From the NCBI GenBank assembly GCA_003170825.1, contig PMYL01000013.1, positions 20,046 through 84,045 on the forward strand: DNA of 64,000 nucleotides, read 5' to 3'. The DNA comes from Acidobacteriaceae bacterium (GTDB lineage: Bacteria; Acidobacteriota; Terriglobia; Terriglobales; Acidobacteriaceae). A program made the position numbers and the translations under genes. A model generated the notes under the pieces. It was not told the DNA's origin. It saw only the letters and a program-made list of their open reading frames with translations, and did no database searches. Shown in pieces: positions 1 to 64,000 of the stretch (position 1 is the first letter of the stretch; every line of letters begins with the position of its first letter).

Positions 1-1703
1 TCCACCGAGGGGAAGAAGTCCTGGCCGAGCCAGGGCGCCAAAATCCCGATTGAAGCCAGCGCAAACACCAGGAAGAGGATCAGAAAGACCGCCGCGTGGT
101 CCAGGCACAGGGTGAGCAGGCGCAGGTAGCCGTGGCGAAAGCTCTCAAAGCCGGACTCGAAACCCTGTTGAAAGCGAGTGAAGGGATTGCGGCTGGCGCG
201 CTTCCTGGCGGTTTCAGCGTCGTCATGCTCCTTGAGCAGGTACTTGGCCATGGTGGGCACCAGCGTGCGCGAGAGGAAATAGCTGGCCAGCATGGCGAAG
301 ACCACCGCCTCAGCCATGGGAACGAAAAGATACTTTGCCACGCCGCTCAAAAAGAACATGGGTACGAAGACGATGCAGATGGCAAGGGTGGAGACCAGGG
401 CAGGAACGGCGATCTGCGCCGAGCCGTCGAGGATGGATTGCTCGAGCTCCCCGCCTGATTCAAGATAGCGGTTAATGTTCTCGATGGCCACGGTCGCATC
501 GTCCACCAGGATGCCGACGGCCAGCGCAAACCCGCCCAGGGTCATGATGTTGATGGTCTCGTGGAGCATGGCGAGGACGCTGAGCGAGCAGAGAATAGAG
601 AGCGGAATGGAGACCGCGATAATTACCGTCGAGCGCCAACTGCCCAGAAAGACCAGGATCATGATGGCGGTGAGGCAGGCGGCGATGATGGCCTCGCGGA
701 CCACTCCGTTGATGGCGCCGCGCACGAAGATCGACTGGTCGGAGAGGGGGTTGATCTGCAGTTGCGGCGGCAGTTGGCCCTTGATGCTATCGAGCTTTTC
801 GCGAACACCGGCGATGATGTCCAGCGTGGAGGCCGAGCCGGTCTTCATGATACTCATCAAAATGGCGCGCTTGCCGTCCACCCTCACGATGTTGGTTTGC
901 GGGGGGTAGCCATCGCGTACGTGGGCCACGTCGCGGATGTAGATGATCGCGCCGTTCACCGCCTTGATCGGCAGGCTGTTCAATTCATCGACGATTGCAG
1001 GGGCGGAGTTGGTCTCGACCGAATACTCGAAACGGTCGATCTTCATGGTGCCGGAGGGCGCGATCAGGTTCTGCGCGGAGACGGCGTTGACCACATCGAC
1101 CGGGGAGAGCCCCTTGGCCTGGAGGGCGGCGAGGTCGATGTCCACCTGAATCTGGCGCTGCTTGCCGCCGTAGGGAAAGGGCGTCTGGGCTCCCTCGATG
1201 GTGGCCAGTTGGGTGCGGATGGTGTTGGTGCCCAGATCGAAGACCTGCTGCTCGTTCAGGCCCTGGCCGGCGATTCCCAACTGCAGCACGGGCACGCTGG
1301 AGGCGTTGTATTGAATGATGAACGGCGGCACCGAGCCGGGTGGCAGGGAGCGCAACTGCACCTGGCAGATCGCGGTCACCTGGGAAACAGCCACTCCGAT
1401 GTTCACATGCGGCTGGAAGAAGATCTTGATGATCCCGATGCCGTTGAGCGATTGCGACTCGATGTGCTCGATGTCGTTGACCGTGGTGGTCATGCCGCGT
1501 TCGCTGTTAGCGATGATGCGGGTGGACATCTCCTGCGCCGACATGCCGGTGTAGTTCCACACCACCGTCACCACGGGGATGTCGATGTTCGGAAAGATGT
1601 CCGTAGGCATCGTCAGGATGCTGTAGATGCCGAGGATCAGAATCAAAAGCGCAAAGACGACGAAGGTGTAGGGCCGCCGCAGCGCAAGCCGGACAATCCA
1701 CAT
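1..1703 (-). CDS. RND-family efflux permease (AcrB/HAE1-like), 3' part cut by window edge
   Basis: Inner-membrane proton-driven multidrug or solute efflux permease of the RND superfamily. I translated this strand by hand because the ORF track has no entry for it. The protein starts MWIVRLALRRP, has a first membrane helix near residues 12-30, a periplasmic porter region to about residue 330, and a cluster of helices holding the motif GILVDDATVAIEN near residue 400. The paired Asp in that motif matches the proton-relay pair of AcrB TM4. About 567 codons are visible, roughly the first half of a protein of about 1,050 residues; the rest lies left of the window. An AGGAG lies about 15 bases before the ATG. 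No adaptor (MFP) gene is seen upstream; it could lie beyond the edge. Substrate cannot be inferred. Confidence 0.93.
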   Translation of the reverse strand, partial: MWIVRLALRRPYTFVVFALLILILGIYSILTMPTDIFPNIDIPVVTVVWNYTGMSAQEMSTRIIANSERGMTTTVNDIEHIESQSLNGIGIIKIFFQPHVNIGVAVSQVTAICQVQLRSLPPGSVPPFIIQYNASSVPVLQLGIAGQGLNEQQVFDLGTNTIRTQLATIEGAQTPFPYGGKQRQIQVDIDLAALQAKGLSPVDVVNAVSAQNLIAPSGTMKIDRFEYSVETNSAPAIVDELNSLPIKAVNGAIIYIRDVAHVRDGYPPQTNIVRVDGKRAILMSIMKTGSASTLDIIAGVREKLDSIKGQLPPQLQINPLSDQSIFVRGAINGVVREAIIAACLTAIMILVFLGSWRSTVIIAVSIPLSILCSLSVLAMLHETINIMTLGGFALAVGILVDDATVAIENINRYLESGGELEQSILDGSAQIAVPALVSTLAICIVFVPMFFLSGVAKYLFVPMAEAVVFAMLASYFLSRTLVPTMAKYLLKEHDDAETARKRASRNPFTRFQQGFESGFESFRHGYLRLLTLCLDHAAVFLILFLVFALASIGILAPWLGQDFFPSV

Positions 1704-2067
1704 AAGGCAGGTACTCGCTCCTGAGCCGGGTTGTTGTTAGCGGTGTTGCGCCTGACCGGCTTGCCCGCGGCCATGAAGACAAGAGAACGGGTCAGCGAGG
1801 ACACTGGTCCGGTCTCGACCGGCTCACCGGGTTCCGGACGGCAAAGCCGCCAAGGCCCAAACCAACATACAGTTGAAACTACAATGGTAGTCGAAGTTGC
1901 GCGCTAAACGCGCAAGGGGGAACAAAAGCGGCTGTCGGCACAAGTTTAAGACGCTCAAAACGACGAAAAGGCCGCAATTTCGGGGCTTGTACATCCCGTG
2001 ATGTGAACCGCTTCGAGCGGCTCTGGAGAGGCACTGAACTGTTTCGCTAACCTGCAGGCTCGCTGAC
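1704..2067. other. Intergenic region between glgP-like gene and RND permease
   Basis: About 360 bases without a supported gene. It holds the upstream region of the RND permease and the 3' flank of the phosphorylase gene, both on the minus strand. One small palindrome, TTGCGCG-ctaaa-CGCGCAA (1897-1915), is visible. It lacks a following T-run, so it is not a convincing terminator. No promoter can be named with confidence. Confidence 0.5.
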
Positions 2068-3840
2068 TCAGTCCGCGAACACTTCTTCTTCCACCTTTGC
2101 CCGCTCGATCAGCTTCACCGGATAGTAGGCATTGCGCGTGTACTGCTTCACCATGCGGTTGGTGTTGAAGTAGGAGCCGTTGAAGGCCAGCGTATTGCGC
2201 ATCAGGCGGGCCCACTTCTCCGGCGCCTCCAGGTAAAGCGGAACCACGGCGGTCTCCAGCTTCTTGTAGAGCGAGTTCGCTTCCTCGGCATCGTTGGCGC
2301 CGTCCTCGATGGCCCAGCCGGTGTAGCCCTCGATGCAGCCCTCGATCCACCACCCATCCAGAATCGACAGGCTGGGGACGCCGTTCATCGCGGCCTTCAT
2401 GCCGCTCGTCCCGGAGGCTTCATAGGGCCGCCTGGGCGTGTTCACCCACACATCCACGCCGGCCGTCATCAGCGCGCCCAGGTCCCAGCCGTAGTTTTCG
2501 AGATAAACGATCCTGAGCACGCCGTTCGAGAACCTGGCGGCATCTTCGTAGACCTGCTGGATCAGCGCCTTGCCGGGCTCGTCCTGTGGATGGGCCTTGC
2601 CGGCATAGATAATCTGCAACCCGCCCGCCGCGGCGGCAATCTCCGCAAGCCGCTCGGGATCGGTGAACAGCAGGGTGGCGCGCTTGTAGGTGGCCACGCG
2701 CCGGGCAAAGCCCAGTGTGAGCACCTTGGGATTGAGCACCAGCCCGGTGCGCGCGGCAACCTCGGCCAGCAACTCCCGTTTGGCGCGGGCGTGCGCCGCA
2801 AGAATGTCCTTCTCCGACAGGTCGATCGCGTTGCGCAGGTAGAGAGAATCGCGCCGCCACGAGGAAAAGTTCGCATCCAGCAACTGTTGAATCGGCTCGG
2901 AAATCCATGTCGGCGCGTGAACGCCGTTGGTGATCGAGTCGATCGCAAACTCCGGGAACATCCCACGGGTGACCTTGGCATGTTGCATGGTCACGCCGTT
3001 GGCATAGCGCGAGAAGCGCAGCGCCAGCAGCGTCATGTTCAGCATGCCGTCGCGAAAACAACCCAGCTTTTCCAGGCGCGCGGTCCTGTCGCCTCCGAGA
3101 ATGCGAATGGTCTGCTCAGTGGAGAAGCGATCGTGGCCGGCCGGAACCGGGGTGTGGGTGGTGAAGACGCACTTCTGGCGCACTTGCTCGATGTCGGTTT
3201 CAGTGGCCTCGCCGAGCGGTCCGCCGGCCAACTGGCTTTCCAGCAGCGCCAGCGTCAGCAGCGCGGCATGGCCCTCGTTCATGTGGTAGACATTCACTCT
3301 GTGACCGAGCGCGTTCGCCATGCGTGCGCCACCCATGCCCAGCACGATCTCCTGCTGCAAGCGGTAGTTGGTGTCGCCGCCGTACAGATGATCGGTCAGC
3401 CCGCGATCCCATCCCGAATTTCCATCCAGATCCGTATCCAGCAGGTAGATCGGCAGCACGTGTCCGTAGCGGCCTACCAGTTCATAGCGCCAGGCACGCA
3501 CTGTCACAATGCGGTCTTCCACTGTGACCGTAACCCGCGCCGGCTCCTCGACGCAGAAGTCGGAGGGATTCCACGGTTGAACATCCTCGCTCTGCACGCC
3601 TTTGCTGTCCAGGTGCTGCTGGAAGTATCCCTTGCGGTGCAGCAGCGTGAAGGCCACCAGGGGAACTCCAACGTCGGCCGCGGAACGCATCGTGTCTCCG
3701 GCCAACACCCCCAGGCCGCCGGAGTAGGTGGGCATGGCGGGGTTGATCGCGATCTCCATCGAGAAGTACGCGACCACTCCCGCAGAGGGGAGAGTTTCGT
3801 ACGAGAACGGCTTGGACGATGTCGTTTGCATGTCTTTCAT
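2068..3840 (-). CDS. Alpha-glucan (glycogen/maltodextrin) phosphorylase, short GT35 type
   Basis: Pyridoxal-phosphate enzyme that releases glucose-1-phosphate from alpha-1,4-glucans in the cytoplasm. The 590-residue protein carries the GT35 landmarks NEGHAA near residue 190 and [14 protein letters not shown] near residue 478, where the Lys holds PLP. Residues around [11 protein letters not shown] near the N terminus are the usual conserved opening block. It is shorter than E. coli GlgP (about 815 residues) and fits the compact alpha-glucan phosphorylase subfamily. The ATG at 3840 has GGAG five bases upstream; an internal Met four codons on is less likely. It stands alone on the minus strand, about 290 bases after galK, and fits with that operon in sugar-phosphate supply. 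The gene name glgP would be reasonable but the subfamily is uncertain. Confidence 0.93.
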
Positions 3841-4129
3841 TGTCTCCGTGCCGCTCTATAAAATCTGCAAAGCGACGCACAGCGCATCTTGGATCCGGAG
3901 GGGTATTCTGCGCACTGTTCCCGGCACGGTCCTGATTTGAGTCAAACTCCACTCATTTTAGCAAGAGAGGCGGATCTCCAGTGGCTACCTTAGCCCGCAC
4001 AAGACCTGCCAGGAAGCACGATTCCGTAAACTTCGATAACACATTTGCACCATTCACAACCGAGATCGTCAATAGGCGCTGCCGGGGTTGCGCGGGGGCG
4101 CCGGAGGGCATCCTCCCTGCGAAGGCGGC

Positions 4130-5284
4130 CTATTTCACCCGGTGAGCGCCTCCTGAAGCGTGGCAGATGTGAATCTGGGGCACGATGCCGGTTTGGGCCG
4201 CGTAACGCCCGCCCAGCGCCTCGACAAATGCAGCGGCCTGGCTCTGTTCCACGAGGTTGATGGTGCAGCCGCCAAATCCTCCGCCCGTCAATCGCGCGCC
4301 GATCAGTCCCGGCAAATCCTGCGCCAGGGCCACCATGGCGTCGGCCTCCACGCAACTGCCCTCGAAGTCCCGGCTATAGCTGGCGTGCGCCTCGGCCATC
4401 AGCCGGCCCAGTTCAGCCAGGTCGCCCTTGGCCAGCACCTCGGCGGCCGCCACCGTGCGCAGGTTTTCGCTAATCACGTGGCGGGCGCGCAGGAGCGATT
4501 TGGGCGTCATCTCGTGGCCCCACTTTTCCAGATCCTCCAGCGTCGCATCGCGCAGGAACGGCACACCCGGACGGTGGCTGGCAATGACCGCGCAGGCAGC
4601 CTCGGATTCCGCCCGGCGCGTGGGATAATCGCCTCCGGCAACCGAGTGCCTGACCATGGTGTTGGCGATCACCAGCGCCACGTTGGCCGGAATCGGCGCC
4701 AGCTTGAAGCTCAGGTCGCGGCAATCCAGCAGCAGGGCGTGGTTCTGTTTGCCGTTGGCGGAGATGAACTGGTCCATGATGCCGCAATTAGCGCCCACAA
4801 ACTCGTTCTCCGCCCGCTGGCAGAGCCGGGCCAGCACGGGGCCCGGATAGCTGACGCCAATGAGCGACAAGACCGCCAGAGCCGTTGCGACCTCGACGGC
4901 AGCCGAGCTCGACAGCCCCGAACCCAGCGGAACGTCGCCCCACAGGCTCAGGCTGAAGCCGGGAATCGCATGGCCCTCCCCAGCCAGGATCGCAACCACC
5001 CCCAGCGGGTAGTCGGTCCAGTGCCGGCTGCCCATGGCGGGCAGCGCTGCTGCCTCAAAGGCCCGCTCCTGGCCGTAATTCTCGGAGTAGAGAACGATCT
5101 TGCCGTCGGTGCGCGGCGAGATGCCGGACAGGGTAGCGAAGTCGATAGCCGCGGGCATGACAAAGCCCTCGGCATAATCGGTATGCTCGCCGATCAGGTT
5201 CACGCGGCCCGGCGCTGCAAAGATCGCCGGCTCTGCCTGGAAGCGGGCAAGGTGCATGGAACGGAAAACGGCAGGATCATGCAT
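4130..5284 (-). CDS. galK: Galactokinase
   Basis: GHMP-family kinase that makes galactose-1-phosphate from galactose and ATP (Leloir pathway). Motif 1 GRVNLIGEHTDY, the ATP loop PLGSGLSSSAAVE and the C-terminal RLTGGGFGGC are all present and intact. The ORF track extends to 5320, but I prefer the ATG at 5284. It gives 384 residues, the usual length, it places GRVNLIGEHTDY about 25 residues in as in E. coli, it has an AGGG upstream, and it overlaps the stop of the epimerase gene by only eight bases (ATGCATGA). It is the last gene of a three-gene minus-strand operon with an epimerase-like protein and a PLP decarboxylase. No galT or galE is visible nearby. Confidence 0.95.
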   Translation of the reverse strand: MHDPAVFRSMHLARFQAEPAIFAAPGRVNLIGEHTDYAEGFVMPAAIDFATLSGISPRTDGKIVLYSENYGQERAFEAAALPAMGSRHWTDYPLGVVAILAGEGHAIPGFSLSLWGDVPLGSGLSSSAAVEVATALAVLSLIGVSYPGPVLARLCQRAENEFVGANCGIMDQFISANGKQNHALLLDCRDLSFKLAPIPANVALVIANTMVRHSVAGGDYPTRRAESEAACAVIASHRPGVPFLRDATLEDLEKWGHEMTPKSLLRARHVISENLRTVAAAEVLAKGDLAELGRLMAEAHASYSRDFEGSCVEADAMVALAQDLPGLIGARLTGGGFGGCTINLVEQSQAAAFVEALGGRYAAQTGIVPQIHICHASGGAHRVK

Positions 5285-6257
5285 GCCGGTCAACACCCTG
5301 AATGGATTCGAACTCGACATTCATGGGCCAGGAAAAGGATTCGCCAGGAGCCAGCACGCGGGACCACGGCCCGATCTTCGCCAGGGAGTCCACGAGCGCG
5401 GTGGCCGGCTCCAGCGCCACGCAGACTTGTTTCGGTCCCGGTCTCTCCGGCCAGCCGCCGTAACAGGCCCACAGTCCCAGATAGGGCGTCGCCGCCGGGT
5501 CAAAGCTGACCCTGATTCGCACGCCTGCGTGGGGCCGCTCCAGCGCGCACCAGTTTTCCGATTCACTGAGCGGGCCGGCAAACAACTTATCGCCGATGCC
5601 CGACTCTGGCGGTTGCGCCACGCTCAAGTCGGTCTGGCTGCCATTGGCCAGCGTGGCGATGGGCCAGGCAACCAGCGCGCCGGCCTTTCCTAAACGGTCG
5701 CCAACACCACCCTCCAGGAGCAGCTCGCGAATGGAGCTCGGCAGGATGATGCGATCTCCCGCCTCCGCCACAAATAAAGAATGCGCGGCCCAGGACCAGG
5801 GCGCCGGGTAGCCGCCGGTATTGGTCACCGTGTAGTCGAGGCTCAATTGCCAGCCCTTGCCCGTTTCTGTCAACGTCACCGTACGCTCCAGCGCAAGCGG
5901 CAGCGAAAAACACTCCCCGCGGAAGGTGGCGGAATTGGCGCTTCTTGCCACCGGTTGCCAAACCACCCGCCAAATATCTCCGTGATCGGGGATGTTGACC
6001 GGGCCATCGGCGGTTTCCACCGTGCAAGGGGCAACCGAAGGCAGGCACTCGTCCCAGCCGCTGGCGTCGCTCGCAGCAAACGGCATCGTCCGGGTGCGCG
6101 GCGCATAGGCGGCCAGCGGGGCCTGTAGCAGCTCGTGGCCGCTCACGCGGATGGAGGCGATCTTGCCGCCCAGGCGGGGAAGGATGGTCACCGAGCAACT
6201 CCCCACCCGAATAAGAACGTTTTCTTCCGCAGCCCCAATTCCTCTTGCTTCTGCCAT
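5277..6257 (-). CDS. Aldose 1-epimerase-like protein (galactose mutarotase fold)
   Basis: Predicted cytoplasmic beta-sandwich protein of the aldose 1-epimerase family, which interconverts alpha and beta anomers of sugars. Visible family features are a central segment NIPDHGDIW, a His-bearing strand near WSWAAHS, and VALEPAT near the C terminus, where the Glu corresponds to the catalytic base of mutarotases. The match is by these short blocks only, so sugar specificity is unknown. The ORF track start at 6392 lies inside the neighbouring decarboxylase. The ATG at 6257 is preferred: it sits five bases after that gene's stop and has GGAGG eight bases upstream, giving 326 residues. Position directly before galK suggests it supplies alpha-D-galactose to the kinase. 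Confidence 0.82.
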   Translation of the reverse strand: MAEARGIGAAEENVLIRVGSCSVTILPRLGGKIASIRVSGHELLQAPLAAYAPRTRTMPFAASDASGWDECLPSVAPCTVETADGPVNIPDHGDIWRVVWQPVARSANSATFRGECFSLPLALERTVTLTETGKGWQLSLDYTVTNTGGYPAPWSWAAHSLFVAEAGDRIILPSSIRELLLEGGVGDRLGKAGALVAWPIATLANGSQTDLSVAQPPESGIGDKLFAGPLSESENWCALERPHAGVRIRVSFDPAATPYLGLWACYGGWPERPGPKQVCVALEPATALVDSLAKIGPWSRVLAPGESFSWPMNVEFESIQGVDRHA

Positions 6258-6262
6258 CCGAC

Positions 6263-7639
6263 CTATCCTCCCATGACTTCCGCGCAGGCCGCGGTCAATC
6301 GTTCCCATATCCTGTCCAGCCACGCCTCGTGCTCGGGCTTCATCAATACTGAGCGAAGGCAAGTCACCAACCCAGCGCCGTTCGCCGCACAAAGCTCCGG
6401 CTCAAACCCAGCCGCCGGCCGAAACCATGTCAGCGGCAATTCTACAAGGGCCAGATGCAAATCCCGCGCGGCGCAGGCTGCAAAAACACGTTGCGCCAGC
6501 TCCGAGGCCAGTTCCTTGTTCTCCGCATTCAGCTTCCACACCACAATATCCAGCTCCGGAGGCGTGTCAGCCAGCGTCTGGAAGCGGTCATCCTGACGCA
6601 ACCGCCGGTCCAGCTCCAGGGCCGCCGCACGGCCGCGAGCCAGCCCACGGGCAAACTCGCCTCCCGGCGTGAGCGGCAAAAGCTGCTGCGTGGCCCACAA
6701 GGCTACCGCCGCCGCGCCGGCCCGCGAGCACTCCAGGCTTATCTCCCCCAGGTGCAACTGCCTGGAGGTGAAGTAGGTGTAGGGCGAATCGTGCTTATAG
6801 AAGCGCCCCACCGCCGGGTCGCGGAACAGCACGCACCCGCAGCCGTAAGGCTGCAAACCGTGCTTGTGCGGGTCGATCGCGATCGAGTCGGCCTGGTCGA
6901 TGGCCGCGTAAGCCCTCCGCGCTGGCTCGTCCAAAGCCTCTGGGATCAGCCGGAAATAGCCGCCGTAGGCCGCATCCACATGCACCCGGAAGCCGTATTT
7001 TTGTTTGAGCGCCAGCACCTCGTCCAGCGGGTCCACCGCGCCCGTGGCCGTTGTGCCCAGCGTGACTACAACCGTGCCCACATCGCCCCGGCGCAGCTCG
7101 GTCTCCAGCGCCTCCATACTCATGTGCCCGCGGCTGTCGGCTGGAATGTTTGCGTACTCCAGCTTGAGCACGGCGGAGATGCGTTTATGGGTGTAGTGCG
7201 CTTGCTCCGACCCCACAATTCGCCGTCCCGGCGCCAACTGCCCGGCCACCCACAGCGCCTCCAGGTTGGCCAGCGTTCCGCTCGAAGCCAGGTGGCCCAG
7301 AAACTCCGTCCAGCCGAACATCCCGGCGATCCCTTGGACGGCCTCAATCTCCATCTCCGAGCTGGCCCGGCCGCCGTCGCGCGCATGGTTGTTCGGGTTG
7401 AGGTTCATGGCCAGCGCATAGGCGGCCCGCGCCACCGGATGCGGCGGCTTCAGCATCTGTCCAGCATAGAGAGGGTGAAAATAGGGGTAGTTGTCCCCCA
7501 GCCGGTGCGCCGTTGCCTCCAAAACCTGGGCCATCGCCCCTGGATCGACGGCGGTTTCAAAGGGCGGAAGAGAGGTGAACTCCGCCTCAAGCAGCTCGGT
7601 GGCGCGGGAAAGCAGGCCGGGGACTGGATCCTGGAGCAT
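6263..7639 (-). CDS. PLP-dependent group II decarboxylase (tyrosine/aromatic/glutamate decarboxylase-like)
   Basis: Cytoplasmic fold-type I PLP enzyme, probably an amino-acid decarboxylase. The 458-residue protein has HVDAAYGG, which positions the PLP-binding Asp, and DPHKHG near residue 257 with the Schiff-base Lys. The closing region is rich in family residues but does not reveal the substrate. It is the first gene of the operon with the epimerase and galK, with only five bases to the next start. A decarboxylase ahead of galactose genes is not a standard pairing; co-transcription may be for convenience. A second, clearly divergent member of the same superfamily lies at 37056-38465. Aspartate, tyrosine or glutamate are all possible substrates. 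Confidence 0.87.
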   Translation of the reverse strand: MLQDPVPGLLSRATELLEAEFTSLPPFETAVDPGAMAQVLEATAHRLGDNYPYFHPLYAGQMLKPPHPVARAAYALAMNLNPNNHARDGGRASSEMEIEAVQGIAGMFGWTEFLGHLASSGTLANLEALWVAGQLAPGRRIVGSEQAHYTHKRISAVLKLEYANIPADSRGHMSMEALETELRRGDVGTVVVTLGTTATGAVDPLDEVLALKQKYGFRVHVDAAYGGYFRLIPEALDEPARRAYAAIDQADSIAIDPHKHGLQPYGCGCVLFRDPAVGRFYKHDSPYTYFTSRQLHLGEISLECSRAGAAAVALWATQQLLPLTPGGEFARGLARGRAAALELDRRLRQDDRFQTLADTPPELDIVVWKLNAENKELASELAQRVFAACAARDLHLALVELPLTWFRPAAGFEPELCAANGAGLVTCLRSVLMKPEHEAWLDRIWERLTAACAEVMGG

Positions 7640-7765
7640 GACGACCTCTCACACTATCACAAATAGAGGCATGATTATAAACCCATATTGGTCAATAGAT
7701 TCCGGAAGTGGGAATCGCGGGATGGGACGAAACGCAAAAATTTCCGCATTGTTTTTCCAGCGGAA

Positions 7766-7774
7766 TGGTACACT
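7766..7774 (+). promoter_or_regulatory. Possible extended -10 promoter for the cold-shock gene
   Basis: TGG directly followed by TACACT has the form of an extended -10 element (TGn-TATAAT). No good -35 is present, as is common for extended -10 promoters. Transcription from here would give a leader of a little over 100 bases, in keeping with the long leaders of cold-shock mRNAs. Inference from sequence only. Confidence 0.3.
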
Positions 7775-7890
7775 GTCGTCAGCGTTAGAGTCGAACCGGG
7801 CGTGAGCAGTAACTCGCCCAACCAAGCAAGATTCTGCCAGTGGTCGCTCCGATTCATCCAGCGCAATTCAATCCAGGAAACACGATCAAA

Positions 7891-8097
7891 ATGGAACAAG
7901 GTACTGTGAAGTGGTTCAATGACGCGAAGGGCTTCGGCTTTATCTCGCGCCAGAACGGCGAAGATGTCTTTGTGCACTACTCTGCAATCACCTCCAGTGG
8001 TTTCAAGAGTTTGCAGGAAGGGCAAGCCGTGCAGTTCAACGTGGTGAAGGGGCCCAAGGGCTGGCAGGCTGCCGACGTGCAGCCGCTCGAAACCTGA
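7891..8097 (+). CDS. Cold-shock domain protein (CspA family)
   Basis: Small single-stranded RNA/DNA-binding protein of 68 residues forming one OB-fold cold-shock domain. The RNA-binding motifs KGFGFI (RNP1) and VFVHYSAI (RNP2) are intact, and the protein opens with the family start [10 protein letters not shown]. The ORF track begins 17 codons earlier, but the ATG at 7891 has AGGAAA about 11 bases upstream and gives the normal family length. The gene stands alone with a leader of roughly 250 bases to its divergent neighbour and a very strong hairpin just downstream. Probably an RNA chaperone; whether it is cold induced cannot be read from the sequence. Confidence 0.96.
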
Positions 8098-8121
8098 AGG
8101 CCGGATTCCGGCAGAATCTAG

Positions 8122-8169
8122 CAGACACAAGCGAGGGCTGGGAGCAATCCCAGCCCTCGCTTGTGTCTG
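8122..8169. terminator. Perfect 22-bp hairpin with GCAA loop after the cold-shock gene
   Basis: Two perfectly complementary 22-base arms (left arm CAGACACAAGCGAGGGCTGG and two more bases) are separated by GCAA, a GNRA-type tetraloop. It lies 24 bases after the cold-shock stop and 70 bases before the 3' end of the convergent GT87 gene, so it could stop transcripts from both sides. There is no clear T-run on either strand, so termination is inferred from the stem strength and position. Confidence 0.7.
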
Positions 8170-8206
8170 TGCGCCTGTGGATCATCCTGTTTCAGAAATA
8201 GGATGA

Positions 8207-8235
8207 CAGCTGGAGCATCACCGGTGAGAATTGGA
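8207..8235 (+). repeat. Direct repeat, copy 1 of 2 flanking the GT87 gene
   Basis: The 29-base sequence starting CAGCTGGAGCATCACCGG matches the one at 9701-9729 at 24 positions by eye, in the same orientation. The two copies sit just outside the two ends of the GT87 gene. Confidence 0.55.
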
Positions 8236-8238
8236 CCC

Positions 8239-9564
8239 TCAGCATGGCTCTGCTGCGGCTGGGGATGGGGCATGGGCGGAACAGCGCCGCACGTAGACCC
8301 ACAGATAGAAAATGACCATGACCAACAGGATGAGCGGGGCAGGAAAGACCTGCACAGCCATTAGTATCTGCCCGGACAGCCCCGTCGCGGGCAGGTGCGA
8401 ATTGTTGATGAAACCAAGGAGAATTGCCCACGGAATATCTCCGGTCAACACGAACCCCGCGGTATTCACTAAGAGCGCGAACCAGCCGATCAGTCCGCCC
8501 TCGGCCCATAGCATGGCGCAAGCGGGAACCGTGAGCAGCAGCAGCTTGGCGTCGACTTGCCGATGATAGACAGGCAGCATGGAAAGAGCCGCGATTGCCG
8601 CGAGCGCCAGCCAGGCTCTCGCGAGCGAGGGGCGGGATCGCAGAGTGACGAACGCCCATAGGAGCAGGAGTGGCGCACAGATAAGATAGCTGGCTGGATT
8701 GTAGATGCGCGGGTCGTCCCGGAAGACGCTGATGGCCGTTTGCAGGCTTATCAACATATCGAGGCCGTGGCCACCCGTTGAAGCGAGGCCGGGGTCGTTG
8801 ATACCGCCGTGTACCGAAAACGCCAAAATATTGGAGTGCAGTTCCCGCATCCAATGCGGCGCCACCTGCCAAACCCACAGGACGCCCGGCAGGCTGATTG
8901 CAACCGCCGCGAGGAGGGTCTGCAGTGCGCGTTTGCGGTAAACTCCGCCGGCCAATAAGAAGTAGAGCCAGACCAGGCCCGTATCGTGCGGCTTGATTGC
9001 GAGGCTGACCGCAAGACACAGGATGCCGGCCGGGACAAACCGCTCCCGAAGAAAGCACCAGACGGCCACCGCGCAAAGGCTTACAACAATTCCGGCCGCA
9101 TTGCCTGTAACAATCAGAATTTCGCTGTTGGCGAGAAGGAAGCCGATCAGGGCCCCAGAGAGGATTGGCGCGTAATTTGCCCCGAGATTCCAAATCAGGA
9201 ACGAGGCAAAAATGAAGCTCCCGACGGTGAGTGTCATCCAAAGCATGCGCGCAGGCCCCCAGGGCAGCATCGCGAAGGGAACCGTGAAAGAAAATGCGGT
9301 TGGCGGGTATACATTCTGCGTCGCAATCTGGCGAACCATCGCGGTATCCGATGGGCGGTCTCCCCCCTCTGCCCGATAGATGCGCAGTACTTCACCTTCC
9401 ATGTACGGGTCGTCATGTTGAATAAGACATCGCGCGGGATAGTAAAGTGCCCTGAAATCTGCCAATGGGGAAGGAGCGGCGTTCTCCAGGGCGGCGCCCA
9501 GCAAAATAAACACCACGCTTCCCAGCAGCAGCAAATACAGGCCATCGAGCCGCGCTCTTGTCAT
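8239..9564 (-). CDS. Polytopic membrane glycosyltransferase, GT87/DUF2029 family
   Basis: Predicted integral membrane protein of 441 residues with about ten hydrophobic segments. The N-terminal helix is followed by a periplasmic loop containing DFRALYYPARCLIQHDDPY, the typical acidic block of GT87 (mannosyl- or arabinofuranosyl-transferase-like) proteins that use polyprenyl-phosphate sugars. The acidic residues of that loop include the likely catalytic base of this GT-C fold family. Its neighbour at 9778 is a GT2 enzyme of the type that makes polyprenyl-phosphate sugars, so the two may form a donor/acceptor pair in surface glycan assembly. They are divergently oriented, so joint regulation is unproven. 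The acceptor is unknown. Confidence 0.78.
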   Translation of the reverse strand: MTRARLDGLYLLLLGSVVFILLGAALENAAPSPLADFRALYYPARCLIQHDDPYMEGEVLRIYRAEGGDRPSDTAMVRQIATQNVYPPTAFSFTVPFAMLPWGPARMLWMTLTVGSFIFASFLIWNLGANYAPILSGALIGFLLANSEILIVTGNAAGIVVSLCAVAVWCFLRERFVPAGILCLAVSLAIKPHDTGLVWLYFLLAGGVYRKRALQTLLAAVAISLPGVLWVWQVAPHWMRELHSNILAFSVHGGINDPGLASTGGHGLDMLISLQTAISVFRDDPRIYNPASYLICAPLLLLWAFVTLRSRPSLARAWLALAAIAALSMLPVYHRQVDAKLLLLTVPACAMLWAEGGLIGWFALLVNTAGFVLTGDIPWAILLGFINNSHLPATGLSGQILMAVQVFPAPLILLVMVIFYLWVYVRRCSAHAPSPAAAEPC

Positions 9565-9700
9565 CTTGAGCCTCTCTCTGTCTTCTTTCCGGGGAGCGGT
9601 TTGAGGGTCTAGCCGCCGAACCGCATCTATGATCGTACATGAGGCCGCGGGCCGGCCGGTTGCCGGACAGCCAAGTATATAATTTCAAGAACATGTGATG

Positions 9701-9729
9701 CGGCTGGGGCATCACCGGCGAGAATGGCA
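9701..9729 (+). repeat. Direct repeat, copy 2 of 2 flanking the GT87 gene
   Basis: CGGCTGGGGCATCACCGG and the following 11 bases match 8207-8235 at 24 of 29 positions. It sits in the spacer between the divergent GT87 and GT2 genes. Confidence 0.55.
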
Positions 9730-9777
9730 ATACGGAATAAGGTATTTGCCTGATTGCAGCAGCCTGAAACTGTTAGG

Positions 9778-10506
9778 ATGTCCGAAGTGAAATCCAACGA
9801 CGAGATAGAACCCTGCCTCACGGCGGTGATGCCGGTCTACAATGAGTCCGCCACCGTGGCCGAGGTCGTCAAGGCGGTGTTGGCGCAGCGTCCAGTGCAG
9901 CAACTGGTCATTGTGGATGACTGCTCGCGGGACGGCACTTGGGACCAACTCCAGCCGCTCGCGCAAATCGAACCGCGCATCAAGCTCATCCGGCACGAAG
10001 TGAATCAGGGCAAGGGCGCGGCGTTACGCACCGGCATCGCGCACGCGACTTCGGAAATCGTCATCATTCAGGATGCGGATCTGGAATACGACCCGGCCGA
10101 GTATTGCCGGTTGATCGCGCCGATTCTGTCCGGCAGGGCGGACGTGGTCTTCGGTTCGCGCTTTCGCGGCGGCACCGGCGCCTGCCGGGTCTTGTATTAC
10201 TGGCATTCGGTCGGGAACAACTTTCTCACCATGTGTTCGAACATGGCCACGGATTTGAACCTCACGGATATGGAGACGGGATACAAAACCTTCCGCCGCG
10301 AAGTGATCCAGCAGATCCGGATCGAGGAAAACCGCTTCGGATTCGAGCCGGAAATCACGGCCAAAGTTGCAAAAGCGAAGGTACGTATTTACGAGGTCGG
10401 AATATCCTACACTGGCCGCACGTACGCCGAGGGCAAAAAAATTGGCTGGCGAGACGGTTTCCACGCGCTGTGGTGCATTTGGAAATATAACTTTTGGCGC
10501 AAATGA
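9778..10506 (+). CDS. GT2 glycosyltransferase, polyprenyl-phosphate mannose/glucose synthase-like
   Basis: Cytoplasmic-face GT-A enzyme that likely transfers a sugar from a nucleotide donor to polyprenyl phosphate. It opens with TAVMPVYNESATV, carries VIVDDCSRDGT for nucleotide binding and QDADLEYDP, the DxD-containing metal site, and ends with ISYTGRTYAEGKKIGW, all standard for the DPM1-like subgroup without C-terminal membrane helices. The ORF track start at 9754 is a TTG; the ATG eight codons later (MSEVKSN) is equally possible and neither has a strong ribosome site. It probably supplies the lipid-linked sugar for the divergent GT87 enzyme. A 63-codon open stretch continues in the same frame after its TGA. 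Confidence 0.88.
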   Translation: MSEVKSNDEIEPCLTAVMPVYNESATVAEVVKAVLAQRPVQQLVIVDDCSRDGTWDQLQPLAQIEPRIKLIRHEVNQGKGAALRTGIAHATSEIVIIQDADLEYDPAEYCRLIAPILSGRADVVFGSRFRGGTGACRVLYYWHSVGNNFLTMCSNMATDLNLTDMETGYKTFRREVIQQIRIEENRFGFEPEITAKVAKAKVRIYEVGISYTGRTYAEGKKIGWRDGFHALWCIWKYNFWRK

Positions 10507-10539
10507 CCGGTAAGCCCAACGCATTGGCCAAAAACTGAT

Positions 10540-10698
10540 TTTGAATTCGCCGCGCATCAAGGCAAGGAACGATCCTTTGACGTGGCTGCGGTGCGGCTGT
10601 TTGACCGGGCGATTTTTCCGCTGGTCCATGGCTTTGAATCGCGCATTTGTCCACCGCCCATTGGCCAAAGCCTGATGGCGGTAGCGGCCGCTCGCTAA
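10540..10698 (+). pseudogene. In-frame remnant of a longer gene downstream of the GT2 stop
   Basis: After the GT2 TGA at 10504-10506 the same frame stays open to a TAA at 10696-10698. The translated part (FEFAAHQGKERSFDV, then AVRLFDRAIFPLVHGFE and CPPPIGQSLMAVA) reads like a genuine protein tail, similar in style to the C-terminal ends of sugar- or lipid-modifying methyltransferases or fused glycosyltransferases. It has no start codon or ribosome site of its own. The GT2 enzyme before it is already full length, so I read this as the leftover 3' end of a deleted neighbour. Readthrough is a less likely alternative. Confidence 0.45.
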
Positions 10699-10781
10699 AC
10701 ATAGCGGTTTTCCAATTGCTGTATCCTCAAAGGGACGGCCGTGTTTTTTCAAGCCGCGGCCCCTTTGGACTCCAAACCACC

Positions 10782-12815
10782 ATGAGCACGCAGACCATTG
10801 CCATACACCTGCCCGACGGAGCCATTCGCGAAGTGCCCGCCGGCACCACGCCCCTGGACATTGCCAACTCCATCTCGCCGCGCCTGGCCGCGGCCGCCGT
10901 GGTGGCGCGCCTGACGCCCATCACCGGCGCTCTGAAACAGGCAGATTCAGGCGAAGAGCCTTCGGAAGCAGCGATGTATGCCGCGGAAGACGCCGCCGCA
11001 CCGCGCATGGTGGACCTGGCGACGCCTTTGACCGCCGACACGCGCCTGGAGCTGGTGACTGAGAAGGATCCGGAGGCGATCAAGGTGCTGCGCCACTCCG
11101 CCGCGCATGTGCTGGCCACGGCGGTGCTGGAACTCTTCCCCGAGACCAAACTGGGCCACGGTCCGGCCACCGACTCCGGCTTCTTTTACGACTTCCATCG
11201 CGAAAAACCCTTCGTTCCAGAAGAGCTGGCGCAGATCGAGGCGAAGATGGCCGAGGTAATTGCGCGCGACGAGCCGTTCAGACGTGAATCTTCTCCAAGA
11301 GAAAAAGCTCTGGAAGAGTTCAGCCGCGACGGCGACTTCATGAAGGCCCACTTCGTGACCAAGTTCACCGTGCCCGGCGACGAGGTCAGCTTCTACCGCA
11401 ACGGCAACTTCGTGGACTTTTGCCGCGGGCCGCACGTGCCCTCGACCGGCCGCGTCAAGGCCGTAAAAATAACCGCCTTGGCCGGCGCCTACTGGCTAGG
11501 CGACGAAAAGAATCCGCAGCTTCAGCGCATCTACGGCACGGCCTTCTTCTCGCAGAAGGCGCTGGACGAGCACTTCGTGCGCCTTGAAGAAGCGGCCAAG
11601 CGCGACCATCGCCTGCTGGGCAAGCAGTTGGACCTTTTCAGCATTCAGGAACTGGCCGGCCCCGGTCTCATCTTCTGGCATCCAAAGGGATCCATCGTCC
11701 GCAAAGTGATGGAAGACTGGATGCGCGACGAATGCCTCCGCCGCGGCTACCAGTTGGTTTACACGCCGCACGTGGCGCGCGTAAACCTGTGGCAGACCTC
11801 TGGGCACGAGGGCTACTACTCGCAGAACATGTTCACGCCGATGGAACTGGACGATGCGAACTATCGCATGAAGCCGATGAACTGCCCGTTCCACATTTTG
11901 ATTTACAAGAACTCGCCGAAGAGTTATCGCGACTTGCCTGTGCGTTATGCCGAGTTGGGCAATGTCTACCGGTATGAGCGCTCGGGCACCATGCACGGCC
12001 TATTGCGCGTGCGCGGCTTTACGCAGGACGACGCGCATATCTTCTGCACTCCCGGCCAAATTGAAGATGAAGTGGTGGCCTGCATCGACTTTGCCGAAGC
12101 CGTGCTCACCACCTTTGGCTTCAAGGAGTTCAAGGTCGAGTTATCCACGTGGGACCCCAGCGATCGCGCCCACTACGCCGGCTCCGACGAAAACTGGAAC
12201 CTGGCGGCTGGCTCCTTGCAGAGGGCGCTCGACCGGAAGGGAATCGCGTACAAGACCATCCCCGGCGAAGCTGCCTTCTACGGTCCCAAGATCGACGTGA
12301 AACTCGTCGACGTGCTGGGCCGCCTGTGGCAGCTCTCCACCGTCCAGTTCGACTTCAACCTGCCCGCCCGCTTCGAGCTTGAGTATGTCGGCGAGGACGG
12401 CGAGCGCCATCAGCCGGTCATGGTTCATCGCGCCCTCTTCGGCTCCGTCGAGCGCTTCTTCGGCGTCCTCATCGAGCACTACGCCGGCGCCTTCCCGCTG
12501 TGGCTCGCGCCCGTGCAGGCGGGCCTGGTGCCCATCAGCGAGCGCCATCACGCCTACGCCAAAAAAGTCGAAGCCGAACTCAAAGCCGCCGGCCTCCGCG
12601 TGGAAGTCGACGATCGCAATGAGAAGATGAACGGCAAGATCCGCGACTTCGCCAACCAGAAGACGCCCTACATTCTCGTCTTCGGCGACAAGGAACAGGA
12701 AGCCTGCGCAGTCAGTGTGCGCACCCGCGGCAAGGGAGACCAGGGCTCCATGCCGCTGGCCGATTTCATCGCCAAAGCCAAGGCGCTGGTGGAGAGCCAA
12801 TCGACGGAGTTGTAG
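10782..12815 (+). CDS. thrS: Threonyl-tRNA synthetase
   Basis: Class II aminoacyl-tRNA synthetase that charges tRNA-Thr. The 677-residue protein has an N-terminal TGS domain (about 1-65), an editing domain with HSAAHVLATAV, a catalytic core with MKPMNCPFH (zinc Cys), RYERSGTMHGLLRVRGF (motif 2 Arg), DDAHIF (zinc His) and MVHRALFGSVERF (third ligand and motif 3), and the C-terminal anticodon-binding domain with GLRVEVDDR. The ORF track runs back to 10647, but the ATG at 10782 (MSTQTIAIHLPDG) fits the start of the TGS domain. The ribosome site is weak. The 83-base spacer from the preceding remnant shows no T-box; thrS regulation is not visible. Confidence 0.97.
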   Translation: MSTQTIAIHLPDGAIREVPAGTTPLDIANSISPRLAAAAVVARLTPITGALKQADSGEEPSEAAMYAAEDAAAPRMVDLATPLTADTRLELVTEKDPEAIKVLRHSAAHVLATAVLELFPETKLGHGPATDSGFFYDFHREKPFVPEELAQIEAKMAEVIARDEPFRRESSPREKALEEFSRDGDFMKAHFVTKFTVPGDEVSFYRNGNFVDFCRGPHVPSTGRVKAVKITALAGAYWLGDEKNPQLQRIYGTAFFSQKALDEHFVRLEEAAKRDHRLLGKQLDLFSIQELAGPGLIFWHPKGSIVRKVMEDWMRDECLRRGYQLVYTPHVARVNLWQTSGHEGYYSQNMFTPMELDDANYRMKPMNCPFHILIYKNSPKSYRDLPVRYAELGNVYRYERSGTMHGLLRVRGFTQDDAHIFCTPGQIEDEVVACIDFAEAVLTTFGFKEFKVELSTWDPSDRAHYAGSDENWNLAAGSLQRALDRKGIAYKTIPGEAAFYGPKIDVKLVDVLGRLWQLSTVQFDFNLPARFELEYVGEDGERHQPVMVHRALFGSVERFFGVLIEHYAGAFPLWLAPVQAGLVPISERHHAYAKKVEAELKAAGLRVEVDDRNEKMNGKIRDFANQKTPYILVFGDKEQEACAVSVRTRGKGDQGSMPLADFIAKAKALVESQSTEL

Positions 12816-12865
12816 CAGGAGCCCTAAGGAACCTCTGAAAAAGTCCTTGCCGTGAAGTCGTCATT

Positions 12866-13000
12866 CCCTCAGGGGCTAAAGCCCGCGTTGATTTTGCGGC
12901 ATTTACGACACCCTTCGGCAGGCTCAGGGGCCTTTGAAGTCGTGCCCTGACACGAACCAGCCTTTTTCCGCTCGCCGCGGCGAGTAAAGCCCGTACCCTT
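12866..13000. repeat. Intergenic palindromic repeats (GGCTNNAGCC family) after thrS
   Basis: The spacer between convergent thrS and the ntrX-like gene holds CCCTCAGGGGCTAAAGCCCG (12866-12885), an unrelated short piece CCTTCGGCAGGCTCAGGGG, and GAGTAAAGCCCGTACCCTTC (from 12982). The first and last match blocks seen upstream of nusA at 40644-40703, so this is a dispersed repeat, not a gene. Confidence 0.7.
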
Positions 13001-13041
13001 CATTCTCCGCTGCAAGATTAGATGAGCCGGCCCAGTGTCCT

Positions 13042-14397
13042 CTACTCCCGCACGCTGATGCCGAGCGCCTTCATCTTGCGATAGAGGTGGCTGCGTTCCA
13101 GGCCCAATAACTCCGCCGCGTGGCTGATGTTATTGCGTGCTTCTTCAATCTTCTTCAGAATATATTCGCGCTCGTAGGCGTCGCGCGCCTGTTGCAAAGT
13201 GGAGAATTCTTCCGTCGAGCGCGTGCCGGCCTTGTGGGTGAGCGGCGGCAGATGCTTGCGCTCGATGCGCAGGGCGCGTGGATTGAGGATGAGCACCCGC
13301 TCGATTACATTTTTCAGTTCGCGAACGTTGCCCGGCCAACGGTACTCGGCCAGCGTCGCCAGCGCCTCTTCGCCGATCTCCATGCGCGGGCGTCCGTACT
13401 GGCGGCCGAACTCGGCCAGGAACTCGCGCGCCAGCAGCGGTATGTCCTGCTTGCGCTCCCTCAGCGGCGGCACAAAGAACGGGACGACATTGAGCCGGTA
13501 GAAGAGGTCCTCGCGGAAGTTGCCCTTGGCGATCTCCTCTTCGAGATCCTTGTTGGTGGAGGCGATCAGGCGCACGTCCACGCGCAAGGGCTGCGTGCCG
13601 CCGACGGGCGTAAAGAGCTGGTCGTCAAGGGCAGAGAGCACCTTGGCCTGCGTCTTGAGGCTCATGTCGCCCACTTCATCCAGGAAGAGCGATCCGCCGT
13701 CAGCGCGTTCCAGGGTGCCGCGCTGCTCCGTGGGACCGCCGGGCTGGGCGCTGTAGCGGTAGCCGAAGAGTTCGGCCTCGATGTAGGCCTCGGGGATGGC
13801 GGCGCAGTTCAGCTCGACAAAGACACTATCCCGCCGCAGGCTCTCGGCGTGAATGGCGCGGGCGATCAGTTCCTTGCCGGTGCCCGATTCGCCGTAGATG
13901 AGCACGCGGCCGTTGGTGGGCGCCATGAGCCGTATCTGCTGGCGCAGCGCCTTTACCGGAATGCTTTCGCCGGTGAGCACCGATCCCACATTGAACTGGC
14001 GCTTGAATTCGATGTTTTCAGTGCGCAGGCGCCGCGCTTCCACCGCGTTCTTGAGCACGATCAGCGTGCGATCGAGCGAGAGCGGCTTTTCCAAAAAGTC
14101 GTATGCGCCCAGCTTGGTGGCCTTCACGGCGGCCTCGATGGTGCCGTGGCCGCTGATGATGACCACCTCCGGCCGCATCTCGACGGCCAACTGGTGCATA
14201 TCGGCCAGCACGTCGAGGCCGTCGCGGTCAGGAAGCCAGATGTCGAGCAGCACCACGTCATAGGGCGCGTCCTGCAACAGCACCATCGCCTCGGCGGCGG
14301 TGGCAGCGCTGGCCACGCCATAGCCCTCTTCGCGCAGAATCTCTTCCAGCGAGGCGCGAATCTCCGCCTCGTCGTCCACCACCAGAATGTGATTCAT
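13042..14397 (-). CDS. NtrX/NtrC-like response regulator with AAA+ domain but no GAFTGA
   Basis: Two-component response regulator of 451 residues. Receiver domain 1-120 has the phospho-Asp in VVLLDIWLPD and the conserved Lys in FLEKP. The AAA+ domain has Walker A GESGTGKE and Walker B GGSLFLDEVGD, and the C terminus has a Fis-type helix-turn-helix (HAAELLGLERSHLYRKMKALG). Where sigma-54 activators carry GAFTGA after ELFG, this protein reads ELFGYRYSAQPGGPTEQ, so the sigma-54 contact loop is lost. Known precedent: Rhodobacter capsulatus NtrC lacks GAFTGA and acts with sigma-70 polymerase. It overlaps its sensor kinase gene by four bases (ATGA). Targets are unknown. Confidence 0.92.
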   Translation of the reverse strand: MNHILVVDDEAEIRASLEEILREEGYGVASAATAAEAMVLLQDAPYDVVLLDIWLPDRDGLDVLADMHQLAVEMRPEVVIISGHGTIEAAVKATKLGAYDFLEKPLSLDRTLIVLKNAVEARRLRTENIEFKRQFNVGSVLTGESIPVKALRQQIRLMAPTNGRVLIYGESGTGKELIARAIHAESLRRDSVFVELNCAAIPEAYIEAELFGYRYSAQPGGPTEQRGTLERADGGSLFLDEVGDMSLKTQAKVLSALDDQLFTPVGGTQPLRVDVRLIASTNKDLEEEIAKGNFREDLFYRLNVVPFFVPPLRERKQDIPLLAREFLAEFGRQYGRPRMEIGEEALATLAEYRWPGNVRELKNVIERVLILNPRALRIERKHLPPLTHKAGTRSTEEFSTLQQARDAYEREYILKKIEEARNNISHAAELLGLERSHLYRKMKALGISVRE

Positions 14398-16709
14398 GAG
14401 TGCAATCCCCTGAGCGGAGCGACGGAGTTGCCGGGCGCGGCATCGTTGCCCTCGAGCGCGGCCGGAGCCAACTGTGCGCTGCCGAGATCCATCAGCGGCA
14501 GACGCAGCAGGAAGCGCGCGCCCTTGGGGCTATTGGCCTCGGCGCGCAGCGAGCCGCCATGCTCCTGCACGATCTTGGCCGCAATGGAGAGGCCCAGTCC
14601 GGTGCCGCGATGCTTGGTGGAGTAGAAGGGCAGAAACAGCCGCTCGCGGATTTCATCGGTGAGCCCGTGGCCGGTGTCTGAGACCGCGATCTCGACCGCC
14701 GCGCTGTCTTCGCTGAGCGAACTGCTGAGCCCAAGCACGCGCAACAAACTGCCCTGCATGGCCTCGGCGGCATTGTCGATGAGGTTGGCCAGCGCGCGGC
14801 GGATGGCCTCGGGGTCGGCAAGCACCGTCGGCAATCCTGGCTCCAGGTCCCGCTGCACGGTGATGCCGTTGAGGCGGCCGGCAAACAGCGCCAGCGCTTG
14901 CTCGGCTATCTGGTTAAGATCGCATGCGCGAGGCTGCGGCGAGGGAAACTGCGCCAGCGCCGAGAACTGGTCGACCAGGGTGCGCAACGTGCCCACGCAG
15001 GCCAGGATAACCTCGCTGCATTTGCGGATCACGCCGGGCGAGTCCAAAGTGCCGCGGTCCAGATGCCTGCCGATCCGCTCGGCGGAGAGGGCGATGGGCG
15101 TGAGCGGGTTCTTGATCTCGTGGGCTACCCTCTGCGCCACCTCCTTCCACGCCAACTGGCGCTGCGCGCGCAACAACTCGGTGGTGTCCTCCACCACCAG
15201 CACCGTTCCCGGCTGGCCGTGGGCCAGTTCAAGCCGCGCGCTGGTAATGGCCAGGTGCATGGTGCGGCCGCGGGCATGAAACTCAACTTCGGTAGAAGCC
15301 GCGCCCATGCGATGGCCGCGCCGGATCACTCCGGCCAGATCGTCCGCACAGTCGGCAGGCAGCAGCGACTCGATTCGCTCTCCGCCCAGGCCAAGATCCT
15401 CGCGCCGTCCCATCAACGCGGCAAAGGCGCGATTGGACTGGAGCACCACGCCTGCGCCATCCAGGGTGACCACGCCCGAGGGAATCGTCTCGACGATCGT
15501 CTCCAACTCGCGGCGGCGCTCCTCGATGGCCAGGTTGGCCGCGGTGAGCTGCGCCGACGAGCTCTCGGCCAACTGCCGGCTGGCATCCAGATCCGCCGCC
15601 ATGCGGTTGAAGGCGCGGACCAGGTCGCCCATCTCTCCGGTGGCGATCAGCGCCACGCGATGGTCGTACTTGCCGGTAGCGATCTCGTCCATCGCGTCTG
15701 CCAGGGCCTCCACCGGGCGGGTGATCTGCTTGGACAGAAACAGGGCCAGCCACACGCTGGAAAAGAAAACGAACACCGTGATCAGCAACAGCAGCAGGAA
15801 GAATATGGTGCGGAGCTGGTTGCGCGAACGGAACAGCTTCCAATAAGCGTCTGCCCCGGAGCGGATGCGCGCCGTGGTCTGACTGAGCCCCCGCGGCATG
15901 GGCAGCGCCGTCACCACCACCTTGCCGGAAGCGGTTGGCGACACACCCAGCGCGAACTCCTGGCCTGCCACATTGATCACCGGCTCATCGTGCCGCTGCG
16001 CCGAGGTCAGCAGGCTTGCCGAAAGCGGCCCGCGAAGCGGAATCGCGGCTCCCCGCTCGCCTTCGTCCAGCCAGGGAACCAAGCTCGCCACGCTGGACTC
16101 CGGCGGCGCCTGAAAGCTGGCCAGAACCCGCAAGTCCTTCCCATAGACGATGGCAAAGCCGCCGTCCAGCGTGATGCGGTGGGAGGACAGCACATCCTGG
16201 AGCGTCGCCGGATCGCGGTCCGGAGCGCCGGTGGCCGCTATCGACTCCGCCTCGCCCCGCGCATTGCTGGTGACGTATTGCGCCAGCTCCAGCACCACGC
16301 GGGTCGAGTCCTCGCGCAACTCCGATGTGGGCTGCGAAAACCAGCGGTCGATGGAACGGTTCATCAGTTGAAAGCTGAACAGGAACATGAAAACCGCGGG
16401 GGTGAGCGCGATCAAGGCCGCGCCCAGCACCATTCGCGTGCGCAGCCGCGCGCCCAGGGCGCTGCTGCTCTGGTCGGCATAGAGCTTGAGGATGTTCCTG
16501 AGCAGCAGCATCAGCAGCACCATCAGCAGCAGGAACACCAGCACGGTGAGGCCGGTAAAGACCAGCGTCTCCCCGGAGGTCTCAGGATTGAGAAACCGGA
16601 CATTGGAGGTGTTGAATGCCTGGAGCGCGCCCAGCAAGGCGAGAAACAACAGCACTCCGCCTGCAAGCAGGGCAACCAACCGGCGCCGAGGATCGCCGAG
16701 AAACGACAT
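14394..16709 (-). CDS. NtrY-like membrane sensor histidine kinase
   Basis: Membrane histidine kinase of 771 residues partnering the regulator just downstream. Three hydrophobic segments lie in the first 115 residues, then a periplasmic region to about 320, another helix (FFLLLLLITVFVFFSSVWL), HAMP (ITRPVEALADAM), a PAS domain (IPSGVVTLDGAG), HisKA with the phospho-His in VAHEIKNPLTPIALSAERI, and HATPase with NLIDNAAEAM and GTGLGLSIAAKIV. The HEIKNPLTPI block is characteristic of NtrY. The ORF track starts at 17057 inside the upstream protease gene; the ATG at 16709 (MSFLGDPRRR) gives normal architecture. Signal unknown; NtrY family members have been linked to nitrogen and redox sensing. Confidence 0.93.
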   Translation of the reverse strand: MSFLGDPRRRLVALLAGGVLLFLALLGALQAFNTSNVRFLNPETSGETLVFTGLTVLVFLLLMVLLMLLLRNILKLYADQSSSALGARLRTRMVLGAALIALTPAVFMFLFSFQLMNRSIDRWFSQPTSELREDSTRVVLELAQYVTSNARGEAESIAATGAPDRDPATLQDVLSSHRITLDGGFAIVYGKDLRVLASFQAPPESSVASLVPWLDEGERGAAIPLRGPLSASLLTSAQRHDEPVINVAGQEFALGVSPTASGKVVVTALPMPRGLSQTTARIRSGADAYWKLFRSRNQLRTIFFLLLLLITVFVFFSSVWLALFLSKQITRPVEALADAMDEIATGKYDHRVALIATGEMGDLVRAFNRMAADLDASRQLAESSSAQLTAANLAIEERRRELETIVETIPSGVVTLDGAGVVLQSNRAFAALMGRREDLGLGGERIESLLPADCADDLAGVIRRGHRMGAASTEVEFHARGRTMHLAITSARLELAHGQPGTVLVVEDTTELLRAQRQLAWKEVAQRVAHEIKNPLTPIALSAERIGRHLDRGTLDSPGVIRKCSEVILACVGTLRTLVDQFSALAQFPSPQPRACDLNQIAEQALALFAGRLNGITVQRDLEPGLPTVLADPEAIRRALANLIDNAAEAMQGSLLRVLGLSSSLSEDSAAVEIAVSDTGHGLTDEIRERLFLPFYSTKHRGTGLGLSIAAKIVQEHGGSLRAEANSPKGARFLLRLPLMDLGSAQLAPAALEGNDAAPGNSVAPLRGLHS

Positions 16710-16792
16710 GCGGCGATTATAAAGCGGTTGGCGAAGAGTGGGGAGGGGCCAGGGAACAAGGAGCAGAAAACCTAACCTGGCCCTGCCATTTT

Positions 16793-17548
16793 CTACCTCC
16801 AGACCACAAACTTGAGCCAGCCTTCCCAAACGTCGGCCCACGCATGGACGATGATGTTTGCGCGCAGATTCCCGCGCCACGCGGCCAGCGCTCCAAACAG
16901 AACTCCAAGCACGCTGATCACGATCGTATTCTTCCAGCCCTGGTAGCTGTGTCCCAGGCCAAACACTAGTCCCTGTCCCAGCACGGCCACCATAACGCTT
17001 CCGCTCAACGCATGGAGCTGGCGCTGCAGATAGCCGCGAAATGCCATCTCCTCGCAAACGCCCGCGGTGATCGCGGTCGCAATCCAGATCAGGATTTCAA
17101 GCAGGCTCTGCGGCAACAGGCTGGCGACGGATTTCGCGCTGCTCGGCCCCAGCAACCGGTGAACCGCATACGCTGAGCCCTCCCACAGCACCCAGAACGG
17201 CAGCGCAATCCCCACGTCCACCGCGACGCTCTTCCACGAGGTCCAGCGCCCGCCCGACAGCGTTGCCAGATTGCCGCCGCGGCGATGCACGCCGACCCAG
17301 CAGTAATAAAGGAGGGCCCAGTCCATGAAGATGGCGATCAGGTAGACGGGAATGACTTGACTGTGGCTCCCAAGCTGGCCGGCTGCCGCTCCGCCGCCTC
17401 CCGTGGGAGCATGTTGAGCAAGAAAGCCCAACGCTGCCACGCCGGCCCCAATCAGCAGGAAGCCTATAAAATGTCTCCACGAAGCGATCTGCCGCGGCCT
17501 TTGGCTTGCGCCTGAATTTTCTACCGAAAAAATCTCATTTCCCTGCAT
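16793..17548 (-). CDS. CPBP-family intramembrane metalloprotease (CAAX/Abi type)
   Basis: Integral membrane protease of 251 residues related to eukaryotic Rce1. The three family motifs are present: CEEMAFRGYLQR (EExxxR), VFGLGH (FxxxH) and HAWAD (HxxxD, with the last metal-binding His). Several hydrophobic helices surround them. The start overlaps the PadR gene by 14 bases, and GGAAAAG lies upstream of the ATG, so the two are co-transcribed. In bacteria such proteins are often linked to peptide maturation, immunity or stress, but no peptide gene is visible here. It may be a PadR-controlled membrane-stress function; that is inference. Confidence 0.9.
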   Translation of the reverse strand: MQGNEIFSVENSGASQRPRQIASWRHFIGFLLIGAGVAALGFLAQHAPTGGGGAAAGQLGSHSQVIPVYLIAIFMDWALLYYCWVGVHRRGGNLATLSGGRWTSWKSVAVDVGIALPFWVLWEGSAYAVHRLLGPSSAKSVASLLPQSLLEILIWIATAITAGVCEEMAFRGYLQRQLHALSGSVMVAVLGQGLVFGLGHSYQGWKNTIVISVLGVLFGALAAWRGNLRANIIVHAWADVWEGWLKFVVWR

Positions 17549-18140
17549 GAATCTTTTCCTTTCGACTTTCTGAATGACGCTGCTGCTTCCTGGCGATCTT
17601 GTTCAATTCCGCCAATATCTCTTCCGCCCAGCGCAGGTGCGCTTTCAATTCCAACTGTCCGAATCGCATCGCCATCTTCCAATAAGGAGCGTCAGGATAC
17701 CGATGATTTTGAGCAGTCACCTCCTGCTCTATCCGCCTGAGCTGCTCAAGAAACGCGCTCTCGCTTTCCGCCATGCGCTCCACGTGTTGAATCGAAATCT
17801 CCGGGGAAACCTGCGCGCCAAAGAACAGCTTCAGCAGCAATTCGTTGCGCGGAATCTCCGGCTGCGGCTCGACTGCCAGCCAATTCGCCAGACGCTCCCG
17901 GCCCTTTTTCGCGATGGAGTAGATGCGCCGGTCCGGCTTGCCTTTTTGCCGCTCCGTCTTGCAGCTCACAAAGCCATCGGCCGCCAGCCTTTTCAGGTTG
18001 GGATAGATCTGCCCATAGCTCTCGTTCCAAAAGTGGCCGACCGATGAGCGAATGTTCTGCCCCAGGTCGTAGCCCGACATGGGTTCGACCGTCAACAGAC
18101 CCAACAGCACTTCCATGCTCGAACTTGAACGCTTTGCCAT
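17535..18140 (-). CDS. PadR-family transcriptional regulator
   Basis: Winged-helix repressor of 201 residues. The N-terminal domain shows the family hallmarks GLLTVEPMSGYDL, a Trp/Tyr-rich recognition region NESYGQIYPNLKRLAADG and the wing KGKPDRRIYSIAKKG. A C-terminal coiled region (residues 110-185) should mediate dimerisation. It is the first gene of a two-gene operon with a CPBP membrane protease. A strong 21-base palindrome starts 13 bases before the start codon (18153-18173) and is the likely autoregulatory operator. PadR proteins usually repress and are released by small phenolic or drug-like ligands; the ligand here is unknown. Confidence 0.94.
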   Translation of the reverse strand: MAKRSSSSMEVLLGLLTVEPMSGYDLGQNIRSSVGHFWNESYGQIYPNLKRLAADGFVSCKTERQKGKPDRRIYSIAKKGRERLANWLAVEPQPEIPRNELLLKLFFGAQVSPEISIQHVERMAESESAFLEQLRRIEQEVTAQNHRYPDAPYWKMAMRFGQLELKAHLRWAEEILAELNKIARKQQRHSESRKEKIHAGK

Positions 18141-18152
18141 ATGCCTAATAGA

Positions 18153-18173
18153 TATATCTCTATTAGAGATATA
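18153..18173. promoter_or_regulatory. Palindromic operator upstream of padR-like gene
   Basis: TATATCTCT-att-AGAGATATA is a perfect 9+3+9 palindrome just before the PadR start codon, AT-rich in otherwise GC-rich DNA. Its placement over the expected promoter is what autorepression by a PadR dimer would need. It does not match the classic ATGT-N8-ACAT site exactly, so the specific assignment is inferred. Confidence 0.65.
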
Positions 18174-18321
18174 CTGTCAACAGATATTTTCCGGCCCGCT
18201 TTTTCCGGCCATCTTGATTCGTTTTCGGCATGTCGCGGTGAGCGAAACGGAAGAGGAAGAGAATGCAAGGCGCGGAGGCCGCATCCGCTCGGGCAGTTAC
18301 GGATGCGGCGTCGATATTCGA

Positions 18322-19437
18322 TCAGGCAATCACGCTGGCAGCCGCCGTCCAGGGCCGGTGCTGGCTCTCGGCCACGCCGCGATGGGTGAGCGTGCCCATC
18401 CAGGTATTCAGTCCATCGGCCAGCCCCGCGTCCTGCTTGAGCGCCTCACGAGCGCCCAGGTTGGCCAGGCGCAGCAGGTAGGGGAAGGTCGAGTTGGTCA
18501 AGGCAAGCGTGGAGGTGTGCGGCACCGCGCCGGGCATGTTGGTCACGCAGTAGTGCACCACGCCGTCCACCACGTAGCTGGGGTTGGAGTGCGAGGTGGG
18601 CCGCGCCGTCTCCACGCAGCCGCCCTGGTCGATGGCCACGTCCACAATCACCGCGCCCTTCTTCATCTGCGCCACCATGGCGCGGGTCACGATCCTGGGA
18701 GCCGTGGCGCCGGGAATTAGCACGGCGCCGATCACCAGATCGGCCTCCCTGGTGGCCTGGGCCACGTTGTAGCTGTTCGAGGCCAAGGTGTAGAGGCGGC
18801 CGCCGAAGATGTCGTCCAGCTCGCGGAGGCGGTTCAGGTTCACGTCTACAAGGGTCACCTTGGCGCCAAAGCCGAGCGCGATCCGAGCCGCATTGGCGCC
18901 CACGATCCCTCCGCCGAGGATGCAGACGTGGGCCGGCGGCACGCCCGGCACGCCGCCCAGCAGAATCCCCCGTCCGCCGCGTTCCTTTTCGAGATACGTG
19001 GCTCCCACCTGCACGCTCATCCGCCCCGCCACTTCGCTCATGGGCGTGAGCAGCGGCAGCGTGCCCTGGCGGTCGCGGACGGTTTCATACGCAATGCCGA
19101 TGACCCCGGACTCGAGCAGCTTGTCAGTCAGATCCCGCACCGGCGCCAGGTGCAGATAGGTAAACAGCACCAGCCCCTCGCGAAAAAAAACGTACTCCTC
19201 CTCAATGGGCTCCTTGACCTTGACCACCATCTCGGACTTACCCCAGACGTAGCCGGCCTCGCCCACAATCTCCGCGCCGGCGTTCTGGTACTCGTCGTCG
19301 GGAAAGCCGGACTGCGCGCCGGCCTGGGTCTCCACCAGCACGGTGTGGCCGGCCTCGGCGAGGGCTTTGACGCCCGCCGGGGTCACGCCCACCCGGGCTT
19401 CGTGATCCTTGATCTCTTTGGGAACGCCGATGATCAT
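18322..19437 (-). CDS. ald: Alanine dehydrogenase
   Basis: NAD-dependent enzyme interconverting L-alanine with pyruvate and ammonia; active as a hexamer in the cytoplasm. The opening [20 protein letters not shown] is the family signature. VVKVKEP supplies the substrate-binding Lys, FTYLHLA the catalytic His, [15 protein letters not shown] the nucleotide-binding loop, and [11 protein letters not shown] the catalytic Asp. The 371-residue length is standard. The ORF track start (19770) is too long; the ATG at 19437 has AGGAG six bases upstream. It is divergent from an Lrp/AsnC regulator gene, the same arrangement as ald with its activators in mycobacteria and rhizobia, so alanine-responsive control is likely. 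Confidence 0.96.
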
Positions 19438-19574
19438 GGTTTGCTCCTGATCGGGTTGGATGCCGGCCGGGGAGGGCTTGACCCGGCGCCGAGCGTGCGT
19501 CCGCTTCCAACTGGCTAGAATCCTACGGCGCAAACCGCTTTCAATGTGTGCAAAGTTTGTGGTAGAAGTGACCC

Positions 19575-20111
19575 ATGGGAACGAAACGTGACAAAAATGG
19601 CCAACTGGCGCAAGAATCAGGCGCATACTGGGTTGAAGGCGCGGCGGCAGATGGGCTGGCTGGCGGCCTCGACGATCTGGATGCGGCCATTCTGCGCCAC
19701 CTGGAGCGCCACGGGCGAGCCACCAACTACGAGGTGGGCGAAGCAGTGGGATTGTCGGCTTCGGCGGCATCGCGGCGCATCCAGGCGCTGGAGACGGCCG
19801 GCGCCATCCGCGGCTACCGCGCCCAGATCGACGACCGCCTGCTGGGCAAGCGCATGACCGTCTTCATCCGCGTGACCCTGGAGCGCCAATCGGCGCCGGT
19901 GCTGAGCGCCTTCGAGACCGCCGTTCGCCGCTGCAAAGGCATCGCAAGCTGCCACCTGATGGCCGGCCAGTACGACTACATGCTGGTGGTCCGCGTGGCG
20001 GATATCGACGACTACGGCCGCCTGCACCAGAACGAGCTATCCCGCCTGCCGGGAGTGACGCGCCTGGAAACCAGCTTTGCGCTCAGGGATGTGCTGGAGG
20101 GGAAAAGCTAG
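19575..20111 (+). CDS. Lrp/AsnC-family transcriptional regulator (AldR-like)
   Basis: Amino-acid-responsive DNA-binding protein. Residues about 32-75 form the helix-turn-helix ([42 protein letters not shown]) described here only by its ends, and the C-terminal RAM domain contains [10 protein letters not shown] and [14 protein letters not shown], the ligand and oligomer region. The first 30 residues are an unusual extension lacking family features; a later start cannot be excluded, since the ribosome site before 19575 is weak. It is divergent from ald with a 137-base shared upstream region. By analogy with AldR it probably controls alanine dehydrogenase. Confidence 0.9.
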
Positions 20112-20285
20112 AGGCGGCTGGCTGCTTCGAGGAGGTTACCGGCGGCTGGCTGCTTCCTGCTTCAGCCCGTGACAGAAGACGCCCGTTGCGATAGATTAAG
20201 GTTTTCATGGAAAGGTGATGCGTGGTCCAATGTCTTTGATTCCAAAAGACCGGGATTGCGGACAGCCGGGAAGAGGAGATGGCTG

Positions 20286-21551
20286 ATGATAGACGAGGAC
20301 CTGAGATTTCCCAACCGCAAGAAACGAGATTGGGAACAGCCACGTTTCGGCGGCAAGCTCACGGACGCGAACCTGCCAGATCCCAACGGCGAGAAAGCAG
20401 AAGAGGAACAGCTGCCTCTCAGCAGCTACACGATCATTGGATCGGCCCCGGAGAGTTCCGACGACAAGCCCGCGGAGGCGGACCGGCAATATCCCCTCGG
20501 CGTGGACCGGCAAAACCCCAATGGTGAGACGACAACTGCCTTTCCACCATTGCTTGAAGTGTTGAGTCAGCGGATTCGGAAATTCGCGGAGAGCCCAACA
20601 AGGGTCTATGTCGCGGCAGGCGTGGGACTCGGGATTCTGTTTGGAATCACAATCGCAGCCATTTCCTGGCACATCAACAACCCAAATGGGCCATATGATC
20701 TGAGATCGGTCACTTCCAGCGAGGCGGGGTTGAAGGGCCATCTGTTTCTCAAATGGGAGAAGAAGCTTCAATACCGCCTGACGTTAGAACCCAGCGATCC
20801 GAAGCAGCTTGCGGGGTTTTCGCTTGCGGTCGCCAATTCGCCGCGCCCTCTTTCCATCAACATTCAACTGAAGGATGCCCAGGGGTTTGTATTGTGCGCC
20901 AAGGACATCCTCTTGCAATACGATGCCCGGAAAGCGGCAGCTCTTGCGGCGCCCGATCCCGAGGCCGAGGCCGGGAATACGGATACGGGCAATGTCTCCA
21001 GCGACCAGTTGGCTCAAGGGATCAATGTTGCGCGATTGGAAGCTCAGGAACCTGAGCGGGAACTAGGCAAGGACATTTTCCTGAATCAAATCGGGCGGGA
21101 TGGACAAATTGACTCCATAAGCGCCCAAGGGGATATCCCATGCTCAGGGAAGGCCTATGAAAGCACTTCCTATTGGAGTTTTTCGCCCGGCTTTCCATCC
21201 CTTGCCGAGCAGGGTGAATTGCTGAAGCGGCAGGCGGATATCCGGGCGAACGAAGCGTCCGCAGCTTCTGAAAAACTTGTCGCGCGCAGGAGAATGGCAG
21301 CGAAAGCCGCGCCAAAGCCCTCCCCTTTCTACATCGAAGGAGACGATTCAATCGCCGGATATGACGCATCCGCGGGAATTATAGAAACCTTCACGGCGAG
21401 GCGTTTTCTCGTCGACAAGGCAGGCGCAGCCGCCAATGCGCTCAAAGGGCTTGACTTTCCCATAGATGTCCACTACAGGTGCGACCAGTCTGCAACCTGC
21501 ACCATCACGCGCGCCGGCGGGGGCATGCTGCACGCGAAGTTGAAGAAATGA
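20286..21551 (+). CDS. Unrecognised single-pass membrane protein, paralogue A
   Basis: I do not recognise this 421-residue protein. A hydrophilic N-terminal part (1-110) includes two degenerate units, EADRQYPLG and VDRQNPNGE, related to the repeat array of the next gene. One membrane helix follows (VGLGILFGITIAAISWH), then an extracytoplasmic domain with GLKGHLFLKW, LAGFSLAVANSPRPLSI, FVLCAKDILL and QIDSISAQGDIPC, each with a counterpart in the next gene, and a final 80-residue domain that the neighbour lacks, with a Cys pair (RCDQSATC). The ORF track starts at 20169; the ATG at 20286 has GAGGAG upstream and aligns with the neighbour's start. The homology also covers about 80 bases of upstream DNA. 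Function unknown. Confidence 0.8.
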   Translation: MIDEDLRFPNRKKRDWEQPRFGGKLTDANLPDPNGEKAEEEQLPLSSYTIIGSAPESSDDKPAEADRQYPLGVDRQNPNGETTTAFPPLLEVLSQRIRKFAESPTRVYVAAGVGLGILFGITIAAISWHINNPNGPYDLRSVTSSEAGLKGHLFLKWEKKLQYRLTLEPSDPKQLAGFSLAVANSPRPLSINIQLKDAQGFVLCAKDILLQYDARKAAALAAPDPEAEAGNTDTGNVSSDQLAQGINVARLEAQEPERELGKDIFLNQIGRDGQIDSISAQGDIPCSGKAYESTSYWSFSPGFPSLAEQGELLKRQADIRANEASAASEKLVARRRMAAKAAPKPSPFYIEGDDSIAGYDASAGIIETFTARRFLVDKAGAAANALKGLDFPIDVHYRCDQSATCTITRAGGGMLHAKLKK

Positions 21552-21792
21552 ATCGGAGCGCTCCCTTGATAACGAAGGCATTTTCGCGTCACCTGACCAA
21601 CTGGGCACGCGAACCTGCTTTTCCTTTCTCCCAGGAGCCGGTCACCGCAGCGACAAGGGAGCAGCCTCCTGCTCCTGCCGGGGACGGAAATGTCCGTGGC
21701 GAAAGAGTAAGATATGCAGGGAAGGCAATGCGTGGTCTAATTCTAATGACTCCAAAACGGGATTTCGGACAACCGGGAAAGGAAGCTGCCTG

Positions 21793-23268
21793 ATGACAGA
21801 TGCAGACCGGCAATATCCCAAGGACAAGATAGCGGATGGGAACCAGCAACATCTCGGCGGCGAGAAGCCGGATGCGGACCGGCAATATCCCTTCGGCGCG
21901 ATAACGGACGGGAACGAGCAACATCTTGGCGACGAGAAGCCGGATGCGGACCTGCAAGAGCCCCTCGGCGCGAAGCCGGATGCGGACCAGCATGAGCCCG
22001 CCAGCGTGCAGTTGGATGCGGAGCAGCAAGATTTCCTCGCGAAACTGGATGCGAAGTGGCGAGATCCAATCGGCGCGATGGCGGGTGCGGACCGGCAAGA
22101 GCCCTTCGGCGCGATAACGGCCGGGAACGAGCAACATCTTGGCGACGAGATCACGGATGCGGACCGGCAAGAGCCCAACGGCGAGATCGCGGATGCGGAC
22201 CGGCAATATCCCTTCGGCGCGAAGCCGGATGCGGACCAGCATGAGCCCGCCAGCGTGCAGTTGGATGCGGAGCAGCAAGATTTCCTCGCGAAACCGGATG
22301 CGGACCAGCAACATCTCGGCGACGAGATCACGGATGCGGACCGGCAATATTCCTTCGGCGCGATAGCGGACGGGAACGAGCAACGTCTCGGCGGCGAAAT
22401 CACGGATGCGGACCGGCAAGAGCCTCTCGGCGAGAAGCCGGATGCTGAAAAGCAGAATCCCGTCGTTGAGCCTTCCCCCGCCGTTGAACCTCGTCCCACG
22501 GTTGAACCTCCAAAGCCCAAAGTGGGCCCAATCCTCCTCATTGCAGCGATAGGCACGGGAGTCGGAATTCTGCTTGGAATCGCCATCGCAGCCATCACCT
22601 GGCATGAGGCCAAGACAACTCCTCCGCCTGAGCCGAACGTGGCGCGGGAACCAAGCCTGCCGCACGAGACGAAGGATCTGGGAACGGTCGCTTCCAACAC
22701 GGTTGGCTTGCAGGGCCATCTCATTACAAAATGGGATGACAAGCTGGAATACAGTCTCGTGATCGAACCCAACGATCCTGCGCACCTTGCGGGGTTTGCG
22801 CTTGCGGTAAGCGATCCGCCACGCCCGCTTTCCATCGTCGTCGAACTGAAGAATTTCGCCGGCTTTGTGTTGTGCCGCCAAAACATCGTGTTGAAATACG
22901 ATGCCGGGAAAGCGGCGGCTCTTGCCGCGGCCCGCGCGAAAAACCTTGCCGGGAAGAGCCATGGAAGCAATATCTCCAGCGATCGGGACAACCAAGCGGC
23001 CGATCTCGATCAATTGGAAGCTCAGGAGGCTGAGAGGGAGCGAGGCAAGGACATCTTCCGGAATCAAACCGGGCCGAATGGACAAATTGAATCCATACGC
23101 TCTCAAGGGGAGATCCCATGCCCGGCGATAGCCTATGGGAGCGTTGCCTACTGGAGCTTTACGCCAAATTTTCCTGCCGTTGACGAGCAGGATGCACTGC
23201 TGAAACGCCGGGCAAACGCCACAAGCCCATCTTCTAAAACCCCTGCTGCCCGCAAGGGGGCAAAATAG
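21793..23268 (+). CDS. Unrecognised single-pass membrane protein with 12-residue repeat array, paralogue B
   Basis: A 491-residue relative of the preceding gene and, like it, not recognised. Residues 3-216 are 18 tandem units of 12 (two of 11) residues, consensus DADRQxPxGAxx, alternating with [12 protein letters not shown]. A Pro/Glu-rich linker, a membrane helix ([16 protein letters not shown]) and an extracytoplasmic domain with [33 protein letters not shown] and [14 protein letters not shown] follow. It lacks the last domain of paralogue A. The repeat side is hydrophilic and acidic and probably cytoplasmic. A longer antisense frame exists (21589-23589), but conservation of helix and C-terminal domain between the paralogues supports this strand. 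Repeat number probably varies between strains. Confidence 0.8.
21799..22440 (+). repeat. Tandem array of 18 in-frame 36-bp (two 33-bp) units
   Basis: Units such as GATGCGGACCGGCAATATCC repeat head to tail without spacers. Sixteen units of 36 bases and two of 33 exactly fill 642 bases. A larger unit encoding [12 protein letters not shown] plus [10 protein letters not shown] occurs twice (21979 and 22228 regions), showing that the array grew by duplication of several units at once. The array keeps the reading frame throughout. Confidence 0.93.
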
Positions 23269-23312
23269 GTCGCTGCGGAGCAGCCCACATATTTCTCCGT
23301 CGAAGTTATTGT

Positions 23313-23460
23313 CTGCGCCCTTTGCAGCTTGTCGGAGTAATCGACATACACCGCCTTCCACGTGGTGAAGAAGTCGATGGCGCCCAGGCCTTCGCGGTGG
23401 CCGTTGCCGGTGTATTTGATGCCGCCGAAGGGCAGTCGAACCTCCGCGCCGCTGTGAACG
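23313..23460 (-). pseudogene. C-terminal remnant of an aldehyde dehydrogenase gene
   Basis: Reading the minus strand gives [22 protein letters not shown], then [20 protein letters not shown], quoted here in short pieces. This is the recognisable C-terminal end of a NAD-dependent aldehyde dehydrogenase of the semialdehyde/piperideine-carboxylate dehydrogenase type. The rest of the gene (more than 400 residues) is absent: upstream sequence is the mreB promoter region and the frame then runs into paralogue B. It is a decayed gene fragment left at a recombination boundary and cannot make an enzyme. Confidence 0.8.
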
Positions 23461-23549
23461 CCTGATTTTACCGCATCGGGACAGCCATTTACGCCGGAGT
23501 TGGCGGTTCCGGTACGGCCCGGGCCCGCTGGCCGTACAATAAGCGTTGA

Positions 23550-24632
<1,083 letters not shown>

Positions 24633-24635
24633 GCA

Positions 24636-24668
24636 GTTGTCAGTTTTTCAGTTTTCAGTTGTCAGCGG
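24636..24668. repeat. Short CAGTT/TCAG repeat between mreB and mreC
   Basis: CAGTTGTCAGTTTTTCAGTT and the following bases are degenerate copies of a TCAGT-type repeat also seen around the ribosomal genes (56592-56690, 57863-57894, 58205-58254). It lies in a 200-base spacer that is unusual inside an mreBC operon and also contains CCTTCGGCTTCGCTCAGGGC-type pieces. Confidence 0.5.
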
Positions 24669-24832
24669 TTGGGCTGGCGAGATGTTTGCGGTTTCCCAGG
24701 CCTGAAGAAGCGAGACCCCCTTCGGCTTCGCTCAGGGCAGGCTTTCGGCAAGCTCAGGGCAGGCTCTGGGGCGCCCGGCTGATTTTGCTTCTGCTGTTCA
24801 TCGAGTCCTTTCCCCCAACCCGAGCTTTGGCC

Positions 24833-26089
24833 ATGGAATCGTTTTTCATCCGCTATCGGAATCTTCTGGTGCTGCTGGCCATTCTGGTGGCGCAGATCGT
24901 GGGCCTGGCCGTGCAAGTGCGGCGGACCAGTTCCGGGCACAACACCCTGGACCCGCAAGACGTGCCCAGCGTGCGGTTGATCCGCCTGTGGGCCGATGCT
25001 GTGGTGACGCCTCCTGAGCGGCTGATCCATTCCTCCAAACTGGGCATGGCGTCTCTGTGGCAAAACTATATCGACCTCCGCCACGTCCGCGAACAAAACC
25101 AGGAGTTGCAGCAGACCATCGACCGGCTGCGGCTGGAGCAGGCCGCGCTGCTTGAGGATGCCCGCCAGGGCCAACGCCTGCAGGCGCTCATGGACTTCCA
25201 GCAGAAGTACATCTACAAGACCCTGGCCGCGCAGGCCATCGGCTCCAGCGGCAGCGATCAGTCGCGGGTCTTCTATCTGGACAAGGGTTCCGCGGACGGG
25301 CTGGACCGGGACATGGCGGTGATAACGGCGGACGGGATCGTCGGCAAGGTGCGCGATGTTTTTCCGCACTCTGCGCAGGTGCTGCCCATCAACGACCCGA
25401 CCAGTGGCGCTGGAGTGATCCTGGAGACCACGCGGATTCGCGGCATCCTGCGCGGCAACGCAGCCGGCCAGCCGCAGATCGTGGGCATCCTGGCCGACCA
25501 GCGCATCCAAAAAGGCGAAAAAGTGCTTACCGCCGGGGGCGACCTGATCTTCCCGCGGGGGCTGCCGGTGGGCGTGGTGGAAAAAGTGGCGCCGGACCCG
25601 GAGCGCGACTCGTTCATCGACGTGATTGTGCAGCCCGCGGCGCATCTTGACCGGCTGGATGAGGTCCTGGTTATCACATCGACCCAGCCGCGCTTCTCGC
25701 CGGAAGAGCAGCAGGACCTGGCTGCCAGCGAGGCGCTGAAGGGCCCGGAGGCAGAGGCCATCAAGGAACAGAAGAAGGCGTCGGAGATCATGGCCGAGCG
25801 GTTGCCTGGGCTGACCGACCCCAACCTTCCGCCGGACCAGCAGCCGCTCCGGGACAGCTCTAACCCAAATCCCGTTGCGCACCCGCCCCAGGCGCTGCAT
25901 CCTGACCGCTTCACGCCCGGAATGGCGCCAGAAACGGCGCCGGGCGCAAGTGCCCTCGCGAAGCCAGAAGCAAAGCCGAAGGCCCCGCAGGACAAGGAAA
26001 CCTCCGCGCCGGACGGCGGGGAAAGAAAGCCCGCACCCAAGGCTCAAGCCAAGCCAGGCCAGCAAACCAAGCCGGAAAGGAATCCATAG
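24833..26089 (+). CDS. mreC: Rod shape-determining protein MreC
   Basis: Periplasmic scaffold of the elongasome linking MreB/MreD to PBP2. The protein opens with a membrane anchor (NLLVLLAILVAQIVGLAV), has a coiled coil (REQNQELQQTIDRLRLEQ) near residues 85-125, and then the two beta-barrel domains with VFYLDKGSADGLDRDMAV and GDLIFPRGLPVGVV. From about residue 300 it carries a 110-residue Lys/Pro/Ala-rich tail that most MreC proteins lack. The ORF track begins at 24380 inside mreB; the ATG at 24833 fits the anchor. It ends two bases before mreD. Confidence 0.93.
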   Translation: MESFFIRYRNLLVLLAILVAQIVGLAVQVRRTSSGHNTLDPQDVPSVRLIRLWADAVVTPPERLIHSSKLGMASLWQNYIDLRHVREQNQELQQTIDRLRLEQAALLEDARQGQRLQALMDFQQKYIYKTLAAQAIGSSGSDQSRVFYLDKGSADGLDRDMAVITADGIVGKVRDVFPHSAQVLPINDPTSGAGVILETTRIRGILRGNAAGQPQIVGILADQRIQKGEKVLTAGGDLIFPRGLPVGVVEKVAPDPERDSFIDVIVQPAAHLDRLDEVLVITSTQPRFSPEEQQDLAASEALKGPEAEAIKEQKKASEIMAERLPGLTDPNLPPDQQPLRDSSNPNPVAHPPQALHPDRFTPGMAPETAPGASALAKPEAKPKAPQDKETSAPDGGERKPAPKAQAKPGQQTKPERNP

Positions 26090-26091
26090 CG

Positions 26092-26613
26092 ATGTCCGTC
26101 CTGAGCGCAAACTCCCGCCGCGATCTTGAGATTCGCCGCTATCCGCTGCTGGTCTACGTGCTGGTGCCGCTGGCGGCGCTGGTGCTGCAGGCCTGGCTGC
26201 CGCGCGTGCTCAGGGGCTATGCCTGGTTCGACCTGCCGCTGGTGGTCACGGTCTACTTCGCTCTGGGCAGGCGCAGCCCGATTCAGGGTACGCTGATGGG
26301 CGCGGCAATGGGCCTCTTCGAGGATGCGCTCACCCACCACGCCATCGGCGTCAACGGCATAACCAAAACGGTGGTCGGCTTCCTGGCGGCGTCGGTGGGC
26401 ATTCGCATCGACGTGGAGAACCACACCATCCGCCTGGTGCTCAACTTTCTGCTCTCGCTGCTGTCGAGCGCCATTTATGTCTTCATCTACCGCATCCTGC
26501 TGGGGCTGAATCCGGAGTGGAGCTGGCTCACCGAGCTCTTCAAGGCGGTTGGCAACTCGCTCATTGCCGTGGCGCTGTTTCCCGTGCTGGATCGTCTGCA
26601 GATCAGGGATTGA
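26092..26613 (+). CDS. mreD: Rod shape-determining protein MreD
   Basis: Small polytopic membrane protein (173 residues) of the elongasome. Five or six hydrophobic segments are visible, including YPLLVYVLVPLAALVLQAW and LVLNFLLSLLSSAIYVFIY, and the family block GTLMGAAMGLFEDAL lies in the middle. The ATG follows the mreC stop after two bases, so translation is coupled. Identification rests on the topology, the central block and the position between mreC and mrdA. Confidence 0.93.
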   Translation: MSVLSANSRRDLEIRRYPLLVYVLVPLAALVLQAWLPRVLRGYAWFDLPLVVTVYFALGRRSPIQGTLMGAAMGLFEDALTHHAIGVNGITKTVVGFLAASVGIRIDVENHTIRLVLNFLLSLLSSAIYVFIYRILLGLNPEWSWLTELFKAVGNSLIAVALFPVLDRLQIRD

Positions 26614-26785
26614 AGGAACAGGATTCGATTTGCGGGTCGCTGGTTTGGCTGTTTTGAACGAGTACGCTGGGGACAACGTCTTTTGTAGGTGGGACCAGGC
26701 GCAAATGCAGGTCCCATCCGGCTCCGCTCATGGCAATGAAAATCATTAACTCAACGAAAGTAGCTTTATTCTAAGGCGTATCCAG

Positions 26786-28909
26786 ATGTATTTGAGCAGA
26801 GGCAACCGCGACGAAAAACTCTCCACCCTCAAGCTGACGGTGGTGCAATACGGCATTCTGTTCATGATGCTGGCCCTGGCAGCGGGGTTGTGGCGGCTGC
26901 AGGTGCTGGGCGCGGACAACTTCCGCCTGCTGGCCGAGCAGAATCGCGTCCGCAAGGTTCCCGTGCTGGCCGCCCGCGGCAAACTCTTCGACCGCGAGAA
27001 CCGGCTGGTGGTGGACAATTACCCGTCGGTCTCCTGCTTTCTGGTTCGCGAGCAGAACCGCAACGTGGATGCCGACCTGCCCCTGATCGCGCGCGGGCTG
27101 GATCTCGATCTGGAGCAGTTGCGCGCCACCCTGCGGCGGTATCGCGCCGCACCGGGCTATCAGCCCATCCCCATCAAGCTGGAAGTCACCCCCGACGAAG
27201 AGGCCTTCATCGAGGCGCATCGCAACGAATTGCCCGAGCTGGAGACGATCGACGAGGAGTGGCGGCTTTATCCCCGCGATGGCTTTGCCGCCCACCTGAT
27301 CGGCTATGTGGGCGAGGTGAGCGAGGAGGACCTCAACCAGACGCGCTATGCCGCCTACGAGCCCGGCGACGTGGTGGGCAAGGCGGGCGTCGAAGAGACC
27401 TACGACGAGCTGCTGCGCGGCCAGGACGGGTCGCGGGATGTGATTGTGGACAGCCATGGCCGCGAGGTGGGCTACCTGCGGACCCAGCACGCCATTCCCG
27501 GCCAGGACCTGCGCCTCACCATCGACAACGACCTGCAGCGCGCGGCTGAGCTAGCCCTGGGCAACCGCAACGGCGCCATCGTAGCCATGGACCCCCGCAA
27601 CGGCGAGATTCTGGCCATGGTCTCCCGTCCCAGCTTCGACCCCAACGCCTTCGCCGTTCGCATCAACCGCGCCGACTGGAACCAGCTCATCACCGACCCC
27701 AACCACCCGTTGATGAACAAGTCCATCCAGGCTCAACTGGCTCCCGGCTCAACCTTCAAAATCCTCATGTCGGTGGCCGGCCTCCAGGAGGGCGTCGCGC
27801 AGAACCTCAAAATCAACTGCGCCGGCGGATGGGGGCCCTACGGCTTCTTCCACCACTGCGACGAACACCACGGCGCGGTCGATATTCACAATGCGATTCC
27901 CTTCTCCTGCGACACCTTCTTTTATATGCTGGGCGATAAGCTGGGCATCGATAGAATCGCCAAGTATGCCGCCGCGTTCGGCTATGGCCAGAAGACCGGC
28001 ATCGATCTGCCCGGAGAACAGGCCGGCCTCATGCCGTCCGCGCAGTGGAAGCTGAAGAACTACCATAACCGCTGGTATCCCGACGAAACCCTCGATGTCG
28101 CCATCGGCCAGGGCGCGGTCGAGGCGACGCCGCTCCAACTGGCCCGGATCATCGGCGGCATCGCCTCGGGCGGACACCTGGTCCGGCCTCACGTCGTGTT
28201 TCCCGACCAGCTTCCCGCGGACTTCCGCAAAGCCATGCTCGATAGCTTTCCCGGCGCGGGCGATGTCGACATCCCTATCGATCCCGAGAATTGGGTCACC
28301 GTCACCGACGGCATGGCGGAGGTCACACAACCCGGCTACTTCCACACCGCCGGCTCGGCCCACCTCGAGGGCATCGACTTCGGCGGCAAGACCGGAACCG
28401 CCCAGTTGATGAGCCACGAGGCCCTGGGCAAAACAACGAAGGGCAAGTCCACGAATCCCAATGTGTGGTTTGTCGGCCTCACCCCCCGCCGCAACCCCGA
28501 ACTGGTGGTCGCCGTGCTCTGGCAGAATGGCGAATTCAGCTATTACCCCGCCCGCATCGGCGCCAAGGTCGTGTCGGCCTATGTGGAGAAGCAGCGCCGC
28601 CTGGCAAACAACCTGCAACCCGTCAAAGCAGCGGCTCCGGTCGAGATGGGCGCCGTCTGGACCGTTCCCGGCCCTGCTTCCGGTTCCGGCGCCAATCCCG
28701 CCAATCAAGACGGCAATCCGGCCCGGATGCAAGCCGGTCACTTTCTTGTGCAGAACGGCCAGATCGTTGCCCGCGCCATCCCGGAGACGCGTTCCGGAGC
28801 CCGGCCCGAACGCAAATCCGGAACTGCATCCGCATCTGGGGCACGCCCCGCCGCAACCCCGTCCGAACCGGGCTCGGCCCTGCCCGCAAGCTCCGGGAAG
28901 GGACAATAG
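26786..28909 (+). CDS. mrdA: Penicillin-binding protein 2 (elongasome transpeptidase)
   Basis: Class B peptidoglycan DD-transpeptidase working with RodA in side-wall synthesis. One N-terminal membrane anchor (GILFMMLALAAGLWRLQV), a dimerisation domain to about residue 220, then the transpeptidase domain with the catalytic Ser in PGSTFKIL, the second motif SCD, and GKTGTAQ. The SxD form of the second motif is usual for PBP2. A low-complexity tail of about 100 residues (SGARPERKSG region) is an extension without known function. It ends five bases before rodA. Confidence 0.96.
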   Translation: MYLSRGNRDEKLSTLKLTVVQYGILFMMLALAAGLWRLQVLGADNFRLLAEQNRVRKVPVLAARGKLFDRENRLVVDNYPSVSCFLVREQNRNVDADLPLIARGLDLDLEQLRATLRRYRAAPGYQPIPIKLEVTPDEEAFIEAHRNELPELETIDEEWRLYPRDGFAAHLIGYVGEVSEEDLNQTRYAAYEPGDVVGKAGVEETYDELLRGQDGSRDVIVDSHGREVGYLRTQHAIPGQDLRLTIDNDLQRAAELALGNRNGAIVAMDPRNGEILAMVSRPSFDPNAFAVRINRADWNQLITDPNHPLMNKSIQAQLAPGSTFKILMSVAGLQEGVAQNLKINCAGGWGPYGFFHHCDEHHGAVDIHNAIPFSCDTFFYMLGDKLGIDRIAKYAAAFGYGQKTGIDLPGEQAGLMPSAQWKLKNYHNRWYPDETLDVAIGQGAVEATPLQLARIIGGIASGGHLVRPHVVFPDQLPADFRKAMLDSFPGAGDVDIPIDPENWVTVTDGMAEVTQPGYFHTAGSAHLEGIDFGGKTGTAQLMSHEALGKTTKGKSTNPNVWFVGLTPRRNPELVVAVLWQNGEFSYYPARIGAKVVSAYVEKQRRLANNLQPVKAAAPVEMGAVWTVPGPASGSGANPANQDGNPARMQAGHFLVQNGQIVARAIPETRSGARPERKSGTASASGARPAATPSEPGSALPASSGKGQ

Positions 28910-28914
28910 CCCCG

Positions 28915-30012
28915 ATGCGCCGCTTCCTGAGCTTTCGCGACTTCGACTGGACGCTGCTGGGCATGGTACTCGTGCTGTGTACCGTTTCGGTCCTTGAGGT
29001 CTACTCGGCCACGCTGCACACCAAGTACGCCGGCTTTCATACCAAGCAGATGTTCTGGATCTCCGGCGGTCTGGTGGCCATGTTCATCTTCGCCAAGATC
29101 GACTACCACAAGCTCATCGACTTCGTTCCCTGGGCCTATGGAGTCTGCCTGGTTGCGCTGGTTGCAGTGATGTTTTTTGGCCAAAAGGTTCTCGGCGCGC
29201 GCCGCTGGATCAAACTCGGCCCCATGCACTTTCAGCCCTCCGAGTGGGTCAAGCTGGTGCTGATTCTGGCCGTGGCTCGGTACTTTGCCAATCTGGGTGG
29301 GCGCAGCCTTACCTGGAAGGACATCTTGAAGGCTTTCGTGCTGGTGGGCGTGCCTTTACTGCTGGTGCTCAAGCAGCCCGATCTGGGAACCTCGCTCACC
29401 TATACGCCGATCCTGGTCGCCGGCCTCTTTCTGGGCGGCATCAACCTTCGCCAGGCGCTGATTCTGCTCACCGCCTGCATCGTGCTGGTAGCCGGCGTCT
29501 GGAGCAGCGGCAAGTTGCTCAAGCCATACCAAAAGGCCCGGCTGACCAGCTTCATCAACCCCGATAACGACCCCAGGGGCACAGGCTATCAGCTCCTGCA
29601 ATCCAAGATCGCGGTCGGATCCGGCGGGGTGTGGGGCAAAGGCGCGGCCAAAGGCACACAGACCCAGGGCGACTTTCTGCCCATCCCCCACGCCGACTTC
29701 ATCTTTGCCGCATTCGGCGAGGAGCACGGCTTCGTCGGCGCGCTTTTGGTGCTGCTGCTATACTTTCTTATATTGATGCGTTTGATTCAGAACGCACAAA
29801 CAGCCGCGGACCTGTCCGGATCCCTGATTATCATGGGGATAGTGGCTGTGTTGACCTTTCAGATTGCGGTCAACGTGGGCATGGTCATCGGCTTTATGCC
29901 GGTCACCGGAATTCCTTTGCCGTTGATGAGTTACGGCGGATCTTCGGTGTTGTTTGCGTTCCTGGCGCTGGGCGTGGCGATGAATGTCCGCATGCGCCGG
30001 TTCGTGAACTGA
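28915..30012 (+). CDS. rodA: Peptidoglycan glycosyltransferase RodA (SEDS family)
   Basis: Polytopic SEDS-family glycosyltransferase that polymerises lipid II in complex with PBP2. The 365-residue protein has about ten membrane segments and the conserved loop FINPDNDPRGTGYQLLQSKIAVGSGG, cited here for the DPRGTGYQ core that contains the catalytic Asp region, plus the C-terminal block PVTGIPLPLMSYGGSS. The ORF track start at 28291 lies inside mrdA; the ATG at 28915 with AAGGGA upstream is preferred. Last gene of the shape operon. Confidence 0.96.
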   Translation: MRRFLSFRDFDWTLLGMVLVLCTVSVLEVYSATLHTKYAGFHTKQMFWISGGLVAMFIFAKIDYHKLIDFVPWAYGVCLVALVAVMFFGQKVLGARRWIKLGPMHFQPSEWVKLVLILAVARYFANLGGRSLTWKDILKAFVLVGVPLLLVLKQPDLGTSLTYTPILVAGLFLGGINLRQALILLTACIVLVAGVWSSGKLLKPYQKARLTSFINPDNDPRGTGYQLLQSKIAVGSGGVWGKGAAKGTQTQGDFLPIPHADFIFAAFGEEHGFVGALLVLLLYFLILMRLIQNAQTAADLSGSLIIMGIVAVLTFQIAVNVGMVIGFMPVTGIPLPLMSYGGSSVLFAFLALGVAMNVRMRRFVN

Positions 30013-30027
30013 CGGTCGCGGGGCGAA

Positions 30028-30063
30028 CCGGGGCCCCCAGCGACAGGTCTTCGTCGATGGGGT
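30028..30063 (+). repeat. Palindromic repeat A, copy 1
   Basis: CCGGGGCCCCCAGCGACAGG followed by TCTTCGTCGATGGGG. Shared core is a GCGAC/GTCGC stem around the conserved loop AGGTCTTC; this copy has a weaker right arm. Confidence 0.75.
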
Positions 30064-30068
30064 GGTAA

Positions 30069-30105
30069 CCGGGGCTCCCGGCGACAGGTCTTCGTCGCAG
30101 GGGTG
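30069..30105 (+). repeat. Palindromic repeat A, copy 2
   Basis: CCGGGGCTCCCGGCGACAGG followed by TCTTCGTCGCAGGGGTG. It lies six bases after copy 1 in the same orientation, forming a small tandem pair right after rodA. Confidence 0.75.
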
Positions 30106-30271
30106 GCCCAATTGGCCCGGACCAAGTTTCACAAGTTTACCCTCTTGTGTCCGCCGGAACTGTCCGGCCCGCAAGAGAAGGATTTTTCAAGCAGTTAGCC
30201 GGCCAGGTCCGGATGGATCTCGAGCCCGGCAGGACAAGGGTTCATGAGCACGCAGAGACGGGAAAACCATT

Positions 30272-30310
30272 CCACCCCAGCGACGAAGACCTGTCGCCGG
30301 GGACCCCGGA
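30272..30310 (-). repeat. Palindromic repeat A, copy 3 (inverted)
   Basis: The core CGACGAAGACCTGTCGCCGG plus GGACCCCGG is the reverse complement of copies 1 and 2. The 29-base core at 30281-30309 is identical to that at 35071-35099. Confidence 0.8.
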
Positions 30311-30733
30311 ACCGTTGGCAGCGTATAAGTTGCACGGAAAACGGGGTCCCCAGCCGGCGATTTGTGCCGGATGGGGTGCAAAGCGCGGGAGCATCGGGGC
30401 AGGCTAGCCTCGCTCCGGCCCCGCGGCACGGCCGTGCATACGCCAACGGTGGAACGGCCCCGCCGGCAACGCCGGCATGGTTGGCCACAAACTCTCTGCA
30501 ATTGGATCACCGCACCATACAGCTCGTTCGGTTTGTTCAGCTTGTCCGGAAGGACATCCGCCACGGTTCGCGCAGCTCGCCGCCCCTTGGGGCAGGCAGC
30601 CGCGCGGCAACCGGCACACCAGCGACTCAAAGGTCATCCCTCCTGCACATCCCCTTCCCTCCCGGGTTCGCACGTCTCCATCCAACCTTGCCGCGGTTCC
30701 CAGCAGGCAATTGCCGCTGGACGGAAAGGTACG

Positions 30734-33700
30734 ATGGCAAAAGAGATTTGCATCTCCAGCACGCCGCATGAGACGCGGCTTGCAATTCTTGAAGACGATC
30801 AACTCGCGGAAATCTACTACGAACGCGAAAACGAGTACACCCTGGCGGGGTCGGTTTACAACGGGCGCGTCACCCGCGTGCTGCCCGGCATGCAGTCCGC
30901 CTTTGTGGACGTGGGCCTGGAGCGCGACGCCTTCCTGTATGTAACCGACTTCCTGGAACTCGAAGATCAGGAAGAGACCGACGAGCTGGAAAAAGCAGCG
31001 GCCAGCGGCGGCAACCAGCCTCCCCGCGAGATCCGGCATAGCCCCGCACCAGACAGCAGTGGCGGTCGCAGCGAAGCTCGCCTCCCGCGCTCCGGCCAAA
31101 AAGCCGATCAAAAGCCAGACCAGAAGCAGGAACCGCGCCCGGAACGCCCCGCAAGAAGCCGCCGTCTGTCGGTCGAAGCCATACCCGAGGCCGGCGACGC
31201 TGCCGTGGCCGCTCCCGAATCCTCGTTCGACTCCGGCCAATCCAGCAGCGCCCAGGATGATTCCACCGAACCAGGCGCAAAGCGCTGGCGTGGACGCCGC
31301 CGCCGTCGCGGTGGCCGTGGCCCTGCCGGCTCGCCTGAAGGCCAGGCCGAGTCAGAAGAGACCACGGAGATTGATCTCGAGACACCGGCGGAAACTGAGG
31401 TGGCCCCTGTGATTCACGCCGAAGCCGGGACCCCCAGCGATGCCCCACCACGCCCCACCCTGGGGGTACCCGGCACCCGGTACCAGGCTCCCGCTTCGCC
31501 GCCTGGGTGGTCAGCCGCCCCAGCATCCGCACCCCGCGCCGGCCATGCCCCGGTCCCTTTTGTCCTGCCCGGCGAGTCGCTCTCGAAGTACGGCGGTACG
31601 CAGGAAGACGATGCTCCCAAATCCGCTCAAGAACCTGCTGCACCGGCCCGTCCGGCCAGCAGCTTCAAGCCTGCAACGCTGATTGAAGCCCCCCTGCGGT
31701 GGGACGGCAGCGGCCTGCTGCCCGGTGAGTCGCTCTCGAAGCATCGCGCCCGCCGGCCCGAGCCTGCGGTGGGAGCCGAACTCCAGGACAGCGCCGCCGC
31801 ACCGGATGAGATCGAAGAGGAAGACTTCGTCTCGGAGCGGATCGAGCCCAGCCCCGCATCCGCCGCTGAGCAAGCGGCTGAAGCAACGCCGGAAGGACTT
31901 GTTCCCAAAGCTGCGGAAGACCACCTGGCCGAGGAAGACCCCATCGAACTCATCGAAGATGACCAGTTCGAGGAAACGGTCTCTGTAGCGCCCGAGCCGC
32001 CCGACGCCCCAGCAAAGTCGGCCCCAGCCGAAACCGAGGACTATGCGGTCGAGACGGTCATCGAAGAGCCGCCGGCGGATGAGCAAGTGGCAGCCCCGGT
32101 GACCAGGCAGGATAAGACTACAGCCGGCCTGGGTTCGGACAAGCCTGCCGCTACTGAACCCGCGGGGACCGAAACGGAGCCGCCGGAATCCGATGCCTCC
32201 GCCTCCCACCACATTGACCCTGTGCCGCCTACCGGTTTCCGGCTCTTTGGACTTGGCGGCAAGAAGAAGAAGGAAGAAGAGGCCGCCAAGGCCAAGCCAA
32301 AATCCGCTTCAGTGTCCTCGGTCTCGGCCTATGCCCCCGGCAGCGGCCTCATCGAGGAAGAGACCATCGAGGAGGAGGAGTTCGACGCTCCCCGCCACCC
32401 TCATCGCCACGGCAAAGCCGAAGACCACGACCAGGACGACTTTGAAGAGGAGACGCTGCCCAACCAGCTTCGCACCGGCGACCTGGGCGAGATGCTCCAG
32501 GAAGCCCACCTCGACCACAAAATCCAGTTGAACTTCGACGCCAAGAACGGCGGGGAAGGAGGCGACGAAGCATTCGACGAAGAAGACGACGAGGACGAGT
32601 CCGCCGCCGCGGGCCAGCCCGCCGCCGCTTCCTCAGCCCAGCAGAGCCGTGATCGCTCCCCCCGCGGACGCCGTGGCCGTGGAGCGCAAGGATCCCCAGG
32701 TGGCCCCGGCAGAGGCCGCGGCCCTTCGCGCCGCTCCGCGCAACTCTCTGACCTGCCCATCATCAGCGACCTGCTGAAGCCGGGTCAGGAAATACTGGTC
32801 CAGATTGCCAAGGAGCCCATCGCCAAGAAGGGCGCCCGCATCACCAGCCACATCGCCCTGCCCGGCCGCTTCCTGGTCTTCATGCCCACCGTCAGCCACA
32901 TCGGCGTCAGCCGCAAAATCGAATCCGACGAGGAGCGCCAGCGCCTCAAGCGGATTCTGGTCCACGAGCGCGGCGAGGCCTCGGGCGGCTTTATCGTCCG
33001 CACCGCGGCCGAGGGCGCGTCGGAAGAGGATCTGCGCGCCGACCTGCGCTTCCTCCTCCACCTGTGGGACGAAATCAAGCAGCGCTCCGAAAGCTCCAAG
33101 TCGCCGGCGCTTATCTATCACGATCTGTCGCTCATCGAGCGCATTCTGCGCGACCAGGTGAGCTCCAACTTCTCCTCGATCTGGGTCGACTCCCAGGACG
33201 ACTACGAACGCATCGTGCGCTTCCTCAACCGCTTCTCGCCCACGCTGGTGCGGCGCGTCAAGCTCTACACCAAGGAGACCCCGCTCTTCGAGCACTTCGG
33301 CATTCAGGACGAAATCTCCAAGGCCCTGCGCTCCAAGGTCTGGCTCAAGAGCGGCGGCTCCATTGTCATCAATCAGACCGAGGCGCTGGTGGCCATCGAC
33401 ATCAACACCGGCAAGTATGTCGGCAAGTCGGCGCGGCTTGAAGACACCATCGTCAAGACCAACCTCGACGCCGTGCCGGAGATCGTGCGCCAGATTCGAT
33501 TGCGCGACCTGGGCGGGATCATCGTGATTGATTTTATCGACATGGACGACCGCAAGAATCGCTTCCGGGTCCTGGCCGCTCTCGAAGAAGCTCTCAAATC
33601 CGACCGCGCCCCCACCAAGGTTCTCCAGTTCAACGATTTCGGCCTGGTCGCCATCACCCGCAAGCGCGTCAAGCAATCTTTAGAACGGACCCTCAGCGTC

Positions 33701-33958
33701 CCTTGCCCCACCTGCCAGGCCACCGGCATGGTCAAGAGCCCCACCACGGTCTGCAACGAGATTTACACCGAACTGCGCAAGATGAAGAAGCACTTCGAGG
33801 GCGCCGACGTGCTCCTGCGCGTCAACCCGGAGACGGTGAAGGTGCTCAAGGGCAACAATGGTAGCTGGCTCACCGAATTCGAGGAGTTAGTCGGCAAGAA
33901 CATCCTCATCAAGAGCGACGCGACGCTGCATCCAGAGCAGTTCGACATCCAGGGCTGA
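30734..33958 (+). CDS. Ribonuclease E/G with a very large insert in the S1 domain
   Basis: Endoribonuclease for mRNA decay and rRNA maturation. The N terminus (EICISSTPHETRLAILED, VYNGRVTRVLPGMQSAFVDVG) starts the S1 domain. It is interrupted after about residue 75 by some 580 residues rich in Pro, Glu, Ala and Arg, with two copies of LPGESLSK, and resumes at LPIISDLLKPGQEILVQI. Catalytic Asp residues lie in LVAIDINTGKYVG (near 888) and VIDFIDMDDRKNRF (near 935), and the zinc link is PCPTCQATG. Total 1,074 residues, against about 490 for RNase G; the extra mass is the insert rather than a C-terminal tail. The ATG at 30734 has GGAAAGG upstream; the ORF track start is upstream in repeat DNA. 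Symbol rne or rng left open. Confidence 0.95.
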   Translation: MAKEICISSTPHETRLAILEDDQLAEIYYERENEYTLAGSVYNGRVTRVLPGMQSAFVDVGLERDAFLYVTDFLELEDQEETDELEKAAASGGNQPPREIRHSPAPDSSGGRSEARLPRSGQKADQKPDQKQEPRPERPARSRRLSVEAIPEAGDAAVAAPESSFDSGQSSSAQDDSTEPGAKRWRGRRRRRGGRGPAGSPEGQAESEETTEIDLETPAETEVAPVIHAEAGTPSDAPPRPTLGVPGTRYQAPASPPGWSAAPASAPRAGHAPVPFVLPGESLSKYGGTQEDDAPKSAQEPAAPARPASSFKPATLIEAPLRWDGSGLLPGESLSKHRARRPEPAVGAELQDSAAAPDEIEEEDFVSERIEPSPASAAEQAAEATPEGLVPKAAEDHLAEEDPIELIEDDQFEETVSVAPEPPDAPAKSAPAETEDYAVETVIEEPPADEQVAAPVTRQDKTTAGLGSDKPAATEPAGTETEPPESDASASHHIDPVPPTGFRLFGLGGKKKKEEEAAKAKPKSASVSSVSAYAPGSGLIEEETIEEEEFDAPRHPHRHGKAEDHDQDDFEEETLPNQLRTGDLGEMLQEAHLDHKIQLNFDAKNGGEGGDEAFDEEDDEDESAAAGQPAAASSAQQSRDRSPRGRRGRGAQGSPGGPGRGRGPSRRSAQLSDLPIISDLLKPGQEILVQIAKEPIAKKGARITSHIALPGRFLVFMPTVSHIGVSRKIESDEERQRLKRILVHERGEASGGFIVRTAAEGASEEDLRADLRFLLHLWDEIKQRSESSKSPALIYHDLSLIERILRDQVSSNFSSIWVDSQDDYERIVRFLNRFSPTLVRRVKLYTKETPLFEHFGIQDEISKALRSKVWLKSGGSIVINQTEALVAIDINTGKYVGKSARLEDTIVKTNLDAVPEIVRQIRLRDLGGIIVIDFIDMDDRKNRFRVLAALEEALKSDRAPTKVLQFNDFGLVAITRKRVKQSLERTLSVPCPTCQATGMVKSPTTVCNEIYTELRKMKKHFEGADVLLRVNPETVKVLKGNNGSWLTEFEELVGKNILIKSDATLHPEQFDIQG
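31425..31440 (+). repeat. Partial repeat A inside the RNase E/G insert
   Basis: CCGGGACCCCCAGCGA matches the left arm of repeat A and then diverges into GGGGGTACCCGGCACCCGG-type sequence. It is read in frame as part of the disordered insert (AGTPSDAPP). The match is short. Confidence 0.4.
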
Positions 33959-33982
33959 TCGCCACAACCCGCATAGACAGCG

Positions 33983-34007
33983 AAGGCCGGAGCATCGCTC
34001 CGGCCTT
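33983..34007 (+). terminator. Intrinsic terminator-like hairpin after RNase E/G
   Basis: AAGGCCGGAGC-atc-GCTCCGGCCTT is a perfect 11-bp stem followed by TGATGTTTCTGTT, a modest T-rich run. It lies 25 bases after the RNase stop and faces the convergent VapC gene, so it may serve both strands. Confidence 0.75.
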
Positions 34008-34040
34008 TGATGTTTCTGTTCACTCAAGCACAACCCCGAT

Positions 34041-34427
34041 TTACCGAATCACATGAATCGGCACGCCCACCTTCAGGTTTCTCCAGGCCTGTTCGGTGGT
34101 ATAGACGGGAGCCTTGAGCGCAATCGCCAGCGCCAGGCACGATCTGTCCCCCAGCGACAATCCATATCTCTCTGTCGTTGCGATCAAATCGCCAGCGATC
34201 CTCGCGTGGTCCGGGGTGAAAGGTTCCACGGCAACCACAAGATGAACGGCAGCCCACCACGCCTCTTCGGATTCAAAGCCCTTCTTGACGAGCTTGGTTT
34301 GCACTTCTGCCAAGTTCACTGTGCTAACCACCGAAACATCAAGAATCTCGGCCGTCAGCCTCTCTTTACCAGGTTCATCGAAGACAATCGCCAAGATCGC
34401 TGAGGCATCGAGCACGACCTCATTCAT
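34041..34427 (-). CDS. PIN-domain toxin (VapC family)
   Basis: Predicted endoribonuclease toxin of 128 residues. The acidic PIN residues are present: Asp in VVLDASAILA, Glu in STVNLAEVQTKL, and Asp in LGDRSCLALAIAL, ending with TTEQAWRNL. The ORF track start at 34454 lies nine codons upstream; the ATG at 34427 overlaps the antitoxin stop (ATGAATGA) and fits the family start MNEVVLDASA. It is the second gene of a VapB/VapC-type pair. Likely targets are tRNA or rRNA as for other VapC proteins, which is family knowledge and not visible here. Confidence 0.93.
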   Translation of the reverse strand: MNEVVLDASAILAIVFDEPGKERLTAEILDVSVVSTVNLAEVQTKLVKKGFESEEAWWAAVHLVVAVEPFTPDHARIAGDLIATTERYGLSLGDRSCLALAIALKAPVYTTEQAWRNLKVGVPIHVIR

Positions 34428-34737
34428 GCTTCGCCGCCTCGCGCCGCTCAGCACTCAACTCTTCCGAAACAAGTGTTCCCGGCTTGACGTATTTCCTCGC
34501 CCGCTCCTGCACGCGCCGGATTGTCTCTCGCAGTGTCACTATGCGCAACTCTCCATCCACCACGCGCAGGTCAATGACCTCGTTCTCCTTCATCCCCAGC
34601 TTTTCCCGCATCGCAGCCGGGATCACAAGACGCCCTTTCGCCCCAATGCGCGCCCGAACCCGATGATCCTCTACAACCTTGGGGCGTTCCCAAACGGCCT
34701 CTTGCTCTTGAGGTTCCAAAACTTCCAAGCGTCCCAC
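34420..34737 (-). CDS. AbrB/MazE-type antitoxin of the VapC pair
   Basis: Antitoxin and autorepressor of 105 residues. The SpoVT/AbrB swapped-hairpin domain is seen at residues 28-70 (ARIGAKGRLVIPAAMREKLGM, then DLRVVDGELRIVTL), followed by a basic, probably unfolded tail that would neutralise the toxin. Its stop overlaps the start of the PIN-domain gene by eight bases. The first 25 residues are outside the domain, so the true start may lie further in. Module sits next to the RNase E/G terminator. Confidence 0.9.
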   Translation of the reverse strand: MGRLEVLEPQEQEAVWERPKVVEDHRVRARIGAKGRLVIPAAMREKLGMKENEVIDLRVVDGELRIVTLRETIRRVQERARKYVKPGTLVSEELSAERREAAKHE

Positions 34738-34796
34738 CCCTCTCCATTAGTGACACTAATATACAATAGTGGCACAAATTATGCAAGTGGGAAATT

Positions 34797-35228
34797 CTAC
34801 AGAATTCCCAACACCCTGAGCCGCACCAGCCCCCCGGCCAGCACGCCCAGCGGCGAAATCGCCACCAGCGCCAACTGATACCAGATCGGCTGCTTGCCGC
34901 GGGATTGCAGGGCGCTGAGGGCGGCCAGCGCCAGCACCACCATCCCCAACGCCAGCACATGCACCAGCGGGTTAGCGGCAGCGACCCAGGCGGTCACATA
35001 GCCGCCGGCCGCGGCGGCCAGAAACGAGTAGCCCAGGTTCACGAAGACGTAACCCGGCTGACCATCCCGGCGACGAAGACCTGTCGCCGGGGACCCCGGT
35101 TGCGGTCTGCCCTCCGCGCCCGTCCAGCTCGGAACCATGCGCGTCAGCAGCGCCGTCAGCGCGATCACCAGCACGGCCATGGTGGCAAAGCCGGCCAGCA
35201 GCGCAAGAAATGCGTGCAGGATCACCAC
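34797..35228 (-). CDS. Small unknown membrane protein with an in-frame palindromic repeat
   Basis: I do not recognise a family. The 143-residue product has four hydrophobic segments (VILHAFLALLAGFATMAVLVIALTALL, then YVFVNLGYSFLAAAAGGYV and two more). Between the first two lies PQPGSPATGLRRRDGQPG, which is the translation of palindromic repeat A. I place the start at the GTG at 35228, with GGGGAG eight bases upstream and overlapping the stop of the next gene, rather than at the ORF track position 35339. It probably forms an operon with the gene at 35222-35596. The inserted repeat would lie in the loop between helices, which may explain why it is tolerated. Confidence 0.65.
   Translation of the reverse strand: MVILHAFLALLAGFATMAVLVIALTALLTRMVPSWTGAEGRPQPGSPATGLRRRDGQPGYVFVNLGYSFLAAAAGGYVTAWVAAANPLVHVLALGMVVLALAALSALQSRGKQPIWYQLALVAISPLGVLAGGLVRLRVLGIL
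35063..35100 (-). repeat. Palindromic repeat A, copy 4, inside a coding sequence
   Basis: CCCGGCGACGAAGACCTGTC and GCCGGGGACCCCGG: a CCCGGCGAC/GTCGCCGGG stem of nine pairs around GAAGACCT. Its 29-base core is identical to copy 3 at 30281-30309. It keeps the frame of the membrane-protein gene at 34797-35228. Confidence 0.85.
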
Positions 35229-35596
35229 GGCCTTTTCTCCCCCTCCGTCGGCGTGCCCACCTCGCCCCGCTCGATCCGCTCCAGAAGCGCCCGCGCCAGC
35301 TTGCGTTCTCCGGGATGGCTTTCGCCGTGAATCGAGCACAGGTCAAGGAACTCGTCGCACAGCGCATTCCGCTCTTCCTGCTGGGCAAAAATCCCCTGCA
35401 ACGCAAGCGCCAGCTCACGCAGCCGCGCCGCCTCCGGCCAGGCATCGTCCTCGGCCTCGTCGCCCAGGCCCTCGAAGTCGGAAAACAGCCCCCTGCGGCC
35501 GCGCGCGCACTCATCCAGGCAGGCCAGGAGTTGCTCCGCAAAAGCGCGGGCCAGCGTCTCCAACCGATCGGGCTCTACCTCGTCGCGCGGGTCCAC
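35222..35596 (-). CDS. Hypothetical cytoplasmic protein
   Basis: A 124-residue, strongly acidic and helical protein with no family I can name. It has no signal peptide or membrane helix. The stretch LARAFAEQLLACLDECARG and RLRELALALQGIFAQQEERN suggest a helical bundle. I place the start at the GTG at 35596 because AAGGAG lies five bases upstream; the ORF track start at 35653 runs into the aminopeptidase gene. Its stop overlaps the start of the downstream membrane-protein gene, so the two are co-translated and may act together. Confidence 0.6.
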   Translation of the reverse strand: MDPRDEVEPDRLETLARAFAEQLLACLDECARGRRGLFSDFEGLGDEAEDDAWPEAARLRELALALQGIFAQQEERNALCDEFLDLCSIHGESHPGERKLARALLERIERGEVGTPTEGEKRPW

Positions 35597-35624
35597 AAAA
35601 CTCCTTGCTGGCGCTCCTTGTTCC

Positions 35625-36989
35625 CTACTTGTCCCGCATGGCCGCTTCCACATCCTCGGCGGTGTGCGGCAGCGCGGCGTCGAGGTCGATGAGCTTGCCG
35701 TCGGCGCCCACCAGAAAGTCGCACTCGATGCGTACTCCGAGCTTTTCCTCGGGAATGTAGACGCCGGGCTCGATGGTAAAGACCATCCCCGGCTTGAGCA
35801 TCGCCGGGTAATCGGCCGGATCGTGAACGTCGATGCCCATCATGTGGCCCAGGCCATGCAGCCAGTACTGCCCCAGCGGCTGGCCGTGCAGGTCGTTGCC
35901 GTGCGTGTTGATGTAGTTGTAGGCCGCATTGTCCAGCGAGTCGGGGTCCTTGCGGTCGCGGTCGTTGATCTTCGACTTGCCGGCCACAAAGGCGTCAATG
36001 GCCGCCTGCTGCGCTCCCAGCACGATGTTGTAGATCTCGCGCTGGCGAGGAGTGAAGTGGCCGTTCACCGGCACGGTGCGGGTAATGTCGGAGGCGTACA
36101 TCGAGTACTCGCAGGCCGCATCCACCAGCAGAATGTCGCCGTCCTCCAGGGTCCGCGTGTTCTCAGAATAGTGCAGCGTGGTCGAGTTGATGCCCGAGCC
36201 GACGATGGGCGCATACGACGCCCGCTCGCAGCCGCCCTCGAGCCACGCCGCCGTCATCTTGCCGGCCAGGGTGCGCTCGGTGACGCCCGGCTTCACCGCC
36301 TTCATCATCACCCGTTGCGCGCGAATCGAGGCGTCCGCCGCCTTCTTCAGCAGTTCGATTTCGCCAGCGTCTTTCACCACGCGCAACTGCGCCGTCATGC
36401 CGGTCACGTCGCGGGACGCCGTGGGCGCACTCACTCCAAGAGTTGCCGCAGTAAACTCTAGCAGCGCCTTGGCCTGCGGAGAGTCCGGCTGCGCCCACAC
36501 GTTGTGCGCCAGCCGCCGGTCGGCGTCCATCAGCCGGTTCAGCACCGCCGGCAACTCGGTCATCGGCTGCATTGCGTCCACGCCCGCAGCCTGCGCCACC
36601 CCCGGCGAAGCCGCGTCCAGCTTGGCGCCGGTGTACTTTTCCATGCGCAGGTCGCGCGTGGGAAGGAAGAGAATCTCGGTGTACCTGCGCGGAGCCGGCG
36701 CCTGAGTTGTTTGTGGCTGGTCCGCGTCGGCCACAATCAGCAGCGCCGCCCCCGGCTCGTTCCAGCCGGTGAGATAGTAGAAGTCCGCATCCTGGCGGTA
36801 GGGCATGAAGTCCAGTTGAGCTTCCTGGGCGGCAAACAGCACTGCCGCGCCGCCATGAAGTTTGGCGGCCAGCGCCACGCGCCGCGCGCGGTACGCCGCG
36901 GCCGGCTGCTTTTCAAGCGAATGAGCGAGAGGGGCAAGCGAAATGGCCAGAATGGCCGCGATGCAACTGAAACGAAGGAATCTACACAT
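35625..36989 (-). CDS. Exported Xaa-Pro aminopeptidase (M24B metallopeptidase)
   Basis: Dimetal aminopeptidase that removes N-terminal residues preceding proline. A signal peptide is visible (MCRFLRFSCIAAILAISLAPLAHS), so the enzyme is likely periplasmic or outer-membrane associated. The creatinase N-domain spans about 40-170, and the catalytic pita-bread domain has metal ligands in LVDAACEYSMYASDITRT (two Asp), HGLGHMMGIDVHD (His), TIEPGVYI (Glu) and VRIECDF (Glu). The start at 36989 has GGAGG nine bases upstream; the ORF track start 12 codons earlier would spoil the signal peptide. Length 454 residues is normal. Probably peptide scavenging. Confidence 0.93.
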   Translation of the reverse strand: MCRFLRFSCIAAILAISLAPLAHSLEKQPAAAYRARRVALAAKLHGGAAVLFAAQEAQLDFMPYRQDADFYYLTGWNEPGAALLIVADADQPQTTQAPAPRRYTEILFLPTRDLRMEKYTGAKLDAASPGVAQAAGVDAMQPMTELPAVLNRLMDADRRLAHNVWAQPDSPQAKALLEFTAATLGVSAPTASRDVTGMTAQLRVVKDAGEIELLKKAADASIRAQRVMMKAVKPGVTERTLAGKMTAAWLEGGCERASYAPIVGSGINSTTLHYSENTRTLEDGDILLVDAACEYSMYASDITRTVPVNGHFTPRQREIYNIVLGAQQAAIDAFVAGKSKINDRDRKDPDSLDNAAYNYINTHGNDLHGQPLGQYWLHGLGHMMGIDVHDPADYPAMLKPGMVFTIEPGVYIPEEKLGVRIECDFLVGADGKLIDLDAALPHTAEDVEAAMRDK

Positions 36990-37055
36990 GGCTATCAGCC
37001 TCCGCGAGCGGGCGGCAGATGTCAAGCGGGCAGCCGGTGCGGGGCTTCCCTGGCC

Positions 37056-38465
37056 TTATTCTTCCGCGGCCTTCAGCATCGCCGCCAGGCTGCGCTCCAC
37101 GTCTTCCTTGGTGGTAGCCCACGACGACACGCTGATCCGCATCGCCGTCTGTCCCTGCCAGACGGTCGAGCCGCACCAGCAGGTTCCCTCCGTCTGCAAC
37201 CGTGCGATGGTGGCGAGCGTCTTCTCCGCCGTGCCGAAAGACACCAGCACCTGGTTGATGACCACCTCGTTCAGCACCTGGTAGCCGGCGGCGCGCAGCC
37301 CCTGCGCAAACCGGCGGGCATGGCCCGAGGTCCGCTCCACAATCTCCGCCATCCCGGACCGCCCAAGCGACCGCAACCCGGCCCACAGTTCCACCCCGCG
37401 CGCCCTCCGCGACAGTTCCGGGTTGTAGTCCGATGGCTCGCGATGTTCTCCCAGAGCCAGATATGACGCCTGAATCGACATGGCCGCCCGCAGATGATCA
37501 GGATCGCGCACCAGGGCAATGCCGCAGTCGTAGCCGATATTGGGCCACTTGTGCCCGTCGGTGGCCCAGGAGTCGGCCTGCTCGAATCCCTTGGTCCAGC
37601 GGTGGTATTCCAGCGAAGCCGCCGCCCACAATCCGAAGGCCCCATCCACATGAATCCACGCTCCGGCCGCCCGCGCCGCCGGGCAAATCGCCGCCGCCGC
37701 ATCGAAGGCGCCGGTATTCACGTTTCCCGCCTGCAAACAGAGGATGGTCTGGGCGTCCAGATGGGGTAGCGCATCGGTCCTCATCCGTCCCTGGCCGTCC
37801 ACCGGCACCCGCACCACCCGCTTGCGGCCCAGGCCCAGCAGGCTCAGCGCCTTCAACACCGAGGCATGAGCCTCTTCGCCCACCACCACGGTAATCGGCG
37901 GCGCTCCGAACAGCCCGTCGGCCTCCGCGTCCCATCCGGCGCGGGCCAGCAGGGCGTGCCGGGCCGCAGCCAGCGCGGTAAAGTTGGCCATGGTGGCTCC
38001 GGTCACCACCGCGCCGCCGGTTCCCTCCGGCAGCCCCAGCAGTTGCCGCACCCATTCGAGCGCAATCTCTTCCAGCACGATGGCTGCGGGCGACTGCACA
38101 AAGAACGCCGCATTCTGGTCCCACGCGCTCACCAGCCAGGACGCGGCCAGCGCCGCCGGCAGGCAGCCGCCGTTCACAAACCCGAAGTTCCGCCCGCCCG
38201 TCTTGGCCACCGTAGCCGGCGACCCATAGGTATCCAGCAGATGCAGAACCGCCTCCGCGCTCGTCGGCCCCGGCGGCAGCGGCCCCCGCAAAGCGCTCAG
38301 GGCGGCTACTGCCTCCGGACGGGGCGCAACGGAGCGCGCATCCTCGCCTTCCAGGTAGTCCATAGCGTCACGGGCGGCGCGCTTCAACAGAGCGGTGCGG
38401 GCTTCGGCAACGGAAGCGGCGGATGAGGGCGGGTGGGGCGAATGGGGAGGATGAGAAGCAGCCAT
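37056..38465 (-). CDS. PLP-dependent amino-acid decarboxylase-like protein
   Basis: Fold-type I PLP enzyme of 469 residues. HVDGAFGLWAAASLEY holds the PLP-interacting Asp and TDGHKWPN near residue 303 the Schiff-base Lys. The segment GAVVTGATMANFTALAAARHALLA is the phosphate-binding region. It is related to the enzyme at 6263-7639 only at superfamily level: the Lys block is DGHKWPN here and DPHKHG there. The start is uncertain: the ORF track position is a GTG, and the ATG at 38465 lacks a clear ribosome site. The first 30 residues are His/Pro/Ser-rich. Substrate unknown. Confidence 0.85.
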   Translation of the reverse strand: MAASHPPHSPHPPSSAASVAEARTALLKRAARDAMDYLEGEDARSVAPRPEAVAALSALRGPLPPGPTSAEAVLHLLDTYGSPATVAKTGGRNFGFVNGGCLPAALAASWLVSAWDQNAAFFVQSPAAIVLEEIALEWVRQLLGLPEGTGGAVVTGATMANFTALAAARHALLARAGWDAEADGLFGAPPITVVVGEEAHASVLKALSLLGLGRKRVVRVPVDGQGRMRTDALPHLDAQTILCLQAGNVNTGAFDAAAAICPAARAAGAWIHVDGAFGLWAAASLEYHRWTKGFEQADSWATDGHKWPNIGYDCGIALVRDPDHLRAAMSIQASYLALGEHREPSDYNPELSRRARGVELWAGLRSLGRSGMAEIVERTSGHARRFAQGLRAAGYQVLNEVVINQVLVSFGTAEKTLATIARLQTEGTCWCGSTVWQGQTAMRISVSSWATTKEDVERSLAAMLKAAEE

Positions 38466-38513
38466 AGATAATGCTGAGTCTAGCACCGGAGCTTAATCTC
38501 GCTGCCCGTACGC

Positions 38514-39620
38514 CTACTTCTTCACCGCGGGTTGGGCTGGCTTGACCAAAGGCACCTCAAAGAAGCCTATGTGCAGTTCGGCGGTGGGAATGAAGTTGGT
38601 CAGGTGAACCTGAAAATGGTCTGCGTCGAGCTTTTCCACCTTGCCATTGGCTGGCGAGCAGAAGCTGATGAGGGTTTTCCTGTCCTGCTCCGGTTGCGGG
38701 CGCTCGATGATGAGCGTGAAGTCCTCAATGGGCCGCTGCCAGGTGTTGGCACTGGTCAGGATGAAGTCCACCCATTGAGGATAAGCGACTCCGGCGACAA
38801 GCCTTTCGTCCTCCGTCTTTGCTTGGGAGGCGCTCTCGCGAAGCTGCCGTGCGAGTGTCCTCAGAAATGGTTGGTTTACGCAAAACCCAGAGAGCAGTTT
38901 GACATCATCCGGGTCGTCGCCCTTACCGTGGCCAGTATTGAACTGTGCAAGAAAATCCTCTACATCGGGCGGATCAATCTGTGTGAATCCTACGGCAGGC
39001 GAGTATTCATGCCGGATGTGAACCGTGGAGTGGGCCGGGAAGGTCTGCGTCCAGTGGTATTGCAGATGAACGGTCCAACTGGCGGATTGCTGATCCGTAT
39101 CGAAAAGTCCCAGCGCCACAAGCCGATTCTGCTCAGTTTTTGGCAATTGAGTGAGGTCGTGAATCAGAATGCCTCCGTCGGGAAGCTCCTCGAAGTGGCC
39201 GAAGCTGGCAACGTCGATCTTATCGGTGGCCAGAATCGCTGTAACATCTTTTCCCTTGAGTGTTGCCTTGGCCTCGGCTTGGAATGTGACCGGCTTCCCA
39301 TTGATTCGCAGCCTAAAGTCGGAAAAAGACTCCTCGGTGAGCGACTGCTGTTGCCAATAATTCTCATACGGCGGCACGGGAAACGCCCCCTCAGTGGTCA
39401 CATCCTGGTCCGTATCGTTGCGAAAGTCGTAATCGACCACCACTTTCTTGTCGCTGATGCGGAGAACCTCTTTGGCCATCACAATCCGAGTCTCGCGGCG
39501 AGGAACCAGCCCTCCGGCGGCGATGGCGGCGGCCGAGTCGTCGGCCAGCGCGGATACAGATGGGGCAAGGGCCAATACGGCGGTCAGAAGTACAGTTCGG
39601 AGAACAACTTCCTGGTTCAT
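38514..39620 (-). CDS. DUF4424-family exported protein
   Basis: Secreted or periplasmic protein of 368 residues with a signal peptide (VVLRTVLLTAVLALAPSVSALA). The mature start DDSAAAIAAGGLVPRRETRIVMAKE and the block VVVDYDFRNDTDQDV are typical of DUF4424 proteins, whose function is unknown. A second half rich in aromatic residues includes HIRHEYSPAVGF and ISFCSPANGK. The ATG at 39620 fits the signal peptide better than the ORF track start at 39656. The gene stands alone, convergent to nothing and divergent from rimP. Confidence 0.82.
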   Translation of the reverse strand: MNQEVVLRTVLLTAVLALAPSVSALADDSAAAIAAGGLVPRRETRIVMAKEVLRISDKKVVVDYDFRNDTDQDVTTEGAFPVPPYENYWQQQSLTEESFSDFRLRINGKPVTFQAEAKATLKGKDVTAILATDKIDVASFGHFEELPDGGILIHDLTQLPKTEQNRLVALGLFDTDQQSASWTVHLQYHWTQTFPAHSTVHIRHEYSPAVGFTQIDPPDVEDFLAQFNTGHGKGDDPDDVKLLSGFCVNQPFLRTLARQLRESASQAKTEDERLVAGVAYPQWVDFILTSANTWQRPIEDFTLIIERPQPEQDRKTLISFCSPANGKVEKLDADHFQVHLTNFIPTAELHIGFFEVPLVKPAQPAVKK

Positions 39621-39799
39621 AGCCGAAAGTATGGCAGATTGGCGGGGTCGCCACAATCCTTGGAGCCTTCAGGGGGCGGTTTTTCGGCCCTTCCGTCCCA
39701 TTTGCATATTGAATTTTCCCGCATTTCGCCGTATGCTAAGGATGCAGACGAATTTGTCCGCCATGGTTGCCGTGGGTAGGCCGGCTGGCGGAGAGAGGA

Positions 39800-39826
39800 G
39801 TGGGCTTACAGCCCACTTTTTATTTG
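39800..39826 (+). terminator. Terminator-like hairpin in the rimP leader
   Basis: GTGGGCT-tac-AGCCCAC followed by TTTTTATTT looks like an intrinsic terminator pointing toward rimP, although no plus-strand gene precedes it. It may be an attenuator of the rimP-nusA-infB transcript. A second small hairpin CCGGG...CCCGG follows at about 39838. Function inferred. Confidence 0.5.
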
Positions 39827-39867
39827 CGGCAAAACCTCCGGGCTGAACCCCCGGAAATAGCCGCCAA

Positions 39868-40524
39868 ATGAGCGGCGTGGGAACGATGGCAGTCAAGCTG
39901 GACGAAATTCGATCGGCGGCGGCACGAGTGGCCGCTTCGCATGGGCTGGACGTGGTGGACGTGGAACTTGCCGGCCCTGCGAAAGAGCGCATTCTTCGCG
40001 TTTTCCTCGAAAAGAACGCCGAGGGGCGGGCGCGGCTGAAGGCGGCGATTGCGGCCGGAGCCGCCGGGGACGGAATGGATGCCCTTCCGGAACGGCTGAT
40101 CCAGGAAGCTCAGGAGGGCACGCTGAGCCCGGATCGTCTGGAGCAGCTTTCCGGCATCACACATGAGGATTGCGCCGCCTTTAGCCGGGATTTTGGCGTG
40201 CTGCTGGATGTCGAAGACCTGATTCCCGGCGCGGAGTACACGCTGGAGGCAAGTTCTCCGGGGCTGGACCGCAAGCTGAGCAGGCCGGAGGAGTTTCAAC
40301 GGTTTTTAGGAAGCCTGGTGAAGGTGCAGACCTTCGAGCCGATCCGCAACAACCGGCACTGGCAGGGACGGCTGGTAGCCGGAACAGAAACCGGAACCGG
40401 ACAAACGATCACGCTCGACCTGAACGCGGTCAAGCAGAACAGCAAGAGCCGGAAGACCGGCGTCAGCACGGTGGAGATTGCGCTCGGCAACATCGAAAAG
40501 GCGCAACTGGTGCCGGAGATCTGA
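39868..40524 (+). CDS. rimP: Ribosome maturation factor RimP
   Basis: Assembly factor for the 30S subunit. The N-terminal domain begins LDEIRSAAARVAASHGLDVVDVEL and the central signature ALLDVED-type block reads VLLDVEDLIPGAEYTLEASSPGLDRKL, cited here for SSPGLDR. The C-terminal Sm-like domain includes LVKVQTFEPI. Between the strands of the first domain lies a 40-residue insert (residues 50-92) absent from E. coli RimP. The ATG at 39868 or the one six codons later (39886, with GGGA upstream) are both possible. First gene of the rimP-nusA-infB operon. Confidence 0.95.
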   Translation: MSGVGTMAVKLDEIRSAAARVAASHGLDVVDVELAGPAKERILRVFLEKNAEGRARLKAAIAAGAAGDGMDALPERLIQEAQEGTLSPDRLEQLSGITHEDCAAFSRDFGVLLDVEDLIPGAEYTLEASSPGLDRKLSRPEEFQRFLGSLVKVQTFEPIRNNRHWQGRLVAGTETGTGQTITLDLNAVKQNSKSRKTGVSTVEIALGNIEKAQLVPEI

Positions 40525-40554
40525 AGAGTTTTTGAGCAACGCAAGACGTGAAGG

Positions 40555-40697
40555 GGACGGGCTTCAGCCCGTCCGTTGATGAAGCGAGAAGTCCGCGGCT
40601 TTAGCCGCTGAAGGAATGCAGAGTTTGGAAGGATTTTCCCTCAGGGGCTAAAGCCCCGGTTTCTCAAGCTGACTTCTCGTACGGGCTAAAGCCCGTA
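40555..40697. repeat. Cluster of four palindromes with core GGCTNNAGCC upstream of nusA
   Basis: GGACGGGCTTCAGCCCGTCC (40555-40574), GCGGCTTTAGCCGC (40595-40608), GGGGCTAAAGCCCC (40644-40657) and TACGGGCTAAAGCCCGTA (40680-40697) are four perfect hairpins sharing GGCT-NN-AGCC and joined by TCTCGT/CTTCAAC-type spacers. They fill the gap between rimP and nusA. The same family occurs at 12866-13000. Confidence 0.85.
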
Positions 40698-40777
40698 CCC
40701 TTCAACACAACCAACCAAGCCGGCATGGGCCAGCAACCGCCTCCACCGCGAGCGACAAACGAGAGAGCAAGCAGAGT

Positions 40778-42382
40778 ATGGCCACCAGCGTTTTGTACCA
40801 GAGCATTGAGGCCCTGAGCCAGGAGAAGGGCATTGAACCCGGCATCGTTGTCGGCGCCGTCGAGGAGGCCATCGCCCTGGCCACGCGCAAGTTCTACAAG
40901 ACCCAGGAAAACATGCGCGGGGAGCTGAACAAGGAGACCGGCGAGATTTTGGCCTACATCTACAAGACGGTGGTGGCCGACGAGGAGCCCATCGAGGACC
41001 CGCTGAACCAGATCACGCTGACCGAGGCCAAGGAACTGGCGCCGGACGTGGAGGTGGGCAGCGAGATCCGGCTCTACCGCGACACTAGTCCCCTGGGCCG
41101 CATCGCCGCGCAACTGGCCAAGCAGGTCATCTTCCAGAAGGTGCGCGAGGCCGAGCGCGATACGGTCTTCAACGAGTACGCCCACCGCGAAAAGGAAGTG
41201 CTGAACGCGACCGTAAAGCGGATCGAGGGCCAGGACGTGATCTACGACCTGGGCAAGGCGGAAGCCCGCTGCCCCAAGCGCGAGCAGTCGCGGCTGGAGC
41301 AGTTCTCGATCGGCGAGCGCGTCCGCGTGGTTCTGCTCAAGGTGGACCGCGCCTCCAAGGGACCGCAGGTGGTCGTCTCTCGCGCCGCGCCGGAACTGGT
41401 GCAGAACCTGTTCCAGTCGGAAGTCCCTGAGATCTACGACAACACCGTGGTCATCCGCGCCATTGCTCGCGAGGCCGGCGAGCGCACCAAGATCGCCGTG
41501 CAGAGCCGCGACAAGGACGTTGACCCGGTGGGCGCCTGCGTGGGCATGAAGGGCATGCGCGTGCAATCCATCATCCGCGAACTGCGCGGCGAAAAGATCG
41601 ACATCATCGAGTTCAGCGACGAGATCACCACCTTCGCCGAGAAGGCGCTGCAGCCGGCCAAGGTCAGCCGCGTGTCGATTTCCGATCTTACCGACAAGCA
41701 ACTGGAAGTCATCGTGGACGACACGCAACTCTCCCTGGCCATCGGCAAGAAGGGCCAGAACGTACGCCTGGCGGCCAAGCTGCTGGGCTGGAAGATCGAC
41801 ATCAAGAGCGAAGAGGAGAAGCGCCAGGAGGTCGAGCAGCAGATGCAGGCCCTCTCCGGCGGTCCTTCCACGCCCATCGAGCAGGTCACCGCGCTGGGCG
41901 ACGGCATTATCCAGAAGCTGGTCACCGCCGGCATCACCACCGTCGAGGCCCTGGCCGACATGACCCCCGAGCAGCTCGAGGAGATTCCCGGCATCGGCGA
42001 AAAGACCCTCGAAAAAATCAGCATCGCCGTGCGCCACTACTTCGGCCACTTTGAAGAAGGCGAAGAAGGCCATGTGCCCGAGACCGCGGAAACAGAATCC
42101 GCGGAAGCGGCCGCCGGAGAAGAACCCGGCGAGGCGCTTCCGGGTGAGGCTGAGGTGGAGAACGCGCCCGCGATTGTGGCAAGTGCGGAAGCGGAGGCGG
42201 AAAACGCAGCCGTGGTTCTGGAAGAAGCGGAAAGCGTCAGTGCGGCTGAAACAGACACAGAGACACTCCCCGCGGCTGAAGCGGCAATTGAGAACGTCCC
42301 CGATGCCGATGAGTCGCCGGAAGCGAGCGAGACAGCAAGCGGAATTGAAGATGAGCAGGCGGCCAAAGAGGACGGCGCGTAA
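40778..42382 (+). CDS. nusA: Transcription elongation/termination factor NusA
   Basis: RNA polymerase-binding factor for pausing, termination and antitermination. Domains in order: N-terminal polymerase-binding region 1-130, S1 at about 135-200 (NATVKRIEGQDVIYDLGKA), KH1 with DPVGACVGMKGMRVQSI, KH2 with AIGKKGQNVRLAAKLLGW, and a helix-hairpin-helix region (LADMTPEQLEEIPGIGEKTLEK) near residue 395. The last 100 residues are an acidic Glu/Ala-rich tail. An intact gene of 534 residues. The cluster of palindromes before it may act as mRNA processing or stability sites in the operon. Confidence 0.97.
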   Translation: MATSVLYQSIEALSQEKGIEPGIVVGAVEEAIALATRKFYKTQENMRGELNKETGEILAYIYKTVVADEEPIEDPLNQITLTEAKELAPDVEVGSEIRLYRDTSPLGRIAAQLAKQVIFQKVREAERDTVFNEYAHREKEVLNATVKRIEGQDVIYDLGKAEARCPKREQSRLEQFSIGERVRVVLLKVDRASKGPQVVVSRAAPELVQNLFQSEVPEIYDNTVVIRAIAREAGERTKIAVQSRDKDVDPVGACVGMKGMRVQSIIRELRGEKIDIIEFSDEITTFAEKALQPAKVSRVSISDLTDKQLEVIVDDTQLSLAIGKKGQNVRLAAKLLGWKIDIKSEEEKRQEVEQQMQALSGGPSTPIEQVTALGDGIIQKLVTAGITTVEALADMTPEQLEEIPGIGEKTLEKISIAVRHYFGHFEEGEEGHVPETAETESAEAAAGEEPGEALPGEAEVENAPAIVASAEAEAENAAVVLEEAESVSAAETDTETLPAAEAAIENVPDADESPEASETASGIEDEQAAKEDGA

Positions 42383-42504
42383 CATGCGCCACACTCTTTA
42401 CGGTCAATCGGATAATGGTAATTCCATGAACGGCCATTGCCATGAGGTCGTCCGCCGCGGCGGACGACTAAGGGCTTTGGGCAGCACATTTTGAAAAGAG
42501 GCGG

Positions 42505-45500
42505 ATGAGTAAGGTTCGAATCAACGAACTCGCGCGCGAGATGGAAGTCAAGAGCAGCCAGGTTCTTGACATTTTGGCGGAACTCGGCCTGGCCGGCGGC
42601 AAGACCCATTCCAGCTCGCTGGAAGAACACGAGGCACAGAAGGTTCGCGCGCAATTCGAGCGCGGATCGCGGCCGAGCGGCCACGCCAGCGCCGCGCCGT
42701 CGCGCGCCCCACAGACCATTGCGCCCAAAATTGATCTCTCGCATATCTCCAAGCCCGGTGACGTGCTGAAGGCCATTCAGGCCAACAAGCAAAAAGAAGA
42801 GCAAGAGGCGCGCCAGATTCATGCGCCCGCGCGTCCGAAAGCCGCACCGGCCGAGCCTGCCAAACCCGCGCCTTCCGCGGCCGCGCCCGTCGCGCCTTCG
42901 CCGCACCCTGGCCGTCCGGAACCGCGCAAGGTTGTTCCTCAGCCGCGCCAGGCGCCGCCCATCGTCGCCGCCCCCCCCGCTCCGCCGGCCATTGCCTCCC
43001 GCCCACCGGCCGGTCCGGTGGTTGCCAAGGCACGGGTAGGCATTGTTGCCGCGCCGCGTCCGGCGGTCGTGGTGGCGCCGCCTCCTGTAGCCGTGGTGGT
43101 CAAGCCGCCAGTGGCCCCAGGCGTTGCATCCCCCCGCGAAGAGCAGCCGCAAGCAGGCAAGAAGCCAGCCGCCGCAATCAAACCGGCTGCCGCTCCGCCC
43201 GCACACTCCGTCGCCGCTCCTGCCGGCCCGCCTCCGGCCGCCGCTGCCGCGGCTGCGTCTTCCACCGTTGAGGTTGAGCCGGCTCCGCCTGCCTCAGAAG
43301 CCCTCACAGCCGCATCGGGGACAGACACGCCAGCCATCCCTGTTGCACCCGAACCCACGGCCACTGCCGCTCCAGCGCGTCGCACACAGGGCCATACGCA
43401 GACCGCATCGCCAACCCATGCGCTGCCCGCCCGCCGCATGGTCATGCCCCAAACCGGGCCCCGCCCGGTCTACAAGGCGCCCATCGTGGTTCCAACCGCC
43501 CCGGTAGAAGGCGCCGGAAACCAAGCCGCCGGCGCAGGCATTCGGCGCGGCCAGCCGATTTTCGACCGCCGGCCATCGGGCGGTCCCGGCAGCTATCCAC
43601 AACGCACGTCGGGAGCCCCCCCGGCGCCTGGCCAATTCCCCGGCGGACCGCGTCCCAAGCATCCTACCCGCACCACCCCAGGCGGCTACGCCGGACCCGG
43701 CGGCCCAACCGCCCCCGGCGCACGTCCCGGTTTTGGCGCGCGGCCTGGCTTTGGACCACCCCGTCCGGGTGGCTTCGGCGGCCCTCCCCGTCCCGGCGGC
43801 GCACCGCCAACCGGCGAAGCGCCCCGCCCGCAGCGTGCCCCATCCAGAGGCCGCGGCGGACGCCCGCAGTACCCCAAAACCAAAGAAGGCCCGATGAAGG
43901 GCTTTGTGCCGCCGCCGCGCTATGGCGGGGTGCAATACGGCGGTGAGCCGCTGCCTATCACGCGCGAAATCACCGTGACCGAGGGCATCAGCGTCAAGGA
44001 CCTGGCCGAAAAGCTCGAAATTCGCGCCAAGGACCTCATCGCCACGCTGCTGATGAGCGGTATCTTCGTTACCGTCAACCAGTCCCTCGACGCCGAGATG
44101 GTCAAGGACGTCGCCGCCAAGTTCGGCGCCGCCGCCACAGTCATCAGCTACGAAGAAGAGATCTCCAACCAGGCCATCGAGGAGGTCCTCGAAGCCGAGA
44201 ACACCGGCGAGCTCGAAGTTCCCCGTTCGCCTGTGGTCACGGTCATGGGCCACGTCGATCACGGCAAAACCTCGCTGCTCGACGCCATCCGCGAAACCGA
44301 CGTGGCGGCTGGCGAGGCCGGCGGCATTACCCAGCACATCGGCGCTTACAAGGTCAAGTTTGCCAAGGAAGGCTCACCCGCTTCCGGCCGCGAGATCGTC
44401 TTCCTCGATACGCCGGGCCATGAAGCCTTCACCCGCATGAGAGCCCGCGGCGCCAAGGTCACTGACATCGTGGTCATCGTGGTTGCCGCCGACGACGGCG
44501 TCATGCCCCAGACCCTCGAGGCCATCGACCACGCCAAGGCCGCCAACGTGCCCATCATCGTGGCCATCAACAAGATCGACAAGCCCGACGCCAACCCCGA
44601 GCGCGTCAAGAAGCAGCTCGCTGACCGCGGCCTGATTCCCGAGGAGTGGGCAGCCGGCGGCGAGGGCACGGTCTTCGTCGAAGTCTCCGCCAAGAAGCGC
44701 ATCCACCTCGACCTCTTGCTCGAAATGATCTGCCTGGTCTCCGACATTCGCGCCCCCAAGGCCACTCCAGGACGCAAGGCCGTGGGCGCCGTGCTCGAAG
44801 CCAAGCTGGACCGCGGCCGCGGCGCCGTGGCCACCATCCTCATCCAGGACGGCACCCTCCACCTCAACGACAGCTATATCGTCGGCAACACCTTCGGCAA
44901 GGTTCGCGCCATGTTCGACGACCGCGGACGTGCTCTCGAGGTTGCCGGCCCCTCGACCCCAGTCGAAGTCCTCGGCCTCGAATCCATGCCCGACTCCGGC
45001 GACACCTTCCTGGTCGTGGCCGACCGCGACAAGGCCAAGGGCATCGCCCAGTACCGCAAGATGAAGGAGCGCGACGCGCAACTCGCCAAGAGCTCCCGCG
45101 TCTCTCTCGAAGGCCTCGCCGAGCAGATTCGCACCGCCGGCGTCAAGGACCTTCCCCTCATCATCAAGGGCGACGTCACCGGCTCGGTCGAGGTGCTGGC
45201 CGACTCGCTGGTCCTCATGTCCACTGAGAAGGTGCGCGTCAAGGTTATCCACAGCGGCGTCGGTTCCATCACTGAGAGCGACGTCCTTCTGGCGACAGCC
45301 TCCAACACCATCATCATCGGCTTCAACGTCCGCCCTGAGCGCAAGGCCGCCGAACTGGCGCAGCAGGAGGGCGTCCAGATTCGCCTCCACTCCATCATCT
45401 ACGAGCTGCAGGACGAGATGCGCCTGGCCATGCTCGGCCTGCTCGAACCCGTCTTCAAGGAGAACTACCTGGGCCGCGCCGAGATCATCAACGTCTTCCG

Positions 45501-45780
45501 CATCCCCAAGGTCGGCGTCATCGCCGGCTGCCGTGTCCAGGACGGCGTCATCCGCCGCGATGCCGAGGTCAAAGTCATGCGCGGCGAAGAACAGCTCTTC
45601 AAGGGCAAGATCAACTCCCTCAAGCGCTTCAAGGACGACGCCCGCGAAGTCACCAACGGCATGGAATGCGGCATCGGCCTCTCCGGCTTCAGCGACCTAA
45701 AGGTAGGCGACCTGATCGAAGCCTTCTCCACCGAAAAACTAGCCGCCGACCTCGGCGCGCTCACCACCGCCAAGGCGTAA
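42505..45780 (+). CDS. infB: Translation initiation factor IF-2
   Basis: GTPase that recruits initiator tRNA to the 30S subunit. The N-terminal IF2_N domain ([20 protein letters not shown]) is followed by about 420 residues of Ala/Pro/Gly-rich linker. A second IF2_N-like block ([18 protein letters not shown]) precedes the GTPase, with G1 [10 protein letters not shown]3 DTPGHEAF and G4 NKID. The C-terminal domains II-IV follow to the end. The linker's last 100 residues are Gly/Pro/Arg-rich ([16 protein letters not shown]). Length 1,091 residues. The usual rbfA/truB genes are not found downstream. Confidence 0.97.
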
Positions 45781-45792
45781 CTCCCCTTAGCT

Positions 45793-45836
45793 TCAAGAAC
45801 CGACACGGCCTGCTTCTGATTCCGAGGAGCGGGCCG
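45793..45836 (+). terminator. Candidate terminator after infB
   Basis: AGAACCG at the left pairs with CGGTTCT at the right and an inner GGCC...GGCC adds to an imperfect stem with a large loop, followed by CATTTG. Position 15 bases after the infB stop supports termination, but the stem is interrupted and the T-run is short. Confidence 0.4.
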
Positions 45837-45882
45837 GTTCTCATTTGAACCTTCGATCGATCACCCCCAAAATGCCGGGTGC

Positions 45883-45912
45883 GGGTTCCCCAGGTCGAGA
45901 CCAGAGGAACCC
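45883..45912. repeat. Palindrome at the 3' edge of the DUF5131/TcmP cassette
   Basis: GGGTTCC...GGAACCC (7-bp arms around CCAGGTCGAGACCAGA) preceded by GCCGGGTG. The GCCGGGTG lead-in also precedes the hairpin at 47683-47717 on the other side of the cassette. Confidence 0.6.
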
Positions 45913-45944
45913 AGCCTCCCACAATACTATCCCTGGTCTTTGCT

Positions 45945-46760
45945 CTAGCTGCCTGCAAGGGCTTCGACCGGTACAAATGCAGTCGAATGGGCTGGCGAAA
46001 TGGCCTCTCCTGAAATACTGGTGGGAATGGAAGGAATAAACTCTGGAAAGTTGTTATAAGTTCTTCCATCGAGGATCCGCCCGAATGCCGCCTTCCGTGT
46101 GCCACCCCATTGTTTGAAAAAGAATGGGACTCCATCTCGGCTACATTGATTCTGAATGGACCGAACCCAGGCGGGTTGCATGGGGCGCGCCCCAGGACCA
46201 CTTTCCCCGCCGACGATCACCCAAGCAATCCCGTTCAGATCAATCTCTCCAAGGTCTTCAAGCAAAGGTTCAATCGACAAAAACCGCACTGCTATGCGAG
46301 TCTTCTGTAGCTTGCGCAACCTCGGGAGTCCGTGCTTCCTGTTCTCAACGCTGACGCCCCACCAGATGTGCGGCTCGGCAGCAAAAGAACTCAATGGTCC
46401 CGATAGAAGCCGTGCCATGCGATCATGGCGTTTGGTCAAGATCTGAAAGATATGCCAGTTGGCCTCCCGCATGACTCGGGCGATTTGCAGAATGTAACTA
46501 TCCGGAATGGATTCGTGGAAAAGATCACTCATGGAATTGACAAATATCTTCCGTGGACTCTTCCAGCGAAGGGGCTCCGGGATCTTCTCCGGAACCAAGC
46601 GAACGTCGAATCCCTGTTCAAAGGGATGTCCTGGAACACCGCGAAATCGCTCCGCAAATCGTTCCGCATAACAATTTTTGCATCCGGGGCTGATCTTCGA
46701 GCAGCCGCGTACCGGATTCCACGTTGCGTCGGTCCATTCGATTGTTGTGCCAAGCGACAT
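45945..46760 (-). CDS. DUF5131 / phage Gp37-Gp68-like three-Cys-motif protein
   Basis: A 271-residue protein of the phage Gp37/Gp68 family. The opening IEWTDATWNPVRGCSKISPGCKNCYAE has the three-Cys motif (C-x6-C-x2-C), quoted here for GCSKISPGCKNCYAE. Other blocks are FVNSMSDLFHE, FQILTKRHDRM, WWGVSVENRK, FLSIEPLL and VIVGGESGPGARPM, the last reminiscent of radical-SAM-like TIM-barrel proteins. No CxxxCxxC cluster is seen, so a radical SAM function is unproven. AGGAGG lies six bases before the ATG and overlaps the TcmP stop, so the two are translationally coupled. The pair is AT-richer than the flanking genes, suggesting transfer. Confidence 0.9.
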   Translation of the reverse strand: MSLGTTIEWTDATWNPVRGCSKISPGCKNCYAERFAERFRGVPGHPFEQGFDVRLVPEKIPEPLRWKSPRKIFVNSMSDLFHESIPDSYILQIARVMREANWHIFQILTKRHDRMARLLSGPLSSFAAEPHIWWGVSVENRKHGLPRLRKLQKTRIAVRFLSIEPLLEDLGEIDLNGIAWVIVGGESGPGARPMQPAWVRSIQNQCSRDGVPFFFKQWGGTRKAAFGRILDGRTYNNFPEFIPSIPTSISGEAISPAHSTAFVPVEALAGS

Positions 46761-46769
46761 TTTGACCTC

Positions 46770-47615
46770 CTATTGGAACAGGCTGCTTTGCTTAGTCGAG
46801 TATTTCAGTACTTGCGCCCATAGCTTGAAGGCCGTCTCATTTTTGGAGAACATCGCCAGGTAGTATAAGGGAACTTTCTTATCGTGAGTCTTGACCTCCC
46901 TCATCTGGTGGAGAGGAGTTTCAAGGTAGCCAACCTCCGACATACTCTGAGCAAATTCTCTGGCAAGAAATTTGGCAAAATCTTCATGAATATCAGTTCG
47001 CAGATTCCAGCGTTCTCTCCATTTTGTATTTCCGATCATCCTGTCTATCTTGCTGTCCGGCAGGAGGTAGTGCGGGACATTGCGCTTTGCATCCATCTGG
47101 AGAGCCAATAGACAGAGGAAATCCACACCACTCGCGCATTTCGATATTCTCTTAAGATCATCAACATCGAAATCGCAGTCGAAGGGGTCGACAAGACACA
47201 ACGCGATAGATTTATTCGGAATCATTGAACAAATCTCATCGATATGCTCTTCAAATTTTCCGGCAATCAAGCGAGTATCATGCTTCGCATAATTCTTCTC
47301 CACCCGGGTCTTCAAAGCTGAAAATCGCTCCGGGTTGCTTTCGCAAAAGATGTAACGATTAAAAGGAGCATCTACCGATAAGGCGATCAGTGGCGATCCC
47401 AGAAGGATTTGGTTGCGCCCCTTGATTCGGCACAGGCCGCTCCCAGCGTAAAGGTCTACGTAGACCCTCGTCCACATGTTCTTCATCGACGACGAAAATA
47501 TCTGGCAATAGAGGCGAGTCAGATCGAACTTGTCCTCCGTCCATGGCCCAACTTCAGGTATAGGCAGCCCGTCGTCCTCGCCGTACAGCGTCTCGTTCTT
47601 CATGGGCAAAATCAT
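46770..47615 (-). CDS. tcmP: Three-Cys-motif partner protein TcmP
   Basis: Member of the TcmP family, defined by its location next to three-Cys-motif proteins such as the downstream gene. The 281-residue protein opens IPEVGPWTEDKFDLTRLYCQIF and shows class I methyltransferase-like blocks: YVDLYAGSGLCRI (motif I), FCESNPERF (motif II) and LCLVDPFDCDFDVDDL (motif IV-like DPF). I infer a SAM-dependent nucleic-acid or protein methyltransferase fold, which is not proven. The preferred start is the ATG at 47615, with GGAG four bases upstream; 47603 (MKNETLYG) is an alternative. Codon use is AT-richer than neighbours. Confidence 0.88.
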   Translation of the reverse strand: MILPMKNETLYGEDDGLPIPEVGPWTEDKFDLTRLYCQIFSSSMKNMWTRVYVDLYAGSGLCRIKGRNQILLGSPLIALSVDAPFNRYIFCESNPERFSALKTRVEKNYAKHDTRLIAGKFEEHIDEICSMIPNKSIALCLVDPFDCDFDVDDLKRISKCASGVDFLCLLALQMDAKRNVPHYLLPDSKIDRMIGNTKWRERWNLRTDIHEDFAKFLAREFAQSMSEVGYLETPLHQMREVKTHDKKVPLYYLAMFSKNETAFKLWAQVLKYSTKQSSLFQ

Positions 47616-47682
47616 ACGCTCCAGGAGGGCGAACACAAAGAGAAAATATTGGCCGTGTATTCAGATGATACTGGCCGGGTGC

Positions 47683-47717
47683 CCCATCCTTCCGCAGCCT
47701 CATCGCGGAAGGATGGG
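47683..47717. repeat. 13-bp perfect hairpin upstream of the TcmP cassette
   Basis: CCCATCCTTCCGC and GCGGAAGGATGGG are perfect arms around AGCCTCATC, preceded by GCCGGGTG. It lies in the 307-base spacer between the ACAD gene and tcmP (47616-47922), in which no other feature was found. Confidence 0.8.
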
Positions 47718-47922
47718 AGACCCAAAATCTCAACCTGCATCCGTCCGCGCTTTCGTCCTTCCTGCCCCATTCGCCTTCTCCACAACCGGACCCGTAACCA
47801 GCACCGCCGGCTCCTGATCCGGAAAGGTTGCAATCAAGGTCAGGTGTGGCCCATGGCGCCGCCGCGCACCGCATCCCGGACAGCCGAGTGAGTCTGCGCC
47901 GCTCCAGCCGCCTTCCTGTTCC

Positions 47923-49722
47923 CTACAGCGGATACCTCTCCAACTGAATCGAGTGCCGGGCGACGGTGCGGCTCAGCCCCACGGCATCGGCCGGCGTGAA
48001 CCGCGCCAGCCGGCGCAGAATGGCCAGTTGGGTCCGCAGCAAGTCGCCCTCGCCGCAAGCCGCCAGCACCCGGCGTGCCGCCTGCTCAGCCAGGGCGATG
48101 GTCTCGTCAGCCAGCAGTCCCGTCATGGCCGCGGCGCCCTCAGCAGAGCCTTTGCCCGAAACGGCAAGTTTCCGCGCCCTCAGCAGCGCCGACTCCAACC
48201 CATAGACCTGCGTGATGATATCGGCCAAATCGGCCATGACTTCCTGCTCATCCTGGAGGGCCGTCATAAAGCGCTGGCTGGCCACTCCGGCGGCAAACAG
48301 CGCCATCTTCTTGGCCGCCGCCAGCACCTCGGCCTCCCGCGCCAGCAGCTCGCCCGCATCGGCCCCGGCATCGAAGGACGGCGGCTGCATCACCTCGTCC
48401 ATCAGCTTCTTGATGGCTCCCAGCAGCGGCAGTTGCCCGCTCAGCGCCCGCTTCATCAGCCACCCGGTAATAATCAACCTGTTGATTTCATTGGTCCCCT
48501 CAAAGATCCGGTTGATCCGCGCATCCCTATAGAACCGTTCCGCTGGATACTCCTCCACATACCCGTAGCCGCCCATGGTGGCGATCAGCTCGTCGGCCAC
48601 CAGGGTCAGCATCTCCGATCCGTAAACCTTGAGGATGGAGCACTCTACGGCATACTCCTCGATGCGCCGCTGGATCTCGCGCGGGGCATGCGCCTGCTCC
48701 GGAGTCAGTTGGGCCAGCGCCGCGTCGATCATCCCCACCGTGCGGTAGGCCATGCTTTCGGCCGCGTAAAGACGGGTCGCGCTTGAAGAAATCTTGCGCT
48801 GGATCAACCCGAACTCCGCGATCGGCTTGCCGAAAGCGTGGCGCTCCTTGGCGTAGCGGATCATGTGGCCCAGCGCGTGGCGGGCGCCGCCGATGCAGGC
48901 CACGCCCAGCTTGAACCGCCCTACATTCAATACGTTGAAGGCGATGTGGTGGCCCTTGCCGGCCTCGCCCAGCAGGTTGGCGGCGGGAATCCGGCAGCCG
49001 TCCAGCACCAGCGGGCAGGTGGAGGAGCCGTGAATCCCCAGCTTGTGCTCCTCTGCGCCCACGGTGAGGCCGGGCGTGTCCCGCTCGATCAGGAATGCGG
49101 AGAACTTCTCACCGTCGATCTTGGCGAAGACCGTGTACAGGCTGGCGATGCCGCAGTTGGTGATCCACATCTTTTCGCCGTTGAGGGTGTAGTAGCTGCC
49201 GTCGGCCGAGAGCGTAGCGCGGGCGCGGATGTTCATGGCGTCCGAGCCGGAACTGGCCTCCGAAAGCCCATAGCCGCCGATCCACTCGCCGCTGGCCAGC
49301 CTGGGCAGGTAGCGCTGCTTCTGCTCCTCAGTGCCGTACCAGACCAGCGGCAGCGTAGCAATGCCGATGTGTGCGCCAAAGGCCGTCGAGAAGCTGGCCA
49401 GCACCGCTAAGTGGTCTGTAACCAGCGTGGAGGTGGTCTTGTCCATCCCCATCCCGCCGTACTCCTCGGGAATATCGACCGAGGCAAACCCCAGCTCGCC
49501 GGCCTTGTGCAGCAGCGCCTGCATCACCCCCGGCTCCTTGGCCTCGATGGCCGCCGCGGCAGGCAGAATCTCCTCGCGGGCAAACTGGGCGGCGGTAGCG
49601 GCAATCTGGCGCTGCTCCTCGTTCAGGTCTTCGGGGGTAAAGACCTCGGCGGGAGTGCGGGTCTCGAGCAAAAAACTGCCGCCGGCGGCGGCGACGATGG
49701 GCGAAGCGGAAAGCGTGGACAT
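47923..49722 (-). CDS. Acyl-CoA dehydrogenase, long form (VLCAD/ACAD9-like)
   Basis: FAD enzyme that forms the 2,3-double bond of fatty acyl-CoA in beta-oxidation. The N-terminal region (EEQRQIAATAAQFAREEILPAA), the middle domain with GGYGLSEASSGSDA and MWITNCGIASLY, and the C-terminal core with YGYVEEYPAERFYRDARIN and FEGTNEINRLI are clear; the Glu in FEGTNE is in the usual catalytic region. At 599 residues it has the extra 200-residue C-terminal domain of very-long-chain enzymes. The ATG at 49722 has AGGAGG ten bases upstream; the ORF track start eight codons earlier is less likely. No ETF or thiolase gene is adjacent. Confidence 0.94.
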   Translation of the reverse strand: MSTLSASPIVAAAGGSFLLETRTPAEVFTPEDLNEEQRQIAATAAQFAREEILPAAAAIEAKEPGVMQALLHKAGELGFASVDIPEEYGGMGMDKTTSTLVTDHLAVLASFSTAFGAHIGIATLPLVWYGTEEQKQRYLPRLASGEWIGGYGLSEASSGSDAMNIRARATLSADGSYYTLNGEKMWITNCGIASLYTVFAKIDGEKFSAFLIERDTPGLTVGAEEHKLGIHGSSTCPLVLDGCRIPAANLLGEAGKGHHIAFNVLNVGRFKLGVACIGGARHALGHMIRYAKERHAFGKPIAEFGLIQRKISSSATRLYAAESMAYRTVGMIDAALAQLTPEQAHAPREIQRRIEEYAVECSILKVYGSEMLTLVADELIATMGGYGYVEEYPAERFYRDARINRIFEGTNEINRLIITGWLMKRALSGQLPLLGAIKKLMDEVMQPPSFDAGADAGELLAREAEVLAAAKKMALFAAGVASQRFMTALQDEQEVMADLADIITQVYGLESALLRARKLAVSGKGSAEGAAAMTGLLADETIALAEQAARRVLAACGEGDLLRTQLAILRRLARFTPADAVGLSRTVARHSIQLERYPL

Positions 49723-49843
49723 AGAAGAACTTGCCTCCTGGGGCAATGCTCACATTACGCCAGAAACCTGAGCGGCGGCAACAGGCGGGACTTCGATCCG
49801 AACGAACCGGGGGTGCGGGCGCCATGCACGCTGTAAACGGCTG

Positions 49844-50476
49844 TCAGGGCGTTCCCACCGGCGCAGCTATGGCCGGTAACACGGGTTTGCCCGGACTGCT
49901 GAGTTGATCTTTTTGCAGGTCGCCAAGGAAGTTCAGTACAAGTTCCTCGACGACCTTGCCAAAGGCTTCTTCCGTGGTCATTGCGGGAATGCCTTCCGGG
50001 CCTTTAGCACGTCCGACCGTCGAATGAATCGCATGTTTATAGCCGGACTTAGTTATGGTCTTGCCCGCGATCGTGGCCGTGGCCTGCATTTCGTAGTAGT
50101 CGGTAACCGTAGAACCTTTTAAGAATAATGTGGACCCCGTAACGTATCCCTTTCTCCTGGCCTCGTCGAGGTCGGCAATATTGTTGACCACGACGGTGAG
50201 TTCGTCGGAACCGGGTTCACCGTCGGGAACAGGAATCGCAAACCCAGATGTTCTGATGACACGATCAACCTGTTGCATGAGTTCTTTGTCGATGCCTGGA
50301 AGGTGTTGCCCATTCCTTTGGAACTCCACCTTGAGTTTCAGCTTGTAAGGTTGCGCGGGCTTGACAATATCGCCGTATTTGACCTTTCCATAGCTAGGAT
50401 CAACGTAGGATTTTGTCGCTGCCGCATATCCTGCTCCACTGATGAGAAGCGCAAGAACGATTACAGTTCTCTTCAT
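49844..50476 (-). CDS. Secreted protein of unknown function
   Basis: I do not recognise a family. The 210-residue product starts with a signal peptide (MKRTVIVLALLISGAGYAAA). The mature part includes LPGIDKELMQQVDRVIRTSGFAIPVPDG and DELTVVVNNIADLDEARRKGYVTGS, resembling periplasmic proteins that sense or bind something, with no Cys and no membrane helix. The ATG at 50476 has AAGGAGAG upstream; the ORF track start at 50497 precedes it by seven codons. It stands alone, divergent from the AbrB/PIN pair. Confidence 0.75.
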   Translation of the reverse strand: MKRTVIVLALLISGAGYAAATKSYVDPSYGKVKYGDIVKPAQPYKLKLKVEFQRNGQHLPGIDKELMQQVDRVIRTSGFAIPVPDGEPGSDELTVVVNNIADLDEARRKGYVTGSTLFLKGSTVTDYYEMQATATIAGKTITKSGYKHAIHSTVGRAKGPEGIPAMTTEEAFGKVVEELVLNFLGDLQKDQLSSPGKPVLPAIAAPVGTP

Positions 50477-50815
50477 GAGTGCTCTCTCCTTCCACAAATT
50501 ACGTTAGGGCCTCAAAAATTCGGCATTGCGCGCATCGGCAAAACTTATCACCCCTATGCCTCGGGAAGGCTCAGCCGAGTTCCGTGATCCGGTTCCCCAG
50601 GCTATTCGACCGGATACATTCTAACGGACTGCGACTCAAAATTGTCAAGGATAGCAGCGCTTCCCCAGTACCCAACCGAGAGACGCCACACAGACAGGAA
50701 CAACGACCGCATAGCGCGCCAAACGCTAACAGTTCACGCTCGCTGGTCCCACTCCTTTGCGGAATATTTCGGCCTTGGCCATCTTTCTGTTATTCTGAAT
50801 ATCGGAGATTCTGAA
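50477..50815. other. Intergenic region between secreted-protein gene and AbrB/PIN pair
   Basis: About 340 bases holding the divergent upstream regions of the gene at 49844-50476 and the AbrB-like antitoxin. No gene is supported; no promoter is clear. A GGTTCCCCAGG piece near 50590 resembles the palindrome at 45883-45912 weakly. Confidence 0.5.
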
Positions 50816-51109
50816 ATGCAGACGGTTCTGATCGGCAAACGAGGTACGGTTGTGATTCCCGCCAAGATGCGCAAGCGCTACCGGCTGGACGAGGGAAGCC
50901 CGATGCTCATTGAAGAGCGCGAAGACGGCATTTTGATGCGTCCGGCGGCAACAACTCCCGTCGATGTAGAGATTTACACCCCTGAGAGGCTGGCCGAGTT
51001 CTTTCTGAACAATGTATTGACGAAAGAGGGCTATCTGGAAGCTCGCAGGGATGTGGAGCAGATGGGCATCAATCCGGATTCGATCGATCATATCCGGTGG
51101 CCTGAATGA
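50816..51109 (+). CDS. AbrB/SpoVT-type antitoxin
   Basis: Antitoxin of 97 residues with the swapped-hairpin DNA-binding domain at residues 1-45 (VLIGKRGTVVIPAKMRKRYRLDEG, MLIEEREDGILMRP). The C-terminal half (TPERLAEFFLNNVLTKEGYL...RRDVEQMGINPDSIDHIRW) is a helical tail that probably binds the toxin. The ORF track start is 58 codons earlier, but the ATG at 50816 has CGGAG eight bases upstream and fits the domain. It overlaps the PIN gene by four bases (ATGA). Confidence 0.93.
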   Translation: MQTVLIGKRGTVVIPAKMRKRYRLDEGSPMLIEEREDGILMRPAATTPVDVEIYTPERLAEFFLNNVLTKEGYLEARRDVEQMGINPDSIDHIRWPE

Positions 51110-51534
51110 CCCCTGCTTATGGCCCAGCCACGACTTTGTTCCTGGATGCCAACGTGCTGATCTCCGCCGCATGGAAGGAAGGCAGTGAGATCGCACTGAT
51201 ATGGAAGATGGAGGGCGTCCGGCTGATCACATCGCATTATGTGATGGGCGAGGTTCAGCGCAACCTGCATCAGATGGGCCAGATCGAGCGGTTACGAGGC
51301 CTGATGCGATCCGTTCAAATCGTCTCCTTCGAAAAACTGCCCGATATCCCCGAAGCAGTTGCTCTGCCGGAAAAGGACCGCCCAGTCCTCGCTGGAGCGG
51401 TCCAGGCGCAAGCGGACCATCTGGTTTCAGGGGACAAGAGACACTTTGGCTCTTGGTACGGAAAGATCATTTGCGGCGTGCGGATCACGGCGCCAACTGA
51501 ATTGCTTACGGTCCTTCGGCTCCGTCTTCCCTAG
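51106..51534 (+). CDS. PIN-domain toxin (second pair)
   Basis: PIN endoribonuclease of 142 residues. Asp in TLFLDANVLISAAW, Glu in YVMGEVQRNL, and acidic residues in LPEKDRPVLAGAVQAQADHLVSGDKRHFG are the expected metal-site positions, with the typical DHLVSGDKRHF ending. The group differs from the VapC at 34041 and is closer to the PIN_3/YlaK-like type. It follows the antitoxin with a four-base overlap. No transposon or integrase is adjacent. Confidence 0.92.
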   Translation: MTPAYGPATTLFLDANVLISAAWKEGSEIALIWKMEGVRLITSHYVMGEVQRNLHQMGQIERLRGLMRSVQIVSFEKLPDIPEAVALPEKDRPVLAGAVQAQADHLVSGDKRHFGSWYGKIICGVRITAPTELLTVLRLRLP

Positions 51535-51640
51535 CCTCCATCGACTACAATTGCCGTTATCCGGACCATGGAGGCTCCCCCTGTTCGCCGCGCTTGTGAC
51601 CCGTCTGAATCCTGCCGCCAGCCTGTTGCACGGGTTGCCG

Positions 51641-53272
51641 ATGCGGCTGTCCGCGCATCTGATGTTTGTTCCGCAGAACGGCCTGCGCCACTACCTCAAG
51701 GCGATGCAGGCCACCAACGATATCTTCAAGAACCAATACCACTGGAACTGGTTTGACGCGGCGGTGCTGCTGCCCTACTTCGCGGTGATGATCGTCCTGG
51801 CGCTCTACGGCGTTCACCGCTACACGCTCTGCTACCTCTATTTCAAGCACCGCAAGAACTACCGCCCCGACGCGCCGCGGCACTTCGATGAGCTGCCCAG
51901 CGTCACCGTGCAACTGCCCATCTTCAACGAGCAGTTTGTCATCGACCGGCTGATCGAGGCGGTGTGCGCGATGGAGTATCCGCGCGAGAAGCTGGAGATT
52001 CAGGTGCTGGACGACTCGACCGACGAAACCCAGGCGGTGGCCTCCGGCATTGTGGAGCGCTACGCGGCGCTGGGCCATCCCATCGCCTACATTCACCGCA
52101 CCAACCGCCATGGCTACAAGGCCGGAGCGCTGGACGCGGGCCTCAAGGTGGCTACCGGCGAGTACGTGGCCATCTTCGACGCCGACTTTGTGCCGCCGCC
52201 GGATTGGCTGATGAAGGTCATCCACCACTTTGCCGAGCCGGAGATCGGCATGGTGCAGACCCGCTGGGCCCACATGAACCGCGACTACAGCATGCTGACC
52301 CAGATCGAAGCCATTCTGCTGGACGGCCACTTTATCATCGAGCACGGCGCCCGCGTCCGCAGCGGCGACTACTTCAACTTCAACGGCACGGCCGGCATGT
52401 GGCGCATCAAGGCCATCTCCGACGGCGGCGGCTGGCAGCACGATACCCTCACCGAAGACACCGACCTGAGCTACCGCTCGCAGTTGGCCGGCTGGAAGTT
52501 CAAGTACCTGCCCGATGTCGAGTGCCCGTCCGAGCTGCCCATCGAGATGACCGCCTTCAAGACGCAGCAGGCGCGCTGGGCCAAGGGGCTGATCCAGACC
52601 AGCATCAAGGTGCTGCCGCGGATATTCAAAGCGAATGTGCCGCGGCGCATCAAGGTCGAGGCCGTCTACCACCTCACGGCCAACCTGAGCTATCCGTTGA
52701 TGATCGTCATGTCCGCGGCGCTGCTGCCGGCCATGATCTGCCGCTTCTACCAGGGCTGGTTCCAGATGCTGCTCATCGACTTTCCGCTGTTCACCGCCTC
52801 CACCTTCTCCATCGCGGTGTTTTACCTGGCGAGCGAGCGCGAGCTCTTCCCCAAGACCTGGATGAAGACCTTTCTCTATCTGCCCTTCCTGATGGCCCTG
52901 GGCATCGGCCTCACGGTCACCAACACCATTGCGGTGATGGAGGCCTTGTTCGGCATCAAGAGCGCCTTTGTGCGCACCCCCAAGTACCGCGTGGCCAAAA
53001 AGGGCGAGAAGTCCCAGGCCGCCAAGTACCGCAAACGGCTGATACTGGCGCCATGGATCGAGCTGGCCATCGGCTGCTATTTCTTTGCCGCCATTCTCTA
53101 CACCTTCTCCAACCACAACTACTTCACCGCGCCGTTCCTGATTCTGTTCGTCATCGGCTACTGGTACACCGGCCTGATGAGCCTGCTGCAAGGCCGCTTC
53201 GAGCGCTGGCGCACCGGCACAGGCGCCAATACCGACGAATCCAGCCCCAAGCCGTTTCCGGTGGGCGTGTGA
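51641..53272 (+). CDS. Membrane GT2 glycosyltransferase (cellulose synthase-like)
   Basis: Processive or single-addition GT2 enzyme in the inner membrane. Near the N terminus is one helix ([15 protein letters not shown]), then the GT-A domain with [24 protein letters not shown] (metal-binding DxD), [16 protein letters not shown] (general base region) and QQARWAKG (QxxRW), and several C-terminal helices. The motif set matches cellulose/mannan/hyaluronan synthase-like GT2 proteins. The start is uncertain: the ORF track runs from 51359 into the PIN gene; I use the ATG at 51641 with a weak GGG upstream, and a GTG at 51596 is possible. Its last 29 bases reappear downstream of the BrnT module. Confidence 0.87.
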
Positions 53273-53274
53273 GG
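53246..53274 (+). repeat. Direct repeat, left copy: 3' end of the GT2 gene
   Basis: CCCAAGCCGTTTCCGGTGGG and CGTGTGAGG, coding PKPFPVGV-stop. It matches 53811-53839 at 26 of 29 positions by eye, in the same orientation, bracketing the BrnT/antitoxin region. Confidence 0.8.
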
Positions 53275-53281
53275 GGAGACC

Positions 53282-53574
53282 ATGGAAGAGCCCGTACAGG
53301 AGCCAAAGGTTCGGTGGGATTCCCGCAAGTCGTGGACGAATCTTCGCAAACACAAGATTTCGTTTGAGGAAGCCGCGACAGTTCTTGACAATCGGCTATC
53401 GATGACAAAACCAGACCCGGATCACTCCGTTACGGAGAGCAGATTTCTCACTCTTGGGCTATCATCCAACATCGGCTTATTTTGGTAGCCCACACAGAAG
53501 ACCCGGACGAAATACGCATCATCAGCGCGAGGCTACCCACAAGGAGTGAACGATATGCCTATGAAAACGATTGA
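53282..53574 (+). pseudogene. BrnT-like toxin gene with a frameshift
   Basis: The reading frame at 53282-53488 has BrnT-type sequence (VRWDSRKSWTNLRKHKISFEEAATVLDN, FLTLGLSSN) and then stops early after LGLSSNIGLFW. Reading on in another frame gives RLILVAHTEDPDEIRIISARLPTRSERYAYEND and stops at 53574, which is the expected rest of a BrnT toxin. A one-base loss near 53470 explains the break; the intact sequence would read LSSNHRLILV. BrnT proteins are small RNase toxins of type II systems. The broken frame could be a real inactivation, a programmed shift or an assembly error. Confidence 0.82.
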
Positions 53575-53779
53575 ATCCACGAAGTTTAAGGATACAATGC
53601 GGCCGGAGTACGATATGACCGGCGGCGTCAGAGGAAAATACGCGGGCCGCTTCAAAGGCGACGTAGTAATGGTGCCCATTGCTCCCGATGTAGCCGCTGC
53701 CTTTCCCGATGCGGATGCGGTGAACGATGCGCTGCGTGTGCTTCTCAAGGCCGCGAAGAAAGTGGCTACGGCTGCCTGA
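53555..53779 (+). CDS. Antitoxin of the BrnT-like pair
   Basis: A 74-residue protein with MRPEYDMTGGVRGKYAGRF, the standard opening of antitoxins found next to BrnT-like toxins, and a C-terminal part (VAAAFPDADAVNDALRVLLKAAKK) that fits a short DNA-binding/helical domain. The ATG at 53555 has AAGGAG eight bases upstream; the ORF track GTG at 53546 is less likely. It overlaps the shifted frame of the toxin by 20 bases, as expected for an intact pair. With the toxin broken, it could still be made. Confidence 0.8.
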   Translation: MPMKTIESTKFKDTMRPEYDMTGGVRGKYAGRFKGDVVMVPIAPDVAAAFPDADAVNDALRVLLKAAKKVATAA

Positions 53780-53810
53780 AGGACGATCAAATCAACACCG
53801 AGGAATTGTT

Positions 53811-53839
53811 CCCAAGCCGTTCCCGGTGGGGGTATGAGG
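53811..53839 (+). repeat. Direct repeat, right copy: duplicated GT2 3' end
   Basis: CCCAAGCCGTTCCCGGTGGG and GGTATGAGG repeat the GT2 stop region. Nothing before it encodes the rest of a GT2 protein, so it is an isolated duplicate. Confidence 0.8.
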
Positions 53840-53933
53840 ATGCGCAACGCGGATGTCTCCTGTGTACACCGGAAAGGCTGAGAAACTCCACGCTCTCGAA
53901 GCGGGGTAACGGGCCGCCCCTAGCCCCCTCCGC

Positions 53934-55994
<2,061 letters not shown>

Positions 55995-56023
55995 GCATTC
56001 ATCGCAGGCAATAGAAAAACAAA

Positions 56024-56052
56024 CACGGGCGTCCGCCGCGCGGACGCCCGTG
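56024..56052 (-). terminator. Strong intrinsic terminator closing the ribosomal operon
   Basis: On the minus strand the perfect 13-bp stem CACGGGCGTCCGC-gcg-GCGGACGCCCGTG is followed by TTTGTTTTTCTATT, a textbook U-run, 44 bases after the rplQ stop. On the plus strand there is no U-run, so it serves chiefly the rplQ end of the operon. Confidence 0.9.
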
Positions 56053-56096
56053 CAACCTTCGGAGCGGAAGGATGGAACCGTTACAGAGATGCCTCT

Positions 56097-56570
56097 TTAC
56101 GCAGCATCTTCTTTGCTGTCTTCTTTTTTCTGTTCTTCGAGATGCTTTTCCATCTCGGCGCGCTTCTTGGTTTTGATGTCGTCGCGCTTCTGCCGCTTGG
56201 CGTCAAGCTGCTTTTCGGCGCCCAGCAGTTCGATGAAGGCCTTTTCGGCGCCGTCGCCCTGCTGGAAGCCGGTGCGGACGATGCGCAGATAGCCGCCCTG
56301 GCGGTCGCCGTAGCGCGGAGCCACGGTCTCAAACAGCCTCTCGACGGACTTGCCGGTCATGAGGAAGCTGAGCGCCTGCCGGCGCGAGTGCAGATCGCCC
56401 TTCTTGCCCAGGGTGATCATCTTTTCAACCAGCGGACGGACAGCCTTGGCCTTGGCCACGGTGGTCTCCACGCGGTCTTCCACGAGGACGGACGTAACCA
56501 GGTTGCGCAACAGCGCGCGGCGGTGGCTGGTGTTGCGTCCGAGCTTGAATCCTGCATTGCGATGGCGCAT
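56097..56570 (-). CDS. rplQ: 50S ribosomal protein L17
   Basis: L17 of the large subunit, 157 residues. MRHRNAGFKLGRNTSHRRALLRNLVTSVL and HSRRQALSFLMTGKSVERLFETVAPRY are its standard blocks. The last 40 residues (KRQKRDDIKTKKRAEMEKHLEEQKKE) are a Lys/Glu-rich helical extension longer than in E. coli L17. Last gene of the spc/alpha-type operon, ending 44 bases before a terminator. Confidence 0.97.
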   Translation of the reverse strand: MRHRNAGFKLGRNTSHRRALLRNLVTSVLVEDRVETTVAKAKAVRPLVEKMITLGKKGDLHSRRQALSFLMTGKSVERLFETVAPRYGDRQGGYLRIVRTGFQQGDGAEKAFIELLGAEKQLDAKRQKRDDIKTKKRAEMEKHLEEQKKEDSKEDAA

Positions 56571-56591
56571 GGTGCAACTCTCTTTCGATAA

Positions 56592-56690
56592 AAAGTGGTC
56601 AGTGTTTAGTGGTTAGTGATTAGTTGTCAGTGTGAGGTTCGCTGCTGGTTTCCTGCGCCTCTGACTGACCACTAACCACTAATCACTTTC
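56592..56690. repeat. TCAGTG-family repeat between rpoA and rplQ
   Basis: AGTGGTCAGTGTTTAGTGGT and neighbouring TTAGTGATTAGTTGTCAGTG, then on the other side CTGACTGACCACTAACCACT. The arms form an imperfect inverted repeat that could fold in the mRNA between the last two genes. Confidence 0.65.
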
Positions 56691-57785
<1,095 letters not shown>

Positions 57786-57862
57786 ATCTGTCTCACGTTT
57801 CCCGCGCGGCATGTACGTCGCGATGCATTTTGCGGCGGCCGCGCAAGTTCTCCTTCTTGTTG

Positions 57863-57894
57863 AGTTGTCAGTGATCAGTGGTCAGTGGTCAGTT
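57863..57894. repeat. TCAGTG-family repeat after the small membrane-protein gene
   Basis: GTTGTCAGTGATCAGTGGTC and AGTGGTCAG: three tandem TCAGTGRTC-type units. It lies between the 3' end of the small gene at 57962-58159 and the rpoA start. Confidence 0.65.
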
Positions 57895-57961
57895 TTGCCG
57901 TGCAAATCGAAATCGCAACGGCTAAAGCTGGCAAATTGCACTTTCACTTCCGTACTACTTC

Positions 57962-58159
57962 TCAAGACTTTCCTATTCGCCAGAGCCCGAAGATGATAGC
58001 GGCAATAGGGAATGCCCATAAAATAAACAATTGACTTTGCGACATTTTCATCATGTTCGCATGAATTTCCGGCATCGTAAAACTCGCTGCTATTAGAAAC
58101 AGCAGTGTTAGTGTGCCCATCACAAGACAAAACAAGGCTGGCCCTTTTCCTGAATTCAT
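57962..58159 (-). CDS. Small unknown membrane protein inside the ribosomal operon
   Basis: A 65-residue product, MNSGKGPALFCLVMGTLTLL... with two hydrophobic segments (LFCLVMGTLTLLFLIAASF and LFILWAFPIAAIIFGLW) and a short basic C terminus. AAAGGAAG lies about ten bases upstream of the ATG. Base use is AT-richer than the ribosomal genes. It interrupts rpsD-rpoA, which are normally adjacent, and is flanked on both sides by TCAGTG-type repeats. No family is recognised. A longer frame in the ORF track (57882-58166) is a shadow. Confidence 0.6.
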   Translation of the reverse strand: MNSGKGPALFCLVMGTLTLLFLIAASFTMPEIHANMMKMSQSQLFILWAFPIAAIIFGLWRIGKS

Positions 58160-58204
58160 GTCTCAATCACTTCCTTTCTTAGAAATTCCTCTGTACATCG
58201 ATAA

Positions 58205-58254
58205 GTCAGTGAACAGTGGCAGGAATACTGTTCACTGACCACTGACCACTGTTA
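58205..58254. repeat. TCAGTG-family hairpin between rpsD and the small membrane gene
   Basis: GTCAGTGAACAGT and ACTGTTCACTGAC form a perfect 13-bp stem around GGCAGGAAT (58205-58239), followed by ACTGACCACT. It lies right at the rpsD stop and may act as an mRNA processing or attenuation element. Confidence 0.75.
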
Positions 58255-58256
58255 CG

Positions 58257-58886
58257 TTACTTCGAGTACAGTTCCACGATGAGCTGCTCGTTGATGGGCA
58301 GGTTAATGTCCTTGCGCTTGGGCAGAGAGAGCACGCGGCCGGTGAGGGTGTCGAAGTTCATCTCAAGCCATGCGGGCATGGGGTTTTGGGCAGCATACTG
58401 CGCGCCCTGCTCCACGATGATCAGCTTCTTGGCGCTTTCGCGGATGGCGATCTCGTCGCCCGCGTTCACCTGGTAAGAGGGAATGTTGACCTTGCGGCCG
58501 TTGACCGTGACATGGCCGTGACGGACCACCTGCCGAGCCTGACGCCGCGAGATGGCAAAGCCCAGCCGGAAGGCCACGTTGTCCAGACGGCGCTCCAGTT
58601 GCTGGATGAGCAGCTCACCGGTGACGCCGGCAGCGCGGTTGGCCTTCTCGTAGTATTCGCGGAACTGGCTTTCCAGCGTGAAGTACATGCGCTTGGCCTT
58701 CTGCTTTTCGTGCAGTTGCAGGCCGTAGCCCACAATCTTGGCCTTGCGATCCTTGCCGTGCATGCCGGGAGGAAAGTTGCGCTTCTCCAGGGGGCATCGG
58801 TCGGAGGCGCACTTGGCGCCCTTCAAAAAGAGCTTGGCGCCTTCGCGACGGCAAAGGCGGCAGACTGCTCCGGTATAACGAGCCAT
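58257..58886 (-). CDS. rpsD: 30S ribosomal protein S4
   Basis: S4, 209 residues, a primary 16S rRNA-binding protein. The N-terminal zinc-type block CRLCRREGAKLFLKG retains Cys residues, and the S4 RNA-binding domain RLDNVAFRLGFAISRRQARQVVRHGHVTVNGRKVN is clear in short pieces. The C-terminal block MPAWLEMNFDTLTGRVLSLP is typical. S4 also represses the alpha operon in E. coli; no pseudoknot is searched for here. Confidence 0.97.
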   Translation of the reverse strand: MARYTGAVCRLCRREGAKLFLKGAKCASDRCPLEKRNFPPGMHGKDRKAKIVGYGLQLHEKQKAKRMYFTLESQFREYYEKANRAAGVTGELLIQQLERRLDNVAFRLGFAISRRQARQVVRHGHVTVNGRKVNIPSYQVNAGDEIAIRESAKKLIIVEQGAQYAAQNPMPAWLEMNFDTLTGRVLSLPKRKDINLPINEQLIVELYSK

Positions 58887-58960
58887 TTCTTCTCCTGACT
58901 TCGGATGACGGCCGGTTTACGCGTCCGGAGGACATTTCGTCCCGGCCCTTATTAGCTTCT

Positions 58961-59051
58961 AGCTACTAGCCTCTGGCTTCTAGCTCTTTCCTTGTCGTCA
59001 TTGAGTCTTTCGACTTCCTACGAACAAGCTAGAAGCTAGAGGCTAGTAGCT
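58961..59051. repeat. Inverted repeat in the rpsK-rpsD spacer
   Basis: AGCTACTAGCCTCTGGCTTC and AGCTAGAAGCTAGAGGCTAG lie as 25-base arms (58961-58985 and 59027-59051), matching at all but one position, 41 bases apart. They include several AGCTTCTAG units. The region is transcribed with the operon and could fold into a long hairpin. Confidence 0.85.
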
Positions 59052-59058
59052 GCTTCTC

Positions 59059-59496
59059 TTACACTCTGCGCCGCTTGGGCGGACGGCAGCCGTTGTGCGG
59101 CACCGGCGTCACGTCGCGAATGGAGCGCACTTCGACGCCCGCCGCAGCCAGGGCGCGGATAGCCGACTCGCGGCCCGAACCCGGACCGGAGACCCGCACA
59201 TCCACCGCGCGCAAACCGTGATCGCGGGCCATGCTGGCGGCGTTCGAGGCCGCCTGCTGCGCCGCGAAGGGCGTGCCCTTGCGCGAGCCGCGGAAGCCCA
59301 GCGATCCCGAGCTCTTCCAGCTCAGCGTGTTGCCCACCGGGTCGGTAATGGTGACTATGGTGTTGTTGAACGTGGCCTGAACGTACGCAATGCCGAACGG
59401 CACATTCTTGCGCTCGCGCTTCTTGAACTTCTTGTTCTTGCCAGCCTTGCCGGTTCCAGTCTTGCCGGTACCGGGCTTCTGCTCTGGTTTCGCCAT
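59059..59496 (-). CDS. rpsK: 30S ribosomal protein S11
   Basis: S11, 145 residues. The core [20 protein letters not shown] and [47 protein letters not shown], cited by its short pieces PFAAQQAA and [10 protein letters not shown], and the ending [13 protein letters not shown] are standard. A Lys/Gly-rich N-terminal arm ([18 protein letters not shown]) is longer than in E. coli. The start overlaps the rpsM stop. Confidence 0.97.
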
Positions 59497-59882
59497 TAGG
59501 TCTTACCCGTCGCTTTCTTCTTGCCGGCAATTGTTCCCTTGCGCGGTCCCTTGCGGGTGCGGGCGTTGGTGTGGGTGCGCTGGCCGCGCACCGGCAGCGA
59601 CCGCCGGTGACGGTTGCCGCGATAACTCTGGATGTCGATGAGGCGCTTGATGTGCATCTGGACGTCCTTGCGCAGGTCGCCCTCGACGTTCCCTTCGTCC
59701 TCGATCACCTGGCGGATGCGGTTAACCTCGTCCTCGCCCAGGTCCTGGACTTTCTTGAAGGGATCGACATTCGCCTTCTCCAGAATCTTGAGTGCGCGGG
59801 GATCCCCGATGCCGAAGATGTATGTGAGCGCGATCCGTGCCTGCTTGTTGCGGGGCAGATCGACGCCAGCAATACGTGCCAT
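59496..59882 (-). CDS. rpsM: 30S ribosomal protein S13
   Basis: S13, 128 residues, in the 30S head. [26 protein letters not shown] and [28 protein letters not shown] are typical. Its stop overlaps the rpsK start by one base (TAATG), showing translational coupling. Confidence 0.97.
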
Positions 59883-60039
59883 GGAAGATTCCTTTTGAAC
59901 TTCGGTTGTGTGCCCCCGGCCTCAGCCGGTTCGCACGGGTGTTGCGGGCGCCTCCAGAGGTTCATCGCAAGCCTTGACTCTGGCTAACTAGCCTCTTGCC
60001 GAATCGGCGGTTTGAGGGTTCCGCGTGTGCCAGGCTCGC

Positions 60040-60153
60040 TTAGCCCTGGCGCTGCTTGTGCTTTGCGTTCTCGCAGATCACCCGAACCACCCCACGGCGG
60101 GTGATGACCTTGCACTTGACGCAAATCTTCTTAACCGATGCTCGGACTTTCAT
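60040..60153 (-). CDS. rpmJ: 50S ribosomal protein L36
   Basis: Found by hand; too short for the ORF track. It reads [20 protein letters not shown] then [15 protein letters not shown], 37 residues with the zinc-binding C-x2-C and following Cys/His residues of the Zn-containing form. It lies between infA and rpsM, its usual place. Confidence 0.97.
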
Positions 60154-60206
60154 GGCTGCTGCCCTTCTCCGCGCATCCAAATCATGGCGCGGGTTATCAA
60201 GAAAAC

Positions 60207-60425
60207 CTACTTGTAGCGGTAAACGATCCGCCCGCGATTCAGGTCGTAGGGACTCAGCTCCACGGCCACGCGGTCGCCCGGCAGGATGCGGATGAAGTTC
60301 TTGCGCATCCGTCCCGAGACATGGGTCAGCACCTCGTGATTGTTCTCGAGCTTGACCTTGAACATGGCATTGGGCAGCGTCTCGGTGACCACCGCCATTA
60401 CCTCAATCGCATCTTCCTTCGACAA
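60207..60425 (-). CDS. infA: Translation initiation factor IF-1
   Basis: IF-1, 72 residues, one OB-fold domain. [66 protein letters not shown] are the standard sequence in short blocks. Located between map and rpmJ as usual. Confidence 0.97.
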
Positions 60426-60476
60426 ACCGCATCCACTTCCGGCGCTTCCGCGCCTTTGTGTTTTGGACCGAGTGCA

Positions 60477-61226
60477 CTACTCAGTCAAAACTCTCGCTCC
60501 GGTGGCCGTCACCGCCACCGTGTGCTCAAAATGAGCGCTCATGCTTCCGTCCTTGGCGACCGCCGTCCAGCCGTCCCCCAATACCTGGACGTCCGGCTTG
60601 CCGGCATTCACCATGGGCTCGATGGCAATCACCATCCCCGTGCGCAGCTTCATGCCGCGGCCCGCCTGGCCAAAGTTCGGCACCTGCGGGTCTTCGTGCA
60701 TGTGGACGCCGATGCCATGGCCCACAAATTCCCGCACCACCGAGAATCCCTCGGCCTCAACCACTCCTTGCACCGCGGCGCCCACATCGCCCAGGGTCGC
60801 CCCCGGCCGCACCGCCGCAATGCCCGCGTGCAGCGACCTTTCTGTCACCGCCAGCAAGCGCGCGGCGTCCGGACCGATCTCGCCCACCGGCACGGTGATG
60901 GCCGCATCGCCATAGTACCCGTCCACCACCGCCCCGAAATCGAGCGAAACGATATCCCCTTCCTTGAGGACCCGCTTGGGCGACGGTATGCCGTGCACCA
61001 CCTCGCTGTTGACTGAGGCGCACAGCACACAGGGAAACCCGTGGTAGCCCTTGAAGGCGGCCTTGACGCCCAACTCGGCGAGCCGGGTCTCCGCAGCCTT
61101 CTCCAGGTCGAGAGTCGTGGCGCCCGGCTTCACGCGGCTGCGCACCAACTCAAGCACTTCGCGGACCACCTGACCCGCGCGGCGCATCTTCTCGATCTCC
61201 TTGGACGACTTCAGTACCACCGCCAA
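60477..61226 (-). CDS. map: Methionine aminopeptidase, type I
   Basis: Removes the initiator Met from nascent proteins. 249 residues with metal ligands in VSLDFGAVVDGYYGDAA (two Asp), HGIGVHMHEDP (His), IAIEPMVN (Glu) and SMSAHFEHTVAV (Glu region). The start is a TTG at 61226 with GGAG about ten bases upstream; a GTG two codons on is possible. The 170-base spacer from adk may hold a promoter but none is clear. Confidence 0.96.
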   Translation of the reverse strand: MAVVLKSSKEIEKMRRAGQVVREVLELVRSRVKPGATTLDLEKAAETRLAELGVKAAFKGYHGFPCVLCASVNSEVVHGIPSPKRVLKEGDIVSLDFGAVVDGYYGDAAITVPVGEIGPDAARLLAVTERSLHAGIAAVRPGATLGDVGAAVQGVVEAEGFSVVREFVGHGIGVHMHEDPQVPNFGQAGRGMKLRTGMVIAIEPMVNAGKPDVQVLGDGWTAVAKDGSMSAHFEHTVAVTATGARVLTE

Positions 61227-61397
61227 CCGGTTGACTCCACTTCCGGCGCCTATATGCGCACAAACCCGCCGTCCGGCTGCACTATGGGCATTCCCAGGGA
61301 AACTGTGCCCTATCCAACTTCGTACAAGGTCCCCGCTCCCTGATGGTCGCGTCGACTTGAGTACAGTGGCTTCGGGATACTTTATCCCTGGTAATGC

Positions 61398-62114
61398 CTA
61401 CTCGCGCATCCGCTCGACGGCGGCAACGATTCCGGCCGCGATTGCTCCAATCGACCGGTCTCCATCCACTTCCGCGAAACGTCCCAGGTCCCGGTAATGC
61501 TCGACAACCGGGGCAGTCATGGCTTCGTAGGCGCGCATGCGCTCCTCGAAGACCTTCTCCGTGTCATCGGCTCGCTGGACCAGCGCCGCACCCTCAACGT
61601 CGCAAATTCCATCCCGTTTGGGCGGATTCACGTAGACGTTATAGATGGCCTGGCAGACAGGACAATTTCTGCGCCCGGTAACCCGGCGCAATAATTGATT
61701 ATAGTCCACATGGATGCTGACGGCAATCACCGGCAGCGCCTGGGTCTGAGTGGCCAGGCGGCCATCCAGCCAGCCGGCCTGCGGCAGCGTGCGCGGAAAA
61801 CCGTCCAGAATGTAACCATTGGCCGTGTCGGGCTGCTGGAGACGCACTGCCACCATTTCATTGACCAGCGAATCGGGAACCAACTCCCCGCGTCCCATGA
61901 TCTCCTTGGCCGTCCGGCCCAGCTCGGTGCCCTGAGCCACATTGGCGCGCAACAGGTCTCCGGTGGAGATCTGCGGAATCCCCCACAGTTTCACCAGTTC
62001 CTTGGCCTGTGTTCCCTTGCCCGCGCCCGGCGCGCCCAATAAAAGAATTGGGCCGGGAAGGGCCTTTCGACCCGTTGCCCGGCCTGTTTCAACTGCATTC
62101 GTAAATGAGGACAT
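61398..62114 (-). CDS. adk: Adenylate kinase
   Basis: Interconverts ATP+AMP and 2 ADP. 238 residues with the P-loop LLLGAPGAGKGTQA, the AMP-binding GDLLRA and GFPRTLPQA, and a long-form LID (RNCPVCQAIYNVYVNPPKRDGICDVEGAALVQRADD). The first zinc pair is CPVC; the second reads CDVE where CxxC is common. An 18-residue N-terminal arm (MSSFTNAVETGRATGRKA) is unusual for the family. The start overlaps the secY stop by one base. Confidence 0.96.
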   Translation of the reverse strand: MSSFTNAVETGRATGRKALPGPILLLGAPGAGKGTQAKELVKLWGIPQISTGDLLRANVAQGTELGRTAKEIMGRGELVPDSLVNEMVAVRLQQPDTANGYILDGFPRTLPQAGWLDGRLATQTQALPVIAVSIHVDYNQLLRRVTGRRNCPVCQAIYNVYVNPPKRDGICDVEGAALVQRADDTEKVFEERMRAYEAMTAPVVEHYRDLGRFAEVDGDRSIGAIAAGIVAAVERMRE

Positions 62115-63499
62115 TACCAGGTTTTCCTTCCGCGTATGCGACCGGAGCGCGGGGAAAAGCCGTCATAGTGCCGCATGATCAGCTGCGATTCGATCTGGTT
62201 GACGGTGTCCATGGCCACACCCACCACGATAAGCAGCGAGGTGCCGCCAAAGTAGAAGTTGACCCCCATGCCATGCGTCGTCCATGTCGGCAGACGCTCA
62301 AAAAGCCGGCCCACCAGGAACAGGTGATCCAGCCGGATGCCCGAGATCATCAGCGTGGGCACCAGCGAGATAATGATCAGATAGAGAGCTCCCACCAGCG
62401 TGATGCGGGTGAGAATATCGTTGATAAAGTCCGAGGTGCGCTTGCCGGGCCGGATGCCGGGAATGAACGAGCCCGACTTGCGGAAGTTGTCGGCAATGTC
62501 GTCCGGCTTCATCACGATGGAGATATAGAAGTAAGCGAAAAAGATGATGCCCAGCATGTAGAGCGCCTCATACCACGGTTCTCCGGGACGCACGGCTTCC
62601 ATGATGGGGTGGATAAAGCGGCTGTTCTGCGCCCACTCCGTCTGGCTCAATAGCATGGGCGCCGAGAGGATGGAACTGGCGAAGATGACCGGCATCACGC
62701 CGCCGGAGTTCACCTTGAGGGGCAGATGGCTGGATTGCCCGCCCATCATGCGGCGGCCCACGATGCGCCGCGCGCTCTGGATGGGAATGCGCCGCTCGCT
62801 CCGCTCCACAAAGACGATGAACGCCACCACGGCCGCCATGGCCACAACCAGCAGACCCACCGCCACAATGGTCAACGTGCCCCAGGCGTTGGTCTGGACC
62901 TTCGTCACCAGTTCGGCCACGCCGCGGGGCAGACCGGCGACGATGCCGGCAAAGATCAGCAGGCTCATGCCGTTGCCGATGCCGCGGTCGGTGATCTGCT
63001 CGCCCAGCCACATGATGAAGGCCGTGCCCGTTGTGAGCGTGAGGATGGTCATCAGGTCGAAGCCGATGCCCGGATTCAGCACCAGGCCCTGCTTGGTAAG
63101 GATGGCCGCGATGCCGATCGATTGCAGGGCTCCCAGAACCACGGTCATGTAGCGGGTCCACTGCGTGATCTTCCGCCGGCCCAGCTCGCCTTCCTTCTGG
63201 ATGCGCGCCAGGGGCTCGTAAACCACCGTGAGGAGCTGAAAGATGATCGAAGCCGTGATGTACGGCATGATGCCCAGGGCAAAGACGGTCATGCGGCGCA
63301 GGTTGCCGCCGCCGAACAGATCCATCAGGCCCAGGGCCGATCCGCTCTGTTGGCTGAAGAGCAGCTCCAACTGGTGGCCGTTTACGCCCGGCGTTGGAAT
63401 ATGCGAGCCCAGCCGGTAGACGGCCAGAATGCCGAGCATGAAGAGCACCCGCTTGCGCAGGTCGGGAATCCGGAAGATATTGAGAAACTTCTCAAGCAT
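62114..63499 (-). CDS. secY: Preprotein translocase subunit SecY
   Basis: Central channel subunit of the Sec translocon. 461 residues with about ten membrane segments; the plug region GLMDLFGGGNLRRMTVFALGIMPYITASII and C-terminal GIRPGKRTSDFIND are family landmarks, quoted here in short pieces LFGGGNLRRM and GIRPGKRT. It stands between rplO and adk, with a 98-base spacer to rplO. Confidence 0.97.
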   Translation of the reverse strand: MLEKFLNIFRIPDLRKRVLFMLGILAVYRLGSHIPTPGVNGHQLELLFSQQSGSALGLMDLFGGGNLRRMTVFALGIMPYITASIIFQLLTVVYEPLARIQKEGELGRRKITQWTRYMTVVLGALQSIGIAAILTKQGLVLNPGIGFDLMTILTLTTGTAFIMWLGEQITDRGIGNGMSLLIFAGIVAGLPRGVAELVTKVQTNAWGTLTIVAVGLLVVAMAAVVAFIVFVERSERRIPIQSARRIVGRRMMGGQSSHLPLKVNSGGVMPVIFASSILSAPMLLSQTEWAQNSRFIHPIMEAVRPGEPWYEALYMLGIIFFAYFYISIVMKPDDIADNFRKSGSFIPGIRPGKRTSDFINDILTRITLVGALYLIIISLVPTLMISGIRLDHLFLVGRLFERLPTWTTHGMGVNFYFGGTSLLIVVGVAMDTVNQIESQLIMRHYDGFSPRSGRIRGRKTW

Positions 63500-63597
63500 G
63501 TTTGGTTATCCGCTTCAGGGCGTTTGCCGCCACTCGAATCTCTGCCACTGATTATCTTACCCGCGAACGGTCCGCCGTGTCGCGCCTTTACCGCGCC

Positions 63598-64000
63598 CTA
63601 GGGCGCCGCGGGAGCTACCGGGCCGCCCGCTACCACGGCTTTGCCGCCGGCCTTTTCGATCTTCTCGACGGCCGATTTTGAAAACTTGTGCGCGTGGATG
63701 GTGATGGCTGCCGTCAGCTCGCCCGAGCCAAGAATCTTGATCAGCGCCTTCTTGCTCGAGGCCAGACCCAGCTTCTTGTAGTCGTCCAGGCCAATCTCGG
63801 TAACCGCCAGACCCGCGATATGCTCCACAAGCCGGTCCAGGTTCACCACCGTGTACTCGGTGCGGAAGATGTTCGTAAAACCGCGCTTGGGCAGCCGGCG
63901 GTGCAGCGGCATCTGGCCGCCCTCAAAGCCGCGCATCAGGCTGAAGCCGGTGCGGGAACCCTGGCCCTTGTGGCCGCGGGTCGAGGTCTTGCCCATGCCG
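63598..64000 (-). CDS. rplO: 50S ribosomal protein L15, 5' end beyond window
   Basis: L15 of the large subunit. Visible are [14 protein letters not shown], the family signature, [11 protein letters not shown] and [10 protein letters not shown]. The first visible Met (63996) is unlikely to be the start, since the signature normally lies about 30 residues in and the frame stays open to the edge (a Gly codon precedes it). The C-terminal tail is Ala/Pro/Gly-rich. Confidence 0.95.

Follow-up and report, generated by a model that had tools for sequence, protein, structure and literature searches.

A mobile gene pair encoding an RlmJ-like TcmP protein and a probable radical-SAM-like DUF5131 protein in an Acidobacteriaceae genome

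Introduction

The 23S rRNA methyltransferase RlmJ forms m6A2030, and its residues K18, S100, E118, and D164 have been reported to contact AdoMet or to be catalytic (PMC3814359). The radical-SAM mobile pair proteins A and B (TIGR04471 and TIGR04470) and spore photoproduct lyase represent radical-SAM enzymes that are relevant for comparison. The phage-defence candidates PDC-M41 and PDC-M30 of PADLOC, both with the subunits A and B, are “guilt-by-embedding” candidates (PMC10855318, PMC11878078). In a survey of 100 P. aeruginosa strains, 32 carried the candidate PDC-M30, and 68.8% of these were phage-resistant (PMC10855318). For strain PA14, two PDC-M30 pairs have been reported (PMC11878078). For two further PADLOC candidates, tests in the native host revealed no activity in defence (PMC12409345), so that candidate status is weak evidence for a function in defence.

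An open literature search yielded no paper on DUF5131 and no experimental report on either TcmP or DUF5131. Here, we describe a tcmP-DUF5131 gene pair in a 64,000 nt stretch of DNA from an Acidobacteriaceae bacterium (in the following “the window”). The pair is a real, mobile, and conserved module of a kind that is already catalogued in NCBIfam and PADLOC, and that spans many bacterial phyla as well as phages. New is the tie of TcmP to RlmJ suggested by profile and model comparisons, with conserved AdoMet and catalytic Asp positions and a non-canonical motif IV (DP[FY]G/D).

Results

Gene layout, translational coupling, and base composition

Two minus-strand genes had been predicted, and the open reading frames together with the families TIGR04474 and PF07505 confirmed both the assignments and the motifs. 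The first gene, tcmP (three-Cys-motif partner), occupies positions 46770-47636 (-) if read from a GTG at 47636. This start is probably too early, and the ATG at 47615, resulting in a protein of 281 aa, is the probable true start because it is preceded by a GGAG and matches the relatives. The second gene encodes a DUF5131 protein of the phage Gp37/Gp68 family (271 aa) at positions 45945-46760 (-), and it starts with an ATG at 46760, just after the Shine-Dalgarno (SD) motif AGGAGGT (46765-46771 (-), read from the sequence; the junction is ...CAATAGGAGGTCAAAATG). As proposed in the original prediction, the SD motif (46771-46765) overlaps the tcmP stop codon TAG (46772-46770), and coupled translation of the two genes is therefore likely. 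The genes had also been described as overlapping; they adjoin and appear to be coupled, but the two frames are 9 bases apart and do not overlap. A promoter scan revealed no sigma-70-like site, and no RNA family of Rfam was matched in the region 45-52 kb of the window.

The GC content of tcmP is 0.483, the lowest value among the 35 window ORFs with a length of 200 aa or more, and that of the DUF5131 gene is 0.533, in comparison to 0.620 for the window. With 20 genes of the window as reference, the codon-use z values of the two genes are -3.4 and -3.3. The pair thus differs from the chromosome in base composition, and the AT-richer codon use that had been claimed in comparison to the neighbours is borne out. 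A similar codon deviation (z -3.4) was observed for a 217-aa ORF without assigned family at 49844-50497 (-), and a MazE/AbrB-type antitoxin and PIN-domain toxin pair at 50642-51534 (+), 3 kb from the cassette, is also AT-rich.

Relationship of TcmP to RlmJ

TcmP matches TIGR04474 with 121.9 bits (curated cut-off 53). Its AlphaFold2 model (pLDDT 91.7) is predicted to have a Rossmann methyltransferase fold with AdoMet residues, i.e. the SAM-binding fold that the original prediction implies is present in the model. A sequence search of solved structures with the TcmP of the window alone gave no match, and a profile of 62 TcmPs retrieved RlmJ with an E value of 4e-7. A Foldseek search with the model agreed with this result: the best 13 matches were all RlmJ (E. 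coli RlmJ; E 1.2e-7, TM 0.48-0.53), followed by the homologue 2oo3 and, further down, by Trm1. The comparison of TcmP with E. coli RlmJ by hhalign resulted in a probability of 95.5 and an E value of 1.4e-8. Profile and predicted fold make it very probable that TcmP is related to this 23S rRNA m6A methyltransferase.

In the hhalign alignment, residues S81, E99, and D150 of TcmP correspond to S100, E118, and D164 of RlmJ. Among the 62 TcmPs, the Ser is found in 59, an Glu or Asp at the second position in all 62, and the Asp in all 62. The profile alignment starts after helix residue K36, which is a Lys in 61 of 62 TcmPs and is located 25 residues before D61 (in RlmJ, K18 is located 22 residues before D40); K36 is likely to be the counterpart of K18. 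Motif IV reads DPFD in the window and DPYG, DPFG, or DPTG in relatives, and thus deviates from the DPP(Y/F) found both in RlmJ and in m6A DNA methyltransferases. Therefore, the target may differ, or the activity may have been lost in some members. The tRNA guanine-26 N2-methyltransferase Trm1 has DPFG at the place of motif IV, from which we infer that an exocyclic amine of a nucleobase is still the likely target of TcmP.

DUF5131 as a probable radical-SAM-like enzyme

The match of DUF5131 to PF07505 covers residues 5-239 (323.2 bits, E 1.3e-96; gathering score 28.9). Residues 17-217 match the radical-SAM mobile pair protein A family TIGR04471 (rSAM_mob_pairA) with 66.8 bits and an E value of 1.9e-18, below the equivalog cut-off of 355, and this family is matched by all 63 DUF5131 relatives that were compared. 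C20, C27, and C30 form a CX6CX2C motif that is invariant in 63 of 63 DUF5131 sequences. The canonical radical-SAM motif CX3CX2C is absent, and the assignment is therefore probable, not proven. Several accepted radical-SAM families have cysteine spacings other than CX3CX2C.

No solved structure was matched by the DUF5131 sequence. The order of strand, Cys loop, and helix in the model (pLDDT 88.8) fits a radical-SAM (beta/alpha) barrel. Foldseek matches of the model include, among other TIM barrels, spore photoproduct lyase and AprD4, with weak E values of 2e-3 to 7e-3, and viral radical-SAM proteins were also matched. Together, the sequence and model comparisons indicate that DUF5131 is probably a radical-SAM-like enzyme. 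The C-terminus (45945-46040 of the window) is predicted to be a disordered tail (pLDDT <50) that ends with FVPVEAL, which is conserved in the copies of the genus and is a possible partner-binding peptide.

Pairing and divergence of the two proteins

TcmP is encoded within 1.5 kb of DUF5131 in 69 of the best 80 DUF5131 loci in GTDB genomes, which represent many phyla. The two genes mostly overlap or are separated by <15 bp, and 66 of the 69 pairs are co-directional, with TcmP on either side of DUF5131. Within the phylum, DUF5131 was found above the cut-off in 44 of 199 genomes. For 80 viral DUF5131 loci, TcmP is nearby in 35 and absent from the vicinity in 45, i.e. phages often carry a solitary DUF5131, and it is located in replication and recombination modules, among genes for RecE/RecT, SSB, helicase, resolvase, and DNA methyltransferase.

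The mean pairwise identities in 65 pairs are 64% for DUF5131 and 23% for TcmP, a contrast that is inflated because the loci were sampled by DUF5131 similarity and the sample is thus biased. The TcmPs next to DUF5131s that are 65-70% identical to that of the window range from about 50% down to <25% identity. The identity matrices of the two proteins are weakly correlated (r 0.20; none of 2000 permutations gave a value as high). The difference in mean identity is compatible with a core that remains constant and a partner that can be exchanged. Some plasmids encode TcmP twice, with a short version facing a long version and DUF5131, and one TcmP of the long type carries the Pfam domain GMT-wHTH. 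At one locus (L266, 2153-3062), TcmP is broken across three reading frames, representing a decayed copy or sequencing errors.

Clustering of 951 neighbour genes from 80 loci revealed no third partner gene conserved in more than nine loci. An optional third gene of about 310-334 aa was observed beside a few pairs (L124 2712-3653, L285 11122-12126, L270 12885-13886, L276 12935-13921, and L213 8089-9018). Its product has no Pfam match and contains the conserved blocks SDFGG, TDEDD, and EDL..IPDL, and it may perhaps be an RNase H-like nuclease.

Insertion site, mobility, and flanking palindromes

The pair is located in a variable interval (45781-47922) between the convergent genes infB and the acyl-CoA dehydrogenase (ACAD) gene. 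A blastn comparison with nine syntenic relatives showed that the homology of the flanking DNA ends at about 45780 and about 47922, confirming the proposed insertion right after infB and before the ACAD gene. In all nine relatives, which belong to the same genus and have both flanks on one contig, the two genes also converge on the interval; its length varies from 0.9 to 7.4 kb, its contents differ, and the pair is absent in nine of nine. The infB slot is a general insertion site. In the relative with the most similar dehydrogenase (G030, 90%), it holds an AbiEii/AAA_21-type AAA-ATPase, and an ORF pair resembling MNT/HEPN was seen by inspection near the equivalent place (L108 9739-10537).

The original prediction had placed the pair at the usual position of rbfA/truB, which does not apply to this genus: inspection showed that the region behind infB is a variable interval in which no rbfA-like genes occur. 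We also considered a displacement of rbfA/truB by the cassette and rejected it, since rbfA of this genome is located on contig C4 and none of the relatives examined has rbfA after infB, so that nothing was displaced.

Among 99 relatives, TcmP is present in 16 and DUF5131 in 26, and all 16 TcmP-bearing genomes have a DUF5131 within about 1 kb. The closest pair (G035; identities of 85% for TcmP and 86% for DUF5131) and the pairs of G033 and G037 (71-72% for TcmP and 79% for DUF5131) are all located at other loci. By inspection of ORFs, the pair of G035 and a DUF5131 of G010 lie close to a gene resembling that for ribosomal protein L10, and the pairs of G037 and G033 lie close to purL. This DUF5131 of G010 (L121 5152-5967) is 85% identical to that of the window and has no TcmP alongside; the same genome has a separate TcmP-DUF5131 pair on contig C159. 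The occurrence of the pair at three or more sites within one genus shows that it moves. The odd composition, the absence from the site in nine relatives, the patchy distribution in the genus, and the close copies (71-86% protein identity) at other loci make it well supported that the pair is a transferred cassette, as had been proposed.

The original prediction also included GCCGGGTG-led palindromes on both sides of the pair. They do exist, but they are not features of the cassette. The right palindrome (47674-47723 (+); 19-nt arms, 89% complementary) is REP-like and has the head GCCGGGTGCCCCAT, and the left one (45874-45912 (+)) has only the 9-nt head GCCGGGTGC in common with it and a different stem. 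If up to one mismatch is allowed, the head GCCGGGTGCCCCAT occurs 52 times in the genome of 3.49 Mb, compared with two occurrences of a reversed-pattern control, and this head mostly leads hairpins with varied stems; the 9-mer GCCGGGTGC shared by both flanks is the head of this dispersed repeat. The palindromes are therefore dispersed REP-like repeats and not cassette termini, and their role as cassette ends was ruled out, also because the right palindrome has one near-copy elsewhere, on contig C17. No terminal repeats or target-site duplication of its own, as for a transposon-like cassette, were found for the pair. In contigs C3-C49 of the genome, the repeat family consists of the head GCCGGGTGCCCCAT(CC), a variable stem, and a tail (GGGTGGGA), and three genes of the genome match the Y1-type transposase-like kind that is associated with REP elements.

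Defence-related matches and neighbours

DUF5131 matches the PADLOC families PDC-M41B (E 4e-99) and PDC-M30B (E about 1e-99), and TcmP matches PDC-M41A (E 9.7e-22). Both PDC-M41 subunits are thus encoded next to each other, 9 bp apart, and for PDC-M30 no match to M30A was found at an E value of 0.01. From 62 TcmPs, 56 match M41A and 44 match M30A.

Named defence genes are located beside the pair in three plasmid loci. In Leptospira, the neighbour is a type ISP restriction enzyme, and in Agrobacterium, it is a DUF1837 and DEAD/DEAH helicase pair, which is Hachiman-like, as DUF1837 is HamA of Hachiman. The S. meliloti pair adjoins Hna, a defence neighbour in this species (PMC12445080). The respective block on pSymA (L285 5355-12126) consists of the Hna helicase, a short TcmP, a convergent long TcmP with DUF5131, and a 334-aa gene, and it is a five-gene, defence-like block.

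For comparison, 125 near and 125 far neighbours were searched for PADLOC families. The numbers of families matched were 86 and 133, respectively, i.e. there is no excess near the pair. The near set includes a type I MTase in three members and the MADS gene mad3 in four. The suggestion that the pair may function in defence is therefore plausible in view of the PADLOC entries and the plasmid neighbours, but it is not backed by an enrichment of defence genes among near neighbours.

Discussion

One protein of the pair resembles nucleic acid methyltransferases and the other resembles radical-SAM enzymes, which makes a joint modification of DNA or RNA probable. The proposal of a nucleic acid modification thus receives real support from the profile and fold matches between TcmP and RlmJ and from the radical-SAM-like character of DUF5131. 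Our preferred reading is that the pair is a mobile module of two enzymes that jointly modify nucleobases of DNA or RNA, probably in conflicts with phages; we assign a probability of about one half to this statement as a whole. DUF5131 would perform the radical step with a cluster bound by CX6CX2C, and TcmP would methylate an exocyclic amine in an AdoMet-dependent reaction, or would hold and select the target. DUF5131 would be the constant part, and TcmP would be a partner that diverges rapidly, can be exchanged, and probably determines the target specificity. Bacteria and prophages may carry the pair as accessory genes in conflicts with phages or other mobile DNA, and it could either mark the nucleic acid of the host or alter that of the invader.

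Several other explanations were considered. The pair might repair or edit damaged nucleobases, with DUF5131 acting like spore photoproduct lyase and TcmP locating or finishing the repaired site, and would then be a fitness gene and not a defence system. The solved radical-SAM folds that are nearest to DUF5131 include structures of spore photoproduct lyase, and phage copies of DUF5131, which are commonly solitary (45 of 80 viral loci), lie in recombination and replication modules. However, the likeness to the lyase is weak and limited to the fold, without a sequence match, a fast-diverging methyltransferase is not obviously needed for repair, and the patchy spread (44 of 199 phylum genomes) and the plasmid neighbours are more reminiscent of accessory genes for conflicts, so that we regard repair as unlikely. 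A modification of host rRNA or tRNA, leading to resistance or translational tuning instead of defence, would fit RlmJ as the closest solved relative of TcmP. Yet a conserved target would favour a conserved enzyme, whereas TcmP diverges strongly, and the pair is also present in viral contigs (35 of 80), which renders this explanation somewhat less likely still.

Viperins are antiviral radical-SAM enzymes with nucleotides as substrates, and they make ddh-nucleotides. DUF5131 might similarly make a modified nucleotide or small molecule that stops phage replication, and TcmP, with its predicted complete AdoMet site, might methylate the product or protect the host. This is improbable, given that the nearest relatives of TcmP act on RNA and that phages themselves carry DUF5131 inside replication modules, which would be odd for an enzyme that makes a chain terminator. 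Equally improbable is a selfish or neutral pair that has no beneficial role and is kept by frequent transfer. Its patchiness and mobility, as well as the DUF5131 that G010 keeps at one site (L121) without TcmP, are compatible with this explanation, but across many phyla, hardly any variation is seen in the active-site residues of the two proteins, and continued selection is needed to account for this.

Under the preferred reading of a joint nucleic acid modification in phage conflict, a radical-SAM step would be added to bacterial immunity beyond viperins. A more far-reaching version, which we regard as tentative and rather doubtful, is a new two-enzyme chemistry of immunity or counter-immunity, in which a radical-SAM enzyme with the non-canonical cluster site CX6CX2C and an interchangeable RlmJ-like amino-methyltransferase together introduce a novel modified base into DNA or RNA, and TcmP decides about the target like the specificity subunits of restriction systems. 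The ties of TcmP to RlmJ and of DUF5131 to radical-SAM enzymes offer two direct assays, i.e. AdoMet binding and nucleoside mass spectrometry.

In comparison to known systems, the pair of the window scores above the curated cut-offs of both TIGR04474 and PF07505 and shows the usual pairing of these families; its TcmP is of the short type and lacks the C-terminal extension found in 45 of 65 pairs. It resembles the PADLOC candidates PDC-M41 and PDC-M30 in that both genes have matches and are adjacent, and differs from PDC-M30 in the missing M30A match at the threshold used. Like the radical-SAM mobile pair and spore photoproduct lyase, DUF5131 has a predicted barrel fold, and it can be aligned with TIGR04471. 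In contrast to the mobile pair, it has the CX6CX2C spacing, reaches 66.8 instead of 355 bits, and has a methyltransferase as partner rather than a second radical-SAM protein. TcmP shares with RlmJ the predicted Rossmann methyltransferase core and the aligned AdoMet residues and catalytic Asp. It differs from RlmJ in having DPF[GD] instead of DPPY at motif IV, in an identity of only about 13%, in lacking the RlmJ insert of about 40 residues between motif I and GSP, and in being encoded next to DUF5131.
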